Shown here in pieces: positions 1 through 64,000 of a stretch of DNA of 64,000 bases (positions within the stretch are counted from its first letter, which is position 1; each line of letters opens with the position of its first letter). Location: positions 1-64,000 of the forward strand of contig PXRN01000006.1 of the NCBI GenBank assembly GCA_003021045.1, written 5' to 3'. The stretch comes from Halobacteriales archaeon QS_4_69_34. GTDB lineage: Archaea; Halobacteriota; Halobacteria; Halobacteriales; Halococcaceae. The translations under genes and the position numbers were made by a program. The notes below the pieces were generated by a model. That model searched no databases. It was not told the DNA's origin and saw only the letters and a program-made list of their open reading frames with translations.

Positions 1-362
1 CGGAAACATTGCATCCGGGTGACGCCACGGCGTCACCCTTGCCCGCTACGCTTTCACAGCCCCAGCTCTCCGACCAACAATCTCCTTCAGAAGAGCGTTG
101 GGACGTAGAAGACGCCCGCTCTCGTCCGGAGAGCCCGCCGCCGCGTTCGTTACCCGCTATCACCGAGCGGGTCCAGGAACTTGAATGCAGCTAAATCCGG
201 CTGGACTCGCGTTTCCGGTAGGTAGGATTTATCAGACTCCCGCCCCGGAATGGGGAGTGCGCGGCCGGAGAGCGAGCGGCCACGAGCCGATGAGCGGCGC
301 CGTGTGTCGCTCGGTGCTCCGTCAGCCACGATGCAGTCCGAAATCAAGAGAGTAACGACACT
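1..362. other. intergenic region at the window's left edge
   Basis: I see no gene I can support here. The only open frames are short, arginine/serine/proline-rich and lack haloarchaeal third-position GC structure. The stretch holds a perfect palindrome at 17-38 and one AT-rich TATA-like patch at 226-233, about 130 bases before the dockerin gene at 363. Confidence 0.6.
17..38. repeat. perfect 10-bp stem, 2-nt loop palindrome
   Basis: The left arm GGGTGACGCC and right arm GGCGTCACCC are exact reverse complements separated by AC. The same architecture (10-bp arms, 2-nt loop) recurs at 6447-6468 and 28730-28751 with different arm sequences. No T-tract follows, so a terminator role is not evident. 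Confidence 0.8.
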
Positions 363-1052
363 ATGAGCAGACGACTCCACACCCGATCGACGAACCGTAC
401 GACGATCATCGCAGCAGCCCTCGTGCTGGTGCTCGCGGCCGCTACCGGCGTAGCCGCGCTCGGAGCGGCGAGCGCACAGCAGGCACCGGGCGGCGAGATC
501 AACGTCACGCCGGAGAACCTCAGCTTCGGTGCGGTCACCACCGTCAACAACAGCACGGCCAACGTCACCGTCACGAACGAGGGCCTGGGACGGCTCCAGG
601 TCAACGCGACGAACGTCACCGGCGAGGACGAGAGCGCGTTCGACGCCACTCCCGACAATTTCACCCTTCTTCCGGAGGGGAGCCAGAACGTCACGGTCAC
701 GTTCGCGCCCGACACCACGGGCGAGAAGAACGCCACGCTCCGGATCAACAGCTCCGACAGCGACAATTCGACGGTGAACGTCTCGCTCAGCGGGACGGCC
801 GAGGCGGCCCGCTGTGGAGAGCTCCCGCCGCTCGAGGAGTCCTACGACGGCCCGCCGACCGACCCGAACGGCGACGGGCTCTGTGAGGACGTCAACGGCG
901 ACGGGGCCGCCACCGTCACCGACGTGGTGGCGCTGTTCGTCAACCGCGAGGACCCGACGGTACAGAACAACCAGCCCCGGTTCGATTTCAACGGCGACGA
1001 GGTCGTGAACGTCAACGACGTCCAGAAGCTGTTCGCCGAACTGACGAACTGA
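363..1052 (+). CDS. secreted Ig-like (choice-of-anchor) protein with C-terminal dockerin-like domain
   Basis: The 229-residue product has a basic start and a hydrophobic signal segment (about 14-38, ending near ASAQ). An ASH/choice-of-anchor-D-type beta domain (about 47-145) follows, with the NLSFG opening and a TFAPDTTG strand typical of that fold and many N-X-T/S sequons. The C-terminus (about 165-226) is dockerin type I-like: two calcium-loop segments, DVNGDGAATVTDV at 176-188 and DFNGDEVVNVNDV at 208-220, each followed by a helix-like stretch. Dockerin modules bind cohesins in bacteria, but haloarchaeal versions lack known cellulosomes. It therefore probably works in extracellular protein-protein attachment. 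It stands alone; the next gene is nearly 600 bases away on the other strand. Domain calls are by motif reading. Confidence 0.85.
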   Translation: MSRRLHTRSTNRTTIIAAALVLVLAAATGVAALGAASAQQAPGGEINVTPENLSFGAVTTVNNSTANVTVTNEGLGRLQVNATNVTGEDESAFDATPDNFTLLPEGSQNVTVTFAPDTTGEKNATLRINSSDSDNSTVNVSLSGTAEAARCGELPPLEESYDGPPTDPNGDGLCEDVNGDGAATVTDVVALFVNREDPTVQNNQPRFDFNGDEVVNVNDVQKLFAELTN

Positions 1053-1645
1053 TCGACCAGGCCGAGTGATCCGGCAGTACACCCCGAAGGTTGTACCGTC
1101 GGAACACCCACGATTCGATCGTGAGTAGCACTATCGTAGGGACGATCTCGACGGTCCGCCGCTCCCGAGGGTCGCGCCAGCAGAGATTCCGGCAGTGGCC
1201 CCGGTAGACGACGTTCGGTCGGGCGAGACGACTCTCAGGGAGAACGGACCGGCCAGGAGACCTCGCTGCGCATCGCCTACGCGCACCACGAGCGGATCGC
1301 CGAGCTGGCCGGCGGCGTCCGGTGCTGTCTCGAAGCCACAGCCCCGGGTTCGACGGCCGGGAAACCGACCACGCCGGGGGACCAGGCTTGTATCCCGTCG
1401 TCTTCGGGATGGACTCGGGGAGTACGCCGACCCGATGGGTGCGAACCGGTGGCCGGTCGAGACGTGTCGGAACGTTCTCGGCGGCATCGGCCGGTTCTAC
1501 GCGGCCGCGGCGACAGTCGCTTCGGGGATGGACGGGGCCTGATCGCCAGCGTCGTCCGCGGCCGCCGATCCCGGGGCGTAGTCGACCCGCTCGGGAACTC
1601 GGTCTCCCGTCGATCCAGTCGATCCGTCGGTTCAGCTCCGCAGTT
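1053..1645. other. intergenic region with possible gene relic
   Basis: No intact gene is visible between the dockerin gene and the exporter permease. Within it, 1195-1542 on the plus strand shows coding-like third-position GC that switches frame: one frame reads well around 1255-1330 (LRIAYAHHERIAELAGG), another around 1415-1539 (EYADPMGANRWPVE) up to a stop at 1540-1542. That pattern fits a frameshifted gene remnant. I do not recognise the family, and chance in GC-rich DNA is also possible. Confidence 0.35.
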
Positions 1646-2428
1646 TCAGTCCGTCCGCGGGAGCGCGTACGCACCCGCGGCGAAGAAGGCGACCGCGAGG
1701 ACCGTGAGGACGGCGAGCGCGCCCGGCCAGCCGAGGGCGGGGAGCACGCCGACGGGACCGGCCCGGCCGTATGTCACGATCCGCGCGCCGCGCGCAAAGT
1801 AGGTCAACGGCGAGAGCCCCACGACCGGTCGGAACCACGCGGGCAGCAGGCCCGGCGTGACGAACGTCTCGGAGAGGAAGAGAAGCGGGAGGGCGATCGC
1901 GTTGCTCGCGGCGACGACGCCGTCCGCCGAGTCCGCGAGCCGTCCGAGCAGTGCGCCGAGCCCACAGAACAGCGCCACGGCGAGGGCGACGAACGGGGCG
2001 AGGAGGGCGAGCGCCGGCGAGATCCCGATCACCGCGCCCGTGACGAGGGCGACGAGCCCCAGAATCAGGAGGGTCGCCAGCCCGATGACGGCGACGTTGA
2101 CGAGTGTGTGGGCGAGGAGCCACTCCATCCGGGTCAGCGGCGTCGTTGCCAGCTTCTCGAACCGGTTGCCGTCGCGGTGGCGCGCGACCTCGCTGCCCAC
2201 CCGCGAGAGCGGCGTGAACAGGACGACGACCGCGAGATAGCCGGCCACGTAGTAGCCCGGCGGCTCGGCGAACAGGCCGCCGCCCGTGGGCCGGGTGCCG
2301 ACGAGCGCGCCGAAGATCAAAACGAGGAGGACGGGGAAGAAGAACGTGAAGAAGACGGCGGTCCGCCGGCGGAGAAACGAGCGCCACGCCGCGGCGGCCT
2401 CCGCGCGGGTGCGCCCCAGCACCGTCAC
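1646..2428 (-). CDS. ABC-2 type exporter permease
   Basis: This 260-residue membrane protein has about six hydrophobic segments. The first (about 25-43) follows a basic cytoplasmic start, and the ABC-2 membrane-domain hallmark is present: an RFEKLATTPLTRMEW loop after the second segment and an LSPLTYFARGAR stretch near the C-terminus. It starts at GTG 2426-2428, overlapping the stop of the upstream ATPase gene by four bases (GTGA), so the two are translationally coupled. Together they form an ATP-driven exporter of unknown substrate; such pairs in haloarchaea are often annotated as multidrug or antibiotic exporters without direct evidence. Confidence 0.88.
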   Translation of the reverse strand: MTVLGRTRAEAAAAWRSFLRRRTAVFFTFFFPVLLVLIFGALVGTRPTGGGLFAEPPGYYVAGYLAVVVLFTPLSRVGSEVARHRDGNRFEKLATTPLTRMEWLLAHTLVNVAVIGLATLLILGLVALVTGAVIGISPALALLAPFVALAVALFCGLGALLGRLADSADGVVAASNAIALPLLFLSETFVTPGLLPAWFRPVVGLSPLTYFARGARIVTYGRAGPVGVLPALGWPGALAVLTVLAVAFFAAGAYALPRTD

Positions 2429-3555
2429 GGCTGCCCCTCCACGGGCGTCCCGTCGGCGACGGCCGTCCCGCGCTCGTCGCGCGTTTCAGCCCCATCCGCT
2501 CCGCTGGTTCCCGCCCCGACCGACTCGCCGCCCGCGATGACGGCCGTGCCGGTCACGTTCAGGTACGCGTCTTCGAGGTCGGGCTCGCTCCACGCGAGCC
2601 TGCCGTACTCGACGTCCGCCCGGTCGAGCGCTTCGACGACATCGCCGATGGCCGCCGGCGCGACGCCGCGAACGAGCAGGGTCTCCCCGCCGACGCTCCT
2701 TCGGGCCTCGGCGTCGCCGGTCGTCGCGTCGAAGCCCGCCGCCGAGAGCGCCCGCACGCCCCGCGCGGCGGTTTCGCGGGCGTCGCTCGCCCCGCCCGCC
2801 TCGCTCGACTCGCTCGTCTCGTCCGCTCCGTTCGCCTCGCCCGCTTCGCTCGCGTCCGTGCCGCCGGCGGCGACCGCGATTTCGAGCCGCGACGCGCCGC
2901 CGTGCTCGGTAACGAGGCGCCCGGGGGTGTCGACGGCGGCGAGCCGACCCGCGGCGAGCAGCCCCACCCGGTCGGCGAGGCGTTCGGCCTCGGCCATGTC
3001 GTGTGTGGTGAGGAGGATCGTCGTCCCGCCCGCGGCGAACTCATCGAGGAGGGTCCAGAGTGTGCGCCGCCCGGCGGGATCGATCCCGGTCGTCGGCTCG
3101 TCGAGCACGAGGATCGCGGGGTCGTTGACGAGCGCCGTCCCGATACAGACCCGACGGCGCTGGCCGCCCGAGAGGTTCTCGTACCACGTCCCGGCGCTGT
3201 CGGCGAGCCCGAGGTCCGAAAGGAGGCTGTCGGTGTCGCGGGCCGCCTCGTAGAGGCCACCGTAGTAGTCGATCAGTTCGCGGGCGGTGAGGCGGGCCGG
3301 CGGGGAGAACGCCTGGGGAAGGAGCCCGATCCGCGAGCGCTCGACGTCCGTCGGAGCGTCGCCGAACAGCTCGACGCGGCCCTCGCAGTCGGTCGTGCCG
3401 GTGAGCGCGCGCACGAGGGTGGTCTTGCCCGCGCCGTTCGGCCCGACGAGGGCGAACACCTCGCCGCGCTCGACGGTCAGCGAGACGCCGTCGAGCGCTA
3501 CCCGATCGCCGTACTGGCGGCGGACGTCCTCGGCGAGAAGCGCCGCATCGTCCAT
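2425..3555 (-). CDS. ABC transporter ATP-binding protein (ABC-2 exporter)
   Basis: The 376-residue nucleotide-binding subunit shows Walker A GPNGAGKT at 38-45, signature LSGGQ at 128-132, Walker B ILVLDE at 148-153 and a switch histidine in LLTTHD. The open frame extends well upstream, but ATG 3555 (MDDAALL) is chosen because the ABC fold begins right there. After the ATPase core there is an acidic Ala/Ser/Glu/Gly-rich insertion (roughly DNA 2770-2870) and then a C-terminal domain usual in DrrA/CcmA-type ATPases. It overlaps the permease gene by four bases. The substrate is unknown. Confidence 0.9.
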   Translation of the reverse strand: MDDAALLAEDVRRQYGDRVALDGVSLTVERGEVFALVGPNGAGKTTLVRALTGTTDCEGRVELFGDAPTDVERSRIGLLPQAFSPPARLTARELIDYYGGLYEAARDTDSLLSDLGLADSAGTWYENLSGGQRRRVCIGTALVNDPAILVLDEPTTGIDPAGRRTLWTLLDEFAAGGTTILLTTHDMAEAERLADRVGLLAAGRLAAVDTPGRLVTEHGGASRLEIAVAAGGTDASEAGEANGADETSESSEAGGASDARETAARGVRALSAAGFDATTGDAEARRSVGGETLLVRGVAPAAIGDVVEALDRADVEYGRLAWSEPDLEDAYLNVTGTAVIAGGESVGAGTSGADGAETRDERGTAVADGTPVEGQP

Positions 3556-3853
3556 GCCCGATCCCGGCCGCGATCCGGCGTAAGGCTTCGGGTTCCCGAC
3601 CCAACCGATCCCGTGGTGGCCGACGGCGTGGGATCGATTCCGTCGACACTGAGGACGTCCGTCGACCCCGACGGCAGCGGTATGCTGCCGGCCACAGCCG
3701 AATACAGGTACCCGCCGGGCGATGCGGCGGGATCGTAGGAGACATTCGGCAGTGTCGCTCGGGAGAACCGAACCGGATGCACGCCGACCTGCCGTGTATC
3801 TTTTATGCGACGGGCTCGACGGGTCACAGGAAATCCCCGAGAGCCGAACACCC

Positions 3854-4429
3854 ATGAGACGAGCACTCCTCGCGCTCGTGATCACAGTGTCACTCGTCGG
3901 CGGCCTCGTCGTGGCCCCGGGCGTGGCGCTGCCCGACCGAGCCAACGAGAACACGGACGACAGTACAGACGAGAACGCCGACGACGCGGACGGACACGAC
4001 GGCGACAGGGGGAACGCCTCGGAGAACCCGCCCGGAGACCGGGGCAGCGAAGGGGACGACGGGAACGAAGTCGACGACAGTCGGGCAAGCGGCGAGGACG
4101 ACAACTCCTCGCTCGTGCTCGAGGCGAACGGGAGCACCCCCCTCGGCGGTGGGTCCCTCAGCGTCGACTGTGCCGGCACCCCGCTCGACAACGCGTGCGA
4201 CAAGAACGGGAGTCTCGACGCCGGTCCCGCCGCGATCGACTACCGGGGCAACAACTCCGCGGACTTCCTCGGCCTGACCGGCGGCGGTGGCGACACAGTC
4301 ACCATCACGGTCGCCAACCGATCGGGCACGTTCAGCTTCGACTGTGAGCTGACCACGGGGACGGTGACGAACGGGACCGCCTGCACTGCGAGCGGCTCCT
4401 CGCCGGTCGGCGGCGGCTCCGCGCCCTGA
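3854..4429 (+). CDS. secreted acidic protein of unknown function
   Basis: The 191-residue product starts at ATG 3854 with a clear signal peptide (RRALLALVITVSLVGGLVV, cleavage likely near 26). A very acidic Asp/Glu/Asn/Gly linker (about 27-88) follows, then a small Gly/Thr-rich domain with two cysteine pairs (VDCAG with NACDK; FDCEL with TACTA) that could form disulfides outside the cell. Several N-glycosylation sequons are present. A TATA-like TTTTATG lies near 3798-3804, which would give a leader of about 25 bases. I do not recognise the family. There is no membrane anchor, so it is probably exported or wall-associated. Confidence 0.75.
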   Translation: MRRALLALVITVSLVGGLVVAPGVALPDRANENTDDSTDENADDADGHDGDRGNASENPPGDRGSEGDDGNEVDDSRASGEDDNSSLVLEANGSTPLGGGSLSVDCAGTPLDNACDKNGSLDAGPAAIDYRGNNSADFLGLTGGGGDTVTITVANRSGTFSFDCELTTGTVTNGTACTASGSSPVGGGSAP

Positions 4430-4520
4430 CGGGCGCTTCTCGGCTCCCGCCGACCGGGCTCCTGTGGAGGGCGTCTCCGTCGAGGGTGGTGCTTTTCCTC
4501 CGGGGCGTCGACGACCCGGT

Positions 4521-5531
4521 ATGGAGTACCGCAAACTCGGCTCGACGGGCACCAGCGTCTCCGCGCTCTGTTTCGGGACGTGGCGCTTCGGGAAGCGAAC
4601 GGGCGACGTGCTCGAGACCGATCGGGAGGAGGCTCACGCGCTGCTCGACGCGGCCGCCGAGCGCGGGATCAACTTCCTCGACACGGCGAACGTCTACGGC
4701 GATCCCGACGGCACCAGCGAGACGTGGATCGGCGAGTGGCTAGAGGACCGGGACCGCGAGGACTACGTCCTCGCCTCGAAAGTGTACTTCCCCTTCGACG
4801 GACAGGGCGAGGCCGGGCCGAACGACAGCGGGCTGGGTCGCAAGCACATCCGGGCCCAGATCGAGGGCACGCTCGATCGGCTGGGAACGGACTACCTCGA
4901 CCTGTACTACATCCATCGCTTCGACGAGGCGACGCCCATCGCCGAGACGCTCTCGACGCTCGACGTCCTCGTCCGGAAAGGCAAGGTCAACCACCTCGGC
5001 GCGAGCACGATGGCCGCGTGGCAGCTGACGAAGGCGCTCTGGGAGTCCGATGTCCACGACTGGGAGCGCTTCGAGGTCACCCAACCCATGTTCCACGCCG
5101 CCGGCGAGGGCGTCGCCGACTACCTCGATCTGTGTGCCGATCAGGGCCTCGCGGTGTGTCCCTACTCGCCGCTCGCCGGAGGGTTCCTGACGGGCAAGTA
5201 CGAGCGTGCCGACCCTGACGACCCCACGCAGGTCGAGGCTCCCGACGGCTCCCGGGGCAGCTTCGACGACGTGTTCGGCGACTACTACGCCTCCGAGCGG
5301 GGCTGGCGCGTCCTCGACGCCGTTCGGGAAACCGCCGACGAGGAGGATGCCACGCCAGCGCAGGTCGCGCTCCGGTGGCTGATGGACCGGGAGGAGTGTA
5401 CGTGTGTGCCGATCGTCGGCGCACGCACCGTCGAACAGCTCGACGAGAACGCCGGGGCCGCCGACGTGAGCCTCGACGACGGCCAGCACGGCCGGATCAC
5501 CGACGCGCGCGCCGAAGACGGCGAGCGCTGA
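4521..5531 (+). CDS. aldo/keto reductase
   Basis: This 336-residue protein of the NAD(P)-dependent AKR superfamily begins at ATG 4521 with the typical MEYRKLGSTGTSVSALCFGT opening. The catalytic tetrad is readable: D54 and Y59 (FLDTANVYG), K87 (LASKVYF) and H132 (YYIHRFD). The C-terminal cofactor region contains CPYSPLAGGFLTGKY and a PIVGARTVEQLDEN stretch. It reduces or oxidises carbonyl/alcohol substrates in the cytoplasm; the exact substrate cannot be read, though the sequence is of the voltage-gated-channel-beta/YajO-like branch. It is transcribed alone. Confidence 0.92.
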   Translation: MEYRKLGSTGTSVSALCFGTWRFGKRTGDVLETDREEAHALLDAAAERGINFLDTANVYGDPDGTSETWIGEWLEDRDREDYVLASKVYFPFDGQGEAGPNDSGLGRKHIRAQIEGTLDRLGTDYLDLYYIHRFDEATPIAETLSTLDVLVRKGKVNHLGASTMAAWQLTKALWESDVHDWERFEVTQPMFHAAGEGVADYLDLCADQGLAVCPYSPLAGGFLTGKYERADPDDPTQVEAPDGSRGSFDDVFGDYYASERGWRVLDAVRETADEEDATPAQVALRWLMDREECTCVPIVGARTVEQLDENAGAADVSLDDGQHGRITDARAEDGER

Positions 5532-5598
5532 GGGCCGGCCGGATCGCCGGTCGACGGCGAGCGACTCCGGTTCGTCGACCGCGCTCCCCCGTTTCCCT

Positions 5599-6012
5599 TC
5601 AGACGACCTCACGGTCGCGCAGGAGGTCACAGCCGACGTGAACCGCGAGGACCGCGGTCGTGAAGACGGCGACACGGGTTCGTCGCGCCGCGAGACAGAG
5701 GAGGGCGAGGGCGACGGTGAGGGCGGCGTGGCTGCGGAGCCGCGCGGTCGCCATCGGCGGGGCGTCCGCAAAGATCCACCCCTGATTGCCGAGGACGGCC
5801 GCGCGAGGCTCGGCGAGGACCGCTCGCAGGGAGTGCCACGAGCCGGTCTTCAGCCGCGCGACGACGAAGTGATCGAGGTCGACGGCGACGCTCAGTATCG
5901 TCCCGAACGCCCAGAGGGCGAGCTTCGGCGGGCGGGCCGCGTGACGGAACAGGACCCGGGTGGCGAACCCCGACGTGAGAGCGCCGACGAGCGCGTGTTC
6001 GGTCGAGCGCAC
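5599..6012 (-). CDS. small integral membrane protein, possible membrane metal-dependent hydrolase relative
   Basis: The 137-residue protein has hydrophobic segments near 5-20, 28-45, 95-110 and 112-130. Charged motifs at membrane borders, an early H6, VDLDHF near 43-48, and SWHSLR, recall the His/Asp pattern of YdjM-type (DUF457) membrane-bound metal-dependent hydrolases, but the protein is shorter than usual. It starts at ATG 6012. It has no operon partner; the flanking upstream region is the repeat-bearing stretch at 6013-6747. The family assignment is an inference from pattern. Confidence 0.7.
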   Translation of the reverse strand: MRSTEHALVGALTSGFATRVLFRHAARPPKLALWAFGTILSVAVDLDHFVVARLKTGSWHSLRAVLAEPRAAVLGNQGWIFADAPPMATARLRSHAALTVALALLCLAARRTRVAVFTTAVLAVHVGCDLLRDREVV

Positions 6013-6187
6013 GCTCGCCGGTAGATGGGACGGGGCCTTCGCTGCTCCGATTCGACCGGGAGAGCGACGGTGTAGAGGGCGCGAATCGCGGGTGTCGGAC
6101 TGGATGCCGTCTCAAGGGACCGTGGGCGTCGGGCTGACACGGATCGAGGGTAGAGCGCCGGGCCGAGCGAACGCGACACGAACCGCA

Positions 6188-6382
6188 CGAGCGCCGATGC
6201 ACACGAGAGACCGCCACCGCACCGCAACCGCCACATACAGCCCACGATCCTCCCCAACCGACTCGCTCCGCTCGGGCCACCGCACCGCGACGGCAGCAGC
6301 CCTCGCGTCACTCGTCACTCGCGCGAGCGTTGCGCGCCGGCGGAGCGGCGCGCGGTCCGCGCGCCGACCGCATCGGCCGCAG
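6188..6382 (-). repeat. dispersed non-coding repeat, copy A
   Basis: Read on the minus strand, this stretch matches 29000-29217 (plus strand) over about 200 bases with small gaps. Shared blocks in the same order include GCGGTCGGCG, GCGCGCCGCTCCG, ACGCGAGG, TCGT(G/A)GGCTGT, GCGGTTGCGG and a 22-base terminal block (6188-6209 here) identical except for one base. Neither copy has a conserved open frame. It lies between a membrane protein gene and the heme-synthase end of the cox region. Confidence 0.72.
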
Positions 6383-6446
6383 CGATGTTGTGGTAGGTGA
6401 TTACTGGCCGACGAAAGGGCGGGCGAGGGGCTGAAGGGGCTGGCGT

Positions 6447-6491
6447 TCACGGGCGCTGGCGCCCGTGAGCTCGGGAGAGCAAGCTCTCCCG
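6447..6491. repeat. two tandem perfect hairpins
   Basis: Hairpin one (6447-6468) has 10-bp arms TCACGGGCGC/GCGCCCGTGA with loop TG. Hairpin two (6472-6491) has 9-bp arms CGGGAGAGC/GCTCTCCCG with loop AA. Three bases separate them. There is no U-tract. Perfect arms with two-base loops suggest DNA cruciform or RNA hairpins under selection or recently inserted palindromes. Confidence 0.85.
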
Positions 6492-6747
6492 GTGCTCGGC
6501 GAACCCCGGCGTTCGAAGTCGCTCCGCGATTTTCGGGCCGATCAGAGATCGTCGGTTTCCGATGACGACGCGAGGACCGCAGGCGACGCCGAGGACCCAG
6601 CGAGCCGCGGGCAGCACGGACCGGAGGTCCCGCGGCCATGGAGCGGGCAGCGCCCGCGAGCAGAAGTCGAGACCGTCGGGGCTTTCCTGATCGTTTCCGT
6701 CATCGAACTCGCCGAGTCGCTCGACTAAACACGGCCGACCGCACCGA

Positions 6748-7455
6748 TCACGCGGCCGCCGCCCGATCACCGCGACCGAACGGCCGCCAGTAGAGCAGTC
6801 CGACCGTGAGCACGAACACGGCGGTCGAGAGGCCGTAGGACTGGCTCATCACGGCCCCGGCGGCGGCCCCGCCGCCGAGCGTGCCGCCGACGAGCGTGGC
6901 GAGCACGGGCCACGTGCAGCTCACACACGAGAGGAGCCCGAGCGCGCCGCCGACGGCCGAGTGCGCCGCGTCGAGGGCCGTGGTGTAGACGAGATACGCG
7001 AGCGCGAGATAGCCCACCAGCTTGAAAGGAAGCAGCGCCAGTCGGATCGTCTCGCCGCCGTAGATCAGCGCCGGGCCGAACCCCGGCGGGAGCGTGGCGA
7101 TCCGCAGGCCCGTCGCGAGCTCGCCCAGTCCCGGCCCCACCAGCCCGCCGGCGTAGGCGAGCACGAGGAAGTAGCCGGCGGCGAGCGCGCCCGTGACCGT
7201 CCGTCGGCGGCGGGAACTCGCGCTCGCCGAACCGCCGGCCCCGGTGGCCCGATGGGTGCGAACGACGGCCCAGATCCCGACGTTGATCCAGACGAACGGG
7301 TAGACGTAGTACCGAATCTCGGCCGGCGTGACGTCCGGCCGGGCGAGGTAGGCGAGCGTGAGCAGCAGTTCGGTATGTATCAGCACGGTCCCCCAGACGA
7401 GGGTCCTGCGGGCGGGTCGAAGGCGGGACAGCCGGGAGCGTTCGAGGGTGCTCAT
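6748..7455 (-). CDS. multi-pass membrane protein of the cox region (DUF7546-like)
   Basis: The 235-residue protein has about six or seven hydrophobic segments. A CVSC pair (C177, C180) sits at the start of the fifth or sixth helix, in the stretch LLSCVSCTWPVLATLVGG. It starts at ATG 7455, overlapping by four bases (ATGA) the stop of the heme synthase gene upstream, so the two are co-expressed. Haloarchaeal homologues in this position are annotated as DUF7546. The CxxC inside a membrane context plus the heme a/cox neighbourhood suggests a role in oxidase assembly or metal/redox handling, which is inference. Confidence 0.82.
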   Translation of the reverse strand: MSTLERSRLSRLRPARRTLVWGTVLIHTELLLTLAYLARPDVTPAEIRYYVYPFVWINVGIWAVVRTHRATGAGGSASASSRRRRTVTGALAAGYFLVLAYAGGLVGPGLGELATGLRIATLPPGFGPALIYGGETIRLALLPFKLVGYLALAYLVYTTALDAAHSAVGGALGLLSCVSCTWPVLATLVGGTLGGGAAAGAVMSQSYGLSTAVFVLTVGLLYWRPFGRGDRAAAA

Positions 7456-8903
7456 AGGAGGAGCGCGTCGACCACCACGGCGACCAGTACCGTGCCGAGG
7501 TAGGCGTTCGAGGCGTGGAAGGCACGGAACGCTGCCGCTTCGGTTCGCTCGTGGTGGAGCCTGACGACCGCCCAGAGGAACACCGCCCCGAGGGTCACGG
7601 TCGCGGCGGCGTAGGGCCACCCGAGGTCGGTCAGGGCCGCGAGCGCGCTCGCGGCCAGTAGCGTCGCCCCGAGATACCAGAGGACGTGCTTTCGGGTGAC
7701 CGCTTCCCCGCGGACGACGGGGAGCATCGGAAAGCCACCGCGCTCGTAGTCGGCCTTGTGCGCGAGCGCGAGGTTGTAGAAGTGCGCGGGCGTCCACAGG
7801 AAGATCACGCCAGCGAGCGCGAGCCCGGGCACGCCGACCCTCCCCGTGACGGCGACCCACCCGATGAGCGCCGGGAGCGCGCCCGCTGCGCCCCCCAACA
7901 CCGTGTTCTGGACCGTGTGGGGCTTCAACAGGAGGGTGTAGACCACGCTGTAAAAGAGGATGGCCGCGAGCCCGAGCGCCGCCGCCAGGACGTTGATCGT
8001 GAGGAAGGCGGCGAGCGAGGCTGTGCCCAGAAGGACGCCGAAGGCGACGGCGTTGGGCACGGGTACCTCGTGGGTTGCGAGCGGCCGATCGGCGGTGCGG
8101 GCCATCCGCCGGTCGGCGTCGCGCTCGAGGACGTGGTTGAAGGTCCCGCTCGCGCCGATGGCGAGCACGCCCCCCGAAAGGGTGGCGACCACGGTCCGTG
8201 CGTCGAGCGCGGGGCCGGCCGCGAGCGCCATCCCGGCGGCCGCAACGAGACAGAGCAGCCACATCAGCCGGGGCTTCGTCAGGCGCGCGTAGACCCCGGC
8301 GACGGCCCGCACGCGGGCGAGTGGACCACGCGTCGGCTCCGCCGACGGACGGGCGGCCGCCGGTGCTGCCGGGGGATCCGAGGCCACGGAAGTCGCCGGG
8401 ATCGGACCGTCGGCGTCGGCGTCGCCGTGCTCGCCCACGCTCGCGGCGTCGCCCACACCGGCGGTCTCGGCTTCGAGCTGCCACGCGAGCGCGCCGACGA
8501 GCGCGGCGAAGATGCCCATGCCACAGAGCAGGTGGGCGGTCGAAACCGTGCTCCCGGGATCCGTGGCGGCCAGCGCGCCGAGACCGACCTGCACCGGATA
8601 GAGAACGAGCGCGAGCGCGAGCGCGGTCCGGACCCGCCGGGAGGTGCCGGCACGCCACGCTACGATCGTGACGAGAACCACGAGCGCCCCCACTGCGGCG
8701 GCGACGAGGCGGTGGCCCCACGCGACCGCCAGCCGGGGATCGGCGAGCGCGTCGGTCGAACAGGCCGGCCACGTCGGGCAGGCGGCCGCGGCGTCGGCGA
8801 GCGCGGTCGTCGCCCCGAGGACGATCAGCAGGTACGCACCGGTGGCCGCGACGGCGAGCAGCGTCGTGAGCCGAGGGGGACGACGGGAACTGACTGTGGT
8901 CAC
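7452..8903 (-). CDS. ctaB: heme o synthase with N-terminal CtaA/COX15-like half
   Basis: The 483-residue protein has two parts. Residues 1-145 form a four-helix COX15/CtaA-like half with conserved histidines H64 (AWGHR) and H124 (STAHL). After a Pro/Ala/Asp linker (145-195), residues 196-483 are a UbiA-family protoheme IX farnesyltransferase, with the prenyl-diphosphate motif NHVLERDADRRM at 256-267 and a second polar motif in YNLALAHKADYERGG. The enzyme attaches farnesyl to heme b to make heme o in the membrane, on the way to heme a for the oxidase encoded nearby. It starts at GTG 8903, with a TATA-like TCTAAG around 8943-8948. CtaA-like/CtaB fusions are known from haloarchaea; only a half CtaA is present, so complete heme a synthase activity is uncertain. 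Confidence 0.92.
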   Translation of the reverse strand: MTTVSSRRPPRLTTLLAVAATGAYLLIVLGATTALADAAAACPTWPACSTDALADPRLAVAWGHRLVAAAVGALVVLVTIVAWRAGTSRRVRTALALALVLYPVQVGLGALAATDPGSTVSTAHLLCGMGIFAALVGALAWQLEAETAGVGDAASVGEHGDADADGPIPATSVASDPPAAPAAARPSAEPTRGPLARVRAVAGVYARLTKPRLMWLLCLVAAAGMALAAGPALDARTVVATLSGGVLAIGASGTFNHVLERDADRRMARTADRPLATHEVPVPNAVAFGVLLGTASLAAFLTINVLAAALGLAAILFYSVVYTLLLKPHTVQNTVLGGAAGALPALIGWVAVTGRVGVPGLALAGVIFLWTPAHFYNLALAHKADYERGGFPMLPVVRGEAVTRKHVLWYLGATLLAASALAALTDLGWPYAAATVTLGAVFLWAVVRLHHERTEAAAFRAFHASNAYLGTVLVAVVVDALLL

Positions 8904-8986
8904 GGCCGGAATTCGGTGTGCATACCTTGGCTACGGGCGCACTTAGACCCCCTGCTTCCGGCCGCCGCCCCCGAAGTCAGCAGATA

Positions 8987-8997
8987 CTTAGGCCGCG
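8987..8997 (+). promoter_or_regulatory. coxB core promoter with TTAGGCCGCG element
   Basis: CTTAGGCCGCG lies 29 bases before the coxB ATG. The TTA part sits where a haloarchaeal TATA box is expected, and the GGCCGCG extension is repeated exactly at the promoters of the DUF7541-like gene (25716-25726) and coxA (26917-26927). Confidence 0.6.
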
Positions 8998-9015
8998 CGA
9001 TCCGAGTGCAGATCG

Positions 9016-9957
9016 ATGCAACGGACACGCGTCGGCGCGCTCGCCGCCCTCCTCGCGGCGCTCGTGGCCCTCGCCGTCGAGCCGGTCGCGGCCCAGTCGA
9101 TCAACAAGGAACTGATCGACAGCCTCAACTTCAAGCTCCTGTACGTCGCCATTCCGATCACGCTGCTCGTCGAAGTGATCCTGATCTACACGGTCTGGAG
9201 CTACCGGGACAACGACGACCCCAAGCCGACCCGGGAGAACCGCCGCCTGGAGATCACGTGGACGGTCGCCACCGCGATCATCCTCCTTTTCGTCGGGCTC
9301 GCGGCGTTCGTCGTGCTCGGCAGCCCCTACATCTCCCCGACCGCGGCCAACGCCGCCGGCGCGGAGCAGCCGGCGACGGCGGGCAACGGAACCGGCATCG
9401 AAGCATCCGTCGTCGACGAAGACCTCCCGGGCGCGATCGCGCCGCCAGAGAGCGCGAACGCCACCGAGATCGACGTCCGGGCCTTCCAGTGGGGCTGGAA
9501 CTTCACGTACGCCGAGGAGGGCGTCAGCTCCGGGAACACGCTCGCGCTCCCGGCGAACGAAACCGTGTACCTCCACGTCCACTCCGACGAGGTGCTCCAC
9601 GCGGTCCACGTCCCGGCGCTCGGGCTAAAGCAGGACGCCTTCCCGGGCCACTACAACACCATCCTGACCAACGCCACCGAGACGGGCACCTACCAGCTCT
9701 ACTGTGCGGAGTTCTGTGGGGCGGGCCACTCCGCGATGCTGGCGAACGTCACCGTAATGGAACAGGACGCCTATCAGGACTGGCTCGACCAGCAGGGTGG
9801 CGGCAGCGCTTCGGGCGGCAACGCCTCGGAGGCGGCCTCGGGCAACGCCTCGAACGCCACGAACCCCGCGGAAACGCTACCCGACAAGGAGAACAGCTCC
9901 AGCAGCAACGGGTCGTCGACCACCACCGGCTCCGCCGCACGCCGCGTCGTCGGCTGA
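9016..9957 (+). CDS. coxB: cytochrome c oxidase subunit II
   Basis: The 313-residue protein has a cleavable signal (1-26, ending VAAQ), two transmembrane helices (about 40-61 and 81-102) and an external cupredoxin domain. The binuclear CuA ligands are all visible: H195 (VLHAVHVP), C230 and C234 (YCAEFCGAGH), H238 and M241. The aromatic electron-entry motif FQWGW is at 157-161. After the CuA domain there is an Asn/Ser/Gly/Ala-rich tail (250-313) rich in sequons, probably exposed and glycosylated. It accepts electrons from a small donor such as halocyanin and passes them to subunit I. The start is leaderless-like: a TATA element lies 28 bases upstream. Confidence 0.96.
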   Translation: MQRTRVGALAALLAALVALAVEPVAAQSINKELIDSLNFKLLYVAIPITLLVEVILIYTVWSYRDNDDPKPTRENRRLEITWTVATAIILLFVGLAAFVVLGSPYISPTAANAAGAEQPATAGNGTGIEASVVDEDLPGAIAPPESANATEIDVRAFQWGWNFTYAEEGVSSGNTLALPANETVYLHVHSDEVLHAVHVPALGLKQDAFPGHYNTILTNATETGTYQLYCAEFCGAGHSAMLANVTVMEQDAYQDWLDQQGGGSASGGNASEAASGNASNATNPAETLPDKENSSSSNGSSTTTGSAARRVVG

Positions 9958-10153
9958 GAGCGCACGGGACACCCGACCGTCACGGTTGTCCGCTCCGCCG
10001 CCGTCCGGGCGAACGGTCGCTCGCGGCGACGACGCCCGGAAACGACAGCAGAGCCGGGAGGGCTAGGGAAAGACCGAACGCCGGCTGTGCGTCGATCCCA
10101 CCTGCTCGTCCGCGAGCCGGTACGCTTGTTATCCCCGACTGCGAGCCGGGAGC

Positions 10154-10273
10154 ATGAACCTCCCGTCGCCGACCACCACGCAAGGGGCCTTCCAGTACCT
10201 GCTCGCGATCATCCTCCTCATCGCGCTCGCCGCCGGCCTCGTTCTCGCAGCCGGGTACTTCAACCTCGTGTAG
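10154..10273 (+). CDS. 39-residue single-helix membrane peptide in the cox region
   Basis: ATG 10154 opens a 39-residue frame reading MNLPSPTTTQGAFQYLLAII and continuing as one long hydrophobic helix (about 14-36) ending YFNLV. Third positions are almost all G or C except where expected, and a TATA-like TTGTTATCC lies 24-27 bases before the start, as for leaderless haloarchaeal genes. It sits between coxB and the convergent coxC. Small single-helix subunits are common in heme-copper oxidases, so it may be an accessory oxidase subunit; this is inference from position and topology. Confidence 0.75.
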   Translation: MNLPSPTTTQGAFQYLLAIILLIALAAGLVLAAGYFNLV

Positions 10274-10291
10274 CGGCCACGGCCGTGGCCG
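10274..10291. repeat. 18-bp perfect palindrome after the 39-residue gene
   Basis: CGGCCACGGCCGTGGCCG begins at the base after the stop codon and is its own reverse complement. It could form a stem between the convergent small gene and coxC and so may act at a transcript end, but no T-tract follows and GC-rich palindromes also arise by chance here. Confidence 0.5.
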
Positions 10292-10471
10292 GCCACCCGG
10301 AAGCTGCAGGGCCGGATCCACAGCGCGACCGATCGCGGAGAGGCCGGGGGCCGGTCGCAGCCGCGTCGGGAGAAGGGCCCGCCACGGGATCCGAGAGAAG
10401 AGCGCGGAGCCGTGACACGCTACGACGCGGTCTCGTCTGCGCCCGGGCGGGGAGAGCGCGGCCGCGAACCG

Positions 10472-11332
10472 TCAGAACTCGACCGACGCGCCGACGTAGA
10501 GCGAGACGACGAGCAGGATCCAGACCGCGTCGACGAAGTGCCAGTACATCGCCACCGTCGTCACCGACGTGTCGCGGGCATCGGAGTACTGACCCAGTAG
10601 TGCGCGCACGAAGATAATGCCGATCAGCACGACGCCGAGGACGACGTGGAGGCCGTGCAGGCCGGTGAGCCCGAAGAACGCGCTCCCGTAGACCCCCTCG
10701 GCGAGGGTGAACCCCTCCTCGACGACGAACAGGTAGTACTCGTAGACCTGCCCGGCGACGAACACCAGTCCGAGGGCGAACGTGAGCCCGAGCAGGCCCA
10801 GAAACTGCCGGCGGTTGCCGCCGTGGAGGCCGGTGTGTGCGAAGTGGAAGGTGACGCTGCTGGCGACGAGGATGGCGGTGTTCACGAGGACGAGCGTCGA
10901 GAGCACGTGGGGCAGCTCGGCGGCCGGCCACACGGGGCTGACCCGGATGAAGAAGTAGTAGACGAAGCCCGCGGCGAAGGTCGAGACGTCCGTGGCGAGA
11001 AACAGCAGCATGGCGAAGCTGAGCGTCCCCGAGCTCTTCTCGTCGGCGTCGCGCGACCAGAAGCCCGTGACGAAGGCGTGATAGAGCCAGCCGTAGAGGC
11101 CGGCGAGAAACAGGAAGACGCTTCCCACGACGGCGGCCGGCCCGGCTACCGGCGGGACCACGGGGCTGTCGCCCCGGCTCAGCAGGAAGAGCGCGGCGGC
11201 GACGTAGATGCCCGCCGCGCCGATCGCGGTGACGAACGGCCAGTAACTCGCCTCGCCGAACCCCCGCGGCCAGTCCTCGACGGCCGGGAGGTGGTGGCCG
11301 TGCTCCTCCGCCGTGTCGTCCGCTGTACCCAT
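10472..11332 (-). CDS. coxC: cytochrome c oxidase subunit III
   Basis: The 286-residue membrane protein has seven hydrophobic segments and subunit III hallmarks: ASSVTFHFAHTGLHGGNRRQF, GLTGLHGLHVVLGV and the closing YWHFVDAVWILLVVSLYV. The open frame runs further upstream, but ATG 11332 (MGTADD) is taken because the acidic/His-rich cytoplasmic start precedes the first helix directly and a TATA-like CCTTTTGATC lies about 26 bases upstream. Subunit III has no cofactor and stabilises subunit I during turnover. It converges on coxB and the 39-residue gene. Confidence 0.95.
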   Translation of the reverse strand: MGTADDTAEEHGHHLPAVEDWPRGFGEASYWPFVTAIGAAGIYVAAALFLLSRGDSPVVPPVAGPAAVVGSVFLFLAGLYGWLYHAFVTGFWSRDADEKSSGTLSFAMLLFLATDVSTFAAGFVYYFFIRVSPVWPAAELPHVLSTLVLVNTAILVASSVTFHFAHTGLHGGNRRQFLGLLGLTFALGLVFVAGQVYEYYLFVVEEGFTLAEGVYGSAFFGLTGLHGLHVVLGVVLIGIIFVRALLGQYSDARDTSVTTVAMYWHFVDAVWILLVVSLYVGASVEF

Positions 11333-11477
11333 GCCACCCGGTTCGGACCGATCGATCAAAAGGCTCCCGACTGGCGGCGACCACCGTCGCCGAGCAACAC
11401 CGTCGCCGGCGGCGAAACGTCGGTAGCGAGGCCGCGAGTCGGAAGGCACAGGTCCACTCACTGCGTAGGCGACGGAC

Positions 11478-11753
11478 GTGTCCACCGAGACGGACCCCAT
11501 CCCGGAAACTGACGCCGCTTCCGACGGCTCGGTCGCCTGTGTCCGGTGCGGTCGCCGGTTCGTCCGCGCGGAGCTGCTCGCGCTCCATCGGGGGCTCGAC
11601 CACTTCGAATCGCTCGACGCGGCCGAGCGCGAAGCGTTCGCGGCCGCCCGCACGGACGAGCGCGAGGCGCTCCGGCTGTTCCGGCTCAAGGCACTGTTCG
11701 CGCTCGTCGTGCTGTACTTCGGGCTCCTGCTCGTCTACGCGTTCGTCGGCTGA
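11478..11753 (+). CDS. C2H2-type zinc-finger protein with C-terminal membrane helix (DUF7410-like)
   Basis: The 91-residue protein starts at GTG 11478. An acidic lead is followed by a C2H2-like finger (C21, C24, H37, H42, in VACVRCGRRF and LALHRGLDHF). A charged helix (about 46-68) leads into a single transmembrane helix (69-90). Haloarchaeal proteins of this shape are annotated as DUF7410 and recur beside cox genes. The finger plus membrane anchor would place a zinc-binding domain at the cytoplasmic face next to the oxidase; whether it binds nucleic acid, protein or copper is unknown. Confidence 0.85.
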   Translation: MSTETDPIPETDAASDGSVACVRCGRRFVRAELLALHRGLDHFESLDAAEREAFAAARTDEREALRLFRLKALFALVVLYFGLLLVYAFVG

Positions 11754-11878
11754 GCGTCGCCGGAAGACTCGTGTCGAACGCAGTTTCTCCGCCTCCCCTT
11801 CCTCTCTTAGTCCGCGCGAGCAGCGACCGGCGGACGCCGGCGGAGCCGCCGGAACGGCGGAGCGGGAGGAGACGACGG

Positions 11879-12148
11879 CTACGCCGATCGAAGCCCGTAG
11901 TGGCCCGGCTCGTCGTCGCGCTCCGGGTCGGCGAAACAGAGCGCGTCGGCGTTGAAGAGCACCCACGGGATCGCCCAGTCCAACAGCACGTCTTCGGTTT
12001 CGACGTCGAGCTCGGCGTCGGGATCGAGCCCCTGGAGCAGCCGCGCGATCTCGTAGACCGTGTACATCGCCTCGGGATCGAGCACTGCCGAGGGATCGCG
12101 GAACTCCAGCGGACGCAGCTGTTCGAAGGAGGCCTTTGATCGAGGCAC
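11879..12148 (-). CDS. DUF5827-like small acidic protein
   Basis: The 89-residue soluble protein closely matches the haloarchaeal DUF5827 pattern: AMYTVYEIARLLQGLDPDAE, then ETEDVLLDWAIPWVLFNAD and a DDEPGHYGL ending. No catalytic motif is visible and the function is unknown. It starts at ATG 12148. It is convergent with the zinc-finger protein gene upstream of it on the map and is transcribed alone. Confidence 0.85.
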   Translation of the reverse strand: MPRSKASFEQLRPLEFRDPSAVLDPEAMYTVYEIARLLQGLDPDAELDVETEDVLLDWAIPWVLFNADALCFADPERDDEPGHYGLRSA

Positions 12149-12510
12149 GGGAACTCCTCGACGCCCGCCAGTTAAGTCCCCGGCGACCCACCCCGGGCCC
12201 CGCCCACAGCGACGGACGACCGCCAGATGGGGACGAGCAGCGACGGCGGGGCATTCGCGCTTACCGAAAGCGCCGACGGCGAAACCGGCCGACGGAACGG
12301 AACGGAACGGAACGACGCGTGTGGCTGCTCTCGATGGTCGTCGGGAACGTCGATCCCGCTCCAGGCCCCGCCGTCCCGTCGTATGAAGCCGTACCGAACC
12401 ACGCGATGGTCTTCCATGGCAGCAGAAGTAACCACTATGTGTGTGGGGCCGTGACCCCGACCACGACGGACCGCGGCGCGGTGACGCCCTGCGGACGCCG
12501 TGAGCACGTC
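12149..12510. other. 362-bp intergenic region with short tandem repeat
   Basis: No supported gene lies between the DUF5827-like gene and the divergently transcribed winged-helix gene. It contains four exact tandem copies of CGGAA at 12293-12312, and an AT-richer patch near 12425-12440 that could hold the promoter of the downstream gene. Confidence 0.5.
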
Positions 12511-12774
12511 ATGACACAGTCAGCCTGGATGCGGCCGACCGACGAGACGATCATCGAGTTCCTGCGGACCGAAGGCCCCGAGAGCGCGCCCTTCGTCGCG
12601 GCCCGCACCGGGACGTACCTGCAGTACGTCGAGCGGCGGTGTGGGGCGCTCGTCGACCGCGGAGTGCTCCGTCGGGTCGACGGCCAGCGTTACGCACCCA
12701 CCGAGCGCGCCGCACAGTCAGAGGAGGGATGCGCTACCGACCCCGCCGGATGCGGCCCGGTCGGTGCCGACTGA
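12511..12774 (+). CDS. small winged-helix DNA-binding protein (PhiH1 repressor-like)
   Basis: The 87-residue protein starts at ATG 12511. It reads MTQSAWMRPTDETIIEFLRT, then a helix-turn-helix core with SAPFVAARTGTYLQYVERRC and a wing RGVLRRVDGQRYAPT, the layout of haloarchaeal winged-helix proteins related to the phage PhiH1 repressor. The C-terminal tail carries two cysteines (GCATDPAGCG). It probably binds DNA as a small transcription regulator; its targets cannot be read. It sits between the DUF5827-like gene and sod, with its own upstream region. Confidence 0.82.
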   Translation: MTQSAWMRPTDETIIEFLRTEGPESAPFVAARTGTYLQYVERRCGALVDRGVLRRVDGQRYAPTERAAQSEEGCATDPAGCGPVGAD

Positions 12775-12900
12775 CCGGCGCGCCGGGCGCCGAGCGCCGG
12801 ACCGCGACCCCGGCGCCGACATGGCCGTAGTCGCGACGTCGACGAGGGACGTGGACGCGTCGCTGGCCGGCGCTCGCGTCAAAAAACGTGGTCGCGGGAG

Positions 12901-13512
12901 CTACTCGTGCTTCGAGACGGTCTTCTCGTACTGCTCGGCGGCGTTCTCCCAGTCGACGACCTCGAAGAAGGCGTCGACGAAGCTGCCCCGATCCGGGCCG
13001 TAGTCGTAGTAGTAGGAGTGCTCCCAGACGTCGAGCGCGAGCACCGGGTGAGCGCCCCAGAGCGCGCCGCCGTCGTGTTCGTCGACCGCGAGGTTCCGAA
13101 GCTGCTTGGCCACCGGGTCGTAGACCAGCAGCGCCCAGCCGCTGGCGGCCGAGGCCGCGGCCTCGAACTCGCCCTTCCAGCCCTCGTAGGAGCCGAAGTC
13201 CTGCTCGATGCGGTCGGCCAGCTCGCCCGACGGCTCGCCGCCGCCGTTCGGGCTCATGTTCTGCCAGAACAGGGTGTGGAGGTAGTGTCCACAGCCGTTG
13301 TGGGTGACGTCCGAGAGCGCACCCCCCGTCGAGGAGTAGTCGCCCGTAGAGCGGTTCTCCGCGAGCGTCTCCTCGGCGCTGTTCAGCCCGTTGACATACC
13401 CCTGGTGGTGAGTGTCGTGGTGCCAGTTGAGCACCTGCTCGGAGATGTGCGGTTCGAGCGCGTCGTAGTCGTACGGTAGCGGCGGCAGTTCGGCGTTGGA
13501 TTGTTCGGCCAT
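12901..13512 (-). CDS. sod: superoxide dismutase (Mn/Fe family)
   Basis: The 203-residue protein belongs to the Mn/Fe family, converting superoxide to oxygen and hydrogen peroxide in the cytoplasm. Metal ligands are H31 (NWHHDTHHQGY), H79 (CGHYLHTLFW), D161 and H165 (LALDVWEHSYY). The length is standard. A Shine-Dalgarno-like GGAGG lies about 7 bases before ATG 13512, and a TATA-like CTTTAAC (plus-strand 13551-13557) about 40 bases upstream, so this transcript likely has a short leader. The metal is probably Mn, as in characterised haloarchaeal enzymes, but this cannot be decided from the sequence alone. Confidence 0.96.
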   Translation of the reverse strand: MAEQSNAELPPLPYDYDALEPHISEQVLNWHHDTHHQGYVNGLNSAEETLAENRSTGDYSSTGGALSDVTHNGCGHYLHTLFWQNMSPNGGGEPSGELADRIEQDFGSYEGWKGEFEAAASAASGWALLVYDPVAKQLRNLAVDEHDGGALWGAHPVLALDVWEHSYYYDYGPDRGSFVDAFFEVVDWENAAEQYEKTVSKHE

Positions 13513-13781
13513 AGTTGTCCCCTCCGACCGTCCATGTGGCCGCGGCGGCTGTTAAAGGTTGATGTAGCGGTGCTATCACGGCCCACGGGCCGTCCGGCGA
13601 CGGCGGACTGTCGGTCCGTCGGCGTTCGCGTCCCCGGCCCCCATCGTCGGTGTCGCTCCTCGATCCGTCCCCGTCGCCGTCTCCTACCGTCGGTCGAAGA
13701 GACTGCAGAGCGCTCACGGAGGGTCGGTCGTCCCCGCCGATTCGCTGTCGTTGCGTCTCCACGAACCTCTGACCGACGGCA

Positions 13782-15233
13782 TCAGCCATCGCTCTCGCCG
13801 CGCGCCCGCTCGAACATCGCGAGGGCCCGCTCGCGGCGCTCGGCGTGCTCGACGATCGGCGCGGGGTACGCCGGGGCGACCGCCTCGCGTTCCTCACTAC
13901 CGAGTTCGTGCCACCCGTGGATCCGCTCGGGATCGACACCCCGGAGTTCGGGGACGTACTCGGTGATGTACTCGGCGTCGGGATCGTAGTCGGCTCCCTG
14001 GGTCATCGGATTGAAGATCCGGAAGTAGGGCTGGGCGTCCGTGCCCGTCGAGGCGGCCCACTGCCAGCCGCCGTTGTCGTTGCCGGTGTCGTGGTCGACG
14101 AGCTTCTCGCGAAACCAGTCGTAGCCCACACGCCAGTCGGCCAGCAGGTCTTTCGTCAGGAAGGAGGCGACGATCATCCGCACGCGGTTGTGCATGTACG
14201 ACTCCGCGCGGAGCTGGCGCATCCCCGCGTCGACGATCGGATAGCCCGTCTCGCCGGCCTTCCAGGCGCCGAGTTCGTCCGCGCTGTCTCGCCAGTCGAT
14301 CGGGTTCTCGTACTGCTTGAAGTTCTCGGCCACGACGCCGGGATTGTAGTAGAGGACGTGCGTGTAGAACTCCCGCCACGCGAGCTGGAGCTGGAACGCC
14401 TCGACGGACTCGCGCTCGGCCTCCCCGTCGGCGTCGTCCATCGCTTCGGCGACCCGCGCCGAGACCTCCCGGATGCCGATCGTGCCGTACTTCAGGTCGA
14501 CCGAGAGCCGGGAAGTGCACTCCTCGGCGGGGTAGTCGCGCCGCTCGCCGTAGCGGTAGATGTCGCCCTCACAGAACGATTCGAGCCGATCGCGCGCGGC
14601 CTCGGTCCCCGCCTCCGGGATCGCGCCCTCGGGCTCCTCGAACCCGAGGTCGTCGAGCGTCGGCAGCGCGCCGTCCGCGCCGGTGGGGGCAGCCTCCGAT
14701 TTCCCGGCGTCCGCCATCGCGTCCGCGTCGACGAGCGTGTCGGCCCCTGGCGCGGGGTACGGATCGGCCTTCTCGCGGTCGAGCCACTTCTTCCCGAAGT
14801 GGGTGAACACCGAGTAGGGGTCGCCGTCGTTGGTGGTGATCGTCCCCGGCTCGTGGTGGACGGCGTCGTGGTGGCCCTCGTGGTCGATCCCCCCGTCGTC
14901 GAGCGTCTCGCGCACGCGCTCGTCGCGCTCTCCGGCGAGTCCCGAGTAGTCGTAGTCGTAGACGACGCTCTCCGCGCCGTGGGCGTCGGCGATTGCGGGG
15001 AGCAGTTCGGCGGGGTCGCCGCGGGCTACGAGGAGGTCGCTTCCCCGCTCGCGGTAGGACGCCCCGAGTGCGTCGAGCGCGTCGAGCAGGAACGCGACGC
15101 GGGGCGGGGCGGCGTGTTCGAGAACGTCGGGATCGAGGACGAAGACCGGAAGAACCGGGCCGTCGTCGGCCGCCGCGGCGAGCCCACGATCGTCGCTCGC
15201 CCGGAGGTCCCGCCGGTGCCAGTGAAGCCACAT
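13782..15233 (-). CDS. phr: class I deoxyribodipyrimidine photolyase / cryptochrome family
   Basis: The 483-residue flavoprotein repairs UV-made cyclobutane pyrimidine dimers using light. The N-terminal Rossmann-like antenna domain opens HWHRRDLRASDDRGL. The C-terminal FAD domain shows WREFYTHVLYYNP, GYPIVDAGMRQL, the MHNRVRMIVASFLTKDLL block, and the NDNGGWQWAASTGTDAQPYF signature carrying the electron-transfer tryptophans. ATG 15233 is used because the antenna domain starts at once; the longer open frame upstream has no homologous character. There is an acidic internal segment around 165-200. It is transcribed convergently with nothing and divergently from the ABC binding-protein gene. Confidence 0.93.
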   Translation of the reverse strand: MWLHWHRRDLRASDDRGLAAAADDGPVLPVFVLDPDVLEHAAPPRVAFLLDALDALGASYRERGSDLLVARGDPAELLPAIADAHGAESVVYDYDYSGLAGERDERVRETLDDGGIDHEGHHDAVHHEPGTITTNDGDPYSVFTHFGKKWLDREKADPYPAPGADTLVDADAMADAGKSEAAPTGADGALPTLDDLGFEEPEGAIPEAGTEAARDRLESFCEGDIYRYGERRDYPAEECTSRLSVDLKYGTIGIREVSARVAEAMDDADGEAERESVEAFQLQLAWREFYTHVLYYNPGVVAENFKQYENPIDWRDSADELGAWKAGETGYPIVDAGMRQLRAESYMHNRVRMIVASFLTKDLLADWRVGYDWFREKLVDHDTGNDNGGWQWAASTGTDAQPYFRIFNPMTQGADYDPDAEYITEYVPELRGVDPERIHGWHELGSEEREAVAPAYPAPIVEHAERRERALAMFERARGESDG

Positions 15234-15488
15234 ACCGCCCGAAAGGACGAGACGCTCGTAAGTCACCGTGAGTCGGCAACCGGCGACGGCCACCGGCCGG
15301 CGGACGCGACGGCGGTCGACGATACCGCTCGCCGGACCGACCCTCCCGGCGGACCCCCTCGCTCCGTACCGGCGTGACGCCCGCGGTGGAGGGGAGCGAG
15401 CCGTTCGTCGAGAACGACCGCGGGCGGCCACAGCGCTCGAAGCGACGCACAGGTTTATGTAGACCGTGTCCGATGGTAGGTCGTAACG

Positions 15489-16928
15489 ATGGATGGCGAC
15501 GACAGCGAGCACGCCGACGACGCGACGAGCGAAACGAGGAGCCGACGGACGGCGGCGAGCGGGACCGACCGCCGCGCCGACCGGCGAGCCTTCCTGAAGG
15601 CGACGGGGGGCGTCGCGGTCGGCGCGGCGGTCGCCGGCTGCATCAGCGGCGGAGGCGGCGACGGCGGTGACGGCGGTGACGGCGACAGCGGCGACGGCGG
15701 AGGCGGCGAGGACGCGGCCACCGGGACGAGCAGCGGCGGCAACACTACCGGCACCGCCGGTGGGAACGTCGGCGAGACGATCACGATCGGCGCGATGGGG
15801 CCGGCCGACGCCCCGCAGGGGATATCGATCCTCAACAGCGCGGAGCTCGCCGCCAGCGAGATCAACGCCGACGGGGGGATCGCCGGCGCGGAAGTGGAAG
15901 TCGTCACCAAGGACACCAAGGACGACCCGGGCACCGCACGATCGGGCTATCAGGAGCTCACCACGGGCGAGAACGTCACCGCGACGGTCGGCATCTTCGG
16001 CAGCGAACAGCTGCTCGCCATCATGGACACGATGGCCCAGCAGGAATCGCCCTTCCTCGGGGCCGGGGCGGCCACCCCCGAGGCGACCCGGCGGGTCAAG
16101 GATAACTACGAGAAATACAAGTACCTCTTCCGGGTTGGACCCCCGAACTCGACGTTTCTCGCCGAGAGCCTCGTCGAGTTCGGCGGGGACATGTTCGAGT
16201 CGATGGGCTGGTCGACGATCGGCCTCGTCGCCGAGGACTTCAAGTGGACCGAACCGGTCACGGAGATTTTAGAGAACGATCTGGCGAGCGAGACCGGCAT
16301 CGAGGTGGCCTACAACGAGCGCATCTCCGAGGGCACCGAGGACTGGACGCCGATCTACGACGAGCTCCAGAGCAGCGGGGTCGACGGGGCGTTCGTCCAG
16401 CTCGCCCACATCGGGACGAGCTCGCTCGTCTCGTGGGCCAAACAGGCCCGCGAGTTCGGCTACGGCGGCATCCACGTGCCCGATCAGTTCCCCTCCTTCT
16501 ATGCCTCCACCGAGGGCGCGGCGCGCTACACGTTCAGCCAGACGACCGCGACGCCCACCTCCGAGCTCACCGAGAAGACCAAACCCTACGCCGAGGCCTA
16601 CGATCAGGAGTACGACGGCTTCCCGGTCTACAGCGGGTACAGCACCTACGACGCGGTGTACATGCTAAAGCAGGCGATCGAGTCCGCGGGCTCGACGAAC
16701 GCCGACGACATCGTCTCCGAGCTCGAAGGGGCCTCCTACACCGGAACGTCCGGCACGATCGAGTTCTACGGACAGAACGAGGAGTTCCCCCACGACGTGA
16801 AGTACGGCCCCGAGTTCGTCCAGGGGGTGTACTTCCAGTGGCAGGTCGACGAGGAGGGCAACGGCGTCCAAGAGGTGATCTGGCCCGAGGACCTCGCAAC
16901 CGCCGAGTACCAGCCGCCGGAGCGATAG
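15489..16928 (+). CDS. Tat-exported lipoprotein, branched-chain amino-acid-type ABC substrate-binding protein
   Basis: The 479-residue periplasmic-binding-fold (type I, LivJ-like) protein has a twin-arginine motif RRAFLK at 32-37, a hydrophobic core and a lipobox AGC with C51 as lipidation site. A Gly/Asp-rich linker (55-92) precedes the ligand-binding domain, which opens ETITIGAMGPADAPQGISIL. It would capture an amino acid or related amide/urea-type ligand outside the membrane and deliver it to the two permeases that follow. A TATA-like GGTTTATGTAG near 15449-15459 fits a short leader. The substrate is not readable. Confidence 0.92.
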   Translation: MDGDDSEHADDATSETRSRRTAASGTDRRADRRAFLKATGGVAVGAAVAGCISGGGGDGGDGGDGDSGDGGGGEDAATGTSSGGNTTGTAGGNVGETITIGAMGPADAPQGISILNSAELAASEINADGGIAGAEVEVVTKDTKDDPGTARSGYQELTTGENVTATVGIFGSEQLLAIMDTMAQQESPFLGAGAATPEATRRVKDNYEKYKYLFRVGPPNSTFLAESLVEFGGDMFESMGWSTIGLVAEDFKWTEPVTEILENDLASETGIEVAYNERISEGTEDWTPIYDELQSSGVDGAFVQLAHIGTSSLVSWAKQAREFGYGGIHVPDQFPSFYASTEGAARYTFSQTTATPTSELTEKTKPYAEAYDQEYDGFPVYSGYSTYDAVYMLKQAIESAGSTNADDIVSELEGASYTGTSGTIEFYGQNEEFPHDVKYGPEFVQGVYFQWQVDEEGNGVQEVIWPEDLATAEYQPPER

Positions 16929-17072
16929 CTGCGAACGGAACGCGGCTGGCCCCGCCGCGCCCGGACAGCCGGCAGTCAGCCCCATCCGGCGCGGGACGAC
17001 GTCCACGGACGACCCAATGTACGACATACCGACACACTGGGATACGGCGACGGGAGAACCGGAGACTAACAC

Positions 17073-17933
17073 ATGGTCGAGCTAGTTTCGCTCACGATCA
17101 ACGTACTGTTGCTCGGCGCGCTCTACTCGCTCGTGGCTATCGGCTTTACGCTGATCTTCGGCGTCGGCGGCGTCCTCAACCTCGCCCACGGCGCGCTCCT
17201 GACGGTGGGGGCCTACACCGCCTACTACCTCACACAGTTCGGGACGAGCATCTGGGTGGGGGCACTCGGCGCGCTCCTCGTGCCGGCGATCGTCAGCATC
17301 GCCCTCTACGCCGGCCTCATCCATCGGGTGCGCGGGAATCCCGTGACGGTGCTCATCCTCACGCTCGTGGTGGGACTGATCGTCGAGCAGATCGTCCTCG
17401 TGCTCACGGGCACGGAGCCGCTCGTGGTTTCCAATCTCATCGAAGGCCGGACGACGGTCGTCGGCGACAGCGTGAGCAACAACCGGGTCACGGCGTTCGC
17501 CCTCTCGTGGGTGCTCATCGGGGCGCTGTTCGCGTTCGTCAACTACACCCCTACCGGAAAGGCGATCCTCGCCACCAGCATGAGCGAGCGCGGCGCGGCG
17601 GTGGTCGGCATCGACAGCAACCGGATGTACGTCTACACGTGGGCGCTCGCCGGCGCGCTCGCGGGCATCGCCGGGCTCTTCCTGGCGTCCTTTCAGACCG
17701 CGAACCCGTTCATGGGGCGCTCGCCGCTGCTGCTCTCCTTTGCGATCGTCGTCCTCGGCGGGCTGGGATCGATCCGGGGCAGCGTCGTCGGCGCGTACCT
17801 CATCAGTTTCCTCGATCAGATCACGGTGACGATGATCAGCACCAGACTAAGCGGCGTGTCCGCACTGGTAGTGCTCGTGCTCGTCCTGCTAGTCAAACCC
17901 GAGGGCCTGTTCGGCCGGGAGTACACCCACTGA
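17073..17933 (+). CDS. livH: branched-chain amino-acid-type ABC permease (LivH-like)
   Basis: This 286-residue inner-membrane subunit has about eight hydrophobic segments and LivH-family hallmarks: LYSLVAIGFTLIFGVGGVLNLAHGALL at the N-terminal half (helix plus the Asn-Leu-Ala-His-Gly motif), GIDSNRMYVYTWALAGALAG, and AIVVLGGLGSIRGSVVGAYL. It pairs with the LivM-like subunit; its stop codon shares one base with the next start (TGATG), so they are coupled. The gene follows the binding-protein gene by about 140 bases. Confidence 0.93.
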   Translation: MVELVSLTINVLLLGALYSLVAIGFTLIFGVGGVLNLAHGALLTVGAYTAYYLTQFGTSIWVGALGALLVPAIVSIALYAGLIHRVRGNPVTVLILTLVVGLIVEQIVLVLTGTEPLVVSNLIEGRTTVVGDSVSNNRVTAFALSWVLIGALFAFVNYTPTGKAILATSMSERGAAVVGIDSNRMYVYTWALAGALAGIAGLFLASFQTANPFMGRSPLLLSFAIVVLGGLGSIRGSVVGAYLISFLDQITVTMISTRLSGVSALVVLVLVLLVKPEGLFGREYTH

Positions 17934-19225
17934 TGGCTGGTGACGCCACCGAGCGGACCGAAGGGACGGAGGGAGCCGACGCGGATCGATCCACCCGGGA
18001 GACCGGGACGGAGGCGACGACCGAGGTGGCCGGGCTATCGCCCTCGTTGCGCCACCTCTTCGGTCTCGCCGGGCTCGCCGTGCTCGCGCTCGCACCGCTC
18101 GCGACGACGGGCATCACCCTCCTCAAGCTCGCCGGCGCGCTCTTCTTCGCGGTGTTCGTGATGAGCTGGGACGTCGTCTCGGGCTACACCGGCGAGATCA
18201 GCTTCGGTCACGCGCTCTTTTTCGGAACGGGAGGCTACACGAGCGGGATGCTCGGCCTCCACCTCGGGGTCGATCCGCTGCTGTCGATCCCGCTGGGCGG
18301 GCTCGCGGCAGCGGTCATGGGTCTGCTCATCGGCGTGCCCTCCCTCCGGCTCCAGGGGCCCTACTTCGCGCTCATCACGCTGGTGACGCCGGTGATCCTG
18401 CTCAGCGTCTTTCGGTTCTTCCCGGGCCTCACCGGCGGCGAACTCGGTCTCGTGAGCGTCGGTTCGATCGCCACGCTCACGATCGACCCGCTGGAGAACT
18501 ACTACATCGCGTTCGGCCTGTTCGTGTCCACGCTCGCGGTGTTCCTCGCGGTGACGCGTTCGGATATCGGCAACGTGCTCACCGCGATCCGGGAGGACGA
18601 GGACACGGTCGCGGCCTCGGGATTCAACCCGGCGAAGTTCAAGGTGTTCGCGTTCGTGCTCAGCGGTGCGGTCGGCGGCTGCGCCGGTGCGTTGTTCGCC
18701 CACAGTGCGGTCGGCAGCGCCACGCCGAGCGAGCTGCTCTCGCTGACGGTGAGCATCGAGGTCATCGTCGCGGCCGTCCTCGGCGGGATCGGCACCATCA
18801 CCGGCGCAGCCGTCGGTGGGCTCTTCTTTTTTCTGTTGCGTGACGTCCTCAGGAACGTGGAGACGATCGTGCTCCCGATGCCGTTCGGCGACCTCCTGTC
18901 GGGCGTGCCGACGACGATCGAGATCGACCTCCTGGTCCCGGTCCTGGACAAGCCCGTCGCGGAGCTGGACTTCCTCGTTTTCCTCCTGATCACGCTCGCG
19001 TTCCTCTTTTTCCTCCCCGAGGGGATCGTCGCCCGGCTGGTCGCGCTCGGTCGCCGGACGCAGGGGCGACTCTCCGGCGACCGAGACGGACCGGTGGCCG
19101 ACGGCGGCCGTGTCAGGAAGCGACGCGACACCGGAGCGCGAGCATCCGAGAGCCCGCTCGAACGGATCACCGAACGCTACCGCACAGTACTGGACGGGCT
19201 GTTCGGCCACGACCGACGGCAGTGA
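17933..19225 (+). CDS. livM: branched-chain amino-acid-type ABC permease (LivM-like)
   Basis: The 430-residue membrane subunit has an acidic hydrophilic N-terminal extension (1-45), about nine hydrophobic segments, and a hydrophilic basic/acidic tail (about 365-430). LivM hallmarks are SGYTGEISFGHALFFGTGGY, the FNPAKFKVFAFVLSGAVGG region and VLGGIGTITGAAVGGLFF. ATG 17933 overlaps the LivH-like stop. No ATPase gene follows; the next gene is a crotonase-family enzyme, so LivG/LivF-type subunits must be encoded elsewhere. Confidence 0.93.
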   Translation: MAGDATERTEGTEGADADRSTRETGTEATTEVAGLSPSLRHLFGLAGLAVLALAPLATTGITLLKLAGALFFAVFVMSWDVVSGYTGEISFGHALFFGTGGYTSGMLGLHLGVDPLLSIPLGGLAAAVMGLLIGVPSLRLQGPYFALITLVTPVILLSVFRFFPGLTGGELGLVSVGSIATLTIDPLENYYIAFGLFVSTLAVFLAVTRSDIGNVLTAIREDEDTVAASGFNPAKFKVFAFVLSGAVGGCAGALFAHSAVGSATPSELLSLTVSIEVIVAAVLGGIGTITGAAVGGLFFFLLRDVLRNVETIVLPMPFGDLLSGVPTTIEIDLLVPVLDKPVAELDFLVFLLITLAFLFFLPEGIVARLVALGRRTQGRLSGDRDGPVADGGRVRKRRDTGARASESPLERITERYRTVLDGLFGHDRRQ

Positions 19226-19292
19226 CGAGCGAGGGAAAACGAGCCGTCGGGCGGCAGAGTCAAGTCGCGGCCGCCGAATGGAACGACGAATC

Positions 19293-20087
19293 ATGAGCGA
19301 AGACGCAGTACTCCTCGAGGTCGAGGACGAGGTCGCCACGGTGACGCTGAACCGACCGGACACGCGCAACGCCCTCTCGGCGGAGATCGCCGACGGGCTC
19401 GTCGACGCCTTCGGGGACGCGGGCGACAGCGACGCCCGCGCGGTCGTCGTCGAGGGCGCGGGCGGGGCGTTCTCGGCGGGCGGGGACGTCAACGCGATGG
19501 CCGAGCGCATGGCCGGCGAGATCTCGCTCGCCGAGGCAGTCTACCAGATCAACGACGTGCTCGGGAGCGCGATGGCACGGGTCGCGGAGTGTCCCCTGCC
19601 CACTATTGCGAAGGTCGACGGGCCGGCCTTCGGCGCGGGCGCGAACCTCGCGGTCGCCTGTGACGTCCAGCTTGCGAGCGCGGACGCGAAGATCAGCTTC
19701 GGCTTCCGGCAAGTGGGACTGGGGGTCGACACCGGCACCTCCTACTTCCTGCCCCGGATCGTCGGCGAGAACGTCGCCAAGGAGCTCGTGTTCACCGGCG
19801 AGCTCCTCGATGCCGAGAAGGCCGCAGAGCTGGGCCTGTTCAACCACGTCTACCCGGCCGCGGAGTTCGAGGAACTCGCCGGGGAATTCGTCGAGCAGAT
19901 CGCCACCGGCCCGACGATCGCGCTGCGCAACTCCAAGCGGCTCATCCAGCAGGGCCTCGACAGCTCGCTGGCGGAGGCGATGGCCGACGAGGCCGCCGCT
20001 CAGGCCGCCGTGTTCGAGTCCCACGACCACGAGGAGGGCGCGACGGCGTTCATGGAGGGGCGGCGGCCGGAGTTCGAGGGCCGATAG
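19293..20087 (+). CDS. crotonase-family protein, PaaG-like isomerase rather than classic hydratase
   Basis: The 264-residue crotonase fold has the oxyanion-hole segments GAGGAFSAGGD (55-65) and VDGPAFGAGANLA (108-120). The two glutamates of true enoyl-CoA hydratases are replaced (N118 and Q140), while an aspartate in GLGVDTGT (D146) lies where PaaG-type isomerases carry their catalytic Asp. I therefore favour an enoyl-CoA isomerase or epoxy-acyl-CoA isomerase-type activity. ATG 19293 is chosen over an upstream in-frame ATG at 19278 because homology begins at SEDAVLLEVED. It is followed by an acyl-CoA dehydrogenase gene, consistent with acyl-CoA breakdown. Confidence 0.85.
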   Translation: MSEDAVLLEVEDEVATVTLNRPDTRNALSAEIADGLVDAFGDAGDSDARAVVVEGAGGAFSAGGDVNAMAERMAGEISLAEAVYQINDVLGSAMARVAECPLPTIAKVDGPAFGAGANLAVACDVQLASADAKISFGFRQVGLGVDTGTSYFLPRIVGENVAKELVFTGELLDAEKAAELGLFNHVYPAAEFEELAGEFVEQIATGPTIALRNSKRLIQQGLDSSLAEAMADEAAAQAAVFESHDHEEGATAFMEGRRPEFEGR

Positions 20088-20280
20088 CGGCCGAACCGAC
20101 GGACGGTCCGGTCGGTGGGTCGACCGGTCGACGGGAGCGCGAGCGGCTCCCGCGCGCCGGCGGGTGTGTCGACGAGAGGGCTCGATGCCGGCCGGAGCCA
20201 GCCCACGACGGGGAGTCGAGCCGGCGACACAGCACTGCGCCTACACGAAAGTACATCTCCCTGGGCGTCGAGAGTCATGT

Positions 20281-21420
20281 ATGGCGTTCCAGCTATCGGC
20301 CGAACACGAGGCCGTCCGGCGGGCCGTCCGCGAGTTCGGCGAGGCGGAGATCGAACCGGTCGCACGCGAGCACGACGAAACGGGCGCGTATCCCGAGGAG
20401 CTCCGCCGGCTCGCCGCGGAGTACGACTTCGTCGCGCCGAACATCCCCGAGGCTTACGGCGGCGCGGGGATGGACACGCTTGCGACGACGGTCGTCACCG
20501 AGGAGCTCTGGCGGGCGGATCCGGGCATCGGGAGCGCGGTCGGCAGCGCGGGCTTTGGCACGTCGATGCTGATCGAGTACGGCGAGGAGTGGATGAAAGA
20601 GGAGTGGCTGCCACCCATCGCAGCGGGCGAGGCCGCCTCGGCGAGCGCCATCTCCGAGCCCGCCCATGGCTCGAACGTGGCCGGCATCGAGACCAGCGCC
20701 GAGCGCGAGGACGGGGAGTGGGTGATCGACGGCACCAAGACGTGGATCACCAACGGCACGGTCGCCGACGTCGCCATCGTGATGGCAAAGACCGATCCCG
20801 GTGCGGGCCATCGGGGGATCACGGCCTTTCTCGTTCCCACCGACACCCCCGGTTTCGAAGCCGAGAAGATCGACAACAAACTCGGCATCCACGCCTCCGA
20901 CCTCGCCACGCTCTATCTCGACGGCGTGTGTGTCCCCGAGGACAACGTGGTCGGCGCGGTCGACGAGGGGTTCTACCAGCTGATGGACTTTTTCGCCAGC
21001 GGGCGGACCAGCGTTGCGGCCCAGGCGATCGGCGCGGCTCAGGGCGCGCTCGACGCGGCCACCGAGTACGCCGGCGAGCGCGAGCAGTCCGGCCAGCCCA
21101 TCGGCGAGTTCCAGGCGATCCGGCACAAGCTCGCCGAGATGGCGACGAACGTTGAGGCGGCACGCTCGCTCGCCTACCGTGCGGCCGCCCACGTCGAAGC
21201 GGGCGAGGACGAACTCGCCACCCGGTTTGCGAGCATGGCGAAGCTGTTCGCGAGCGAACGCGCCGTCGACGTGGCCGACGAGGCCCTCCAGGTGTTCGGC
21301 GGCGCGGGCTACGTTACCGACCATCCCGCGGAGCGTTACTACCGCGACGCCCGCATCACGAAGATTTACGAGGGGACGAGCGAAATCCAAAAGAACATCA
21401 TCGCCGACGGGCTGCTCTGA
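20281..21420 (+). CDS. acyl-CoA dehydrogenase
   Basis: This 379-residue FAD enzyme oxidises acyl-CoA to 2-enoyl-CoA and passes electrons to ETF. Domain order is standard: N-terminal helical part, middle beta part with ASAISEPAHGSNVAGIET and KTWITNG, and C-terminal helical part with QVFGGAGYVTDHP and the ITKIYEGTSEIQKN signature, whose E364 is at the position of the catalytic base. It starts at ATG 20281 after a 193-base gap with its own AT-rich patch, and is followed after three bases by the alpha/beta hydrolase gene. Confidence 0.96.
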   Translation: MAFQLSAEHEAVRRAVREFGEAEIEPVAREHDETGAYPEELRRLAAEYDFVAPNIPEAYGGAGMDTLATTVVTEELWRADPGIGSAVGSAGFGTSMLIEYGEEWMKEEWLPPIAAGEAASASAISEPAHGSNVAGIETSAEREDGEWVIDGTKTWITNGTVADVAIVMAKTDPGAGHRGITAFLVPTDTPGFEAEKIDNKLGIHASDLATLYLDGVCVPEDNVVGAVDEGFYQLMDFFASGRTSVAAQAIGAAQGALDAATEYAGEREQSGQPIGEFQAIRHKLAEMATNVEAARSLAYRAAAHVEAGEDELATRFASMAKLFASERAVDVADEALQVFGGAGYVTDHPAERYYRDARITKIYEGTSEIQKNIIADGLL

Positions 21421-21423
21421 GCC

Positions 21424-22293
21424 ATGGACCTCGAGACCTGGACCGACGGACAGGAGGGAGCCACCGTCACCGTGGACGGCCACGAGCTCGGCATGGCCTA
21501 CCGGGACGACGGCCCCGACGGCGCGAGCACCGGGGAGAACGGCGATGGGGAGGACACGCCCGTGGTCTTCCTGCACGGCATCCCGACGTGGTCGTTCCTC
21601 TGGCGCGAGGTCGCGCCCGCGATCGCCGCGGACCGGCGCGTGATCGTCCCCGACTTGGTGGGCTACGGCAACTCCGCCATGCACGACGGGTTCGATCGCT
21701 CGATCCGCGCTCAAGAAGAGGCGCTCGCCGACCTGCTCGACGGACTGGGACTCGATCGCGTCTCGATCGTCGCCCACGACATCGGCGGGGGCGTCGCGCT
21801 GCGCTACGCCGCGCACAACCCGGAGTCGGTCGAAGCGCTCGTGCTCTCGAACGCGGTCTGCTATGACTCGTGGCCGGTACAGTTCGTCTCCGATCTCGGC
21901 CTCCCCGACACGACCGAGACGCCGATCGAGGAGCTCGAAACCCAGGTGAGCGGGGCGTTCGAGCTCGGCGTCTACGCCGAGGAGGCCGATCCCGAGTTCG
22001 TCGAGGGACTGGCCGCGCCGTGGCTCTCGGCGGAGGGGCGCACCTCCCTCGCCCGGTGTGCGGTGGCGACGAACACGAATCACACCACGGAGATCGACTA
22101 CGGGGAGATCGAGGCCGACCTCCTCTGTCTGTGGGGCGTCGAGGACTCCTTCCAGCCGATCGAGTACGGCGAGCGACTCGCCGCCGAGCTCGACGGCGAG
22201 CTGATCGGGCTGGAGGAGGCCTACCACTGGGTGGTCGAGGACCGCACCGAGGCCTACGTCGAGGAGCTCCGGGCGTTCCTCGGCGGCGCGTGA
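21424..22293 (+). CDS. alpha/beta hydrolase with Asp nucleophile (haloalkane dehalogenase / epoxide hydrolase-like)
   Basis: The 289-residue protein has the HGIPTWSFLWR oxyanion segment (51-61), and the nucleophile elbow reads VAHDIGGG with Asp at D119 instead of Ser. A plausible acid lies in LWGVEDSF and the base is H268 (EAYHWVVEDR). An Asp nucleophile and the tryptophan after HGxPT are typical of haloalkane dehalogenases and epoxide hydrolases, which form an alkyl-enzyme ester. It begins three bases after the acyl-CoA dehydrogenase stop, so it is probably in the same operon and may act on an acyl-pathway by-product. The exact substrate is unknown. Confidence 0.85.
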   Translation: MDLETWTDGQEGATVTVDGHELGMAYRDDGPDGASTGENGDGEDTPVVFLHGIPTWSFLWREVAPAIAADRRVIVPDLVGYGNSAMHDGFDRSIRAQEEALADLLDGLGLDRVSIVAHDIGGGVALRYAAHNPESVEALVLSNAVCYDSWPVQFVSDLGLPDTTETPIEELETQVSGAFELGVYAEEADPEFVEGLAAPWLSAEGRTSLARCAVATNTNHTTEIDYGEIEADLLCLWGVEDSFQPIEYGERLAAELDGELIGLEEAYHWVVEDRTEAYVEELRAFLGGA

Positions 22294-22507
22294 CCGCCGG
22301 CGATTCGACCGTCACCGGAGTCGACGGCAGTCGTCGACTTCGCGGCAGTCGACGACCGCCGAGATCCGGCCCCCGCCCGGACCGGGGACCCGCACGACGC
22401 CCGCCATCGACCGAGAGCTCACGCCGGGACCGCGACCGGCCGCGCCGCCCTCTTTTCCCTCTAGTACCGTCGCGCGATCCCCACAAGTGTTATTAGCGAG
22501 CAGTCGA

Positions 22508-22528
22508 GTTACTCAGAAAGCGAGTAAC
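22508..22528. promoter_or_regulatory. inverted repeat directly before the SDR operon start
   Basis: Arms GTTACTC and GAGTAAC are exact reverse complements around a 7-base spacer and end one base before ATG 22530. A TATA-like GTGTTATTAG lies at 22487-22496, placing the predicted transcription start within the dyad. The position suits a repressor operator or a hairpin at the transcript's 5' end. Confidence 0.6.
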
Positions 22529-22529
22529 C

Positions 22530-23714
22530 ATGTCCATCGTCGTCACCGGGGCCGACGGCTACGTCGGGTGGCCGACGGCCCTCCGGATCGCGGACCGCGC
22601 CGACCAGCGGGTGCTCTGTGTCGACAACCTCGCCCGGCGCGGGTGGGTCGAGGAGGTCGGCGGCGTCAGCGCGACGCCGGTCACGAGCGTCGACGAGCGC
22701 ATCGGGGCCGCCGAGGAGGCGCTGGGGCTCTCGAACCTCTCTTTCGTCGAGGGCGACCTCACCGAGCGCTCGTTCGTCGACGAGCTCTTGACCGTCCACG
22801 AGCCCGAAGCCATCGTCCACGCCGCGGCCCAGCCCAGCGCACCCTACTCACAGATCAACGGCGAGCGCGCCAACTACACCCAGCACAACAACATGCAGGC
22901 CACCCGGAACCTCGCGTTCAGCCTGCACGAACACGATCTCGACGAGACCCACCTGATCGAGACCACCACCACGGGGGTCTACGGTGCACCCGAGTTTCCG
23001 ATCCCGGAGGGCGGCGCGATCATGGAGAGCGACGGCGAACGCGACGAGGTGCCCTTCCCCGCGATGGCGGGGAGCTGGTATCACCTCACCAAGAGCCACG
23101 ACGCCGCGAACCTGCGGCTCGCCCACGCCCAGTTCGGGCTGCCGATCAGCGACGTGCGGACGGCCATCGTCTACGGTGCGGGCACCGCGGAGACCCGGGC
23201 CGACGAGCGCCTCGCCACGCGACTCGACTTCGATTACTACTTCGGCGTCGTCGCCAACCGCTTCTGTGCACAGGCCGTCGCGGGCTACCCGATGACCGTC
23301 TACGGACGGGGCGAGCAGCGCAAACCCTTCGTCGCCCTGGAGGACGCCGTCGAGGGGCTCGCTCGACTGGCGCTCGGCGATCCCGACGAGCGTCCCGGGG
23401 AGCACACCGTCTACAATCAGGTCACGCGGGCGATCAGCATCGTCGAGATCGCGGAGACGATCGCCGAGGTCGCGGGCGAGTACGACCTCGACGTCGCGGT
23501 CGAGCATTTCGAGAACCCCCGGGAAGAAGACGAGACCCACGAGATGGAGATCGCAAACGAGAAGTACGATTCGCTGATCGGCGGGCAGTCGGTCGAGTTC
23601 GCCGCCGGCGTGCGCGACACCCTCGACGCGATGACCGCCCGGAGCGAAGTCGTCACAGCCCACGAGGACCGCTTCCTGCCGGGCGTGCTCGAAGACGGGG
23701 GGCAGGCGGAGTAG
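22530..23714 (+). CDS. NAD-dependent epimerase family, UDP-sulfoquinovose synthase-like (SQD1/Agl3 type)
   Basis: The 394-residue extended SDR has GxxGxxG at 7-13 and motifs shared specifically with SQD1/Agl3: GWP after the dinucleotide motif, VDNLARR at 31-37, QPSAPYS at 101-107, a TTTTGVYG catalytic stretch at 145-152, and SWYHLTKSHDAANLR with Y184 and K188. SQD1 enzymes make UDP-sulfoquinovose from UDP-glucose and sulfite. The haloarchaeal protein could do this or a related C4/C6 sugar-nucleotide reaction for surface glycans. It heads a tight three-gene SDR operon (next start two bases after its stop codon) under a promoter with a dyad. Confidence 0.85.
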   Translation: MSIVVTGADGYVGWPTALRIADRADQRVLCVDNLARRGWVEEVGGVSATPVTSVDERIGAAEEALGLSNLSFVEGDLTERSFVDELLTVHEPEAIVHAAAQPSAPYSQINGERANYTQHNNMQATRNLAFSLHEHDLDETHLIETTTTGVYGAPEFPIPEGGAIMESDGERDEVPFPAMAGSWYHLTKSHDAANLRLAHAQFGLPISDVRTAIVYGAGTAETRADERLATRLDFDYYFGVVANRFCAQAVAGYPMTVYGRGEQRKPFVALEDAVEGLARLALGDPDERPGEHTVYNQVTRAISIVEIAETIAEVAGEYDLDVAVEHFENPREEDETHEMEIANEKYDSLIGGQSVEFAAGVRDTLDAMTARSEVVTAHEDRFLPGVLEDGGQAE

Positions 23715-23715
23715 C

Positions 23716-24684
23716 GTGGACGTCCTCGTGACCGGCGGCTGCGGGTACATCGGGAGCGTACTCGTTCCCCTCTTGCAGACCGACGAGCGCGTCGACGGGG
23801 TGTCGGTGCTCGACGACTGCTCGACCGGGTCGCCCCGGCGGCTGATGGACGCGCGCGTCGGCGAGCTCGACTTTCACGACGGGGACGTCCGCGAGTACGG
23901 CGACGTCGAGCGCGCGCTCGGTGGCGCTGACGCGGTGATCCACCTCGCGGCGATCACTGGCGCGGACAGCACCCACGACCGGCGCGAGGCAACCTACCGG
24001 ACCAACCGCGGGGGCACCGAGAACGTCCTGACCGCGGCGAACGAGCACGGCGTCGAGCGAGTGGTACTCGCCTCCTCGTGCAACGTCTACGGGCGCGCGG
24101 GCGGCACCGATGTCGACGAGAGCGTCGCGCCCGATCCGCTGAATCCCTACGCCGAGACGAAGCTCGAAGCCGAGAAACTGCTCGCCGAGCACGCCGAGCG
24201 GGGGAGCGTGAACGGGACGGCGCTCCGGCTGAGTACCGTCTACGGCGACGCCCCGGGGATCAGGTTCAACCTCGTGGTCAACGCCTTCGTCTTCCGGGCG
24301 CTCACCGGCCGGCCCCTGACGGTGTACGGCGACGGCTCGAACTGGCGGCCGTTCATCCACGCCCGCGACGCCGCACGGGCCTTCCGGGAGGCGGCGCTCG
24401 ACCCCGCGTCGTGGCCGGCACCGGTCTACAACGTGGGTGCGAACCGCGGGAACTACCGCATCCGGGAGATCGCCGGGATCGTCAGCGAGGCGATCGGCCC
24501 CGTAGCGGTCACGTATCTGGAGGACGAACGGCCGGGGCCGTCCTACCACGTGAACTTCGACCGGCTCGCGGGGACGGGCTTCGAGCTCGACTACCGGCTC
24601 CGCGAGGGCGTTCGCGAGCTGGCGGGACGATTCGAGGGCAGTGACGGCGGCGCGACCGAACACGGCATGAGGGTTCAGGGATGA
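23716..24684 (+). CDS. NAD-dependent sugar epimerase/dehydratase (extended SDR)
   Basis: The 322-residue protein has a GGCGYIG nucleotide-binding motif (7-13), serines S120/S121 in VVLASSCNVYG and catalytic Y145/K149 in NPYAETKLEAE. It carries the GDGSNWRPFIHARDAARAF substrate-binding region of sugar-nucleotide epimerases such as UDP-glucose 4-epimerase relatives. It starts at GTG 23716 just after the SQD1-like gene and overlaps the next gene by four bases. It likely modifies a nucleotide sugar in the cytoplasm; the substrate cannot be told. Confidence 0.9.
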   Translation: MDVLVTGGCGYIGSVLVPLLQTDERVDGVSVLDDCSTGSPRRLMDARVGELDFHDGDVREYGDVERALGGADAVIHLAAITGADSTHDRREATYRTNRGGTENVLTAANEHGVERVVLASSCNVYGRAGGTDVDESVAPDPLNPYAETKLEAEKLLAEHAERGSVNGTALRLSTVYGDAPGIRFNLVVNAFVFRALTGRPLTVYGDGSNWRPFIHARDAARAFREAALDPASWPAPVYNVGANRGNYRIREIAGIVSEAIGPVAVTYLEDERPGPSYHVNFDRLAGTGFELDYRLREGVRELAGRFEGSDGGATEHGMRVQG

Positions 24685-25685
24685 GCGAGGGTTCAGAGAC
24701 GAGCGAGGACACGGACGATGGGACCACGACCGTCGCCGTCACGGGCGCGGCGGGCTACATCGGCAGCTGCGTCGTCGGCCAACTCCGCGAGCATCATCCC
24801 GACTGGACGGTGCGCGCGTTCGACAACTTCTATCTGGGGGAGGTGCGCGAGATCGGGGACGTGACCGTCGCACACGTCGACGTCCGCGACCGCGATCGGT
24901 TGAAGGACGCCCTCGCCGGCGCGGACGTCGTGATGCACTTGGCCGCGATTTCGGGGGTCGACGACTGCGAGACCCATCCCGATCTGGCCTACGAGGTAAA
25001 CGTCACGGGGACGAACAACGTGGCGTGGTTCTGCCGGAAGACGGGCACTGGGCTCGTCTTCCCGTTCAGCATGGGCGTGCTCGGCGACCCACGGGAGTTT
25101 CCGATCACGGTCGACCATCCACGGGACCCGCTGAACTGGTACGGTCGGACGAAGCTCCTCGGCGAGCGCGCGATCGAGGCGTTCGCCGAGGGGGCCTTTC
25201 CGGCCCACCTCTTCCTCAAGTCGAACCTCTACGGCGAGCACGCCGTCGACGGGCGGACGGTCTCGAAAGGGACGGTGACGAACTTCTTCGTCGAGCGCGC
25301 GCTCGCCGGCGAGCCACTCACCGTCTACGAGCCGGGCACCCAGTCGCGCAACTACGTCCACGTCGTCGACGTCGCGCGCGCGTATCTCCACAGCGCCGAG
25401 CGCATGGTCGACCAGCTCGCCGCGGACGAAACCGGCACACGGAAGTACGAGCTCGCCAGCGGGGAGGACCCGGGCGTGATGACCGTCGCCGAGCTCGTCA
25501 GGGAGATCGCCGCCGAGGAGGCCGGCATCGACGCCGACGTCGAGCTGGTCGAGAACCCGCGGGCGGCCGAGACGCTGGTCTCGGAGTTCGGCGTCGACGT
25601 CTCGCGCACCCGCGAGGAACTCGGCTGGGAGCCCGAACACACCGTCGAGGACACGGTCAGGGAGCTCGTCAGCGAGGCGACCTGA
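24681..25685 (+). CDS. NAD-dependent sugar epimerase/dehydratase (extended SDR)
   Basis: The 334-residue protein has an acidic start (1-16), a TGAAGYIG motif (21-28) and catalytic Y154/K158 in NWYGRTKLLGE. The usual serine position reads FPFSMGVLGDP. The QSRNYVHVVDVARAYL segment is the substrate-binding part. ATG 24681 overlaps the stop of the preceding SDR gene (ATGA), so all three SDRs are made together. No glycosyltransferase lies in the operon. Confidence 0.9.
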   Translation: MSEGSETSEDTDDGTTTVAVTGAAGYIGSCVVGQLREHHPDWTVRAFDNFYLGEVREIGDVTVAHVDVRDRDRLKDALAGADVVMHLAAISGVDDCETHPDLAYEVNVTGTNNVAWFCRKTGTGLVFPFSMGVLGDPREFPITVDHPRDPLNWYGRTKLLGERAIEAFAEGAFPAHLFLKSNLYGEHAVDGRTVSKGTVTNFFVERALAGEPLTVYEPGTQSRNYVHVVDVARAYLHSAERMVDQLAADETGTRKYELASGEDPGVMTVAELVREIAAEEAGIDADVELVENPRAAETLVSEFGVDVSRTREELGWEPEHTVEDTVRELVSEAT

Positions 25686-25715
25686 TCGCCGTGCCGTCCG
25701 TGCATCGGTGGGTTT

Positions 25716-25726
25716 CTTAGGCCGCG
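25716..25726 (+). promoter_or_regulatory. promoter of the DUF7541-like gene with TTAGGCCGCG element
   Basis: CTTAGGCCGCG lies 26 bases before ATG 25742. The same 10-mer TTAGGCCGCG occurs at the coxB and coxA promoters at comparable distance, followed in each case by a loosely similar (G)A(T)CCCGA-type stretch. Confidence 0.6.
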
Positions 25727-25741
25727 ACCCGTGGGTCGAAC

Positions 25742-26170
25742 ATGGACGAGCAGCCGGGACTGAGCGACCAGTACCGCCGGTCGAGCCCGTGGCCGCTGCT
25801 CGTCGCGCTCGGGCTCGTCCTCTCGGAGATCGGGGTGGTCCTCGGCTTCCTCGCGATCACGGTGGTGGGCCTGCTGCTGTTCGTCGGGTCGATCGCCGGC
25901 ATCACCCGGGAATCGGGCTACGTCGAGCGGCCGTGGAACGTGCTCGCGGGTCTGGGCGGCGCGCTCGCGCTGGCCGGCGGCGCGATCGGAGCGTGGGCGC
26001 TCGATCCCCTCAGCACGGGCGCGCTCCTCGACGCCGTCGGCGCGCCCGGCACCCACGGTGTCGTCGCTCGCGGAGTGGCGATCGCCGTCGCCGGGCTCCT
26101 CGCGCTGTTCGCCGGCGCGTCCGGCCGGTACGCCGAACGGGGGTCGGTCCGAGCCGCCCGGGACGGGTAG
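25742..26170 (+). CDS. cox-cluster membrane protein (DUF7541-like)
   Basis: The 142-residue protein has an N-terminal soluble stretch (DEQPGLSDQYRRSSPWPL) and four hydrophobic helices (about 18-34, 37-54, 66-84, 104-122). The opening and the SEIGVVLGFLAI helix match haloarchaeal proteins annotated as DUF7541 or simply cox cluster protein. It has no catalytic residues that stand out; an assembly or stabilising role for the aa3 oxidase is inferred from the constant gene neighbourhood. Its promoter shares a motif with coxA and coxB. Confidence 0.85.
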   Translation: MDEQPGLSDQYRRSSPWPLLVALGLVLSEIGVVLGFLAITVVGLLLFVGSIAGITRESGYVERPWNVLAGLGGALALAGGAIGAWALDPLSTGALLDAVGAPGTHGVVARGVAIAVAGLLALFAGASGRYAERGSVRAARDG

Positions 26171-26233
26171 ACCGAAACTGGACCGCCACGACGAACCGCC
26201 ACCGTCTTTATCGGGCTGCTCGAAGGACCGCCA

Positions 26234-26668
26234 ATGGCACGCACGGTCTTCGACCGCGAGACGCTGCTCGACCTCACGGTCAACATCATCCCGCTCGGTA
26301 TCCTCCTCTTTTTCGTCGTCCTCTACAGCGTCTACACGCCGTTCGGGTGGGATCCGGTCATCACGACGATCATGTACGGTCTCCACGTCGTCCCGTTCGT
26401 CGGGCTGGCGATCCTCACCTACTTCGCCGGCCGGGCGATCTCGAGGGCCGAAGGCGAGGCCGAGCGGGCCGCGACGATCGACGACGACTTCGAGCGCAGG
26501 GAATCGAACGGCGAGGACCGCAAAGCTTCCGCCGACGTCACCGAGGGTGTCAGCGGTGACACCGCCGAAATCGGGCCCGAAAACGACGATGACGCCGAAG
26601 CCGGCACGAACGACGAACCGGCCACCGGCGGGTCGAGCGGGGAGACCGACACAGCCGGCGACGAGTGA
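26234..26668 (+). CDS. cox-cluster membrane protein (DUF6684-like)
   Basis: The 144-residue protein has two transmembrane helices (about 14-33 and 43-66) joined by a short loop with YTPFGWDP, then a long acidic Glu/Asp/Gly/Thr tail (75-144). The N-terminal MARTVFDRETLLDLTVNIIP is characteristic of the haloarchaeal DUF6684 family found with cox genes. A TATA-like GTCTTTATCGGG lies about 27 bases before ATG 26234, so it has its own leaderless-type promoter. Inferred accessory role with coxA, 275 bases downstream. Confidence 0.85.
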   Translation: MARTVFDRETLLDLTVNIIPLGILLFFVVLYSVYTPFGWDPVITTIMYGLHVVPFVGLAILTYFAGRAISRAEGEAERAATIDDDFERRESNGEDRKASADVTEGVSGDTAEIGPENDDDAEAGTNDEPATGGSSGETDTAGDE

Positions 26669-26916
26669 CGCGGTGGCCGCGAGCGACGACGGCCGTGACG
26701 CGGGCGACGGCGACGGTGACGACGGCGACGGCGACGACACGAGGCCGAACGGGGCGGCGACGGGACGGATCACTGAGGGCCGGGGCGAGCCGGTGAGACG
26801 GACGAACGACCGCGGGCGAGCGGCGATCCCGACCGTTCGTGCCGCCGCACGCGCCGGATCTCTGCCGCGTTCGCGGGCCGCGGAAGGGGGCCGGCGAGAC
26901 CGGAACATAAGAGTTC

Positions 26917-26927
26917 TTTAGGCCGCG
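26917..26927 (+). promoter_or_regulatory. coxA core promoter with TTAGGCCGCG element
   Basis: TTTAGGCCGCG lies 26 bases before the coxA ATG at 26943. The TTTA is in TATA position for a leaderless transcript. The GGCCGCG extension is shared with the coxB and DUF7541-like promoters. Confidence 0.6.
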
Positions 26928-26942
26928 GACCCGACTTCGAGT

Positions 26943-28895
26943 ATGGGTTGGACACTCGCCCCGTTAGCGGCGTCGGAGCCCTCCGGCGCGGTCCTCCAGA
27001 CGGGGGTGCTCGGCACCGAGCTGGTGGTCACGGTTCTCATGGGGCTGTTCCTCGCGGGCGTGGCAGCGTGGCTCGCTCGCATCGAGAACTGGCGCTCGTA
27101 CACGCCGCTGGCGGGCGGCGGCGTCGCCGAGGAATCGGGCTACGCCCACGAGGAAAAACCCGGCGGGCTCCTCCGGTGGCTGACGACCGTCGACCACAAG
27201 GACATCGGGCTGCTCTATGGCACCTACGGCGTGATCGCGTTCACCGTGGGCGGGCTGATGGTCATGCTGATGCGCGCCGAGCTGACCGCGCCCGCACAGG
27301 ACTTCCTCCAGGCGTCGACCTACAACGCCTTCCTGACCTCTCACGGCATCACGATGCTGTTTTTGTTCGGGACACCCATCATCGCGGCGTTCGCCAACTA
27401 CTTCATCCCGCTGTTGATCGGTGCGGACGACATGGCGTTTCCGCGGATCAACGCCATCGCTTTCTGGCTGCTCCCGCCCGGAGCGTTGCTCATCTGGGCC
27501 GGCTTTCTCGTCCCCAGCCTCCAGGGCGCACAGACCGCGTGGACGATGTATCCGCCGCTGTCGGCCGGCATCGGCGCTGGCACGCAGTCGGGCGCGGGCG
27601 TCGACCTCATGCTGCTCGGCCTCCACCTGACCGGCGTCTCGGCGACGATGGGGGCGATCAACTTCATCGCCACCATCTTCACCGAGCGGGGTCCGGACGT
27701 CAACTGGGCGAACCTCGATATCTTCAGCTGGACGATCCTCACCCAGTCGGCGCTCATCCTCTTTGCCTTCCCGCTGCTGGGCAGCGCGCTGATCATGCTG
27801 CTGATGGACCGCACCCTCGGGACGACCTTCTTCGCCGTGCAGGGCGGTGACCCGATCCTCTGGCAGCACCTGTTCTGGTTTTTCGGCCACCCCGAGGTGT
27901 ACATCCTCTTTCTCCCGCCGGCGGGGCTCATCAGCCTCATCCTGCCGAAGTTCGCCGGCCGGAAGCTGTTCGGGTTCAAGTTCGTCGTCTACTCGACGCT
28001 GGCGATCGGGGTGCTTTCGTTCGGCGTCTGGGCACATCACATGTTCGCCTCGGGCATCGACCCGCGGCTTCGCGCGAGCTTCATGGCCGTCTCGCTCGCT
28101 ATCGCCATCCCGAGCGCGGTCAAAGTGTTCAACTGGATCACCACGATGTGGAACGGCGACGTCCGGCTCACCGCGCCGATGCTCTTTATGGTGGGGACGG
28201 TCGGCAACTTCATCATCGGCGGCGTCACCGGCGTGTTCCTCGCGGCCATCCCCGTCGACCTCGTGCTCCACGACACCTACTACGTGGTCGGCCACTTCCA
28301 TTACATCGTGATGGGCGTGCTCGGGTTCACGGCCTTCGGCGCGCTCTACTACTGGTATCCGATCTTCACCGGTCGAATGTACCAACAGCGGCTGGCGAAG
28401 TGGCACTTCTGGCTGACGATGGTCGGCACGAACGTCACCTTCTTCGCTATGCTGTTTCTGGGGTATCTCGGGATGCCACGGCGCTACGCGACCTACGACT
28501 TCGGCATCGGGCCGGTGAACCCCGTCACGGCCTTCCACCAGGCGGCGACGCTCGGCGCGTTCGTCATCCTGCTCGGGCAGGTGATCTGGCTGTGGAACTT
28601 CGTCCAGTCGTGGTACGAGGGTCCCGTCGTCAACGACGGCGATCCGTGGAACCTCAAGGAGATCGGCCAGTTCAGCCGCGAGTGGCAGTGGAACGAGCGT
28701 CGCATCGAGACGGCCATCGCCGACGGCGGTCGGGAATCGTCCGATTCCCGAGCACATCAGGCTCCGGAGGAACCCGAGGACGGCAACGAGACCGAGGCGA
28801 GGACCGACGGCGGCCGGGACACGGACACCGACGTCGAGGCCACGACCGACGGGACGGACGCCGCCGAGAGGGGCGACCGGTCGGACGAGTCCTGA
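26943..28895 (+). CDS. coxA: cytochrome c oxidase subunit I (A1-type heme-copper oxidase)
   Basis: The 650-residue catalytic subunit reduces oxygen to water and pumps protons. Ligands are visible: H134 and H453 for the low-spin heme, H316, H365 and H366 for CuB, H451 for the high-spin heme, and Y320 for the His-Tyr crosslink (WFFGHPEVY). E318 in the same motif and D163/N170 (GADDMAFPRIN) indicate a D-pathway of the A1 type. After the last helix comes an acidic tail (about 590-650), unlike the core in composition, containing a perfect palindrome in its coding sequence. Promoter and start fit a leaderless transcript. coxB and coxC lie some 16 kb away. Confidence 0.97.
   Translation: MGWTLAPLAASEPSGAVLQTGVLGTELVVTVLMGLFLAGVAAWLARIENWRSYTPLAGGGVAEESGYAHEEKPGGLLRWLTTVDHKDIGLLYGTYGVIAFTVGGLMVMLMRAELTAPAQDFLQASTYNAFLTSHGITMLFLFGTPIIAAFANYFIPLLIGADDMAFPRINAIAFWLLPPGALLIWAGFLVPSLQGAQTAWTMYPPLSAGIGAGTQSGAGVDLMLLGLHLTGVSATMGAINFIATIFTERGPDVNWANLDIFSWTILTQSALILFAFPLLGSALIMLLMDRTLGTTFFAVQGGDPILWQHLFWFFGHPEVYILFLPPAGLISLILPKFAGRKLFGFKFVVYSTLAIGVLSFGVWAHHMFASGIDPRLRASFMAVSLAIAIPSAVKVFNWITTMWNGDVRLTAPMLFMVGTVGNFIIGGVTGVFLAAIPVDLVLHDTYYVVGHFHYIVMGVLGFTAFGALYYWYPIFTGRMYQQRLAKWHFWLTMVGTNVTFFAMLFLGYLGMPRRYATYDFGIGPVNPVTAFHQAATLGAFVILLGQVIWLWNFVQSWYEGPVVNDGDPWNLKEIGQFSREWQWNERRIETAIADGGRESSDSRAHQAPEEPEDGNETEARTDGGRDTDTDVEATTDGTDAAERGDRSDES
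28730..28751. repeat. perfect palindrome inside the coxA tail
   Basis: Arms TCGGGAATCG and CGATTCCCGA flank a 2-base loop (TC). It encodes part of the hydrophilic C-terminal tail (about residues 597-603, GRESSDS). The layout matches the palindromes at 17-38 and 6447-6468. Confidence 0.8.
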
Positions 28896-29279
28896 GCGCG
28901 GGTTCGATTTCTCGCCGTCGTTTCGGCGTCACCGGACGGATCGTAGCCATGCGCGATCGAATGGTAGGGTGACCGACGCGACCGACGGAGGATGGCGGAT
29001 CGGTGCGGTCGGCGAATCGGTGCGGTCGGCGGTGTGGATGGCGCGGCTGCGCGCCGCTCCGGACGCGCGGACTCACGCGAGGGACGAAGCGAGGGCCCCG
29101 GTGTGGCGCGGGCGGTCCGAGCGAAGCAGTCGGTCGGGGGGGGGGTCGTAGGCTGTGCGGTCGCGATGCGGTTGCGGAGGCGGCCGCGGTGTGGCCTCTC
29201 GTGTGTATCGGCGCTCGCTTCTCGTCGCGTCGCTCGATGGAGGCCCGAGCGGACAGCGGCAGCGATGAGATGCGGGCGA
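28896..29279. other. intergenic region holding repeat copy B
   Basis: No gene is supported between coxA and the 28-residue peptide gene. Most of the stretch (29000-29217) is the second copy of the dispersed repeat, and it includes a run of ten G at 29136-29145. Confidence 0.65.
29000..29217 (+). repeat. dispersed non-coding repeat, copy B
   Basis: This matches 6188-6382 read on the minus strand. It ends in a 22-base block (29196-29217) differing from copy A at one position. Copy B starts with an internal 15-base direct duplication (29000-29014 and 29017-29031). It immediately follows the coxA gene, while copy A lies beside the ctaB end of the cox region. Confidence 0.72.
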
Positions 29280-29366
29280 TCAGCTGGCGACGAGCACGAA
29301 CGTCATGACCGCCATCATCAGCGCGATCCCCACGAGGATCACCAGCAGCCACTCCTTCTCGCCCAT
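29280..29366 (-). CDS. 28-residue single-helix membrane peptide
   Basis: ATG 29366 opens MGEKEWLLVILVGIALMMAV and continues TFVLVAS to a TGA stop. Nearly the whole peptide after the charged MGEKE is one hydrophobic helix. A TATA-like GCCTTTTGTCC lies about 25 bases upstream on the minus strand, overlapping the divergent promoter of the DUF7520-like gene. It is therefore likely expressed. It sits in the cox neighbourhood, suggesting a tiny oxidase-associated peptide, but there is no direct evidence for that function. Confidence 0.65.
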   Translation of the reverse strand: MGEKEWLLVILVGIALMMAVMTFVLVAS

Positions 29367-29425
29367 GTGTTCGCTCGGCGGTGCGCGGACAAAAGGCTAA
29401 TCGTCGCGCGTCGACTATCCAGAGC

Positions 29426-29695
29426 GTGTCCGAACCAGCCACGACGGCGACGGCCGAGCGACGCGGCAGCCGGGTCGTGCTGGTCGTCTACCTGGTCGTG
29501 GTGGCCATCGCCGGCCTCACGGGTTATCTGCTCGGGGCCGTCGGTCCCGCGGCCCTCCAGCCAGTGGCGCTGTTCGGGCTCGTCGAACTCCGGCCGACGC
29601 CGCTCGGGCTCGCGATCTACGGCATGGCCACGCTCGGCGGCGGGCTCGGGGTCGCGCTCGGCCTCGTCGTCTACGTTTCCCGCCGTTACGGGTGA
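29426..29695 (+). CDS. cox-region membrane protein (DUF7520-like)
   Basis: The 89-residue protein starts at GTG 29426 with a short soluble lead and two transmembrane helices (about 16-36 and 57-82) separated by a loop LQPVALFGLVELRPTPLG. The pattern matches small haloarchaeal cox-cluster proteins annotated as DUF7520. GTG 29426 is preferred to a start at 29381 because a TATA-like element (AAAAGGCTAATCG) lies about 30 bases upstream and would be internal to the longer frame. The function is unknown. Confidence 0.75.
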   Translation: MSEPATTATAERRGSRVVLVVYLVVVAIAGLTGYLLGAVGPAALQPVALFGLVELRPTPLGLAIYGMATLGGGLGVALGLVVYVSRRYG

Positions 29696-29842
29696 GCCGG
29701 CGGTCCGCGGCCACGACTCGCGGCCGAACTGGGGCGACGGCGGTCGGACCGGGGCGGTCGGTCCACGCCACCGATCGGCCGCCCGGCGTCGGCACAGCGT
29801 CGTATCAAAAGCGTCAAGATTGTCGGCGCGATCGGGAGGGGC

Positions 29843-30310
29843 ATGTACGAGGTCCTCTGCTGTATCGACGAGGACGGCGACAGCGTCGGAGCGCAGGTCG
29901 AGGCGATCACGAGCCTGCCCAACGCCGCCGAGGGCGTCCGGGTCACGGTGTTGCACGTCTTCGGCGAGAACGTCGAGGGCGCGTCGGTCACGCAGGTGGG
30001 CTCGGTCCGGCGGACGATCGAGGGGCTCGAAGCCGCCGGAATCGAGGCGTCGGCCGCCGAGGCCAGCGGCGATCCCGCGGCGTCGATCCTCCCCAATCCG
30101 ACCGACCTCGACACGCCGGCGTACCGCCGCGCCCAGCAGAACCGCATCGCGGCGGCGATCGTCGAGACCGCCGGTGAGCTCGGGGTCGACGCGCTCACCA
30201 TCGGCGGGCGCAAGCGCCGGCCGTCGGGCAAAGCGCTGTTCGGCAGCGTCGCCCAGTCGGTGATCCTCAGCGCACCCTGCCCGGTGATCGTCGCCGGCGA
30301 GGTCGACTGA
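29843..30310 (+). CDS. universal stress protein (UspA family)
   Basis: This 155-residue single-domain Usp starts at ATG 29843. It opens MYEVLCCIDEDGDSVGAQ, has VTVLHVFGENVEG after strand two, and ends with the nucleotide-binding stretch IGGRKRRPSGKALFGSVAQS and SAPCPVIVAGEVD, the usual G-x2-G-x9-G-S-type pattern. It probably binds ATP or AMP and helps under stress. It is a lone gene. Confidence 0.93.
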   Translation: MYEVLCCIDEDGDSVGAQVEAITSLPNAAEGVRVTVLHVFGENVEGASVTQVGSVRRTIEGLEAAGIEASAAEASGDPAASILPNPTDLDTPAYRRAQQNRIAAAIVETAGELGVDALTIGGRKRRPSGKALFGSVAQSVILSAPCPVIVAGEVD

Positions 30311-30397
30311 GACCGCGGCTCCACACGCCCGCTCCACTCGTTTCCGTTTGCTACCTGTACGACCCGACCGCCGTACCGCTCACACGTTCGGTTCGGA

Positions 30398-32104
30398 TCA
30401 CTCCACCCGTGCGAACCGGGCGAGGTCGACGCCCTCGCTCGCGGCCACCCCCTCGGGCGACTCGTGGGGGCGACCGACGACGATGTCGCCCGCGCGCCGA
30501 CGGCCGAGTCCCGGGATCGCCGTCAGCTCGTCCATCGTCGCGCTATTGAGATCGAGCGGGTAGGGCACGCCCGTCACCGAGCGATAGCCGTGGTCCGTGA
30601 CGGCGACGTCCAGTACCGCCCCCAGCTCGCGCTCGCCCGGCACGGCGACGAGCAGGGGATAGGTCCCGAGCTGGCGGCCGAACGTCTTTCCATCCCGGTG
30701 GTACTCGAGGTGGACGTCGGGGAGCACGGTCCCGCTGGGCGCGACCCGCCGCAGCATCGGCCGATCGATCTCCTCGCGCACCTCGCGCTTGTAGGATTTG
30801 AACAACGATCTGTGCTCGTCGGCGATCCGCGCGCCCGTCTCGCTCATGTCCGTTCCCGCAAACGCCATCACCTGTCGGATGTTCACCCGCCGGAGCATGA
30901 GCCCGGCGCCGTAGACCCGCCGGAGGAACTCCTTGTTCAGCTCGTAGGTCTCCTCGCGCTCGCCGTGGAGGCCGTGGAGCAGGTTGATGCCGGGCAGGAG
31001 CTTCGGGAGCCGCTTCGGACCGCCGCTCGTCGCCGCGTCAGTCGTCGCCCCGTCGGTCCCTGTTCCATCGGCGGGCGGCGCGTCCGACCCATCGAAGCAC
31101 TCGTCGGCGGTCACGTTCAGGTCGTTTGCCTCCTGCACCACCGGATCGGCCGATTCGAGGCCGAAGGCCGCGGTGTCGCCCGGCGTGTTGTGCGCAGCGA
31201 TCACCCGGATACCCTCCCGGGCCGCCTCCGGCCACCGCACGACCGTGATCGGATTCATATTGTCGAGATGGAGTGTTTCGAGGGCCGGGGCGGCCTCGCG
31301 GATGCCACCGTAGAGTTCGCGGAGGGCGTCGGGCTCGGGGGCCTCGCCGTCGCCGCCGTAGGCGAGGATGTCCGCCTGTCGGCCGAGCCGGAAGTGGGTC
31401 ACGCCGTGCTCGGAGAGCGCGTCGACCTCGCCGATCACCGACTCGGGCGGCCGGAAGTCGGGATCGCCGTAGAGCGGCTCGGTGCAAAAGGAACACCGGT
31501 AGGCACAGCCCCGGGAGGTTTCGAGCTCACAGAGCAGGTACTCGGGGTGGTTGGGGTGCTGTTCGACGACGAACGCGCCCTCGCGCGCCCACCGTGTGAC
31601 CTCCTCGACGCCCCGCATTCGATCGCCGAAACCCTCCAGTCCGTTCGAGACGAGATCGAAGGCGGCGGCCTCGACGTCGCCTTTCGCTACGAACTCGAAG
31701 TCGAGGTCCTCGCGGGCGGTCGCCGTGCCGCCCTCGTTGCGCTCGCCGACGCCGAACTTGACGGGACCGCCCATGAGGCTCGTGCCGCCGGCCGTCCACG
31801 CGATCCGCCTGACCTCCTCGGGCTCGGCCGGCGTGCCGCCGACGTAGCTGCCCGGGACCGTGATCCCGCCGAGATAGATCAGGAGGTCGGCGTCCTCGAC
31901 GTCGCGCCAGTTCTCCCCCTGCTCGCGGAGCGCGTCGATGGTGTGGTAGGCGATCCGTCCTTTGGGAACGCCCGCATCGACGAGCGCGCCCGCAGTGTAG
32001 CGGGGATACGTCGAGATGTACGGTGGGACCCCGAAGTGGGCCGGCTCGTCGACGTAGCCGTCCACGAGGGTCACCTCGAGCGAGGCGGGGTCCGGTGCGG
32101 TCAT
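30398..32104 (-). CDS. radical SAM protein with C-terminal helix-hairpin-helix
   Basis: The 568-residue protein has three parts. An N-terminal B12-binding-like Rossmann region (about 10-150) contains YLGGITVPGSYVGG and a TSLMGGPVKFG stretch. A radical SAM core follows, with the cluster ligands C200, C204 and C207 (RGCAYRCSFC) and a tail containing GINLLHGLHGE. A TRAM/OB-like segment and a final HhH motif (LNSATMDELTAIPGLGRRRA) close it. The HhH suggests nucleic-acid contact. Haloarchaeal members are annotated only as radical SAM protein; the substrate is unknown. A Ser/Thr/Gly/Asp insertion (about 350-375) interrupts the core. It starts at ATG 32104 and is divergent from the next three genes. 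Confidence 0.9.
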   Translation of the reverse strand: MTAPDPASLEVTLVDGYVDEPAHFGVPPYISTYPRYTAGALVDAGVPKGRIAYHTIDALREQGENWRDVEDADLLIYLGGITVPGSYVGGTPAEPEEVRRIAWTAGGTSLMGGPVKFGVGERNEGGTATAREDLDFEFVAKGDVEAAAFDLVSNGLEGFGDRMRGVEEVTRWAREGAFVVEQHPNHPEYLLCELETSRGCAYRCSFCTEPLYGDPDFRPPESVIGEVDALSEHGVTHFRLGRQADILAYGGDGEAPEPDALRELYGGIREAAPALETLHLDNMNPITVVRWPEAAREGIRVIAAHNTPGDTAAFGLESADPVVQEANDLNVTADECFDGSDAPPADGTGTDGATTDAATSGGPKRLPKLLPGINLLHGLHGEREETYELNKEFLRRVYGAGLMLRRVNIRQVMAFAGTDMSETGARIADEHRSLFKSYKREVREEIDRPMLRRVAPSGTVLPDVHLEYHRDGKTFGRQLGTYPLLVAVPGERELGAVLDVAVTDHGYRSVTGVPYPLDLNSATMDELTAIPGLGRRRAGDIVVGRPHESPEGVAASEGVDLARFARVE

Positions 32105-32310
32105 GGCCCGGCGTTCGGGCCCGAGGGACAAAAGCGCGGCTACCCGGTCGTGTCGTCCGGACCGAGCGGCGGATCGGACGGGCGTGACGGTCGAACGCGA
32201 GCGTCCTCGGCGCACTCGACGCGGCCCGAACATTCGCCGGCCCTACCGTGGGTGGCTGTGGTCTCCGCCAAAAACCGTGGGTTGATAGGTCACGCGCGGG
32301 TAGGAGGCCC

Positions 32311-32469
32311 ATGCCGCGAACCCTTGAAGTCGTCTGTACGAGCGAGGACTGTGAGCTCGACATGTTCGAGCTGCACTACACGTACGACATGCCCGACGAC
32401 GTCGGCGTCGGTGACTTCCAGTGTCCGTACTGTGCCCGAACGGACTGCCTGGAGGCCGTTGAGCTATGA
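32311..32469 (+). CDS. 52-residue zinc-ribbon protein (DUF7559-like)
   Basis: This small protein has Cys pairs C9/C14 and C38/C41 (QCPYC), plus C46, and the conserved stretch DMFELHYTYDMPDDVGV matching haloarchaeal DUF7559. The cysteines suggest one zinc site. It starts at ATG 32311 with a strong Shine-Dalgarno (GGAGG, four bases of spacing), and its last codons overlap the next gene by four bases (ATGA). It is thus co-translated with the Hsp20-like protein, hinting at a shared role in protein quality control. Confidence 0.85.
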   Translation: MPRTLEVVCTSEDCELDMFELHYTYDMPDDVGVGDFQCPYCARTDCLEAVEL

Positions 32470-32939
32470 GTAGGCGGGTCGGCGAATCGCTCCTCCGGGG
32501 CGTCATCGAGGGGGCCGGTCGCCTCTGGGGACAGGCCCAAGAGCGCCGCCCGCTCCCGGCCGACCTGCTCGAAAGCGAGGACGCCTACCTCGCCGTCTTC
32601 GACGCACCGGGCGTGCGCGCGAGCGACGTGCAGGTGCGTTATACCGACGGCGAGCTGTTCGTCCGGCTCGACCGCGCCCGCGAGCATCGCGAGGGCTTCG
32701 AGATGCGCGCACCCGGCCGCGGGCTCGCCCTCGACGGCCGCGTCGCGCTTCCCGAAGACGCGCGGGTCGATCCCGACGGGGCGACGGCGACGCTGACGAC
32801 CGACGGGGCGCTTCGGGTCGAGCTCCCGAAAGCCGACGAGCCGACCGGGGAATCGATCCACATCTCGGCGGAAACTGCCACCGACGTCGGGGAGAGCGAA
32901 ACCGCTACGAGCGGCGTCGACACCGAGAACGAGGGGTAA
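32466..32939 (+). CDS. Hsp20/alpha-crystallin-like protein
   Basis: The 157-residue small heat-shock-type protein has a basic/amphipathic lead (1-27), an alpha-crystallin-like beta domain (about 32-122: DLLESEDAYLAVFDAPGV, then RVALPEDARVDPDGATATL and GALRVELPK) and an acidic Thr/Ser/Glu tail without an obvious I-x-I motif. It probably binds unfolding proteins. It is translationally coupled to the zinc-ribbon protein upstream and convergent, with no gap, with the NUDIX gene. Confidence 0.87.
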   Translation: MSRRVGESLLRGVIEGAGRLWGQAQERRPLPADLLESEDAYLAVFDAPGVRASDVQVRYTDGELFVRLDRAREHREGFEMRAPGRGLALDGRVALPEDARVDPDGATATLTTDGALRVELPKADEPTGESIHISAETATDVGESETATSGVDTENEG

Positions 32940-33575
32940 TCACACCGGGAAGTCGGCGTCGGGGCCGACGACCCGATCGGGCTCGTCGGGGACGCGCCAG
33001 TCGGTCGTGAGCTCGAGCAGCTGGACGAGGATGCGCGCCGTCGCCCCCCAAACGACGTAGCCGTCGACACGGAAGAAGTGCAGGCGGATCTCGCCGTAGT
33101 AGGGGTGATCGCGGCGCTCGGAGTCGTAGTTCTCGGGATCGGTGAGCGCCGCCACCGGGAGGACGGCCACCTCGGCGACCTCGCGCTCGTCGGGGACGTA
33201 CTCGCGGTCGGCGACGCGGGCGACGAACGGTCGGACGGCGTAGCGCGTGATCGTCCGGATGTCGTCGAGCCGGCCCACCACCGCCGCCTCGTCGGGCCGG
33301 AGGCCGATCTCCTCGTTCGCCTCCCGGAGCGCGGTCGCCTCCAGATCGCGATCTTCGGGCTCGCGCCCGCCGCCCGGGAAGCTCATCTGGCCGGGGTGCT
33401 CGCCGAGGTGCTCTGCGCGCTTGGTGAACAGCAGGTGGTGGGACCCGGCGGCCTCCGTCCGCGTCGGGGACGCGACACCGTCGCTGCGGGTGATGACGGG
33501 CGCGAGCACCGCCGCGTCGCGCTCCTCGTCCTCGACCGCCACCGCGGCGTGGCGATCTACCCCCGCCAGATCCAT
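32940..33575 (-). CDS. NUDIX hydrolase, CoA pyrophosphatase-like
   Basis: The 211-residue protein has the NUDIX box GGGREPEDRDLEATALREAN followed directly by EEIGL, i.e. G-x5-E-x7-R-E-x2-E-E-x-G. Just upstream is the HPGQMSFPGGG segment, close to the UPF0035 signature of coenzyme A diphosphatases, so it probably splits CoA derivatives or a similar nucleotide diphosphate. ATG 33575 is preferred to GTG 33596. Its end abuts the convergent Hsp20-like gene. Confidence 0.9.
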   Translation of the reverse strand: MDLAGVDRHAAVAVEDEERDAAVLAPVITRSDGVASPTRTEAAGSHHLLFTKRAEHLGEHPGQMSFPGGGREPEDRDLEATALREANEEIGLRPDEAAVVGRLDDIRTITRYAVRPFVARVADREYVPDEREVAEVAVLPVAALTDPENYDSERRDHPYYGEIRLHFFRVDGYVVWGATARILVQLLELTTDWRVPDEPDRVVGPDADFPV

Positions 33576-33599
33576 GGTTCGGGTACGGATTGCCACGCC

Positions 33600-34202
33600 T
33601 TAACCGGACCGGGAGCCGGACGACGTCCCGTTCGCGTCACCCACCACGGCATCGAGGCGCTCGCGCACGTCGCCGAGGTCGACCGGAGCCCACGCCTCGA
33701 CCTCGTAGCTCGCGTCGAGCAGCTGGGCCACGCGCTCGGCCTCGCCCGCCGCGAGCGCCCGCGCGGCCTCGGCCCGGAGTCGCTCCTCGACCACCTCGCC
33801 GAGCGCCGCCGGGTCCGGATCGCGGGGCTCGACGGCGAGGATGTGCGGGAGGTCCGCCGCGCCCGCCGGCAGCGTCGGGAACGCCGCCGGCCCCGCCGCG
33901 AGCAGCGTCCCGTCGCCGAGCTCGTCGGGCGCGACCGGCGCGTACGCTCCCTCCCACCCCTCGCCGGCGTCGTGGTCGTCGGTACCGCCCCCGGCCCCAG
34001 TTCCCGTTTCATCTCGGTCGCCGGCTCGCTCGAACGCGACGAGTCGGTAGGCGGCGACGGCCTCCGCGACCGCGTCGGTGGCGTCGACCGCCTCCTCGCC
34101 CCGCTTGAATGCGAGTTCGGCACACGCCCGCGACAGCTCCGTGAGGGCGAGCGCCCCGAACAGGTCGACGACGCCTGCGAGCTCGTCGTGGGAGAGCGCC
34201 AT
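33600..34202 (-). CDS. DUF7109-like haloarchaeal protein
   Basis: The 200-residue soluble acidic protein starts at ATG 34202: MALSHDELAGVVDLFGALAL, then LSRACAELAFKRGEE. It matches the haloarchaeal family annotated as DUF7109. A Gly/Asp/Thr-rich insertion lies in the middle (about residues 60-80). No enzyme motif is visible. The NUDIX gene follows 24 bases downstream on the same strand, suggesting an operon. Confidence 0.8.
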   Translation of the reverse strand: MALSHDELAGVVDLFGALALTELSRACAELAFKRGEEAVDATDAVAEAVAAYRLVAFERAGDRDETGTGAGGGTDDHDAGEGWEGAYAPVAPDELGDGTLLAAGPAAFPTLPAGAADLPHILAVEPRDPDPAALGEVVEERLRAEAARALAAGEAERVAQLLDASYEVEAWAPVDLGDVRERLDAVVGDANGTSSGSRSG

Positions 34203-34307
34203 CGCTCGATCGTCCGGCCCACCGCACATGGGGTTTCGGGCCGCGGTCGGTTCAGTGTGGTCTACGGGAGCCGGCGACCGGCGCGAACAGATCCCGTCGG
34301 ACGGGAC

Positions 34308-34930
34308 TCAGTAGCGCACGACCGGTTCGATCTCGGCGGGATCGGTCTCCTCGAAGGCCGCCCAGACGATCGAGCGCTTGTGGACCTCGTCCGCGCCGTC
34401 GACGATCCGGAACGCGCGGACGGCTTCGTAGAAATCCGCGAGCGGGAGGTCCCGGGAGATGCCGTTGCCGCCACAGCACTGCACCGCGGGGTCGACGGTC
34501 TCCTGGGCGACGCGTGCGGTGAACACCTTCGCCATCGCGACCTCGATGCGGGCCTCCGCGCCGCCGGCGATCTTCCCGGCGGCGTCCCTGACCATCGTCC
34601 GGGCGGCGTGGAGCTCGGTCTCGGCCTCCGCGACCGCGAAGCGCTGGGCCTGCTTCTCCGAGAGGGACTCGCCGAAGGCCTCCCGATCGGCCATGTAGGC
34701 CTTCGCCACGTCGAGCGCGCGCTCGGCCATCCACGAGAAGCGCATACAGTGGGTCAATCGTACGGGCCGAGGCGCTGCTGGGCGATCTGAAAGCCCGCGT
34801 TCTCCGCGCCCAGGAGGGCTTCCTCGGGCACGCGAACCCCGTCGTACTCGATCTCGGCGTGGGATTCCCGAACGTGGGTCTGGTCCAGATTGGGGAGCAG
34901 CGCTGTCCCGTGAATTACTCTACTCACGGC
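34308..34930 (-). pseudogene. decayed acyl-CoA dehydrogenase (C-terminal half, frameshifted)
   Basis: Two frames together read as one ACAD11-type acyl-CoA dehydrogenase C-terminal half. The first ends ESHAEIEYDGVRVPEEALLG and AGFQIAQQRLGPYD, then stops (34754-34756). The second resumes at about 34760 as RLTHCMRFSWMAERALDVAK and runs through GGNGISRDLPLADFYEAVRA to the stop at 34308. Joining them needs a one-base change near 34757-34766. The N-terminal part of the enzyme (roughly the first 240 residues) is absent: sequence upstream of about 34930 is less GC-rich and unrelated. The gene cannot make an active dehydrogenase. It lies beside an APH-family kinase, its usual partner. Confidence 0.82.
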
Positions 34931-35070
34931 CCTATTAGCGAGTTCTCTCGGCAGTAGAGGCTTCGAATCGTCCATCTCCGGAATCAGGTACGGGAAACCG
35001 AGGATCGCCGGCTAGTGCCTTGATGTCGCTACCGGACTTATCTGAACACGACCCTTCGCGGCACCCGTAG

Positions 35071-35144
35071 CTTTTCCTATCCCGACTGCGAACCCGGGTA
35101 GCAATGCTAGCGACCGATCTGCCGCGACCGATAGGAGGACGCCC
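35071..35144 (+). promoter_or_regulatory. promoter and leader with 14-residue upstream ORF and Shine-Dalgarno
   Basis: A TATA-like CTTTTCCTAT (35071-35080) is followed by an ATG at 35104, where a leaderless transcript would begin. That ATG opens a 14-residue frame (MLATDLPRPIGGRP) whose TGA overlaps the kinase ATG (35145-35148). A GGAGGA Shine-Dalgarno at about 35134-35139 precedes the kinase start. The arrangement suggests translational coupling through a leader peptide. Confidence 0.55.
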
Positions 35145-36239
35145 ATGAGCGACACCGAGGGCGCGAGCGACGCCGAGCAAGCGTACTTCGAGCGGATCGT
35201 CGACACCGAGGCTCTCGAAGCCTACTTCGCGGACCAGCTCGGCCCGGTCGATGAGTACGAGGTTCACCACCACCAGGAGGGCCACTCGAACGAGACGCTG
35301 TTCGTCACGTGGGGCGAGCGCGAACTCGTGATCCGGCGGCCCCCGCCGGGCGAGGTGGCCGACACCGCCCACGACGTGCTCCGGGAGTACCGGGTGATCG
35401 ACGCGCTCCAGGACACACAGGTCAGAGTGCCCCCGACGGTGCTCGCCTGCGAGGACCACTCGATCCTGGGCTCGGATTTCTACGTCATGGAGCGCGTCGG
35501 GGGCGACGTGCTGCGGGCCGAGGAACCCGAGCGCTTCGCCCGACCGGAGCACCGCGAGCGGATCGGCGCGGAGCTCGTCGACGGGCTCGCGGAGATCCAC
35601 GGCGTCGACTACGAGGCCGTGGGGCTGGCGGAGTTCGGCTACCCGCCGGGGTTCACCGAGCGCCAGGTCGAACGCTGGTCCGAGCAGCTCACGTGGGCCT
35701 TCTCCGTCACTGTAGAGGAGCGGGAGGTCCCCGTCCTCTACGACGTGATGGAGTGGCTCACCGAGAACGTGCCCGAGGACTCGCCGACGACGCTGGTCCA
35801 CGGCGACTACAAGCTCGACAACGTGCTGTTCGCGCCCGGGACGCCCCCGGAGATCGCGGCCGTCTTCGACTGGGAGATGAGCACGCTCGGCGACCCCTTC
35901 ACCGATCTGGGCTGGATGCTATCCTACTGGTGGGACGCGGACGACCCCGCCCCGCCCGCGTCGACCGACACGCTGGCGACGACGTTCATGGCCGACGAGG
36001 AGTACGCCACCCGGCGCGAGCTCGTCGAGCGCTACGAGGAGCTGACGGAACATGAGTTCGGACACGACCGCTTCTACCGTGCGCTCGCGGTCTACAAGCT
36101 CGCCGGCCTCGGGGAGATGTTCTTCCGACGCTACCTCGAAGGCAACTCCGACGACCCGATGTACCCGAAGATGGAATCCGGCGTCCCCGCGCTCGGCGAG
36201 CGCGCCATGCGGATCATCGAGGGCGAGGAGCCGCTGTAG
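35145..36239 (+). CDS. APH-family phosphotransferase (ACAD10/11 N-terminal domain-like)
   Basis: The 364-residue protein has a kinase-like fold: VIRRPPPGE near the nucleotide-binding lysine position, catalytic loop LVHGDYKLDNVLF (HGD-x3-DN) and the metal motif AVFDWEMSTLGDP. This branch matches the kinase domain fused to acyl-CoA dehydrogenase in eukaryotic ACAD10/11, where it phosphorylates 4-hydroxyacyl-CoA so the dehydrogenase half can use it. A decayed dehydrogenase lies just upstream on the opposite strand. The start at ATG 35145 has a Shine-Dalgarno and a short upstream frame. Confidence 0.9.
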   Translation: MSDTEGASDAEQAYFERIVDTEALEAYFADQLGPVDEYEVHHHQEGHSNETLFVTWGERELVIRRPPPGEVADTAHDVLREYRVIDALQDTQVRVPPTVLACEDHSILGSDFYVMERVGGDVLRAEEPERFARPEHRERIGAELVDGLAEIHGVDYEAVGLAEFGYPPGFTERQVERWSEQLTWAFSVTVEEREVPVLYDVMEWLTENVPEDSPTTLVHGDYKLDNVLFAPGTPPEIAAVFDWEMSTLGDPFTDLGWMLSYWWDADDPAPPASTDTLATTFMADEEYATRRELVERYEELTEHEFGHDRFYRALAVYKLAGLGEMFFRRYLEGNSDDPMYPKMESGVPALGERAMRIIEGEEPL

Positions 36240-36356
36240 ACACGCGGACGCTCCACTTTCACTCACGCCATATCCCCGCCAGCAGACACTGTCGGTGTGC
36301 GCTTCCGGCGACGTGGGCATCGACGGCGAGCGAGAGTCGGTCGTGCCCGTCGCCGG

Positions 36357-36881
36357 TCAGCCCCGGAGCCCGCGGTAGGCGTCGACCAGAGCGGGAGCGA
36401 GCCAGAGGGTCGCCACGGTGGCAAAGGAAGCCGCCAGCACCGCCGCGATCAGCACGTGGACCACCGGAGTGCCCGACCCGCTCGTCGGACCGAGCGCCGT
36501 CTGCACCAGCCGGAGCGTGACGATCACCAGCAGCCCGCCGCTGGCGAACAGCAGCAGATAGCCCAGGAGCGCGACGAGACGATCGCTCCAAGACGAGCCG
36601 GTCGCGGCCCCCGACTGCACCGTCGTCTCCGATCCGCCGGCCGCTTCGGGTTCGGTGGCCCCCGATCCGGCGGCTTCCGGTTCGGTGGTTTCGGATCCCG
36701 GGGAGTCGTCTACGGAGTCGCCCTCCGCCCCCGCTCTCGCGTCCGCCGACTCCGGGGTCGGCCCGGCCTCCCCGCCGAAGCGCCAGTCACCGTCGCTCGC
36801 CCCGTCTTCGCCGCCGTCAGTCGCCGCCGGCTCGCCGGCCGCGCCGTCGTCCGTCTCTTCCGGGCCCCGCACGCGTATCAC
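36357..36881 (-). CDS. acidic protein with two C-terminal membrane helices, unknown function
   Basis: The 174-residue product starts at GTG 36881. A TATA-like CATTAAACC (minus strand, about 36911-36919) lies about 30 bases upstream, which supports this start over longer in-frame options. Residues 1-95 are a Glu/Ala/Ser/Gly low-complexity segment with short near-repeats (EPEAAG). The C-terminus has two hydrophobic helices (about 103-125 and 140-162). I do not recognise it; it is presumably a cytoplasmic acidic tail on a two-helix membrane anchor. Confidence 0.65.
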   Translation of the reverse strand: MIRVRGPEETDDGAAGEPAATDGGEDGASDGDWRFGGEAGPTPESADARAGAEGDSVDDSPGSETTEPEAAGSGATEPEAAGGSETTVQSGAATGSSWSDRLVALLGYLLLFASGGLLVIVTLRLVQTALGPTSGSGTPVVHVLIAAVLAASFATVATLWLAPALVDAYRGLRG

Positions 36882-37082
36882 CGCATCTGACCGGCGTAGA
36901 CACACCACCGGTTTAATGCTATCGCCCCGGGGCAGCCCGGGTCTGGGGTCGGTGCGGTGCGCCATCGCGTCCGCACCGCTGTCGTCACCGCCGTTCGCGT
37001 TCGCCAGCGGGTACGGACGTCCCGTGGCGGGGCCGCCGTCGAAAGACGGTGTGGGCGTCACGGCGAGCCGTCCCCAGTGGAG

Positions 37083-37089
37083 TTAAGCC
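37083..37089 (+). promoter_or_regulatory. TATA-like box for the HAD/hydratase operon
   Basis: TTAAGCC starts 28 bases before ATG 37111, the usual spacing of a leaderless haloarchaeal promoter, and so decides for ATG 37111 over GTG 37105. Confidence 0.5.
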
Positions 37090-37110
37090 CCTTCCGCCGC
37101 CCTCGTGGGC

Positions 37111-39066
37111 ATGGAGTTCGGAGACATCGAGCGCGTCGCGGTGCTCGGCGCAGGGAGCATGGGCCACGGCATCGCCGAGGTGACCGCCGTCGCCGGCTAC
37201 TCGGTAGTGCTGCGCGACGTCGAGCAGGAGCTGGTCGATAGCGGCTACGAGGACATCGAGTGGAGCCTCGAAAAGCTCGCCGAGAAGGACCGTATCGACG
37301 AGTCGCCGGGGGACGTGCTCGCGCGGATCGAAACCGCCGTCGATCTGGACGAGGCCGTGGCGGAGGCCGACCTCGTGATCGAGGCCGCACCCGAGCGGAT
37401 GGAACTCAAAAAGGAACTCTACGCCGAGCTCGACGAGCTCGCGCCCCCCGAGGCGATCCTCGCGTCGAACACCTCCTCGCTCTCGATCACCGAGATCGCC
37501 AGCGCCACGGGAAGGGAAGAGCAGGTGGTCGGCACCCACTTCTTCAACCCGCCCGTCAAGATGGACCTCGTCGAAGTGATCTACGGCGCGGAGACGACCG
37601 ACGAGACGGCCGAAGCCGCCTACGAATTCGTCGAATCGATCGGCAAGACCCCCATCTACGTCCGCAAGGACGTCAACGGCTTCGTCGTCAACTCCGTCTT
37701 GGGTCCGTTCGGCGACGAGGCGGCGTGGATGGTCTCAGGAGGCGAGGCCACCATCCGGCAAGCCGACGCCGCGATGGTGCACGGGCGGGGCTACCCGATG
37801 GGGCCCTTCGAGCTCTCGGACATGACGGGCATCGACATCGGCTATCACGTCCGGAAGGAAGCCGGGAGGGAGGTGCCGCCGATCGTCAAGGAGAAGGTCG
37901 AAGCCGACGAGCTCGGACGCAAGACCGGAAAGGGCTACTACGACTACGAGGACGGCGACGGCCCGGACTACGAACCCGGCGACGGCGAGGGCTTCGACGC
38001 CCTCCGCGTGGAGGCGCGGATGGTCAACGAGGCCGCCAAACTGGTGGGCGACGACGTCGCCACCCCGGAGGCCATCGACACCGGAATGAGACTCGGCGCG
38101 GGCTTCCCGAAGGGGCCCTGCCGGCGCGCGGACGAGGAGGGCCTCGACAGGGTACTGGAGAAGCTCCGCGAGCTCCACGAGGCGACGAGCGAGGACCGCT
38201 ACGAGCCCGCCGCACACCTCGTCGAGCTCGTCGAAGCCGGGAAGACCGGCGAGGACGCCGGCGCGGGCTTTTTCGACTACGGCGGCGGGGGCGGCGAGCG
38301 CGACTACACCACGATCGAGCACGAGCTCGGCGACGACGGCCTCCTAGAGATCGTCCTCGACAGGCCCGAGCGGCTGAACGCGCTCAACCAGGATCTGATG
38401 GAGGAGGTCGTCCACCTGCTCGAACACACCCCGGTCGAGGACGTACGGTGTGTGACCTTCGAGGGGAGCGGCGACCGCGCGTTCTCGGCGGGCGCGGACA
38501 TCACGGGCTTTTCGGGCATCGACCCCCACGAAGTCGACGTCACGCCCGTGTTCACGACCGTCGACGAGTACCCCCGGCCGACGCTGGCGAAGATCGACGG
38601 CTACTGTCTGGGTGGCGGCCACGAGCTCGCACTGGCCTGTGACATGCGCGTCGCCACCGAGAGCTCGGAGTTCGGCTTCCCCGAGATCTCCCTCGGCCTG
38701 CTCCCGGGCGGCGGTGGCACACAACGGACGATCCGGATGCTCGGCGAGCCCCGCGCGAAGGAGCTCGTCCTCCGGGGCAACCGGATTTCGGCTGCACGGG
38801 CGGAGGAGTGGGGCCTCATCAACCGCGCCGTTCCGGAAGAGGAGTTCGAGGACGTGATCGAGGAGTTCGTCGCCGACCTCGTGGACGGGCCGCCCATCGC
38901 CATGAAGCTCGCCAAGCAGGTGATGAACGACGGGGCCGACGACGACCTCGACGCCGGGCTCCGCATGGAGTCACAGGCGTTCGGCATGCTACTGACGACC
39001 GACGACATGATGGAGGGCGCGGCGGCGTTCATGGAAGACCGCGAGCCCGAATTCGAGGGCAACTGA
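37111..39066 (+). CDS. fused 3-hydroxyacyl-CoA dehydrogenase / enoyl-CoA hydratase
   Basis: The 651-residue beta-oxidation enzyme starts with the HAD half: NAD motif GAGSMGHGIA at 13-22, SNTSSLSIT, the catalytic histidine segment GTHFFNPPVKMDLVEV, and a C-terminal HAD domain up to about 385. The enoyl-CoA hydratase half (about 390-651) follows, and unlike the crotonase-family protein at 19.3 kb it retains both catalytic glutamates (E505 in GGGHELAL, E525 in FPEISLG). It would hydrate enoyl-CoA and oxidise the 3-hydroxyacyl-CoA. The reversed order (HAD before ECH) differs from bacterial FadB. Its stop overlaps the thioesterase start by one base. Confidence 0.95.
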   Translation: MEFGDIERVAVLGAGSMGHGIAEVTAVAGYSVVLRDVEQELVDSGYEDIEWSLEKLAEKDRIDESPGDVLARIETAVDLDEAVAEADLVIEAAPERMELKKELYAELDELAPPEAILASNTSSLSITEIASATGREEQVVGTHFFNPPVKMDLVEVIYGAETTDETAEAAYEFVESIGKTPIYVRKDVNGFVVNSVLGPFGDEAAWMVSGGEATIRQADAAMVHGRGYPMGPFELSDMTGIDIGYHVRKEAGREVPPIVKEKVEADELGRKTGKGYYDYEDGDGPDYEPGDGEGFDALRVEARMVNEAAKLVGDDVATPEAIDTGMRLGAGFPKGPCRRADEEGLDRVLEKLRELHEATSEDRYEPAAHLVELVEAGKTGEDAGAGFFDYGGGGGERDYTTIEHELGDDGLLEIVLDRPERLNALNQDLMEEVVHLLEHTPVEDVRCVTFEGSGDRAFSAGADITGFSGIDPHEVDVTPVFTTVDEYPRPTLAKIDGYCLGGGHELALACDMRVATESSEFGFPEISLGLLPGGGGTQRTIRMLGEPRAKELVLRGNRISAARAEEWGLINRAVPEEEFEDVIEEFVADLVDGPPIAMKLAKQVMNDGADDDLDAGLRMESQAFGMLLTTDDMMEGAAAFMEDREPEFEGN

Positions 39067-39656
39067 TGGGGGGCTCCGAGTGCGTGCCGGAAGCCGAACG
39101 GAGCGAGCACGGCGGGGACGGCCCCGAGCGAACCGGCGAGTCGGAGCGAACGGACGGAGCCGAGCGGACGGGCGAGGCCGTGCGAGCGGACCGGGACGAC
39201 CGAGGGGAACAGGGCGAAGCGCTTGACCTCGATGGCCTCCGGCAGTTCGTGCGCGAGCACGGACTGTTCTCGTGGCTCGGGCTCGAACTCGAAGCGCTCG
39301 AACCCGGGTATGCGGTGCTCGCGGCGCCCTACGACGAGAAGATCACGAACCACGCCGAGGGCGGCGAGGACAACGTCCACGGTGGTATCGCGGCGACGCT
39401 GATCGACACCGCGAGCGGGTTCGCGCTACGGACGACCTTCGAGCAGCCCGAGCGCGCGGCGCTGACGACGACCGACCTGCACGTCTCCTACCTCCGGCCG
39501 GCGACGGACGACCTACGCGTCGAAGCCGAGGTCGTCAGGGCCGGTGGGTCGATGGGCGTCACCGAGGCGTCGGTCACGAGCACCGCGCCCGACGGGGAAA
39601 AAAGAGAGGTAGCCACCGGCAGCACGTCCTACCGGCTGTTCAGGGGTGAGCGATGA
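39066..39656 (+). CDS. PaaI-family hotdog thioesterase
   Basis: The 196-residue protein has a long acidic Arg/Glu/Thr-rich N-terminal extension (1-50), then a hotdog domain: FSWLGLELEALEPGYAVLAAP, the active-site loop ENVHGGIAATLIDTASGFA-like region (HGG at the helix start) and LHVSYLRPATDDLRVEAEVV. It would hydrolyse acyl-CoA thioesters, freeing CoA. It is coupled to the HAD/hydratase gene upstream and overlaps the MaoC gene downstream by four bases. Confidence 0.9.
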   Translation: MGGSECVPEAERSEHGGDGPERTGESERTDGAERTGEAVRADRDDRGEQGEALDLDGLRQFVREHGLFSWLGLELEALEPGYAVLAAPYDEKITNHAEGGEDNVHGGIAATLIDTASGFALRTTFEQPERAALTTTDLHVSYLRPATDDLRVEAEVVRAGGSMGVTEASVTSTAPDGEKREVATGSTSYRLFRGER

Positions 39657-40141
39657 CCGACGACGGCGACGCGGCGCGCGGTTCGGACGACGAAACGGCA
39701 GCGAGCATCTTCGCCGCGGTCGAGGTCGGCGACACCGACCGAACGGACGGGCGGACGCTCACGGAGGCGGACGTGGTGAACTTCGCGGGCGTGAGCGGCG
39801 ACTTCAACCACCTCCACACCGACGCCGAACGGATGGCCGCGTCGGACTTCGGCGAGCGGATCGTCCACGGGACGCTGGTGTTCTCGGTGATGACGGGTCT
39901 GCTCTGGCAGTCCCGGAGCGAGCGCGAGCGCGAGGCCGTCGTCGCGTTCTACGGCGTCGATTCGCTCCGCTTTCGCGCGCCGACGTTCATCGGCGATACG
40001 ATCCACGCCGAGGTCGAGGTCGGAGGGAAAAACGAGCGCGAGCACCCGATCGCCAGCGGCGTCGTCGAGTACGCCGTCGAGGTCGTCGATCAGGACGACC
40101 GGACCGTCCTGAGCTGCGAGCTGCTCTCGCTGGTCCGCTGA
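39653..40141 (+). CDS. MaoC-like acyl-CoA dehydratase
   Basis: The 162-residue hotdog protein has the R-hydratase signature: VSGDFNHLHTDAERMAASDF (Asp and His of the catalytic pair) and ERIVHGTLVFSVMTGLLW. It probably hydrates or dehydrates a 2-enoyl/(R)-3-hydroxyacyl-CoA. It starts at ATG 39653, overlapping the thioesterase stop, so the three genes make one acyl-CoA operon. Confidence 0.92.
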   Translation: MTDDGDAARGSDDETAASIFAAVEVGDTDRTDGRTLTEADVVNFAGVSGDFNHLHTDAERMAASDFGERIVHGTLVFSVMTGLLWQSRSEREREAVVAFYGVDSLRFRAPTFIGDTIHAEVEVGGKNEREHPIASGVVEYAVEVVDQDDRTVLSCELLSLVR

Positions 40142-40252
40142 CCGCTCGCCACGGCACGGACACGAGCCCACGTTTCCGAAGGCCACGGCCGCACCGATCA
40201 TCGGCCGCGCCATCGACTGCGTCGATCGACCGCCGGGCAGCCGCCGACCGTC

Positions 40253-42073
40253 CTACTCGACAGTGACGCTCTTGGCGAGATTTCTGGGCTTGTCGATCGA
40301 GCGCCCGAGGTCGGCGGCGGTGTGGTAGGCGAACAGCTGGAGCTGTACGCTTGCGAGCACTGCGGCCGTGCGCGGGTGGGTCTCGGGCACCGAGAGGACG
40401 TGGTCGGCGTAGCGCTCGACGTCGGAACGCCCGTCGGTGACGGCGATCACCGGCGCGCCCCGGGCCTCGACCTCCTTGACGTTGCCGACCGTCTTGCGCG
40501 CCAGCTCGCCGTCGCCGGTGGCGACCGCGATCACCGGCGTCTCCTGGGTGACGAGCGCGAGCGGGCCGTGCTTGAGCTCGCCGGCGGCGAACCCCTCGGC
40601 GTGGCGGTAGGTGATCTCCTTGAGCTTCAGCGCCCCCTCCAGGGCGACGGAAAAGTTGAGCCCCCGCCCGATGAAGAAGTACGCCCCCGCGTCGGCGTAG
40701 GCGTCGGCGACCGTCTCGGCCGTCGACTCGTCGAGTACTGCCTGTACGGTGCTGGGGAGGTCCCGGAGCGCGGCGATCACCTCACGGTTGCCGTCCTCGA
40801 CCGTCGCGAGCGTGAGGAGGTTGATCGCCGCGAGCTGGCTGGCGAAGGTCTTCGAGGCGGCGACGCCGATCTCGGGGCCCGCGCGGATGTAGAGGACGTG
40901 CTCGCACTCCCGGGCGACGGTCGAGCCCACCACGTTCGTGAGCGCGAGCGTCTCCGCGCCCCGCCCGCGGGCCTCCCGGAGCGCGCTCAGGGTGTCGGCG
41001 GTCTCGCCGCTCTGAGTCACCCCGATCACCAGGTCGTCGCCGATCGGCGGCACGCTCGTGACGTACTCGCTGGCGAGAAAGGCCTGTGCGGGGACGCCCG
41101 CCGCCCGGAACAGCGCCGCGCCGTACAGCGCCGCGTGGTAGGAGGTGCCGGCGGCGACGAACTGCACCGCCGTCGGGTCCAGCTCCTCGATCTCGGGGAG
41201 CTCGATGCGGCCGCCGAGCTCGTCGACCCGCCCCCGGAGACACTGCCGGAGCGAGCGTGGCTGCTCGTGGATCTCCTTGAGCATGAAGTGCTCGAACCCG
41301 CTCTTGCCGGTGTCCTCGGCGTCCCACGCGACAGTGTCGATCTCCTTTGTTATTTCCTCGCCGTCGGCGTCGCTCACCGTCCAGCCCCCGCCCCCGGCGT
41401 CGAGCCGGACGAACTCGCCGTCGTCGGGATACACTACCCGGTCGGTGAACTCGCGGAACGCGGGGATGTCGCTGGCGATGTAGGTGGCGCTCTCGCCGAG
41501 CCCGAGCACGAGCGGCGAGTCGTTGCGGGCCGCGAAGACCGCCTCCGTCCCGGCGAAGACGGCCGCGATGGTGTAGCTGCCCTCGATCCGGGCGATCGCC
41601 GCCCGGAACGCCCCCTCGGGGCTCGCGCCCTCGTCGAGCGCCGCCTCGATCAGGTGGGTGACCACCTCGGAATCGGTCTCGCTCGTGAACTCGTGGCCGG
41701 CGGCCTCGAGGTCGTCCCTCAATCCCTGAAAGTTCTCGATGATGCCGTTGTGAACGATCGCCACCCGGCTCCCGCAGTCGGTGTGGGGATGGGCGTTCGC
41801 GTCGGTCGGCGGGCCGTGCGTGCTCCAGCGGGTGTGACCGATGCCGACCGACCCCTCTAGATCACCATCGGCGGTCCCGGTGTGGTCGACGACCGACCGG
41901 AGTGCGTCGAGTTCGCCCGCGCGCTTTGCGACAGCGAGCCGGCCGCCGACGTCGCCGTCGGCCAGCGCCACGCCCGCCGAGTCGTAGCCGCGGTACTCGA
42001 GTTTGCCCAGCCCGTGCATCAACACGTCGAGCGTCTCGTCGGGCCGACCGACGCAGCCGATGATGCCACACAT
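40253..42073 (-). CDS. glmS: glutamine--fructose-6-phosphate aminotransferase (isomerising)
   Basis: The 606-residue enzyme makes glucosamine 6-phosphate from fructose 6-phosphate and glutamine. It has the N-terminal nucleophile C2 (MCGIIGCVG), a glutaminase domain with VGIGHTRWSTHG and NGIIENF, and two SIS domains with GTSYHAALYGA, VIGVTQSGETADTL and the C-terminal ending IDKPRNLAKSVTVE. Length is standard. Its ATG directly follows the stop codon of the glmU-like gene with no gap, so the two are one operon for UDP-GlcNAc precursor supply. Confidence 0.97.
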   Translation of the reverse strand: MCGIIGCVGRPDETLDVLMHGLGKLEYRGYDSAGVALADGDVGGRLAVAKRAGELDALRSVVDHTGTADGDLEGSVGIGHTRWSTHGPPTDANAHPHTDCGSRVAIVHNGIIENFQGLRDDLEAAGHEFTSETDSEVVTHLIEAALDEGASPEGAFRAAIARIEGSYTIAAVFAGTEAVFAARNDSPLVLGLGESATYIASDIPAFREFTDRVVYPDDGEFVRLDAGGGGWTVSDADGEEITKEIDTVAWDAEDTGKSGFEHFMLKEIHEQPRSLRQCLRGRVDELGGRIELPEIEELDPTAVQFVAAGTSYHAALYGAALFRAAGVPAQAFLASEYVTSVPPIGDDLVIGVTQSGETADTLSALREARGRGAETLALTNVVGSTVARECEHVLYIRAGPEIGVAASKTFASQLAAINLLTLATVEDGNREVIAALRDLPSTVQAVLDESTAETVADAYADAGAYFFIGRGLNFSVALEGALKLKEITYRHAEGFAAGELKHGPLALVTQETPVIAVATGDGELARKTVGNVKEVEARGAPVIAVTDGRSDVERYADHVLSVPETHPRTAAVLASVQLQLFAYHTAADLGRSIDKPRNLAKSVTVE

Positions 42074-43273
42074 CTACCCGAGCACCTCCGCGCCCGTGGC
42101 GATCCAGCCGCTCGGCCGCGCTCCCGTGTGGATGTGTGCGCCCGGGCCGACGAGCGTCCCCGGCGTGAAGGTTACGTCCCCGCCCGCCTCGGTCCGGTCG
42201 GCGATCACGGCTCCCAGTCGTTGGTCTTCGAACACCCGCGATCCCACGCGCACGCTCGCCGGTCCGCCCGGGACCGTCGCGTCGGCCCCGAGGGTGACGT
42301 CCTCGCCGGTCACGCAGTCGAGCAGGGTGCTGCCGGGGCCGACGCGGGTGTCGGCGTCCAGTACTGTGCGCTCGACGGTGGCGTTCGCGCCCACGGTGGC
42401 GTTCCGGCCGAGCGCGACGTCCGGGCCGACAGCGGCCCCTGGGCCGACCTCACAGTCGGGGCCGACGACCACCGGCCGTTGGAGGGTGGCGTCGTCGTGG
42501 ACGAGCGCCGAGTCGTCGACCCACACGCCTTCTTCTTCGGGGGGTTCGTCGACCCGGCCGCGCGCGAGCAGTTCGCGCATCACGGTGAGCAGGTCCCACG
42601 GATAGGTGGCGTCGACCCACAGCCCCTCGGTGTGAACCCCGCGAACGCTCTCGCCACCGTCGATCAGCCGGGCGAGCGTGTCCGTCAGCGGGAGCTCGCC
42701 GTCGGTGCGGGGGGTGTCCTCGATGGCGTCGAAGATCGCAGGACTGAAGGCGTAGACGCCGGCGTTGATCAGGCGGTACTCGTCGGTGTCGGGCTGTTCG
42801 ACCAGCCGGTCGATCCGGCCCGCATCGAGGACGACCGCGCCGTACTGGCGCACGTCGGGCCGTTCGATCACCGCGAGCGTGGCCGGGGCGTCGGGGTGGC
42901 GCTCGGCGGCCGCCATCACGTCGGCGACCATCCCCGGCTCGATCACCCGATCGCCGTTGACGGCGAGGAAGGGCTCGGCGACAGCCGCGCGCGCTTCGAG
43001 CAGCGCGTGGCCGCTGCCGAGCTGTTTGTCCTGATGGAGGTACTCGATCGAGACGTCCCGATAGGTCGGCCCGAAGTGCTCCTGTACTCTGTCACGCTTG
43101 TAGCCGACCACGACGCCGATCGTCTCGATGCCGGCGTCGATCAGCGCGTCGAAGACGTACTCCAAGACCGGCCGATTCGCGGCGGGAAGCATAGGCTTGG
43201 GACGGTTCCGCGTCAGCGGGCGCAGCCGGGTACCCTCCCCGGCGGCCAGCACGACGGCGGTGCGGACGCTCAT
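42074..43273 (-). CDS. GlmU-like sugar-1-phosphate nucleotidyltransferase/acetyltransferase
   Basis: The 399-residue protein has an N-terminal nucleotidyltransferase (AVVLAAGEGTRLRPLTRNRP, then LAVNGDRVIEP) and a C-terminal left-handed beta-helix with many hexapeptide repeats (VVVGPDCEVGPGAAVGPDVA and similar). It fits archaeal bifunctional GlcN-1-P acetyltransferase/GlcNAc-1-P uridyltransferase, which with GlmS supplies UDP-GlcNAc for glycans; a glucose-1-phosphate thymidylyltransferase-like role is the alternative. It starts at ATG 43273 and is first gene of the operon with glmS. Confidence 0.9.
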   Translation of the reverse strand: MSVRTAVVLAAGEGTRLRPLTRNRPKPMLPAANRPVLEYVFDALIDAGIETIGVVVGYKRDRVQEHFGPTYRDVSIEYLHQDKQLGSGHALLEARAAVAEPFLAVNGDRVIEPGMVADVMAAAERHPDAPATLAVIERPDVRQYGAVVLDAGRIDRLVEQPDTDEYRLINAGVYAFSPAIFDAIEDTPRTDGELPLTDTLARLIDGGESVRGVHTEGLWVDATYPWDLLTVMRELLARGRVDEPPEEEGVWVDDSALVHDDATLQRPVVVGPDCEVGPGAAVGPDVALGRNATVGANATVERTVLDADTRVGPGSTLLDCVTGEDVTLGADATVPGGPASVRVGSRVFEDQRLGAVIADRTEAGGDVTFTPGTLVGPGAHIHTGARPSGWIATGAEVLG

Positions 43274-43415
43274 GCTCGCTTCTCGCCGGCGAACGCTTTG
43301 AAGCTTCGGAACCGTCGGACGCCCGACCGACGCGCGTCGGCCACGAACTCGGTGGCCGAGGGCGCCTACACCTGTTCGACGGGGGAAGACCGGCGACCGT
43401 CGTCTGGTATGGCGG

Positions 43416-44969
43416 CTATCCGATGTCGGGCAGGCCGCCGAAGTTGACCTTCACCGTCTTGATCTGCCGGTAGTCGTCCATCGTCTCGGCTGCCAGCTCG
43501 CGGCCGATGCCGGACTGCTTGTAGCCGCCGTAGGGTGCGGGCTCGAACATGTCGTTGTAGGTGTTGATCCACACCGTGCCCGCCTCGATGTCCGCCGCCG
43601 TCTCGTGGGCGGTCTCCAGATCCGTCGTCCACACCGCGGAGGCGAGTCCGAACTCGGTGTCGTTGGCCGCCGCGATCATCTCGTCGTACTCCGACCATTC
43701 GAGGACGCTCAGGACGGGCCCGAAGATCTCCTCGCACGCCACCGTCTGGTCGTTCTCGACGCCCGTGAGCACGGTGGGCTCGATGAACGGCGCACCCTCC
43801 AGGTCGGGGTCGTCGGGCGGGCCGCCGCCGTGGGCCACCGTCGCGCCCTCCGCTTTGGCGGCGTCGACGTAGGACTGGACGTCCCGGCGGTGGTCGTGGT
43901 CGATCAGCGGCCCGATATCGGTCGTCGGCGAGAGCGGATCGCCCATCGTGAGGTCGGCGGTGCGTTCGAGGAAGGCATCGAGGAAGTCGTCGTAGACGTC
44001 CTCGTGGAGGAACAGCCGCGAGCCCGCGGTGCACTGCTCGCCCTGATTGTAGAAGATGCTGATGAGCGCGCCCTCGACGGCCTTCTCGAGGTCGGCGTCG
44101 GGAAAGATGATGTTGGGACTCTTGCCGCCGAGTTCGAGGGAGACCGGCTTGATCGTCTCGGCGGCGTTCTGCATCAGGTACCTGCCGGCCCGCGTCGAGC
44201 CGGTGAGGGCGGTCTTGGCGATGTCCTCGTGGGCGGTGATGGCCTCGCCGACCTCGCTGCCCGGCCCGGTAACGACGTTCATCGCGCCCGAGGGGAGGAC
44301 CGAATCGATGATCCGGGCGGCCTCCAGCGTCGAGAGTGCCGCACGCGAAGACGGTTTGTACACCACCGAATTGCCGGTCGCCAGCGCGGGCGCGGTCTTC
44401 CACGCGACGAACATCGCGGGGAAGTTCCACGCGCTGACCTGGCCGACCACGCCGTAGGGCTCGTGACGGGTGTAGCCCAGCTTCTCGTCTCCCATCGGCG
44501 GTAGTCGCCCCTCGTCGGTCGTGCGCGCGAGCGCCGCGAAGTGACGGAACTGCTCGACCATCACGGTCATGTCGACGAACAGCGAGTGCTGGTTGGGCTT
44601 GCCGACCTCCAGGGTGTCGAGTCGAGCGAGCTCGATCTGGCGGTCCTCGATCCGGTCGGCCACCTCGTCGAGTAGCTCCGAGCGCTGCTGGGGCGACTGC
44701 TGGCCCCAGTCACCCTCGAAGGCCTCACGGGCGGCCGCCACGGCTGCGTCGACGTCCCGAGAGGTGCCCTTCTGGAACGCCGCCAGATCCTCGCCGGTGG
44801 TGGCGTCGACGGCGGCCATCGTCTCGCCGCTTTCGGACTCGCGCCACTCGCCGCCGATCAAGATCCCGTACTCCTCCTCGCTGACGACCTGCCCCGCGAC
44901 GTCGCGGTGTTGCTCGAGGATCGCCTCGTCGACGTGAACGTCGCCGGTGTCGTAGTGCTCCTGTTGCAT
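43416..44969 (-). CDS. NAD(P)-dependent aldehyde dehydrogenase
   Basis: The 517-residue enzyme oxidises an aldehyde to the acid. The general-base glutamate lies in SLELGGKSPN, and the catalytic nucleophile is C313 in NQGEQCTAGSRLF. The cofactor region has SAWNFPAMFVAWKTAPALA and GSTRAGRYLM. The ending FEPAPYGGYKQSGIGRE is typical of the betaine/retinal-type ALDH branch. ATG 44969 is used; a TATA-like GGTTATGTC lies about 100 bases upstream, so a leader is likely. Substrate unknown. Confidence 0.94.
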   Translation of the reverse strand: MQQEHYDTGDVHVDEAILEQHRDVAGQVVSEEEYGILIGGEWRESESGETMAAVDATTGEDLAAFQKGTSRDVDAAVAAAREAFEGDWGQQSPQQRSELLDEVADRIEDRQIELARLDTLEVGKPNQHSLFVDMTVMVEQFRHFAALARTTDEGRLPPMGDEKLGYTRHEPYGVVGQVSAWNFPAMFVAWKTAPALATGNSVVYKPSSRAALSTLEAARIIDSVLPSGAMNVVTGPGSEVGEAITAHEDIAKTALTGSTRAGRYLMQNAAETIKPVSLELGGKSPNIIFPDADLEKAVEGALISIFYNQGEQCTAGSRLFLHEDVYDDFLDAFLERTADLTMGDPLSPTTDIGPLIDHDHRRDVQSYVDAAKAEGATVAHGGGPPDDPDLEGAPFIEPTVLTGVENDQTVACEEIFGPVLSVLEWSEYDEMIAAANDTEFGLASAVWTTDLETAHETAADIEAGTVWINTYNDMFEPAPYGGYKQSGIGRELAAETMDDYRQIKTVKVNFGGLPDIG

Positions 44970-45416
44970 GGTAGTCCGGTGGGTCCGTCTCGGACGGCCG
45001 TGGTGTCCTCGCCCGCCTCGTGCCGTCGTGTCGACCGTCCGATCGGCGATCGCGGGTTCGGACCCGCCCGACATAACCGTTGGCACGCGCATACACGGCC
45101 GGCGAGAACGGTTCCGTGGAAGACACGCCGTCCGGTCGACGACACCGCGCCGACGGTGGCAGCCGGGCCCTCGAACGGGATCGTGACCGGGTGACCGATC
45201 GTACGGAGACCGACATCGGCGGGCAGGAGAGGCCGAAAGAGTCCACAGCCGCCCTCGGATTCGCTGCTCGACGCGGCCGACTCGGGCGCGGGCGACGCGC
45301 CACGTCGTCGCGCTCGTGTACGCCCACTTCTCGATCGGGGAACATCGGGCTGTGATTCCACTCGGGACCGGGCCCGTGCGCCGGCCTCGCGTCGGAATCG
45401 ACGAAGAGCCACGAGT
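44970..45416. other. 447-bp intergenic region
   Basis: It lies between the aldehyde dehydrogenase gene and the end of the MobB-MoaE gene, both on the minus strand. It holds the probable aldehyde dehydrogenase promoter (TATA-like GGTTATGTC, minus strand, about 45071-45079). I see no gene or repeat in the rest. Confidence 0.5.
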
Positions 45417-46253
45417 TTACTCGTGGGTGGCTGAGGCGTGCTCGTGGACCCAGAACTCCCCCTCGCCGGTGACCTCCTTTTTGAAGATCGGGACTTCGTC
45501 CTTGAGGCGATCGATGCCGTCCTCCACGGTTTCGAATGCTTCGCGGCGGTGGCCAGCGAGGACGACGACGAAAACGATGTCCTCGCCGTCGGCGACGACG
45601 CCCGTCCGGTGGTGGGTGAGCACCCGGTGGACGCCCTCGCGGGCTTCGAGTTCGGCCTCGATGGTGGCCAGTCGCTCGTCGGCGACGCCCTCGTAGGTCT
45701 CGAACTCGAGATACCGGGTCGGCGCATCGTCGGGGCCGTCGTGCCGGCGCACGCGTCCGGTGAACGTGGCGATCGCGCCCGCCCGATGGGCGTCCGGTGA
45801 CTCCTTGGCCCGCCGGACGAGCGATTCGAGCGTCACGCGCGGTTCGAGGCCCTCGATCGTCGCGGCGAGCGCGTCGAGATCGACGCTATCGGCCTCGCTC
45901 GCCTCGAAGAGGGCCGGGCCGGCGTGCTCGCGGTCGCCGAGGACGACCTTGGGAAGCCCGCTCGTCGAGTGGCCCTCGACGACGGCATAGTCGTGCTCGG
46001 ACGCGAGCCGGTCGAGGAGACCGTCGAGATCGAGCGCGTCGCCGGTGGCGAACCAGCCCGACTCGCCGATCCCGTAGGTGACGCTCGCACCCGCCCCACG
46101 GTGGCGCGCGGTGTCCTTGCCCGCGGTGTCGATGTCGGGCGCGTGATCGAGGTGCTTGATCGTCGCCGCGGGGCCGTCGAGCTCTCGGACGAGGCGCTCG
46201 ACGAGGGTGGTCTTTCCCGAGCCCGTGGGACCGACGACGGCGAACGTCTTCAT
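45417..46253 (-). CDS. moaE: fused MobB / MoaE molybdopterin protein
   Basis: The 278-residue protein has an N-terminal MobB GTPase-like domain (1-135: P-loop GPTGSGKTT at 8-16, and VVEGHSTSGLPKVV) and a C-terminal MoaE catalytic subunit of molybdopterin synthase (about 140-270: AGAIATFTGRVRRHDG, LTHHRTGVVADGEDIVFVVV and KDEVPIFKKEV with the catalytic lysines). MoaE inserts sulfur into the cofactor precursor with MoaD; MobB binds nucleotide in guanine-dinucleotide addition. The fusion is known in haloarchaea. The start is ATG 46253. MoaD is not in this window. Confidence 0.92.
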   Translation of the reverse strand: MKTFAVVGPTGSGKTTLVERLVRELDGPAATIKHLDHAPDIDTAGKDTARHRGAGASVTYGIGESGWFATGDALDLDGLLDRLASEHDYAVVEGHSTSGLPKVVLGDREHAGPALFEASEADSVDLDALAATIEGLEPRVTLESLVRRAKESPDAHRAGAIATFTGRVRRHDGPDDAPTRYLEFETYEGVADERLATIEAELEAREGVHRVLTHHRTGVVADGEDIVFVVVLAGHRREAFETVEDGIDRLKDEVPIFKKEVTGEGEFWVHEHASATHE

Positions 46254-46449
46254 GTCCGACCGGACGAACGCACGTCGCTTGTAGGTGTCGCCGGACGACC
46301 GCCACCGCTCCAGCCGTCCTTTCCCCCTCCGCTTTCCTTTTCGTCCGTCTTCCGCTCTCCTCTCGCTTCCCTCTACTGTCCGGACCGAGCGCCGGTGAGC
46401 CAGGCCGACCACCGATAGACCCAAACCGGTAGCGGATGAACGCGAGGGC

Positions 46450-46866
46450 GTGAGTACCACACAGGAACAGCGCCCCATCCGGTGTCTCGTCGCCAAGGTG
46501 GGCCTCGATGGCCACGATCGGGGTGCACACGTCATCACGCGGGCGTTCCGCGACGCGGGCTTCGAGGTCGTCTACTCCGGGCTGCACCGCTCGCCCGACG
46601 AGATCGTCCAGGCCACGGTCCAAGAGGACGTCGACGTGCTCGGCATCTCGATTCTCTCGGGTGCGCACAACACGCTCGTCCCGAAGATCCTCGACGGACT
46701 CGAGGAGTACGGCGCGAAGGAGGACACCCTCGTGGTGCTTGGCGGGATCGTCCCCGAGAAGGACGAGGAGAAACTCGAAACACGGGGCGTCGCGGCGATC
46801 TTCGGGCCGGGGGCGTCGATGGACGACGCGGTACAGTTCGTCCGCGAGAACGCCCCGGGGCGGTGA
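46450..46866 (+). CDS. methylmalonyl-CoA mutase-type B12-binding subunit
   Basis: The 138-residue cobalamin-binding subunit has the ligand motif D20-x-H22-x-x-G25 (LDGHDRGAHVI), then SGLHRSPDEIVQATVQEDVD and LGISILSGAH, and VVLGGIVPEKDEEKL, the standard fold. It works with a separate large mutase subunit, not in this window, to interconvert methylmalonyl-CoA and succinyl-CoA. It starts at GTG 46450. The MeaB gene begins two bases after its stop codon, a conserved pairing. Confidence 0.93.
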   Translation: MSTTQEQRPIRCLVAKVGLDGHDRGAHVITRAFRDAGFEVVYSGLHRSPDEIVQATVQEDVDVLGISILSGAHNTLVPKILDGLEEYGAKEDTLVVLGGIVPEKDEEKLETRGVAAIFGPGASMDDAVQFVRENAPGR

Positions 46867-46868
46867 AG

Positions 46869-48011
46869 ATGGACGGCAAGCAGATCGGCGACCGTCCGGG
46901 AGAGAGCGACGTGCTCGGCCGCCTGCTCGACGGCGACCACCGCGCGCTCGCGCGGGCGATCACGTGGATCGAGAACCGATCGCCGGGCTACCGCGAGCTC
47001 GTCGCCGGACTCCACGAACACACCGGGGACGCCGCGGTGATCGGGATCACGGGCAGTCCGGGCGCGGGCAAGTCGACGCTCGTCGACAAGCTGGCCGCGG
47101 CCTACCGCGCGGACGGCCTGACCGTCGGCGTGATCGCCGTCGATCCCTCCTCGCCGTTTACGGGTGGCGCGGTGCTTGGCGACCGCATCCGGATGGGCTC
47201 GAACGTCGGCGACATGGACGTCTTCGTCCGCTCGATGAGCGCCCGGGGCTCGCTGGGTGGGGTGTCGCTCGCCACCGCCGACGCCGTGAAAGCCCTCGAC
47301 GCCTTCGGCAAGGACAGAATCCTCGTCGAGACCGTCGGTGCGGGACAGAACGAGATCGACGTCGTCAAGACCGCCGATACCGTCGCCGTCCTCCTCCAGC
47401 CCGGCAGCGGCGACGACGTCCAGATGCTCAAGGCAGGCATCCTCGAGATCGCCGACGTGTTCTGTGTGAACAAGGCCGACCGCGACGGCGTCGACAGGGT
47501 AGTCAACGAGCTCCGCGAGATGCTCGACCTCCGGAACGACGACGCGGCGGCCGCGGCGGGCCACCACGGGACGGCCGGCGTTGCTGCCGACGGCACCCAC
47601 GGTACCGACGACGCCGACAGCACCGACAGCGTCGACGACGACACCGATGACGGCGACCGCACGGCAACGAGTTCGGACGGAGAGCCGACGACGTGGGAGC
47701 CACCGATCGTCGAGACGGTCGCCACGCAGGGCGAGGGCGTCGGGGCGTTCCGCGACGCGCTCGACGACCACCGCACCTATCTCGACCGTTCGGGACGGCT
47801 CGAAGCGATCGGCCGGACACGCGCCGCCGAGGAGATTCGGGCGCTGCTCCGCGAGGACGCGAACCGACTGGTCGCCGAGGAGATCGAGTCCCGCGGCGGC
47901 ATCGAGGCGCTCGCCGGGGCCGTCGCGGCGCGCGAGACCGACCCGTACACGGTGGCGGACGGCGTCCTCGAACCGCTCGCCGAGTGTGTCCGCGAGCAGC
48001 GCCAGAGATAA
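46869..48011 (+). CDS. meaB: MeaB/ArgK-type GTPase, mutase chaperone
   Basis: The 380-residue G3E-family GTPase protects and reloads B12-dependent acyl-CoA mutases. It has Walker A TGSPGAGKST at 61-70, VDPSSPFTGGAVLGDRIRM, the ILVETVGAGQNEIDV switch region and NKADRDG. Between the GTPase core and the C-terminal helices lies an Ala/Asp/Thr/Ser insertion (about residues 224-273) absent from bacterial MeaB. ATG 46869 is taken; a GTG at 46863 overlapping the previous stop is possible. Operon with the B12 subunit. Confidence 0.94.
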   Translation: MDGKQIGDRPGESDVLGRLLDGDHRALARAITWIENRSPGYRELVAGLHEHTGDAAVIGITGSPGAGKSTLVDKLAAAYRADGLTVGVIAVDPSSPFTGGAVLGDRIRMGSNVGDMDVFVRSMSARGSLGGVSLATADAVKALDAFGKDRILVETVGAGQNEIDVVKTADTVAVLLQPGSGDDVQMLKAGILEIADVFCVNKADRDGVDRVVNELREMLDLRNDDAAAAAGHHGTAGVAADGTHGTDDADSTDSVDDDTDDGDRTATSSDGEPTTWEPPIVETVATQGEGVGAFRDALDDHRTYLDRSGRLEAIGRTRAAEEIRALLREDANRLVAEEIESRGGIEALAGAVAARETDPYTVADGVLEPLAECVREQRQR

Positions 48012-48035
48012 GCGACCGCCGGTGCTCGTGGGAGC

Positions 48036-48977
48036 ATGCAGCTCAAGCGTGCCGCCCGCTCGGTCGCCGGCGGCCTCGCCCTCGCCGCCGGCGTCGCCGG
48101 AGCGAACCGCGCGCTCGCCGCCCGAGCGGGCGAGCTCGAACCCGCCCTGCCGGGCACACAGCACACCCACCGCTGGCGCGGGTTCGACGTCGCCTACACC
48201 GAGGCCGGCGACCCCGACGATCCCGACCTCCTCTTGTGCCACGGCATCAACGCCGCCGGTTCGAGCCGGGAGTTCGCAGCCGTCCTCGACGCGCTGGCCG
48301 CGGAGTACCACGTTCTCGCGCCCGACTTCCCCGGGTTCGGACGGTCCGATCGCCCGCCGCTGCTGTACTCGGGTTCGCTCTACACCACCTTCGTGACGGA
48401 GGTCGCCGACGAGCTGGTCGAGGACGCGATCTGTGTGGCCTCCTCGCTGTCGGGGGCCTACGCCGCGAGCGCGGCCGAAGCGGTGGACTTCGAGGAGCTC
48501 GTGCTCGTCTGTCCGACGGCCAGGACGGTGCCCGGCCGGCGGGTGTGGCTCCGCTCGGTGCTGCGCTCGCCGCTGGTCGGCGAAGCCCTCTTCAACCTCT
48601 TGACCTGTGAGCCGTCGCTGCGGTACTTCGAACGCGACCACGGGGTCTCCGACCCGGCGATCCTCACCGAGGAGTTCATCGACTACCGCTGGCGGACCGC
48701 CCACCAGCCGGGCGCCCGGTTCGCCCCGGCGTCGTTCGTGAGCGGCTTTCTCGATCCCGACGTCGACCTCGGTTCGACGCTCGCCGGACTGGAGCGGGTG
48801 ACGATCGTCTGGGGCCGCGAGGCCGACCTCCCGCCGCTCGAACGCGGCCGGGAGCTCGCCGCGGCGACCGACGCGACGCTCGTGGTGATCGACGACGCGA
48901 AGCTGCTGCCCCACGTCGAACGTCCCGAGGCGTTCGTGGACGCCGTGACCCGGGAGCCCTCCGCGCGCGAGCAGTGA
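48036..48977 (+). CDS. alpha/beta hydrolase
   Basis: The 313-residue protein begins with a possible hydrophobic/basic signal or anchor (1-28), then a hydrolase fold: LLLCHGINAAGSSREF (oxyanion segment), VLAPDFPGFGRSDRP, and a nucleophile elbow VASSLSGAY, where the usual Gly before the nucleophile is Ser. The end reads LLPHVERPEAFVDAV with the base histidine. It starts 25 bases after the MeaB stop and may share its transcript. Substrate unknown. Confidence 0.85.
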   Translation: MQLKRAARSVAGGLALAAGVAGANRALAARAGELEPALPGTQHTHRWRGFDVAYTEAGDPDDPDLLLCHGINAAGSSREFAAVLDALAAEYHVLAPDFPGFGRSDRPPLLYSGSLYTTFVTEVADELVEDAICVASSLSGAYAASAAEAVDFEELVLVCPTARTVPGRRVWLRSVLRSPLVGEALFNLLTCEPSLRYFERDHGVSDPAILTEEFIDYRWRTAHQPGARFAPASFVSGFLDPDVDLGSTLAGLERVTIVWGREADLPPLERGRELAAATDATLVVIDDAKLLPHVERPEAFVDAVTREPSAREQ

Positions 48978-49129
48978 CGACGAGGGAGGGGGCTCGCCCG
49001 AACGCCCGACGAGGGGAGCACGCACGACGCGACCGGGCGAATCGCCCGTCGGTTCGGGTCGTCGAGACACGAAAGCGGGGGTGGCGAGCCGAGAGACCGC
49101 GGTCCGTGACCGCTCGATCCCGTCCCGTC

Positions 49130-49525
49130 CTATCGCGGCCGGAAGACGAGTACGCGGTCGCCGGTCGTCACCGACTCGCCGACGTCGACGCCGACGGAGA
49201 GCCCCGTCTCGACGTCCTCTGGATCGATCTCGCGGAGCTGGCCCGTCAGGCGGACGGGCCCGAAGTCCGCGAGGGCGGTCACGAACGGCGCGTCGTCGGC
49301 GAGGCGCGGGGTCGGCACGGCGATGGTGGTGTGGGTTTCGACCGTCCCCGACTCCGGGAGGGGCTCCTCGGCGAGCTCCCGGGCGCCACACTCCGAGCAG
49401 ACCCGCCGGGGCGGGAGCCAGCCGTGGCCCGCCGGGCATTCGAGGTAGTAGCCCTCGCCGTCGGCGACGGCATCCAGGAGGTCGTCGTAGCCCTCGTCGC
49501 GGGCGTTGTCCGTGCTCGCGCTCAT
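49130..49525 (-). CDS. DUF35 OB-fold/zinc-ribbon acyl-CoA-associated protein
   Basis: The 131-residue protein has a rubredoxin-like zinc ribbon near the start (C30 in ECPAGHGW, C43 and C46 in VCSECG) and an OB-fold (THTTIAVPTPRLADDAPFVT, FGPVRLTGQL). DUF35 proteins pair with SCP2-type thiolases, often as required partner subunits that bind CoA substrates. It starts at ATG 49525, overlapping the thiolase stop by four bases, in line with that partnership. Confidence 0.92.
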   Translation of the reverse strand: MSASTDNARDEGYDDLLDAVADGEGYYLECPAGHGWLPPRRVCSECGARELAEEPLPESGTVETHTTIAVPTPRLADDAPFVTALADFGPVRLTGQLREIDPEDVETGLSVGVDVGESVTTGDRVLVFRPR

Positions 49526-50688
49526 GTCGCCACCTCCAGGACGTGGACGACGGCGCTGGCGACCGTCCCGCCGGCGTTGTGCGCCACCGCGGTTTCGGCG
49601 TCGGGCACGGCCCCCGAACGGGGGTGGTCGCCGCGGAACAGCCTGGTGATCTCGGCGATCTGGCCCGCGCCCGTCGCGCCCACCGGGTGGCCCTTGGCCT
49701 TCAGCCCACCCGAGAGGTTGATCGGCAACTCGCCCGAGCGCGTCGTCTCGCCGCGCCGGGCCGCCCCGACGGCCTCACCGCGTTCGTAGAACCCCAGCGA
49801 TTCGAGCGCGAGCACCTCCGCGATCGTGAAGCAGTCGTGGACCTCCGCGAAGTCCACGTCGTCGTGATCGACGCCGGCGTCGGCGTAGGCCTCCCGTGCC
49901 GCGTCGTCGGCGGCCGGCGTGCGCGCGAGGTACTCCCGGTCGGCGAGCGCCAGCCGATCGCCGCCCTGTCCGGTGCCCGCGATCGCCACGGGCGCGTCGA
50001 TCCCGTGGGAATCGGCGTATGCCTCGCTCACGAGCACGAGCGCGCTCGCGCCGTCGGAGATCGGACACGCGTCGTAGAGCCCGAGCGGGGTGGCGACCGG
50101 CGGCGCGTCGAGAGCCTCCTCGACGGTGATCTCGCTGCGGTACTGGGCGTGGTCGTTCGGGAGGGCGTGTTCGTGGTTCTTGACGGCGACGTTGGCGAGG
50201 TCCTCGGGCGAGCCGCCGTACTCCTGGAAGTACGCGCGCGCCATCAGCGCGTACGCGCCGGGGAAGGTCACCCCTGCGCGGACTTCATAGAGGTCGTCGG
50301 CGGCCATCGCCAGCCCCTCGGTCGCGCCCGCCGTGCCGATGTTGGTCATCCGCTCCGCGCCGCCGACGAGGACGACGTCGGCCTCGCCGCTCCGGACGTC
50401 CTTGACGGCCTCGCGGACCGCCGCGCCGCTCGACGCACACGCGGTCTCGAAGCGCGTCGCCGGCACGTCCAGCCCCACCGCCTCGGCCATCAGCGGCCCC
50501 TGGTGGCCCTGGCGCTCGGCGAACTCGCCCATGAAGTTGCCGTAGAACAGCTCCTCGACGTCCTCGGGATCGACCCCCGAGTCGTCGATCGCGGCCAGTC
50601 CCGCCTCGGCGAACAGGTCGCGACCGGTTCGTTCGGGTGACTCGCCGAAGTCGGTGAGACCGACGCCGGCCACGCGGATGCCTGCCAT
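49522..50688 (-). CDS. SCP2-type thiolase
   Basis: The 388-residue thiolase has its nucleophile C84 in ETACASSGAAV, EVHDCFTIAE (His in the Cx/His region) and a final GGLKAKGHPVGATG carrying the second catalytic histidine. It condenses or cleaves acyl-CoAs; the SCP2/acetoacetyl type lacks the C-terminal Cys-x-Gly of classical thiolases. The start is ATG 50688, not the longer frame: a TATA-like CTTTATACC lies 25 bases upstream, giving a leaderless transcript. Operon with the DUF35 gene. Confidence 0.93.
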   Translation of the reverse strand: MAGIRVAGVGLTDFGESPERTGRDLFAEAGLAAIDDSGVDPEDVEELFYGNFMGEFAERQGHQGPLMAEAVGLDVPATRFETACASSGAAVREAVKDVRSGEADVVLVGGAERMTNIGTAGATEGLAMAADDLYEVRAGVTFPGAYALMARAYFQEYGGSPEDLANVAVKNHEHALPNDHAQYRSEITVEEALDAPPVATPLGLYDACPISDGASALVLVSEAYADSHGIDAPVAIAGTGQGGDRLALADREYLARTPAADDAAREAYADAGVDHDDVDFAEVHDCFTIAEVLALESLGFYERGEAVGAARRGETTRSGELPINLSGGLKAKGHPVGATGAGQIAEITRLFRGDHPRSGAVPDAETAVAHNAGGTVASAVVHVLEVAT

Positions 50689-50709
50689 GGCCACCCATAG
50701 GCCGGGCGG

Positions 50710-50718
50710 TATAAAGAA
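50710..50718 (-). promoter_or_regulatory. TATA box of the thiolase operon
   Basis: Read on the minus strand, CTTTATACC is centred about 26 bases upstream of ATG 50688, which fixes the thiolase start as leaderless. Confidence 0.6.
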
Positions 50719-50908
50719 CTGTGGAAACGAGACCACGGGGCCACTCCCGTACAGACCGCTCGACGTCCATCCGGGGGGAGAGCCCCCGCGAGGGGCCCGG
50801 GACACGCCGATCGGTGATGCCACGCGGACGGAGAGTTCCGGACAGCGCCGACGGACTATCATCCAAAATGACACTCCGGGCGAGGCGATCGTCCCGGCTG
50901 TACCGCTC

Positions 50909-50927
50909 GGGTGTTTTATACACACCC
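50909..50927. promoter_or_regulatory. inverted repeat over the TATA box of the PH-domain gene
   Basis: Arms GGGTGT and ACACCC surround TTTTATAC, so a protein bound at the dyad would block the promoter. The predicted transcript start is about 27 bases further, giving a leader of roughly 35 bases before ATG 50979. Confidence 0.45.
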
Positions 50928-50978
50928 GACCTGTAGCGTGACGATAGACGCCGGCACGAGGGTAGTATCACGGAAGCC

Positions 50979-51812
50979 ATGAACGATCACCTCCAGTTCG
51001 TACTCGCCGTCGGTGGTCTGTTCGCCCTCGTAGCCGCCATCGGCTCCCTCGGGGCGGCGCTGAACGTCTACTCGATACTCGCTTCCCGGCTCGTGCTCCT
51101 CGCGAGTCCGCTGGTCGCGTACTATCTCGTGTACTACGACGGGTTCGAGCGACTACGATCGCGCTCGGGATCCACCGAGAGCACGGTGGAAGAAAACGCC
51201 ACACGGCCCGCCGCGAGCGGGCCCGGCTTCGGCGGAACGGGGTTCGCGCCGCTGTCCTCGGGGGATGTGGCGATCGATACGGAAGCGAGCCGCCCGGAAT
51301 CGCGTTCGCCGCCCCGCAGCACGAACCCGAACCGGGCTCACGGATCACGGGCCGGCGAGGAGACGCGCCTCTGGGTGAATCGGCCCGCCCGGTCTCCGGC
51401 CGTGCCCTTCGTCGTCGGGGGGCTCGTGCTCGTCGTCGTCGGGGCGTGGTTGGGACACACCGCCGGGCTATCGCTCTCGTGGCTCCCGCTGATCGTCGTT
51501 TCCGCGGGCTTCGTGCTCGCGATCGTCCCGTATCTCGGCCAGCAGCGGACGCGCCACGTGGTTTCGCCCACGCGAGCGTACACCGAAACCGGCTATCTCC
51601 GGCCCGAACGAACGGTCGTCCGGCTGCACCGGCTCCGAACCGTCGAATGCAACCAGTCGCGCCTCCAGAGGCTCCTCGGCTACGGCGACGTCACGGTCGC
51701 GGCCGGTCCGGACGCCGATCCCCTCGTCTTCGAGGACGCCCGCCGGCCGGCCCATCTGGTCGAGCTCCTGCGGGAAAACGCCCGTGAAGCACGCGAACGC
51801 CGCGACGCGTAA
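50979..51812 (+). CDS. membrane protein with C-terminal bacterial PH-like domain
   Basis: The 277-residue protein has two N-terminal hydrophobic segments (about 8-25 and 30-50). A soluble Ser/Arg/Gly/Pro linker (60-135) follows, then two more helices (about 141-160 and 166-183) and a C-terminal domain. The domain contains RHVVSPTRAYTETGYLRPER, then VVRLHRLRTVECNQSRLQRL and YGDVTVAAGPDADPLVFEDA, the layout of bPH2 (YdbT/YdbS-type) domains. Function is unknown; such proteins sit in the membrane and may sense envelope stress. Lone gene with a dyad-bearing promoter. Confidence 0.78.
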   Translation: MNDHLQFVLAVGGLFALVAAIGSLGAALNVYSILASRLVLLASPLVAYYLVYYDGFERLRSRSGSTESTVEENATRPAASGPGFGGTGFAPLSSGDVAIDTEASRPESRSPPRSTNPNRAHGSRAGEETRLWVNRPARSPAVPFVVGGLVLVVVGAWLGHTAGLSLSWLPLIVVSAGFVLAIVPYLGQQRTRHVVSPTRAYTETGYLRPERTVVRLHRLRTVECNQSRLQRLLGYGDVTVAAGPDADPLVFEDARRPAHLVELLRENAREARERRDA

Positions 51813-52049
51813 CCTACCTATCCTGCCCGCTCGCGGGAATACCGTGTTCGCTCCCGGGGGACTTCGGTGAACTCCCGGCCCCAGTCCGCCCCGATCACCC
51901 TACTGGTGGGGACGGCTGCCTCGGTAGGAACCCGACGACACCGGAATCGTCGGCACCCGACGCGCCGACGCCTCGGACGAGAGGTCGAACGGACCGACGG
52001 GAGCCACATGCGGTCACCGATCCTATCAGAGCGAGACTCGTGTCGGCGA

Positions 52050-53306
52050 CTACGGCCAGGTTCCACCCTCCGCGTGGGCGTTGACGACCCGGTCGATGGC
52101 GACGGCGTAGGCGGCGGTGCGGAGGTTCGGCAGGTCGTACTCCTCGAACACCTCGATCAGCCGATCGAAGGCGTCAACGATGACGGTTTCGAGCTCGTCG
52201 TTGACGCGCCGTTCGTCCCAGTAGAACCGCTGGCGATTCTGGACCCACTCGAAGTACGAGACCGTGACGCCGCCGGCGTTGGCGAGCACGTCCGGGAAGA
52301 CGGAGACGTCCCGTTCGATCAGGATGTCGTCGGCCGCCGGCGTGAGCGGCCCGTTCGCGGCCTCGACGATCACGTCGGCCCGCACCTCCTCGGCGAGTGT
52401 CTCGTCGATGGCGTTTTCGAGCGCCGCCGGGATCAGGAGGTCGACGTCGAGGGTGAGCAGCCCCTCGCCCGTCAGCTCCTCGGCGGCGTCGACGTAGCCG
52501 GTGACGCTGCCGGTCTCTTTTTTGTGTTCTTTGACCATTTGCGCGTCGAGCCCGTCGGGATCGTGGACCGCGCCGGTAGAGTCGCTGACCGCGACGACGT
52601 CCGCTCCCTCCTCGTCGAGCAGTCGGGCAGCGACCGCGCCGGCGTTGCCGTAGCCCTGAACGGCGACGGTCACCCCATCGAGGGGCGTTTCGCGGTATCT
52701 GAACGCCTCGCGGGCGGTGAGCATCACCGACCGCCCCGTCGCTTCGAGGCGCCCCTCGCTGCCGCCGCTCTCGATGCCCTTGCCCGTCACCACGCCGGGG
52801 GCGGTGGTCCCCTCGAGGGTCTCGTAGGTGTCCTTGATCCAGTTCATCTCGCGCTGGCCGGTGTTGACGTCCGGGGCGGCGATGTCCGTGTCGGGACCGA
52901 CGAGCGGGCGCAGCTCCGTCGCGAACGCGCGGGTGATCCGTTCGAGCTCGCCGGTCGAGAACGAGCGGGGATCGAGGGCGATACCGCCCTTGCCGCCGCC
53001 GTACGGGACATCGACGACCGCGCACTTGTAGGCCATCCAGCCCGAGAGGGCCTTCACCTCGTCGCGGGTGACGTCCGGGTGATAGCGGATGCCGCCCTTG
53101 TAGGGGCCGCGGTCGTCGTTGAACTGTGAACGGTACGCTCGAACCGTTTCGAGGCCGCCGTCGTCCAGTTCGATCGTCAGGTTGGTCTCGAGCACGCGCT
53201 CGGGGTTCTGGAGGCGGGTGAGGAGTCCCTCGCCGACGCCGAGGTAGGCGGCCGCGTCGCCGACGTACTCCTGGAGGCTCTCGAAGGGGTTCGCTTCTTC
53301 GGCCAT
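52050..53306 (-). CDS. gdh: glutamate dehydrogenase
   Basis: The 418-residue enzyme interconverts glutamate with 2-oxoglutarate and ammonia. It has the substrate lysines in [13 protein letters not shown] and [15 protein letters not shown], the NAD(P)-binding [13 protein letters not shown] motif, and the closing [17 protein letters not shown]. Length is standard. ATG 53306 lies 27 bases after the centre of a TATA-like GCTTAACAG, so it is leaderless. A cluster of ATAAC repeats lies further upstream. Cofactor preference cannot be read with confidence. Confidence 0.96.
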
Positions 53307-53348
53307 GCCCGACGGTCGGCCACCCGGCTGTTAAGCGTGCCGGGATAC

Positions 53349-53391
53349 ATAACATAGGAGTTGTTATAACGCGTATAACCCTCATTGAGGG
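53349..53391. promoter_or_regulatory. upstream element of gdh: ATAAC repeats and palindromes
   Basis: Three ATAAC copies (53349-53353, 53366-53370, 53375-53379) form overlapping inverted repeats: GTTATA/TATAAC around ACGCG at 53363-53379, and ATAACA/TGTTAT. A small hairpin CCCTCA/TGAGGG is at 53379-53391. This AT-rich island in GC-rich DNA lies about 15-60 bases upstream of the gdh TATA box, a place for a nitrogen-responsive regulator. Confidence 0.6.
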
Positions 53392-53555
53392 GAGGTCAGC
53401 ACACCTCCGCCTCCAGCGTTCGGACAGTCCTCGAGCTCCCCGATGTCGCCACGCCAGCACATACAGCCACGGATCGCGCGACTCGACCCCCCCCCTCGCA
53501 CGAGCGACGAGAAGCAGGGAAGAAACGAGCGAGAGGGTGAAAAGACGAAGGACGC

Positions 53556-54392
53556 TCACTCCGCGGCTCGGTCGAGGACGCGCTCGGCCCGGGCGATTAG
53601 TGGGGCGTCGATCATCTCGCCGTCGACCCGGAAGACGCCGCGATTCTCGGCGTCGGCTTCGGCCTTCGCGTCGAGCACGCGCCGCGCCCACGCGACCTGC
53701 TCCTCGCTCGGCGCGAACGCCTCGTTGATGACGCCCACCTGCTCGGGGTGGATCGCCAGCTTGCCGTCGTAGCCGAGCTCGAGCGCGAACGCACAGTCCT
53801 CGCGCAGCACCTCGTCGTCCTCGAAGTCGGTCACGAGGGTGTCGATCGCGTCGACCCCGGCCGCGCTCGCCGCGAGGACGACGTGCTCACGGGCGTAGAG
53901 CACCTCCCGGCCCTCCCGCGTCCGGCTCGCACCTACGTCGGCGGCGAGGTCCTCCGCGCCGAAGACGAGCGCGTCGGTCGCCGCCGCGTCGGCGATCGCC
54001 GCGGCGTCGAGCACCCCCCGAGCGGTCTCGATCAGCGCGATCACCGGCAGGTCGGCGTCGTGCTCGCCACACAGCCGGTCGAGGGTCGCCACGTCCGCCG
54101 CCCCGTCGACCTTCGGGCACACCACGCCGTCGATCCGGGGATCGCCCGCGAGCACGCTATCGAGGTCGCCGGCGGCCGCCGACCCGGGGTTGACGCGAAC
54201 CAAGACCTCACAGCTCGGGTCGAACGCCGGATCGGTCAGCACGCCGCTGACGGCCTCGCGTGCGTCCTCCTTCCGCCCGGGCGCGACCGCGTCTTCGAGA
54301 TCGAAGACGACGACGTCCGCGCCGGTTTCGGGCGCTTTCTCCAGCAGCTCGGGCCGATCGCCGGGCGAGAACAGCACGCTCCTGCGGGCCAT
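53556..54392 (-). CDS. HpcH/HpaI aldolase family, CitE-like (malyl-CoA lyase or thioesterase)
   Basis: The 278-residue TIM-barrel protein has an RSVLFSPGDRPELLEKAPET opening, metal/CoA-binding VVFDLEDAVAPGRKEDAR, VRVNPG, CPKVDGAADV, ALIETARGVLDA and GAEDLAADVG. Family members split malyl-CoA or methylmalyl-CoA, or hydrolyse malyl-CoA; haloarchaea carry both kinds in the methylaspartate cycle. The length (278) is nearer the shorter CitE2-type than the longer lyase. ATG 54392 is used. Adjacent genes do not settle the substrate. Confidence 0.88.
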   Translation of the reverse strand: MARRSVLFSPGDRPELLEKAPETGADVVVFDLEDAVAPGRKEDAREAVSGVLTDPAFDPSCEVLVRVNPGSAAAGDLDSVLAGDPRIDGVVCPKVDGAADVATLDRLCGEHDADLPVIALIETARGVLDAAAIADAAATDALVFGAEDLAADVGASRTREGREVLYAREHVVLAASAAGVDAIDTLVTDFEDDEVLREDCAFALELGYDGKLAIHPEQVGVINEAFAPSEEQVAWARRVLDAKAEADAENRGVFRVDGEMIDAPLIARAERVLDRAAE

Positions 54393-54545
54393 GTCCGACC
54401 GTCGACGCCCGGGGTCAAAAGGTCCCGCCCGACCGAGCCCGGCAGTCGACCGGTACACGACCGGCTCATCGCCCGGTCCGTTCGGTCCGAACTCCCCGAC
54501 GCGAACCCAACTGGCTTGAGCGTAGAGCCCGACGTATCTAGGGCC

Positions 54546-54689
54546 ATGAGCTACGACACGACGATCGGCTGGTCGCTGTTTACCTCGGGCATCGTCACCC
54601 TCCTCCTGAAGATCGCCCCCTACGACTCGCTGTACTGGGGGATCGCGCTGCTGATCCTCGGCGTGATCGTCATGTTTCGGCGGGTCTGA
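54546..54689 (+). CDS. 47-residue two-helix membrane protein
   Basis: ATG 54546 opens [20 protein letters not shown], a short loop [10 protein letters not shown], then [13 protein letters not shown] and RRV. Two hydrophobic segments (about 8-22 and 30-43) form a hairpin. A TATA-like GTATCTAG lies about 13-15 bases upstream, somewhat close for a leaderless start. It is divergent from the CitE-like gene. Composition and conservation of acidic/aromatic residues look real, but I do not know the family. Confidence 0.7.
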
Positions 54690-54866
54690 GGAACCGACGG
54701 CGGGGCACCGCCGCGAGGGACGATCCGCCGCCGTCCGACGGGCAGCGACCAGCGTCGGGTTCGGGGCGTGACCCGGCGGCCGGAGCCGCGCCGTCTCGCC
54801 GCGACAGGGGGCTGAAGGGTCCGTCGACCAGTAAACTATTAGGCGCTGTTGGCACACGTCACTCGT

Positions 54867-55655
54867 ATGCGACCGCTCGACGACACCGCGCTCGCGCGCG
54901 ACGGGAAGGTGCTGATCCTCGCCTACGACCACGGGCTCGAACACGGCCCGAGCGACTTCGAGGACCTCCCCGAGCGGATGGACCCCGGGACGATCTTCGA
55001 GGCCGCCACCCACGACGCCGTGACCGCACTCGCAGTCCAGAAGGGTATCGCGGAGGCGTACTACCCCTCCTACGAGCGCGACGTCACCCTGCTCGCCAAG
55101 CTCAACGGCACCTCGAATCTCTGGATGGGCGAGCCCGACTCGGCGGTGAACTGCTCGGTCGAGTACGCCGCCGAAATCGGGGCGGACGCCGTCGGGTTCA
55201 CCCTCTATGGGGGCTCGAACAACGAGGTCGAGATGGCCGAGGAGTTCGCCACCGTCCAGGAGTCCGCCCGCGACCACGACCTCCCCGTGGTCATGTGGTC
55301 CTACCCCCGGGGACAGGGGCTCAAGAACGACACCAGCGGGAGCGTCATCGCCTACGCGTCCCGGCTCGCACTCGAACTCGGCGCGGACGTGGCCAAGGTG
55401 AAGTACCCGGGCAGCCGCGAGGCGATGGAACGTGCCGTGCGCGCCGCGGGGCCCACGAAGGTGATCATGAGCGGCGGCTCGAAGGTCTCCGACGAGGCGT
55501 TCCTCGAGAGCGTGAAGACCGTGATGGACGCCGGCGGGGCAGGTCTCGCGGTGGGCCGGAACGTCTGGCAGCGCGAGAACCCGACCCAGATCCTCGACGC
55601 GCTGGAGCAGGTCATCTTCGAGGGGGCTACCGTCGACGCGGCGCTCGAAACGTGA
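54867..55655 (+). CDS. fba: class I fructose-bisphosphate aldolase (archaeal DhnA type)
   Basis: The 262-residue TIM-barrel aldolase splits or forms fructose 1,6-bisphosphate. It has [18 protein letters not shown], the [14 protein letters not shown] stretch, MWSYPRGQG, the Schiff-base lysine in [13 protein letters not shown], and the phosphate-binding [14 protein letters not shown] plus [19 protein letters not shown] 54867 is preferred: an AT-rich TAAACTATTAG lies about 25-35 bases upstream. Its stop overlaps the FBPase start by four bases. Confidence 0.95.
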
Positions 55656-56584
55656 GCGACCGATCCGGGACCGGCCCGAGCGACGCGGCCGCCGCCGAGA
55701 CCGTCACGGCGGTCCTCGAAACCGTCGCCAGCGCCGCCCCGGAGATCCGCGGCGGGCTCGCGGGACGGCGCGAGTACGAGTCCGAGGAGAACCCGAGCGG
55801 CGAACGACGGCTCGCGGCGGACGTCCACGCCGACCGGCTGCTCGAAGACCGACTGACGAGCATCGAGGGGATCGGCGGCTACGCCAGCGAGGAGCGCGAG
55901 GAAATCGTCGACGCCGGCGACGCCAGCGGGGACGACGCGGAGCCGAACGCGGGCGCGGCGAACACCGACGCCGGGCTCTCGGTCGCGGTCGACCCGCTCG
56001 ACGGCTCCTCGAACCTCAAGTCGAACAACGCGATGGGCACGGTCGTGGGCGTCTACGATACCGACCTCCCGGCGCGCGGGCGCGACCTGCTCGCGTCCGC
56101 GTACGTCCTGTACGGGCCGATCACGACGATGGTGGTCGCCCGCGAGGACACGGTGACCGAGTACGTCCTCCGGGACGGCGAGCGTCACGCCGCGCGAGAG
56201 GACGTTACGCTGCCCGACGAGCCGACCGTCTACGGCTTCGGCGGGCGCGTCCCCGACTGGCCGACCGACTTCACCGACTACGCCCGGGAGATCGAAGGGG
56301 AGCTCAAGCTTCGCTACGGCGGCGCGATGATCGCCGACGTGAATCAGGTCCTGACCTACGGCGGGATCTTCGCCTACCCCGGCCTCCGATCGCGCCCCGA
56401 GGGCAAGCTCCGCCTCCAGTTCGAGGCCAATCCCATCGCGCATATCGTCGAGTGTGCGGGCGGGCGCTCCACCGGTGGCGAGCGCTCGCTGCTCGACGTC
56501 GAGCCCGACGCGCTCCACGACCGGGTCCCGGTACACGTGGGCAACCCCGAGCTCGTCGACCGACTGGAGGCGGCGCTGTCGTAG
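55652..56584 (+). CDS. fbp: fructose-1,6-bisphosphatase
   Basis: The 310-residue enzyme of the inositol-phosphatase-like superfamily has the metal-binding YASEEREE and [14 protein letters not shown], and the sugar-binding [16 protein letters not shown] region. It removes the 1-phosphate of fructose 1,6-bisphosphate, committing carbon to gluconeogenesis. It starts at GTG 55652, overlapping the aldolase stop (GTGA). An acidic Ala/Asp/Gly insertion (about 90-105) precedes the catalytic motif. With the aldolase it is a gluconeogenic pair. Confidence 0.94.
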
Positions 56585-56777
56585 CCGTCCAGCCGGGCTG
56601 CTCGCGTCGGACCGGCGGGGATGAACACCTTCGGGAGGGAAGGGGCACGTTTCGCCGGCGGACACGGGCCTCGAGCCCCGCTCCGGGTGGCTCGTGACGG
56701 CCGCCCGAGGAGACCGGACCCCGTCGGCGACCCGCACGCATGGCAACCCTTTTTGACCCGCTCGTGGAGTCGGCGGC

Positions 56778-58595
56778 ATGGACGTTCGCATCGACGGGAC
56801 GGCAGACGAGGAGGAAGCCTCGGCCATCGCCTCGGCGCTCGCCCGCCACGTCAACGAGCGGGTAGCAGTGTTCGTCGGCGACGCCGACGAGCCGGCGGTC
56901 ACGCGGGAGGCCGTGGAGGGCGGCAAAACGGACACCGCAACGCCGAGCGTAGCCGACGGCAGTACGCCCGCCGGCGAAACAGCGAGCGCGGCGGACGAGA
57001 GCGAGCCCGGCCCCACCGAGCGTGAGACGGCACTGCGCGAGGAGGTCGCCGACATCGAGCGCGGCGGGCCCGAGGAGTACAAGGAACGCCTCGGGGAGCA
57101 GGGCAAGCTGTTCGTGCGCGATCGCCTCGAACTCTGGTTCGGCGAGGGCGGACTGAGCTTCGAGGACGGCCGTTTCGCCAACTTCGACGCGTGGCACCCC
57201 GACAGCCCCGAGACCGGCGGAAACGTCGAGGACGGGGGCGATCGGCTTCCCGCGGACGGCCTCCTGACGGGAGCGGCGGACTTCGAGGGGCGCCGGCTGC
57301 ACGTCATGGCCAACGACTTCACCGTCAAGGCGGGGAGCATGGCCGAGAAGGGCGTCGAGAAGTTCCTCCGGATGCAACAGCGCGCGCTGAAGACCGGCAG
57401 ACCGGTCCTCTACCTGATGGACTCCTCGGGCGGGCGGATCGACCAGCAGACGGGCTTTTTCGCCAACCGCGAGGGGATCGGGAAGTACTACTACAACCAC
57501 TCGATGCTCTCCGGCCGGGTCCCACAGATCTGTGTCCTCTATGGCCCCTGCATCGCCGGCGCGGCCTACACGCCAGTGTTCGCGGACTTCACCGTCATGG
57601 TCGAGGGGATGAGCGCGATGGCGATCGCCAGCCCGCGGATGGTCGAGATGGTCACCGGCGAGGAGATCAGCCTCGACGACCTCGGTGGACCGCAGGTCCA
57701 CGCCGCCGAGTCGGGCAGCGCGGACCTCGTCGCCGAGAGCGAGGAACACGCCCGCGAGCTCGTCGCCCAGCTGATCGGGTACCTGCCCGACAGCGCCGAG
57801 GACGAGCCCCCACAGGTCGAGGGCCGGCCGCCGGCGAAGTCACCGGCGGGCATCGACGCGATCGTGCCCGAACGCCCCAATCGGGGCTACGACATGCACG
57901 AGCTGATCGAGCGGCTCGTCGATCGGGACACCTTCTTCGAGCTCCGTGCGGAGTACGGCAAGGAGATCCTCACCGGCTTCGCCCGCCTCGACGGTCGATC
58001 GGTGGGGATCGTCGCCAACCAGCCTGCCCACCGCGCGGGCGCGATCTTCCCCGACGCCGCCGAGAAGGCCGCCGAGTTCGTCTGGACCTGCGACGCCTAC
58101 GACGTCCCCCTGCTGTATCTCTGTGACACGCCGGGATTCATGGCCGGCTCGGGGGTCGAGAAGGAGGGTATCCTGGAGCAGGGCAAGAAGATGATCTACG
58201 CCGCCTCCTCGGCGACCGTCCCGAAACAGTGTGTCGTCGTCCGGAAGGCCTACGGCGCGGGCATCTACGCCATGACCGGGCCGGCCTACGATCCCGAGGC
58301 GACGCTCGCGCTCCCGGCGGGCGAGATCGCCATCATGGGTCCCGAGGCGGCGATCAACGCCGTCTACGCCAACAAGCTGGACGCGATCGACGATCCCGAG
58401 AAGCGCGAGGAGCGCGAGGCCGAGCTCCGCGCGGCCTACCGGGAGGACATCGACGTCCACCGGATGGCCAGCGAGGTCGTCATCGACGAGATCGTCCCGC
58501 CGAGCGAGCTGCGCGCGGAGCTCACAGAACGCTTCGCGTTCTACGAGACCGTCGAGAAGTCCCTGCCCGAGAAGAAACACGGGACCGTGCTGTAG
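56778..58595 (+). CDS. pccB: acyl-CoA carboxylase beta (carboxyltransferase) chain with PccX-like N-terminal extension
   Basis: The 605-residue protein has two parts. Residues about 85-605 are a carboxyltransferase: KERLGEQGKLFVRDRLELWF, the acyl-CoA region DSSGGRIDQQTGFF, CIAGAAYTPVFADFTVMV, and the biotin half with LCDTPGFMAGSGVEKEGILE and KKHGTVL at the end. Residues 1-40 (DEEEASAIASALARHVNE) resemble the small haloarchaeal acc-operon protein PccX, usually separate; a low-complexity linker (45-80) joins the parts. It likely carboxylates propionyl-CoA or acetyl-CoA, or is a decarboxylase subunit. A TATA-like CAACCCTTTTTGA near 56744-56756 supports ATG 56778. No biotin-carboxylase gene is adjacent. 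Confidence 0.92.
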   Translation: MDVRIDGTADEEEASAIASALARHVNERVAVFVGDADEPAVTREAVEGGKTDTATPSVADGSTPAGETASAADESEPGPTERETALREEVADIERGGPEEYKERLGEQGKLFVRDRLELWFGEGGLSFEDGRFANFDAWHPDSPETGGNVEDGGDRLPADGLLTGAADFEGRRLHVMANDFTVKAGSMAEKGVEKFLRMQQRALKTGRPVLYLMDSSGGRIDQQTGFFANREGIGKYYYNHSMLSGRVPQICVLYGPCIAGAAYTPVFADFTVMVEGMSAMAIASPRMVEMVTGEEISLDDLGGPQVHAAESGSADLVAESEEHARELVAQLIGYLPDSAEDEPPQVEGRPPAKSPAGIDAIVPERPNRGYDMHELIERLVDRDTFFELRAEYGKEILTGFARLDGRSVGIVANQPAHRAGAIFPDAAEKAAEFVWTCDAYDVPLLYLCDTPGFMAGSGVEKEGILEQGKKMIYAASSATVPKQCVVVRKAYGAGIYAMTGPAYDPEATLALPAGEIAIMGPEAAINAVYANKLDAIDDPEKREEREAELRAAYREDIDVHRMASEVVIDEIVPPSELRAELTERFAFYETVEKSLPEKKHGTVL

Positions 58596-58843
58596 TCCGC
58601 GAACGGCGGTCGGTTCCGGTGTTCGGCGAGCGGGGCGTGCGGCGGTCTGCCCGCCCGACCGTCAGGCCACCGTGACCGTCCGGCGACCCGATCCTATAGA
58701 AAAGCACGGTTGCGATCGATCACGAACTCGCCCGACCGATCGTCGAGAGCGTTCGCGGTGACTTTTCCGCCTACGGACCGCTCGGCCCGAACCGTCGAAA
58801 TCGGTCAGAAGAGTTCCGTCGAAGACGGAGGTGGCCGTCGTGA

Positions 58844-60115
58844 CTACCGCCGACGCCGCGCGAGGAACGCGGTCGCGAGCAGGGCGACGGCAGCGACGGC
58901 GATCCCGAATCCGGGGCCGCCCTCGCCGGTCGTCTCCGCTTCGCCGCCGTCAGCCGCCGTTTCCTCGGCGACCGCCGTCGCCTCGCCGCCGTCGGCCGCC
59001 GTCTCCGCCTCCGCCTCGGTCGTTGCCATCTCCGTCGTCGCCATCTCCGTCGTTTCCTCGGTCGTTCCGTTCTCCATCGGCGTGCCGTTCTCCATCGGCG
59101 TGCCGTTCTCCATTGGCGTGCCGTTGGTTCCGTTCGTGGGAGTCACGTTCTCGGTGATGTCGAGCGTCGCGGACTGGGCGCTGCCGTTGCCGACGGCGAC
59201 GCTCACCTCGTACTCGCCGGGTTCGGGCGGGTTGGTGACGCCACCGTAGGTCATCGAGAGGCTGTCGCCCTCGTTGACCATCACCGAACTGTCGAAGTTG
59301 ACGGTGAGGTTCTGGCCGTCCGGGCCGACGAGCGTCGTCGTCGCGTTGGCCGCGCTGACGTTCGGTCCCGAGGAGTTCACCGACACCAGCGCGTTGCCGA
59401 CGTTGCCGATCGAGACGTTGCTCTCCCCGTAGTTCACCGTCACGGCCGTCAGGTTGCCTGCTCCGCCGGAGCCGACCGTCGCCGTCACCGTGTGGTTCGC
59501 GCTCGCGTTCGCCGCGCTCGGCTCGGCCGTCACCGACGCTTCGCCGTCCGCCTGGCCGCCGGTGTCGTTCACCTGATCACCGGCGTCCGCGCTCGACTCG
59601 ACGACCGTGATCGGGACCGTCACCGACGGCCCGCCGCTTTCGGGTGTCACCGTGAACTCGTAGGTGCCCGGCGGCACGTCGGCGAAGTCGGTCCCGATGA
59701 TGTTGTTCCGGTCGAGGTCGTTGGGACCGAACTCGGTCGAGTCGTCGAAGACGATCGATTCGACCTGACTGGTACTCAGCCCCGAGGCGGTGATGTTTGC
59801 GTCCCACGGCGTGCCGTTGAACGCTCGGTAGAGGACGCCGAAGTTGAGCACCCCGTCTTCGACCGTGCTCACCGTGTTGGCGTCGCCATCCCTGAAGCGT
59901 GCCTCCATCGGCTCGGTTCCGCCGTAGAAGTCGTCGTCCTGTGCCGCGGCGCTGTCCGCGCCGCCCCCGGTCGCGTTCTCCCCGGTCTGGTTCCCGGTCG
60001 CGTTGCCGTCGTCCTGTGCGCCGACCGCCCCCACTGCGGCGGCTCCGGCGACGATCGACAGGACCAGCAACGCGGCGAGAAACAGGCCCCGAAGCGCGTC
60101 GTGTTTTCGTGTCAT
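58844..60115 (-). CDS. secreted surface glycoprotein with PGF-CTERM-type tail
   Basis: The 423-residue protein has a signal peptide (ALRGLFLAALLVLSIVAGAAA, cleavage near 33), then Asn/Gly/Asp-rich sequence and repeated beta-type segments (about 60-165 and 185-325) with many N-X-T/S sequons. A Thr/Glu/Ala/Gly stalk (325-398) follows, then PGF at 401-403, a hydrophobic helix and RRRR at the end. This is the archaeosortase (ArtA) sorting signal, so it is probably anchored by lipid to the outer face. The stalk contains three tandem 18-base units (59067-59120). It resembles S-layer/surface proteins of haloarchaea. A TATA-like GAATTTATCAC (about 60236-60246, minus strand) implies a long leader. Confidence 0.88.
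   Translation of the reverse strand: MTRKHDALRGLFLAALLVLSIVAGAAAVGAVGAQDDGNATGNQTGENATGGGADSAAAQDDDFYGGTEPMEARFRDGDANTVSTVEDGVLNFGVLYRAFNGTPWDANITASGLSTSQVESIVFDDSTEFGPNDLDRNNIIGTDFADVPPGTYEFTVTPESGGPSVTVPITVVESSADAGDQVNDTGGQADGEASVTAEPSAANASANHTVTATVGSGGAGNLTAVTVNYGESNVSIGNVGNALVSVNSSGPNVSAANATTTLVGPDGQNLTVNFDSSVMVNEGDSLSMTYGGVTNPPEPGEYEVSVAVGNGSAQSATLDITENVTPTNGTNGTPMENGTPMENGTPMENGTTEETTEMATTEMATTEAEAETAADGGEATAVAEETAADGGEAETTGEGGPGFGIAVAAVALLATAFLARRRR
59067..59120 (-). repeat. three tandem 18-bp units in the surface protein stalk
   Basis: Three successive copies of an 18-base unit, identical except one base in the third, encode GTPMEN repeats. Neighbouring shorter repeats (for example TTEMA) suggest the stalk grows or shrinks by slippage. 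Confidence 0.85.
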
Positions 60116-60387
60116 GTTGTGTGTCTGTCACCGGCGACGGCCACCCCACGACCTCCCGGTTCGACCGCCCGGCCCCGCCGGGTCGCGCGTGATTCCGTCG
60201 CCGTCGTGGACTACGGGCCCTACAAAAACCCATCGTGATAAATTCTTTTTGGTGGGTGGACCGCCGCGTGACCGTGGCGATCCGTCGGTCGAGCGCACCC
60301 GACCGACGACCGGTCGGACGATCGGTCGGCTCGGCTGCGGGCCGAGGGGACGAGCAGTCCGTGGTCGAGAAATGGGGAAGAGAGCCT

Positions 60388-60843
60388 TCACTCGCCGTCC
60401 GGTCGCTTCAGCGAGAGCGCCGTGCGCTCGAACGAGCAGACGAGCTCGTCGCGCTGGTTGTACGCTTCGACGCCCATCCGCACGACGCCGCGCTCGCCGT
60501 CGCTCGTCTCGCGTTTGTCCAGTACCGTGGTCTCCGCGCGGATCGTGTCGCCGTGGAACACCGGCGCGGGATGCTCGACGTCGTCGTACGAGAGGTTGGC
60601 GACGATCGTCCCGTCGGTGGTGTCGGGAATCGTCAGCCCCACCGCGAGCGACATCGTGAAGAGACCGTTGACGATGCGCTCGCCGAACTCGCTCCCGGAA
60701 GCGAAGTCGGCGTCGAGGTGGAGGGGCTGCTGGTTCATCGTCATATCACAGAAGCGCTGGTTGTCGCTCTCGCTCACCGTCCGGCGCTTCTCGTGAGTGA
60801 TGGTCTCGCCGACCGCGTAGTCCTCGTAGTAGCGCCCGGTCAT
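60388..60843 (-). CDS. MaoC-like acyl-CoA hydratase
   Basis: The 151-residue hotdog protein starts at ATG 60843: MTGRYYEDYAVGETITHEKR, with the catalytic segment SDNQRFCDMTMNQQPLHLD and ERIVNGLFTMSLAVGL. The usual Asp-x4-His is read as Asn-x4-His here (MNQQPLH), as in a subset of MaoC enzymes such as mesaconyl-CoA hydratase relatives. It would hydrate a 2-enoyl-CoA. Mesaconyl-C1-CoA hydratase of the haloarchaeal methylaspartate cycle is a possible identity, unproven. Divergent from the DUF7847-like gene. Confidence 0.87.
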   Translation of the reverse strand: MTGRYYEDYAVGETITHEKRRTVSESDNQRFCDMTMNQQPLHLDADFASGSEFGERIVNGLFTMSLAVGLTIPDTTDGTIVANLSYDDVEHPAPVFHGDTIRAETTVLDKRETSDGERGVVRMGVEAYNQRDELVCSFERTALSLKRPDGE

Positions 60844-60976
60844 GACGCCGACGTCGGGCGGCCGGACCGAAAAGCCACCGGTCGGTGCCATCAGTGGGCC
60901 GAGCACTCCTCCCCAGATCCCGGCCGCGTCCGGCGAAAGGACAACGCCCATTAGGAGCGCTCGAATCGGTTCGCGT

Positions 60977-61687
60977 ATGTCGTTCAGCGTCGCCACGGTC
61001 CTCCGGGAGTCGCTCAGGCGGCTGTTCACGGGGCCGGCCCTACTGCTCGCCCTCGCCCTCGCCGTCGTCGAGACGGTCGTCGCGGTAGTCCTAGGTCCCG
61101 TCTACCGCGTCGGTTCCGAGGCGCTCTCCGGGGCGCCCGACGCGATCGAGTTCGCGCCCGCCCCGCTATCGCTTCTCGGGCTCGCGCTCGTGGTCGTCGT
61201 CGCGGGCTACGTCGGCCTCGTCACCACCCGCGTGTACGCCACCGAGTGGGGTATCGTCGAGCGCGAGCACCTCACTCGCTCGGTCGCCGCCGGGCTGGCC
61301 AACTGGATCGTCGGGGCGTCCCTCCTCGGCGCGCTCGTCGCCGCCGGCCTCGCCCTGCTGGTCGTCCCCGGGGTGTTCGTCCTCGCGGCGGGTCTGCTCG
61401 CGCTCCCCTTCGTCGCGGTCGAGGGCGAGAACGCCGCGACGGCGCTCGGGCGGAGCTGGCGGGCGAGCAGCGCCGACCGGGTGGCGCTGGTCGGGCTCGC
61501 CGTCGCCGTCCTCGCCGTCGATTTCCTCCTTTTCGGCGTCGCACTCGCTGTCGGGGCCGCCCTCGACGCCGGACTGGCCCTCCTCGGACTGTTCGCCGGC
61601 AGCGTCGCGGTCGCCGTCGCGCTCGTCTTCGCCTGGATCGCCATGGCGCGCGCCTACGGCGCGCTCGCCGCCAACGCGGCGGCCTGA
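60977..61687 (+). CDS. multi-pass membrane protein (DUF7847-like)
   Basis: The 236-residue protein has about six hydrophobic segments and the pattern SFSVATVLRESLRRLFTGPA, then WGIVEREHLTRSVAAGLANW and LPFVAVEGENAATALGRSWR, matching haloarchaeal proteins annotated as DUF7847 (glycerophosphoryl-diester-phosphodiesterase membrane-domain-like). It starts at ATG 60977. No catalytic motif is visible, and the function is unknown. Convergent with the acyl-CoA synthetase gene. Confidence 0.82.
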   Translation: MSFSVATVLRESLRRLFTGPALLLALALAVVETVVAVVLGPVYRVGSEALSGAPDAIEFAPAPLSLLGLALVVVVAGYVGLVTTRVYATEWGIVEREHLTRSVAAGLANWIVGASLLGALVAAGLALLVVPGVFVLAAGLLALPFVAVEGENAATALGRSWRASSADRVALVGLAVAVLAVDFLLFGVALAVGAALDAGLALLGLFAGSVAVAVALVFAWIAMARAYGALAANAAA

Positions 61688-61737
61688 CCGCGGCCCGTCC
61701 CCGGGGCGGCTCGCGCCCATCCCGAGTCGGCCGCTCG

Positions 61738-63258
61738 CTACGCGAACGCGCCGTCGAGTCGCTCGGCCAGCGCCCCCTTGTCGACCTTCTGGCTGCCCGT
61801 CCGGGGGAGCGACTCCACGAAGACGACCCGGCGGGGCTTCTCGTAGCCGGCGAGGTCCGCCCGCGACTCGCAGAACGCCTCGACGTCGGCCGCCGCGAGC
61901 GATTCGTCCGCTCGGACGACGGCCGCCGTGACGGCCTCGCCGAGGCGGTCGTGGGGCGTGCCGAGGACGGCGACGGTCTCGACGCCGTCGATGTCCGCGA
62001 GGGCGTTCTCGACGGCGCTCGGCGATACCTTCTCGCCACCCGAGAGGATCATCTCGTCGACGCGGTCGACGTAGTGCAGGAGCCCGTCCTCGTTTCGGAC
62101 GACCACGTCGTCGGTGTGAAGCCAGCCGTCGGTGGTGCTTTCCGCGGTGCGCGCCGGGCGCTCCCAGTAGCCATCCATCACCGTGTCCCCGCGCAGGAGC
62201 AGTTCGCCCTCCTCGCCGTCGGGGACGTCAACACCGGTCTCGAGGTCGACAACGCGCGCTTCGAGCGCCGGGATCGGCCGGCCCATCGCGCCCGGCGTCC
62301 GGGCCTCGCCGGCCCGGTCGGTGACCGCGAGGCCCGCGACCTCGGTCTGGCCGTAGTAGTCGACGAGCGCGCCGACCTCGAAGCGCTCCGCGAACTCCCG
62401 GAGGACCGGCTCCGGAGCCGGACTCCCGCCGTAGAAACAGAGGCGCAGCGACGCAGTGTCGAACTCGTGTGCCGTGTCGGTGTCGAGCACATCGACGATC
62501 ATCGCCGGCACCAACCCCGAGAGGGTCGCGCCGGTCGCGTCGACGAGCCGTGCCCACTCGGCCGCGTCCCACGCCGGCTGGATGACGACCGTGCCGCCGG
62601 TGAACAGCCCCATCAAGATCGCGCCGTGGAGGCCGCCGACGTGGAACAGTGGCATGGCGACGACCGCCGTGTCCGCGGCCGAGAGGCCGTACTGTCCGAC
62701 GGCGGCGTCGACCTGCGCGCCGACGTTCCGGTGGGTCTGGGCGACGCCCTTCGGGCGACCCGTCGTGCCGGAGGTGTGCATCACGACGGCGGTGTCGTCG
62801 TCGAAGCGCGTCGCCGGGATCGGGGCGTCCGCGGGGTCGCCGAACGCGTCGGCTCTGAACTCGCCGTCGGCGTGACCCTCGGCGACGTGCTCGACGGAGC
62901 CGACCGCCGCGCCGGCCTCGCGGCCCACGCCGGCGAAGGCGTCGTCGACGAGGAGCACCCGCGCTCCGGCGTCGTCGAGGACGTACTCGACGGTCTCGCT
63001 CCCGAAGCGGTAGTTGACGGGCGTGACGGCACAGCCCGCCCGCCACGCGCCGAGGACCGCCGCGACGTACGTCGGACTGTCCATCATGTAGACGGCGACG
63101 CGGTCGCCGGCGTCCGTGCGAGCGTCGAGCCACGCGGCGACCGACTCGGACTGTGCGTCGAGGCCGGCATAGGTGAGGTCCCGACCGTCGGGGCCGGCGA
63201 CGGCCGTCACGTCCGGTCGCCGGTCGACCTGGCGGGCGAAGTACTCGTAGAGGTTCAT
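61738..63258 (-). CDS. acyl-CoA synthetase (AMP-forming)
   Basis: The 506-residue enzyme of the ANL superfamily activates a carboxylic acid with ATP and joins CoA. It has the P-loop-like HTSGTTGRPKG at 161-171, VDYYGQTEVAGLAV, TDGWLHTDDV and the C-terminal lysine segment LPRTGSQKVDKGAL. The branch is medium/long-chain fatty acid or o-succinylbenzoate-type; the nearby MaoC gene favours fatty-acid use. ATG 63258 (MNLYEYFARQ) is used instead of an upstream in-frame start. Confidence 0.92.
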   Translation of the reverse strand: MNLYEYFARQVDRRPDVTAVAGPDGRDLTYAGLDAQSESVAAWLDARTDAGDRVAVYMMDSPTYVAAVLGAWRAGCAVTPVNYRFGSETVEYVLDDAGARVLLVDDAFAGVGREAGAAVGSVEHVAEGHADGEFRADAFGDPADAPIPATRFDDDTAVVMHTSGTTGRPKGVAQTHRNVGAQVDAAVGQYGLSAADTAVVAMPLFHVGGLHGAILMGLFTGGTVVIQPAWDAAEWARLVDATGATLSGLVPAMIVDVLDTDTAHEFDTASLRLCFYGGSPAPEPVLREFAERFEVGALVDYYGQTEVAGLAVTDRAGEARTPGAMGRPIPALEARVVDLETGVDVPDGEEGELLLRGDTVMDGYWERPARTAESTTDGWLHTDDVVVRNEDGLLHYVDRVDEMILSGGEKVSPSAVENALADIDGVETVAVLGTPHDRLGEAVTAAVVRADESLAAADVEAFCESRADLAGYEKPRRVVFVESLPRTGSQKVDKGALAERLDGAFA

Positions 63259-63380
63259 CGACCGGCCCGTGGGACCCACTCACACAAGAGTACTCGGGTC
63301 GACGCCGTCGATCCGTCCCGCTCGCCCCCAGAGAACGGAACGGAAGCCGGACGGGAAGCGGGCTCTGGTCGCGCGGCGGA

Positions 63381-64000
63381 CTACCGCACGGCCTCGTAGA
63401 CGTCGGCGAGCCGGTCGACCGCGTGCTCGACGCTGACGCCCTCGCGCCGGGCGAGACACGCCCCGCCCAGCCCCTCGCGCTCGTCGAACGCGCGCGAGAG
63501 CGCGTCGCGGAAGCCGGCGATGTCGCCCGGCGGGAAGTGATAGCCCGTCTCGCCCTCGGTGATCGTCTCGGCCAGCGCCCCGCTCTCGACGCCGACGACG
63601 GGCGTCCCGCAGGCCATCGCTTCGAGCGCGACGAGACCTTGGGTCTCGATCGGGCTCGGGAAGGCGAAGACGTCGAGCACCGAGTAGAAGGTAGCCAGCT
63701 CCGCGCGGTCGAGAAACCCGAGAAAGCGCGCGTCGACCCCCCGGGCGCGCGCCTGTGTTTTAAGCCTGCTGCGAGCCGGGCCGTCGCCCCCGAAGACGAC
63801 CGTCGCGTCGAGTCCGGCGGCCGCGTCCACGAGGTCCGAGAGCTGCTTCTCGAAACCGTGGCGGCCGGTGTAGCCCATCAGCGGTCCGTCGGGGAGGTCG
63901 TGGCGGGCGCGGAAGGCGTCCACCTCGGCGGCGTCGGCCGGCGCGAACCGCTCGACGTCGACGCCGTTCGGAACGACCGAGACGGGGCCGATCCCGCGGG
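63381..64000 (-). CDS. GT4-family glycosyltransferase, 5' end beyond the window
   Basis: The C-terminal part of a GT-B glycosyltransferase is present, about 206 residues, and the frame stays open to the window's right edge. It reads VPNGVDVERFAPADAAEVDA, the TGRHGFEKQLSDLVDA start of the nucleotide-sugar half, FGGDGPARSRLK, and the donor-site motif with FPSPIETQGLVALEAMACGTPVV (E-x7-E). This matches GDP-mannose/UDP-sugar transferases of family 4, which build glycolipids or N-glycans. The acceptor is unknown. The N-terminal half lies outside. Confidence 0.9.
   Translation of the reverse strand, partial: RGIGPVSVVPNGVDVERFAPADAAEVDAFRARHDLPDGPLMGYTGRHGFEKQLSDLVDAAAGLDATVVFGGDGPARSRLKTQARARGVDARFLGFLDRAELATFYSVLDVFAFPSPIETQGLVALEAMACGTPVVGVESGALAETITEGETGYHFPPGDIAGFRDALSRAFDEREGLGGACLARREGVSVEHAVDRLADVYEAVR

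Follow-up and report, generated by a model that had tools for sequence, protein, structure and literature searches.

A three-SDR operon of haloarchaea with an SQD1-like first enzyme: a candidate UDP-GlcNAc-modifying module behind a predicted TrmB-family operator

The three-SDR operon and the palindrome at its start

In the window, which is the whole 64-kb stretch analyzed, three co-directional SDR genes occupy positions 22530-25685 of the plus strand (Table 1), and their spacing agrees with the tightly coupled operon described in an earlier note on this DNA. A glmS gene, paired with a glmU-type gene, lies about 15 kb away. This type of operon has been known since 2006, when SqdB and two GalE genes, the same gene set as here, were described as an operon in Haloquadratum walsbyi and sulfolipid synthesis was suggested (PMC1544339). 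The order SDR1-SDR2-SDR3 was also found in Haloquadratum sp. J07HQX50 (locus L126). The passage of the 2006 paper on the H. walsbyi operon contains no operator, regulon or amino-sugar link. The points added here are the reading of the clade and substrate of SDR1, and the operator.

Table 1. Features of the three-SDR operon and of the precursor supply genes in the window.
Feature	Position	Strand	Description
TATA-like element TTATTA	22490..22495	+	operon promoter; read from sequence
Perfect palindrome GTTACTC-AGAAAGC-GAGTAAC	22508..22528	.	predicted TrmB-family operator over the likely transcript start
SDR1	22530..23714	+	ATG start, 394 aa; SQD1-like, "cluster IV"; predicted UDP-GlcNAc-modifying, possibly sulfite-adding
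SDR2	23716..24684	+	GTG start, 1 nt past the SDR1 stop; GalE-type; best PDB sequence match 6wjb
SDR3	24681..25685	+	ATG start, 4-nt overlap with SDR2; GalE-type
glmS (glutamine--fructose-6-phosphate transaminase)	40253..42073	-	TIGR01135 690.5 bits (cut-off 418); precursor supply
Archaeal glmU-type sugar-1-phosphate nucleotidylyltransferase/acetyltransferase	42074..43273	-	paired with glmS; TIGR03992 279.5 bits, slightly under the cut-off of 292.1

The SDR1 gene was identified in 158 of 391 sampled haloarchaeal genomes, and SDR3 in 153, all of them with SDR1. The closest PDB sequence match of SDR2 is 6wjb, a UDP-GlcNAc C4-epimerase of Pseudomonas protegens (E 1.8e-32), to which the relation is distant; SDR2 shows conserved motifs of its own (ASSCN.YGR and PGPSYHV). 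With 114.4 and 106.1 bits, respectively, SDR2 and SDR3 stay under the curated GalE cut-off (TIGR01179, 262.3 bits). The predicted fold of SDR3 matches GalE-type enzymes and gave no finer function.

A single base separates the palindrome from the ATG of SDR1. Conservation was analyzed in 64 SDR1 promoters, namely that of the window and those of 63 named loci (L112 left out). With up to two mismatches in its 14 bases, the dyad was found in 54 of them, perfect in 43, and in these 54 it always lies 1-4 nt ahead of the ATG. A spacer of 7 occurs in 50 of the 64 promoters at up to one mismatch, spacers of 3-6 and 8-11 in none, and shuffled 60-mers showed the dyad in 5 of 12,800 cases. In the 54 aligned promoters the AT content is maximal at -39 to -31 relative to the ATG. 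The inverted repeat to which the earlier note had pointed is thus real, and it spans the predicted transcript start of the operon.

In the window, the only site with at most two mismatches to TTACTC-N7-GAGTAA is the one ahead of SDR1; no dyad precedes glmS or the glmU-type gene there. The whole genome contains three sites with up to one mismatch, compared to none for a reversed control. The third of these (C15:20670) is located in an odd repetitive stretch, and no tie to the module was found for it.

SDR1 among the SQD1-like enzymes

SDR1 matches the SQD1 structure 1qrr with an E-value of 3e-73 and keeps the SQD1 blocks QxSAPYS, QxNN, and YHxxK, which confirms the SQD1-like character proposed earlier for the first enzyme. 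Its predicted fold also has 1qrr as top match (TM 0.77), in a model that is weak around the active site and yields SQD1 with no finer function. The fold, the Thr-Tyr-Lys catalytic set and several blocks are common to SDR1, SQD1, SqdB, and Agl3, and Thr145, Tyr182, and Lys186 are retained in all 50 sequences compared. Judged by its position and sequence, SDR1 belongs to the haloarchaeal cluster IV of UDP-sulfoquinovose synthases, for which it was left undecided whether the mechanism differs (Zolghadr et al., 2015, PMC4388408). Beyond that description, bacterial members are here added to the cluster, and it is connected with UDP-GlcNAc genes.

SDR1 differs from SQD1 and SqdB by clade, active-site block and amino-sugar gene context. 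In a tree calculated without the Agl3 of S. acidocaldarius, 27 cluster-IV rows are split from 19 SQD1/SqdB-type rows by a 100/100 branch. The active-site block reads TTTTG[VI]YG, its counterpart in SQD1 and Agl3 GTMGEYG. Alanine mutants of Agl3 at R101, M145, and E147 are inactive, as is the case for M145A, or down to 12%, and these positions are P, T, and V in SDR1. At the Met position (Met145 of Agl3, M146 of SQD1) all 120 scored cluster-IV rows have Thr, while the 18 other SqdB-type rows show M in 15, I in two and L in one. The positions of Arg101 and Glu147 (R101 and E148 of SQD1) are Pro and Val/Ile/Leu in cluster IV. Since Pro101 and Val148 occur in other SqdB-type sequences too (7 and 5 of 18 rows), only the Met position and its neighbors discriminate, and the R101 and E148 changes were dropped as proof against a sulfoquinovose synthase. 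Judged from its sequence, SDR1 is therefore not a plain SQD1 or Agl3, but a member of a separate clade with a different active-site block. That the blocks are "SQD1/Agl3-specific", as stated in the earlier note, is doubtful; SQD1 blocks are shared in part, and of the key residues of SQD1 the catalytic ones are conserved and the Met is not.

Two further class or substrate tests were rejected. On NF041015 (cut-off 575) SDR1 scores 341 bits, but Synechococcus elongatus falls short as well, so that neither the cut-off nor the count of 0 of 391 Halobacteria above it or at E 1e-115 was used. The GalE Tyr299-type gate (Y334 of SQD1) was dropped because the Tyr is absent from the SqdB-type rows L057, L058, and L061 as well.

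Amino-sugar gene context and the possible product

Among the 64 named haloarchaeal loci, whose flanks were examined up to 10 kb, glmS was found near the operon in 22, on the operon's strand in 21 of these and at the nearest 178-210 nt upstream; no glmS was found within this flank in 42. At locus L066 both glmU and glmS exceed their cut-offs. Each of the four bacterial cluster-IV genes has a PseC-like aminotransferase gene within about 3.1 kb, and the neighborhoods comprise NeuB-like genes in two cases and a UDP-GlcNAc-3-dehydrogenase-like gene in one, all below curated cut-offs. The labels PseG-like and CBS-nucleotidyltransferase, given to bacterial neighbors by eye, were discarded, as no NCBIfam match was obtained at E 1e-30. 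That no sugar transferase is present, as noted earlier, is true of the operon itself, but aglJ, STT3-like or GT genes lie near it in some relatives. Haloarcula argentinensis has an STT3/AglB-like gene after SDR3, and its linked TrmB-like gene adjoins aglJ.

Because the operon is frequently located near amino-sugar genes (glmS/glmU), and its bacterial relatives near PseC-like genes, the substrate of SDR1 is probably of the UDP-GlcNAc type; the closest PDB match of SDR2 is in line with this. This gene context and the separate clade render UDP-glucose and sulfite, the substrates proposed earlier, doubtful. An ordinary UDP-sulfoquinovose synthase using these two, as a divergent haloarchaeal branch serving sulfolipid or S-layer glycan, would fit SQD1 as top match in sequence and fold, the intact catalytic residues, the annotation in the H. 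walsbyi genome paper (PMC1544339) and the fact that, of the three Agl3 positions altered in SDR1, two vary among other SqdB-type sequences too. Against the clade, the invariant Thr in place of an Agl3-essential Met, the glmU/glmS linkage and the bacterial surroundings, it seems unlikely.

The sulfonated sugar of the earlier note is still plausible, as the amino sugar 6-sulfo-quinovosamine (6-sulfo-QuiN) rather than as sulfoquinovose, and the chances that the product is sulfonated appear evenly balanced. 6-sulfo-QuiN has been reported as part of the S-layer N-glycan of Haloarcula hispanica, for which deletion mutants have been published, and the open literature on sulfoquinovosamine or sulfo-QuiN gave a relevant match only for Haloarcula. 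SDR1 was found in 31 of the 32 Haloarcula-genus genomes examined, a set outside which the H. hispanica genome lies.

PseC/NeuB pathways require a UDP-GlcNAc 4,6-dehydratase, and PseC- and NeuB-like genes are carried by the bacterial clusters. SDR1 might hence act on UDP-GlcNAc without sulfite, as a 4,6-dehydratase or epimerase, and form with SDR2 and SDR3 a non-sulfonated amino sugar, e.g., a 6-deoxy-HexNAc. The three SDRs look like a dehydratase/epimerase/reductase set, and the essential Met145 and the dehydration residue Glu147 of Agl3 are lost. However, the SQD1-type blocks are kept throughout the clade, and the one relevant characterized glycan from a genus with SDR1 contains an amino sugar sulfonated at C6. 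Nor were further SQD1-type genes encountered in haloarchaea: a scan of 391 Halobacteria with an SQD1 query gave no match at E 1e-82, a threshold which five of five SqdB-type records pass. A SDR1 without sulfite addition is thus considered rather improbable.

Sulfoquinovose has also been reported in Haloferax volcanii, in which an SDR1-type gene is absent; this counts against a sulfonating SDR1 as the main reading. The same holds for Haloarcula marismortui, which is said to carry a Haloferax-like pentasaccharide, and for the Thr at the Met145 position of Agl3, which could mean that SDR1 performs no dehydration or sulfonation. Among the linked genes, none for sulfite production was noticed.

The predicted TrmB-family regulator and the proposed pathway

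The linked TrmB-like gene encodes a regulator of the family PF01978 and stands itself behind the same dyad as SDR1. The dyad precedes 15 of 24 TrmB-like genes neighboring SDR1 loci, but it stands ahead of glmU at no more than 6 of 22 loci. A scan of 39 genomes gave 12 perfect dyads, each of them ahead of SDR1, glmU or a gene of the TrmB family. They occur in seven of 11 genomes with SDR1, with none found in the other four, compared to 0 of 28 without SDR1. TrmB of Halobacterium salinarum (VNG1451C) is alike in family and in its motif TACT-N7-8-GAGTA, to which TACT-N8-GAGTA at 22510, conserved across the SDR1 promoters, corresponds. The arms are longer here (GTTACTC/GAGTAAC), and sites occur only at SDR1, glmU and the linked TrmB-like gene. 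Hence, the dyad is very probably the operator of the linked TrmB-family protein. The shared motif would also suit a plain site of a global glucose-responsive TrmB of the VNG1451C type, acting without a dedicated regulator, but the restriction of the perfect dyads to these genes and to SDR1-carrying genomes makes this very unlikely, and neither passages of the H. hispanica TrmB ChIP-seq paper nor the opening rows of its peak table list the three-SDR operon.

That the operon belongs to an unusual sugar-nucleotide module, as supposed in the earlier note, is probable. The best overall explanation, for and against which the balance is about equal, is a UDP-GlcNAc-modifying module for surface glycans under TrmB-family control. 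GlmS and GlmU would supply UDP-GlcNAc. SDR1, as an SQD1-like NAD enzyme, would oxidize C4, remove the C6 hydroxyl, add sulfite at C6 and reduce C4 again. The best guess for its product, with an even chance of being right, is UDP-N-acetyl-6-sulfoquinovosamine (UDP-6-sulfo-QuiNAc), which would then be the likely donor for the 6-sulfo-QuiN in the N-glycan of Haloarcula. The same or neighboring amino-sugar nucleotides may be substrates of SDR2 and SDR3, most simply in C4-epimerase or ketoreductase steps. The TrmB-family protein would bind the dyad over the transcript start, in the simplest case as a repressor, and it is proposed that synthesis therefore follows sugar supply.

Tentatively, at slightly below an even chance, cluster-IV SDR1 would represent a new UDP-GlcNAc:sulfite activity, a "UDP-N-acetyl-6-sulfoquinovosamine synthase", and thereby the missing step to the 6-sulfo-quinovosamine found on haloarchaeal S-layers. 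Under this reading, the three SDRs would form a dedicated module controlled by a TrmB-type regulator of its own, and sulfonated relatives of sialic-type sugars would be possible products of the related bacterial enzymes. The 158 haloarchaeal genomes carry a gene that is easily annotated as UDP-sulfoquinovose synthase and probably uses another substrate. If the proposed pathway is true, it would offer a candidate source for the 6-sulfo-quinovosamine of Haloarcula S-layers and a gene handle on the C6-sulfonation of amino sugars, and it would tie the precursor supply of surface glycans to a TrmB-type switch.

The three-SDR operon and its predicted operator

The genes SDR1, SDR2 and SDR3, which an earlier note had read as an operon with an inverted repeat across its predicted start, form a real and conserved unit. 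Of the 64 named haloarchaeal loci, 54 have SDR2 and SDR3 downstream of SDR1 in the same orientation, and the dyad GTTACTC-N7-GAGTAAC (up to 2 mismatches) lies 1–4 nt before SDR1 in 54/64 promoters, 43 of them with a perfect copy; in the shuffled control it was found in 5/12,800. The other ten loci lack SDR2 and/or SDR3, have them in a different position, or do not extend far enough to show them. At locus L123 (Haloglomus irregulare) they are found about 4–6 kb upstream of SDR1, not downstream. Ten promoters lack the dyad, and at least five of these (loci L087, L104, L105, L106 and L121) belong to plasmid copies or have DUF2304-type neighbors. This operon type is already known: an operon of SqdB and two GalE homologues, with sulfolipid synthesis suggested as its role, was reported in 2006 in the genome paper of Haloquadratum walsbyi.

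Features of the operon and its surroundings in the window
Feature	Position	Remark
TATA-like TTATTA	22490-22495	upstream of palindrome
Perfect palindrome GTTACTC-AGAAAGC-GAGTAAC	22508-22528	separated from SDR1 ATG by one base
SDR1	22530-23714	co-directional with SDR2 and SDR3
SDR2	23716-24684	1-nt gap after SDR1
SDR3	24681-25685	4-nt overlap with SDR2
DUF7541 gene	25742-26170	small, downstream of operon
DUF6684 gene	26234-26668	small, downstream of operon
Haem-copper oxidase subunit-like gene	26943	by eye; beyond DUF7541/DUF6684 genes
glmU-glmS	40253-43273	glmS over cut-off, glmU just below

The transcript start is predicted to lie inside the palindrome, because the TATA-like element is located upstream of it. 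The dyad contains the motif TACT-N7-8-GAGTA, which is reported to be bound by TrmB of Halobacterium, where a site downstream of the promoter was read as repression.

A neighboring TrmB-like gene (PF01978), whose product is predicted to bind the dyad, carries it (up to 1 mismatch) within 200 nt upstream in 15/24 loci, and glmU does so in 6/22, with one site common to both genes. A search of 39 genomes revealed perfect dyads in seven, namely in 7/11 SDR1 carriers and 0/28 non-carriers (Fisher p 2e-5, relatedness ignored); the search found none in the other four carriers, and the reversed pattern gave 0 sites. Of the 12 perfect sites, six precede SDR1, five precede the TrmB-like gene and one lies between glmU and the TrmB-like gene. 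In QS_4_69_34 the TrmB-like gene lies on a separate contig from the operon, has a perfect dyad in its promoter and encodes a protein 57–59% identical to two operon-adjacent ones in relatives. A third dyad of this genome (TTACTC-N7-GAGTAA, contig C15:20670-20688; L145, L147) is close to a stretch with repeated ‘HLSLANN’-like units in its reading frames, which may be part of a mobile element or plasmid; nothing was found that connects this dyad to the SDR module. The open literature searched nowhere describes a dyad/TrmB-like regulon of this module.

SDR1 and the sulfoquinovose synthases

SDR1 matches Arabidopsis SQD1 (E 3e-73) and reaches 341 bits against the UDP-sulfoquinovose synthase model NF041015 (cut-off 575), while SDR2 and SDR3 match GalE-type models with scores well under the model cut-offs. 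The residue check proposed in the earlier note gave a divided result: the catalytic residues (Thr, Tyr and Lys) and the equivalent of Agl3 His95 (50/50) are conserved, but Arg101, Met145 and Glu147 of Agl3 are replaced by Pro, Thr and Val/Ile/Leu in 120/120 scored rows of cluster IV, the group to which SDR1 belongs. These rows take in overlapping genomes and three bacterial rows; a further bacterial row (L127) was not scorable. In a control set of 18 other SqdB-type sequences, 7/18 also have Pro101 and 5/18 have Val148, which leaves the Met position (15 Met, 2 Ile, 1 Leu) and the adjacent changes L143T and G144T as the only ones that discriminate. In a 46-row tree all 27 cluster-IV rows fall to one side of a 100/100 branch, a side which includes bacteria (Omnitrophota, Bacillota, Pelagibacteraceae). 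Judged by these active-site changes and the separate position in the tree, SDR1 is related to the SQD1/SqdB group but is no plain member of it. In the analysis of Zolghadr et al. (2015), sequences from haloarchaea fell into a distant cluster IV, and the paper did not decide whether this cluster uses a different mechanism.

SDR1 (E up to 1e-30) is present in 158/391 sampled Halobacteria genomes and SDR3 (E up to 1e-90) in 153/391, each of these 153 also carrying SDR1. With SQD1 as query at E 1e-82, 0/391 genomes were matched, versus 5/5 control records with other SqdB-type genes; two haloarchaeal genomes gave 9e-73 and 2e-70. From these searches, cluster IV seems to be the only SQD1-type group in haloarchaea. 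Sulfoquinovose has been reported in the Haloferax volcanii S-layer, and a review states that an Agl3 homologue is absent from this species, in agreement with the H. volcanii control genome, which gave no match at E 1e-60.

Amino-sugar context and possible product

A glmS gene is located within the flank (up to 10 kb) of 22/64 named haloarchaeal loci, on the operon’s strand in 21/22 and at the closest 178–210 nt upstream of SDR1; chance proximity is roughly estimated at ~1% (20 kb of ~3 Mb, one or two copies), related species not being independent. At locus L066 both glmU and glmS exceed the NCBIfam cut-offs. A PseC-like aminotransferase gene is located within ~3.1 kb of each of the four bacterial cluster-IV genes examined; two of the four are also near a NeuB-like synthase gene, and one has UDP-GlcNAc-3-dehydrogenase-like and NeuD-like neighbors, all these matches being below curated cut-offs. 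PseC/NeuB-type routes begin at UDP-GlcNAc. Among PDB entries, SDR2 is best matched by a UDP-GlcNAc C4-epimerase. The ‘SQD1’ label of the earlier note holds for homology and catalytic residues, but it is probably wrong as to the substrate. The open literature searched nowhere assigns cluster IV to amino-sugar metabolism. Near the Haloarcula pellucida operon, a UDP-glucose dehydrogenase-type gene is split by an intein that carries a LAGLIDADG domain (Pfam; L065:6185-8920).

The S-layer N-glycan of Haloarcula hispanica is given as 6-sulfo-QuiN-(1,6)-[Glc-(1,2)-]Gal (PMC9943897, citing Lu 2015), and a gene for 6-sulfo-quinovosamine is nowhere named in the open literature searched. SDR1 is present in 31/32 Haloarcula genomes and in 28/28 high-quality ones, a count made for the genus as a whole rather than for H. 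hispanica. In Haloarcula argentinensis (L088; G016 is the same contig and place) an STT3/AglB-like gene, over the Pfam gathering but under the NCBIfam cut-off, follows SDR3, and the linked TrmB-like gene adjoins aglJ (TIGR04182, over cut-off). Several other genomes, QS_4_69_34 among them, have aglJ homologues close to the operon or to its TrmB-like gene.

Since SQD1-type chemistry is, to our knowledge, the known route to a C6 sulfonate on a hexose, the simplest joint reading is that SDR1 would convert UDP-GlcNAc and sulfite to UDP-6-sulfo-QuiNAc; a sulfonated product of the module is plausible, if unproven. On Haladaptatus plasmids (L054/L121 and L105) SDR1 has neither SDR2 nor SDR3 in its vicinity and adjoins a glycosyltransferase gene, at L054 also wecB (UDP-GlcNAc 2-epimerase); given this setting, SDR1 may have a role in other amino-sugar pathways as well.
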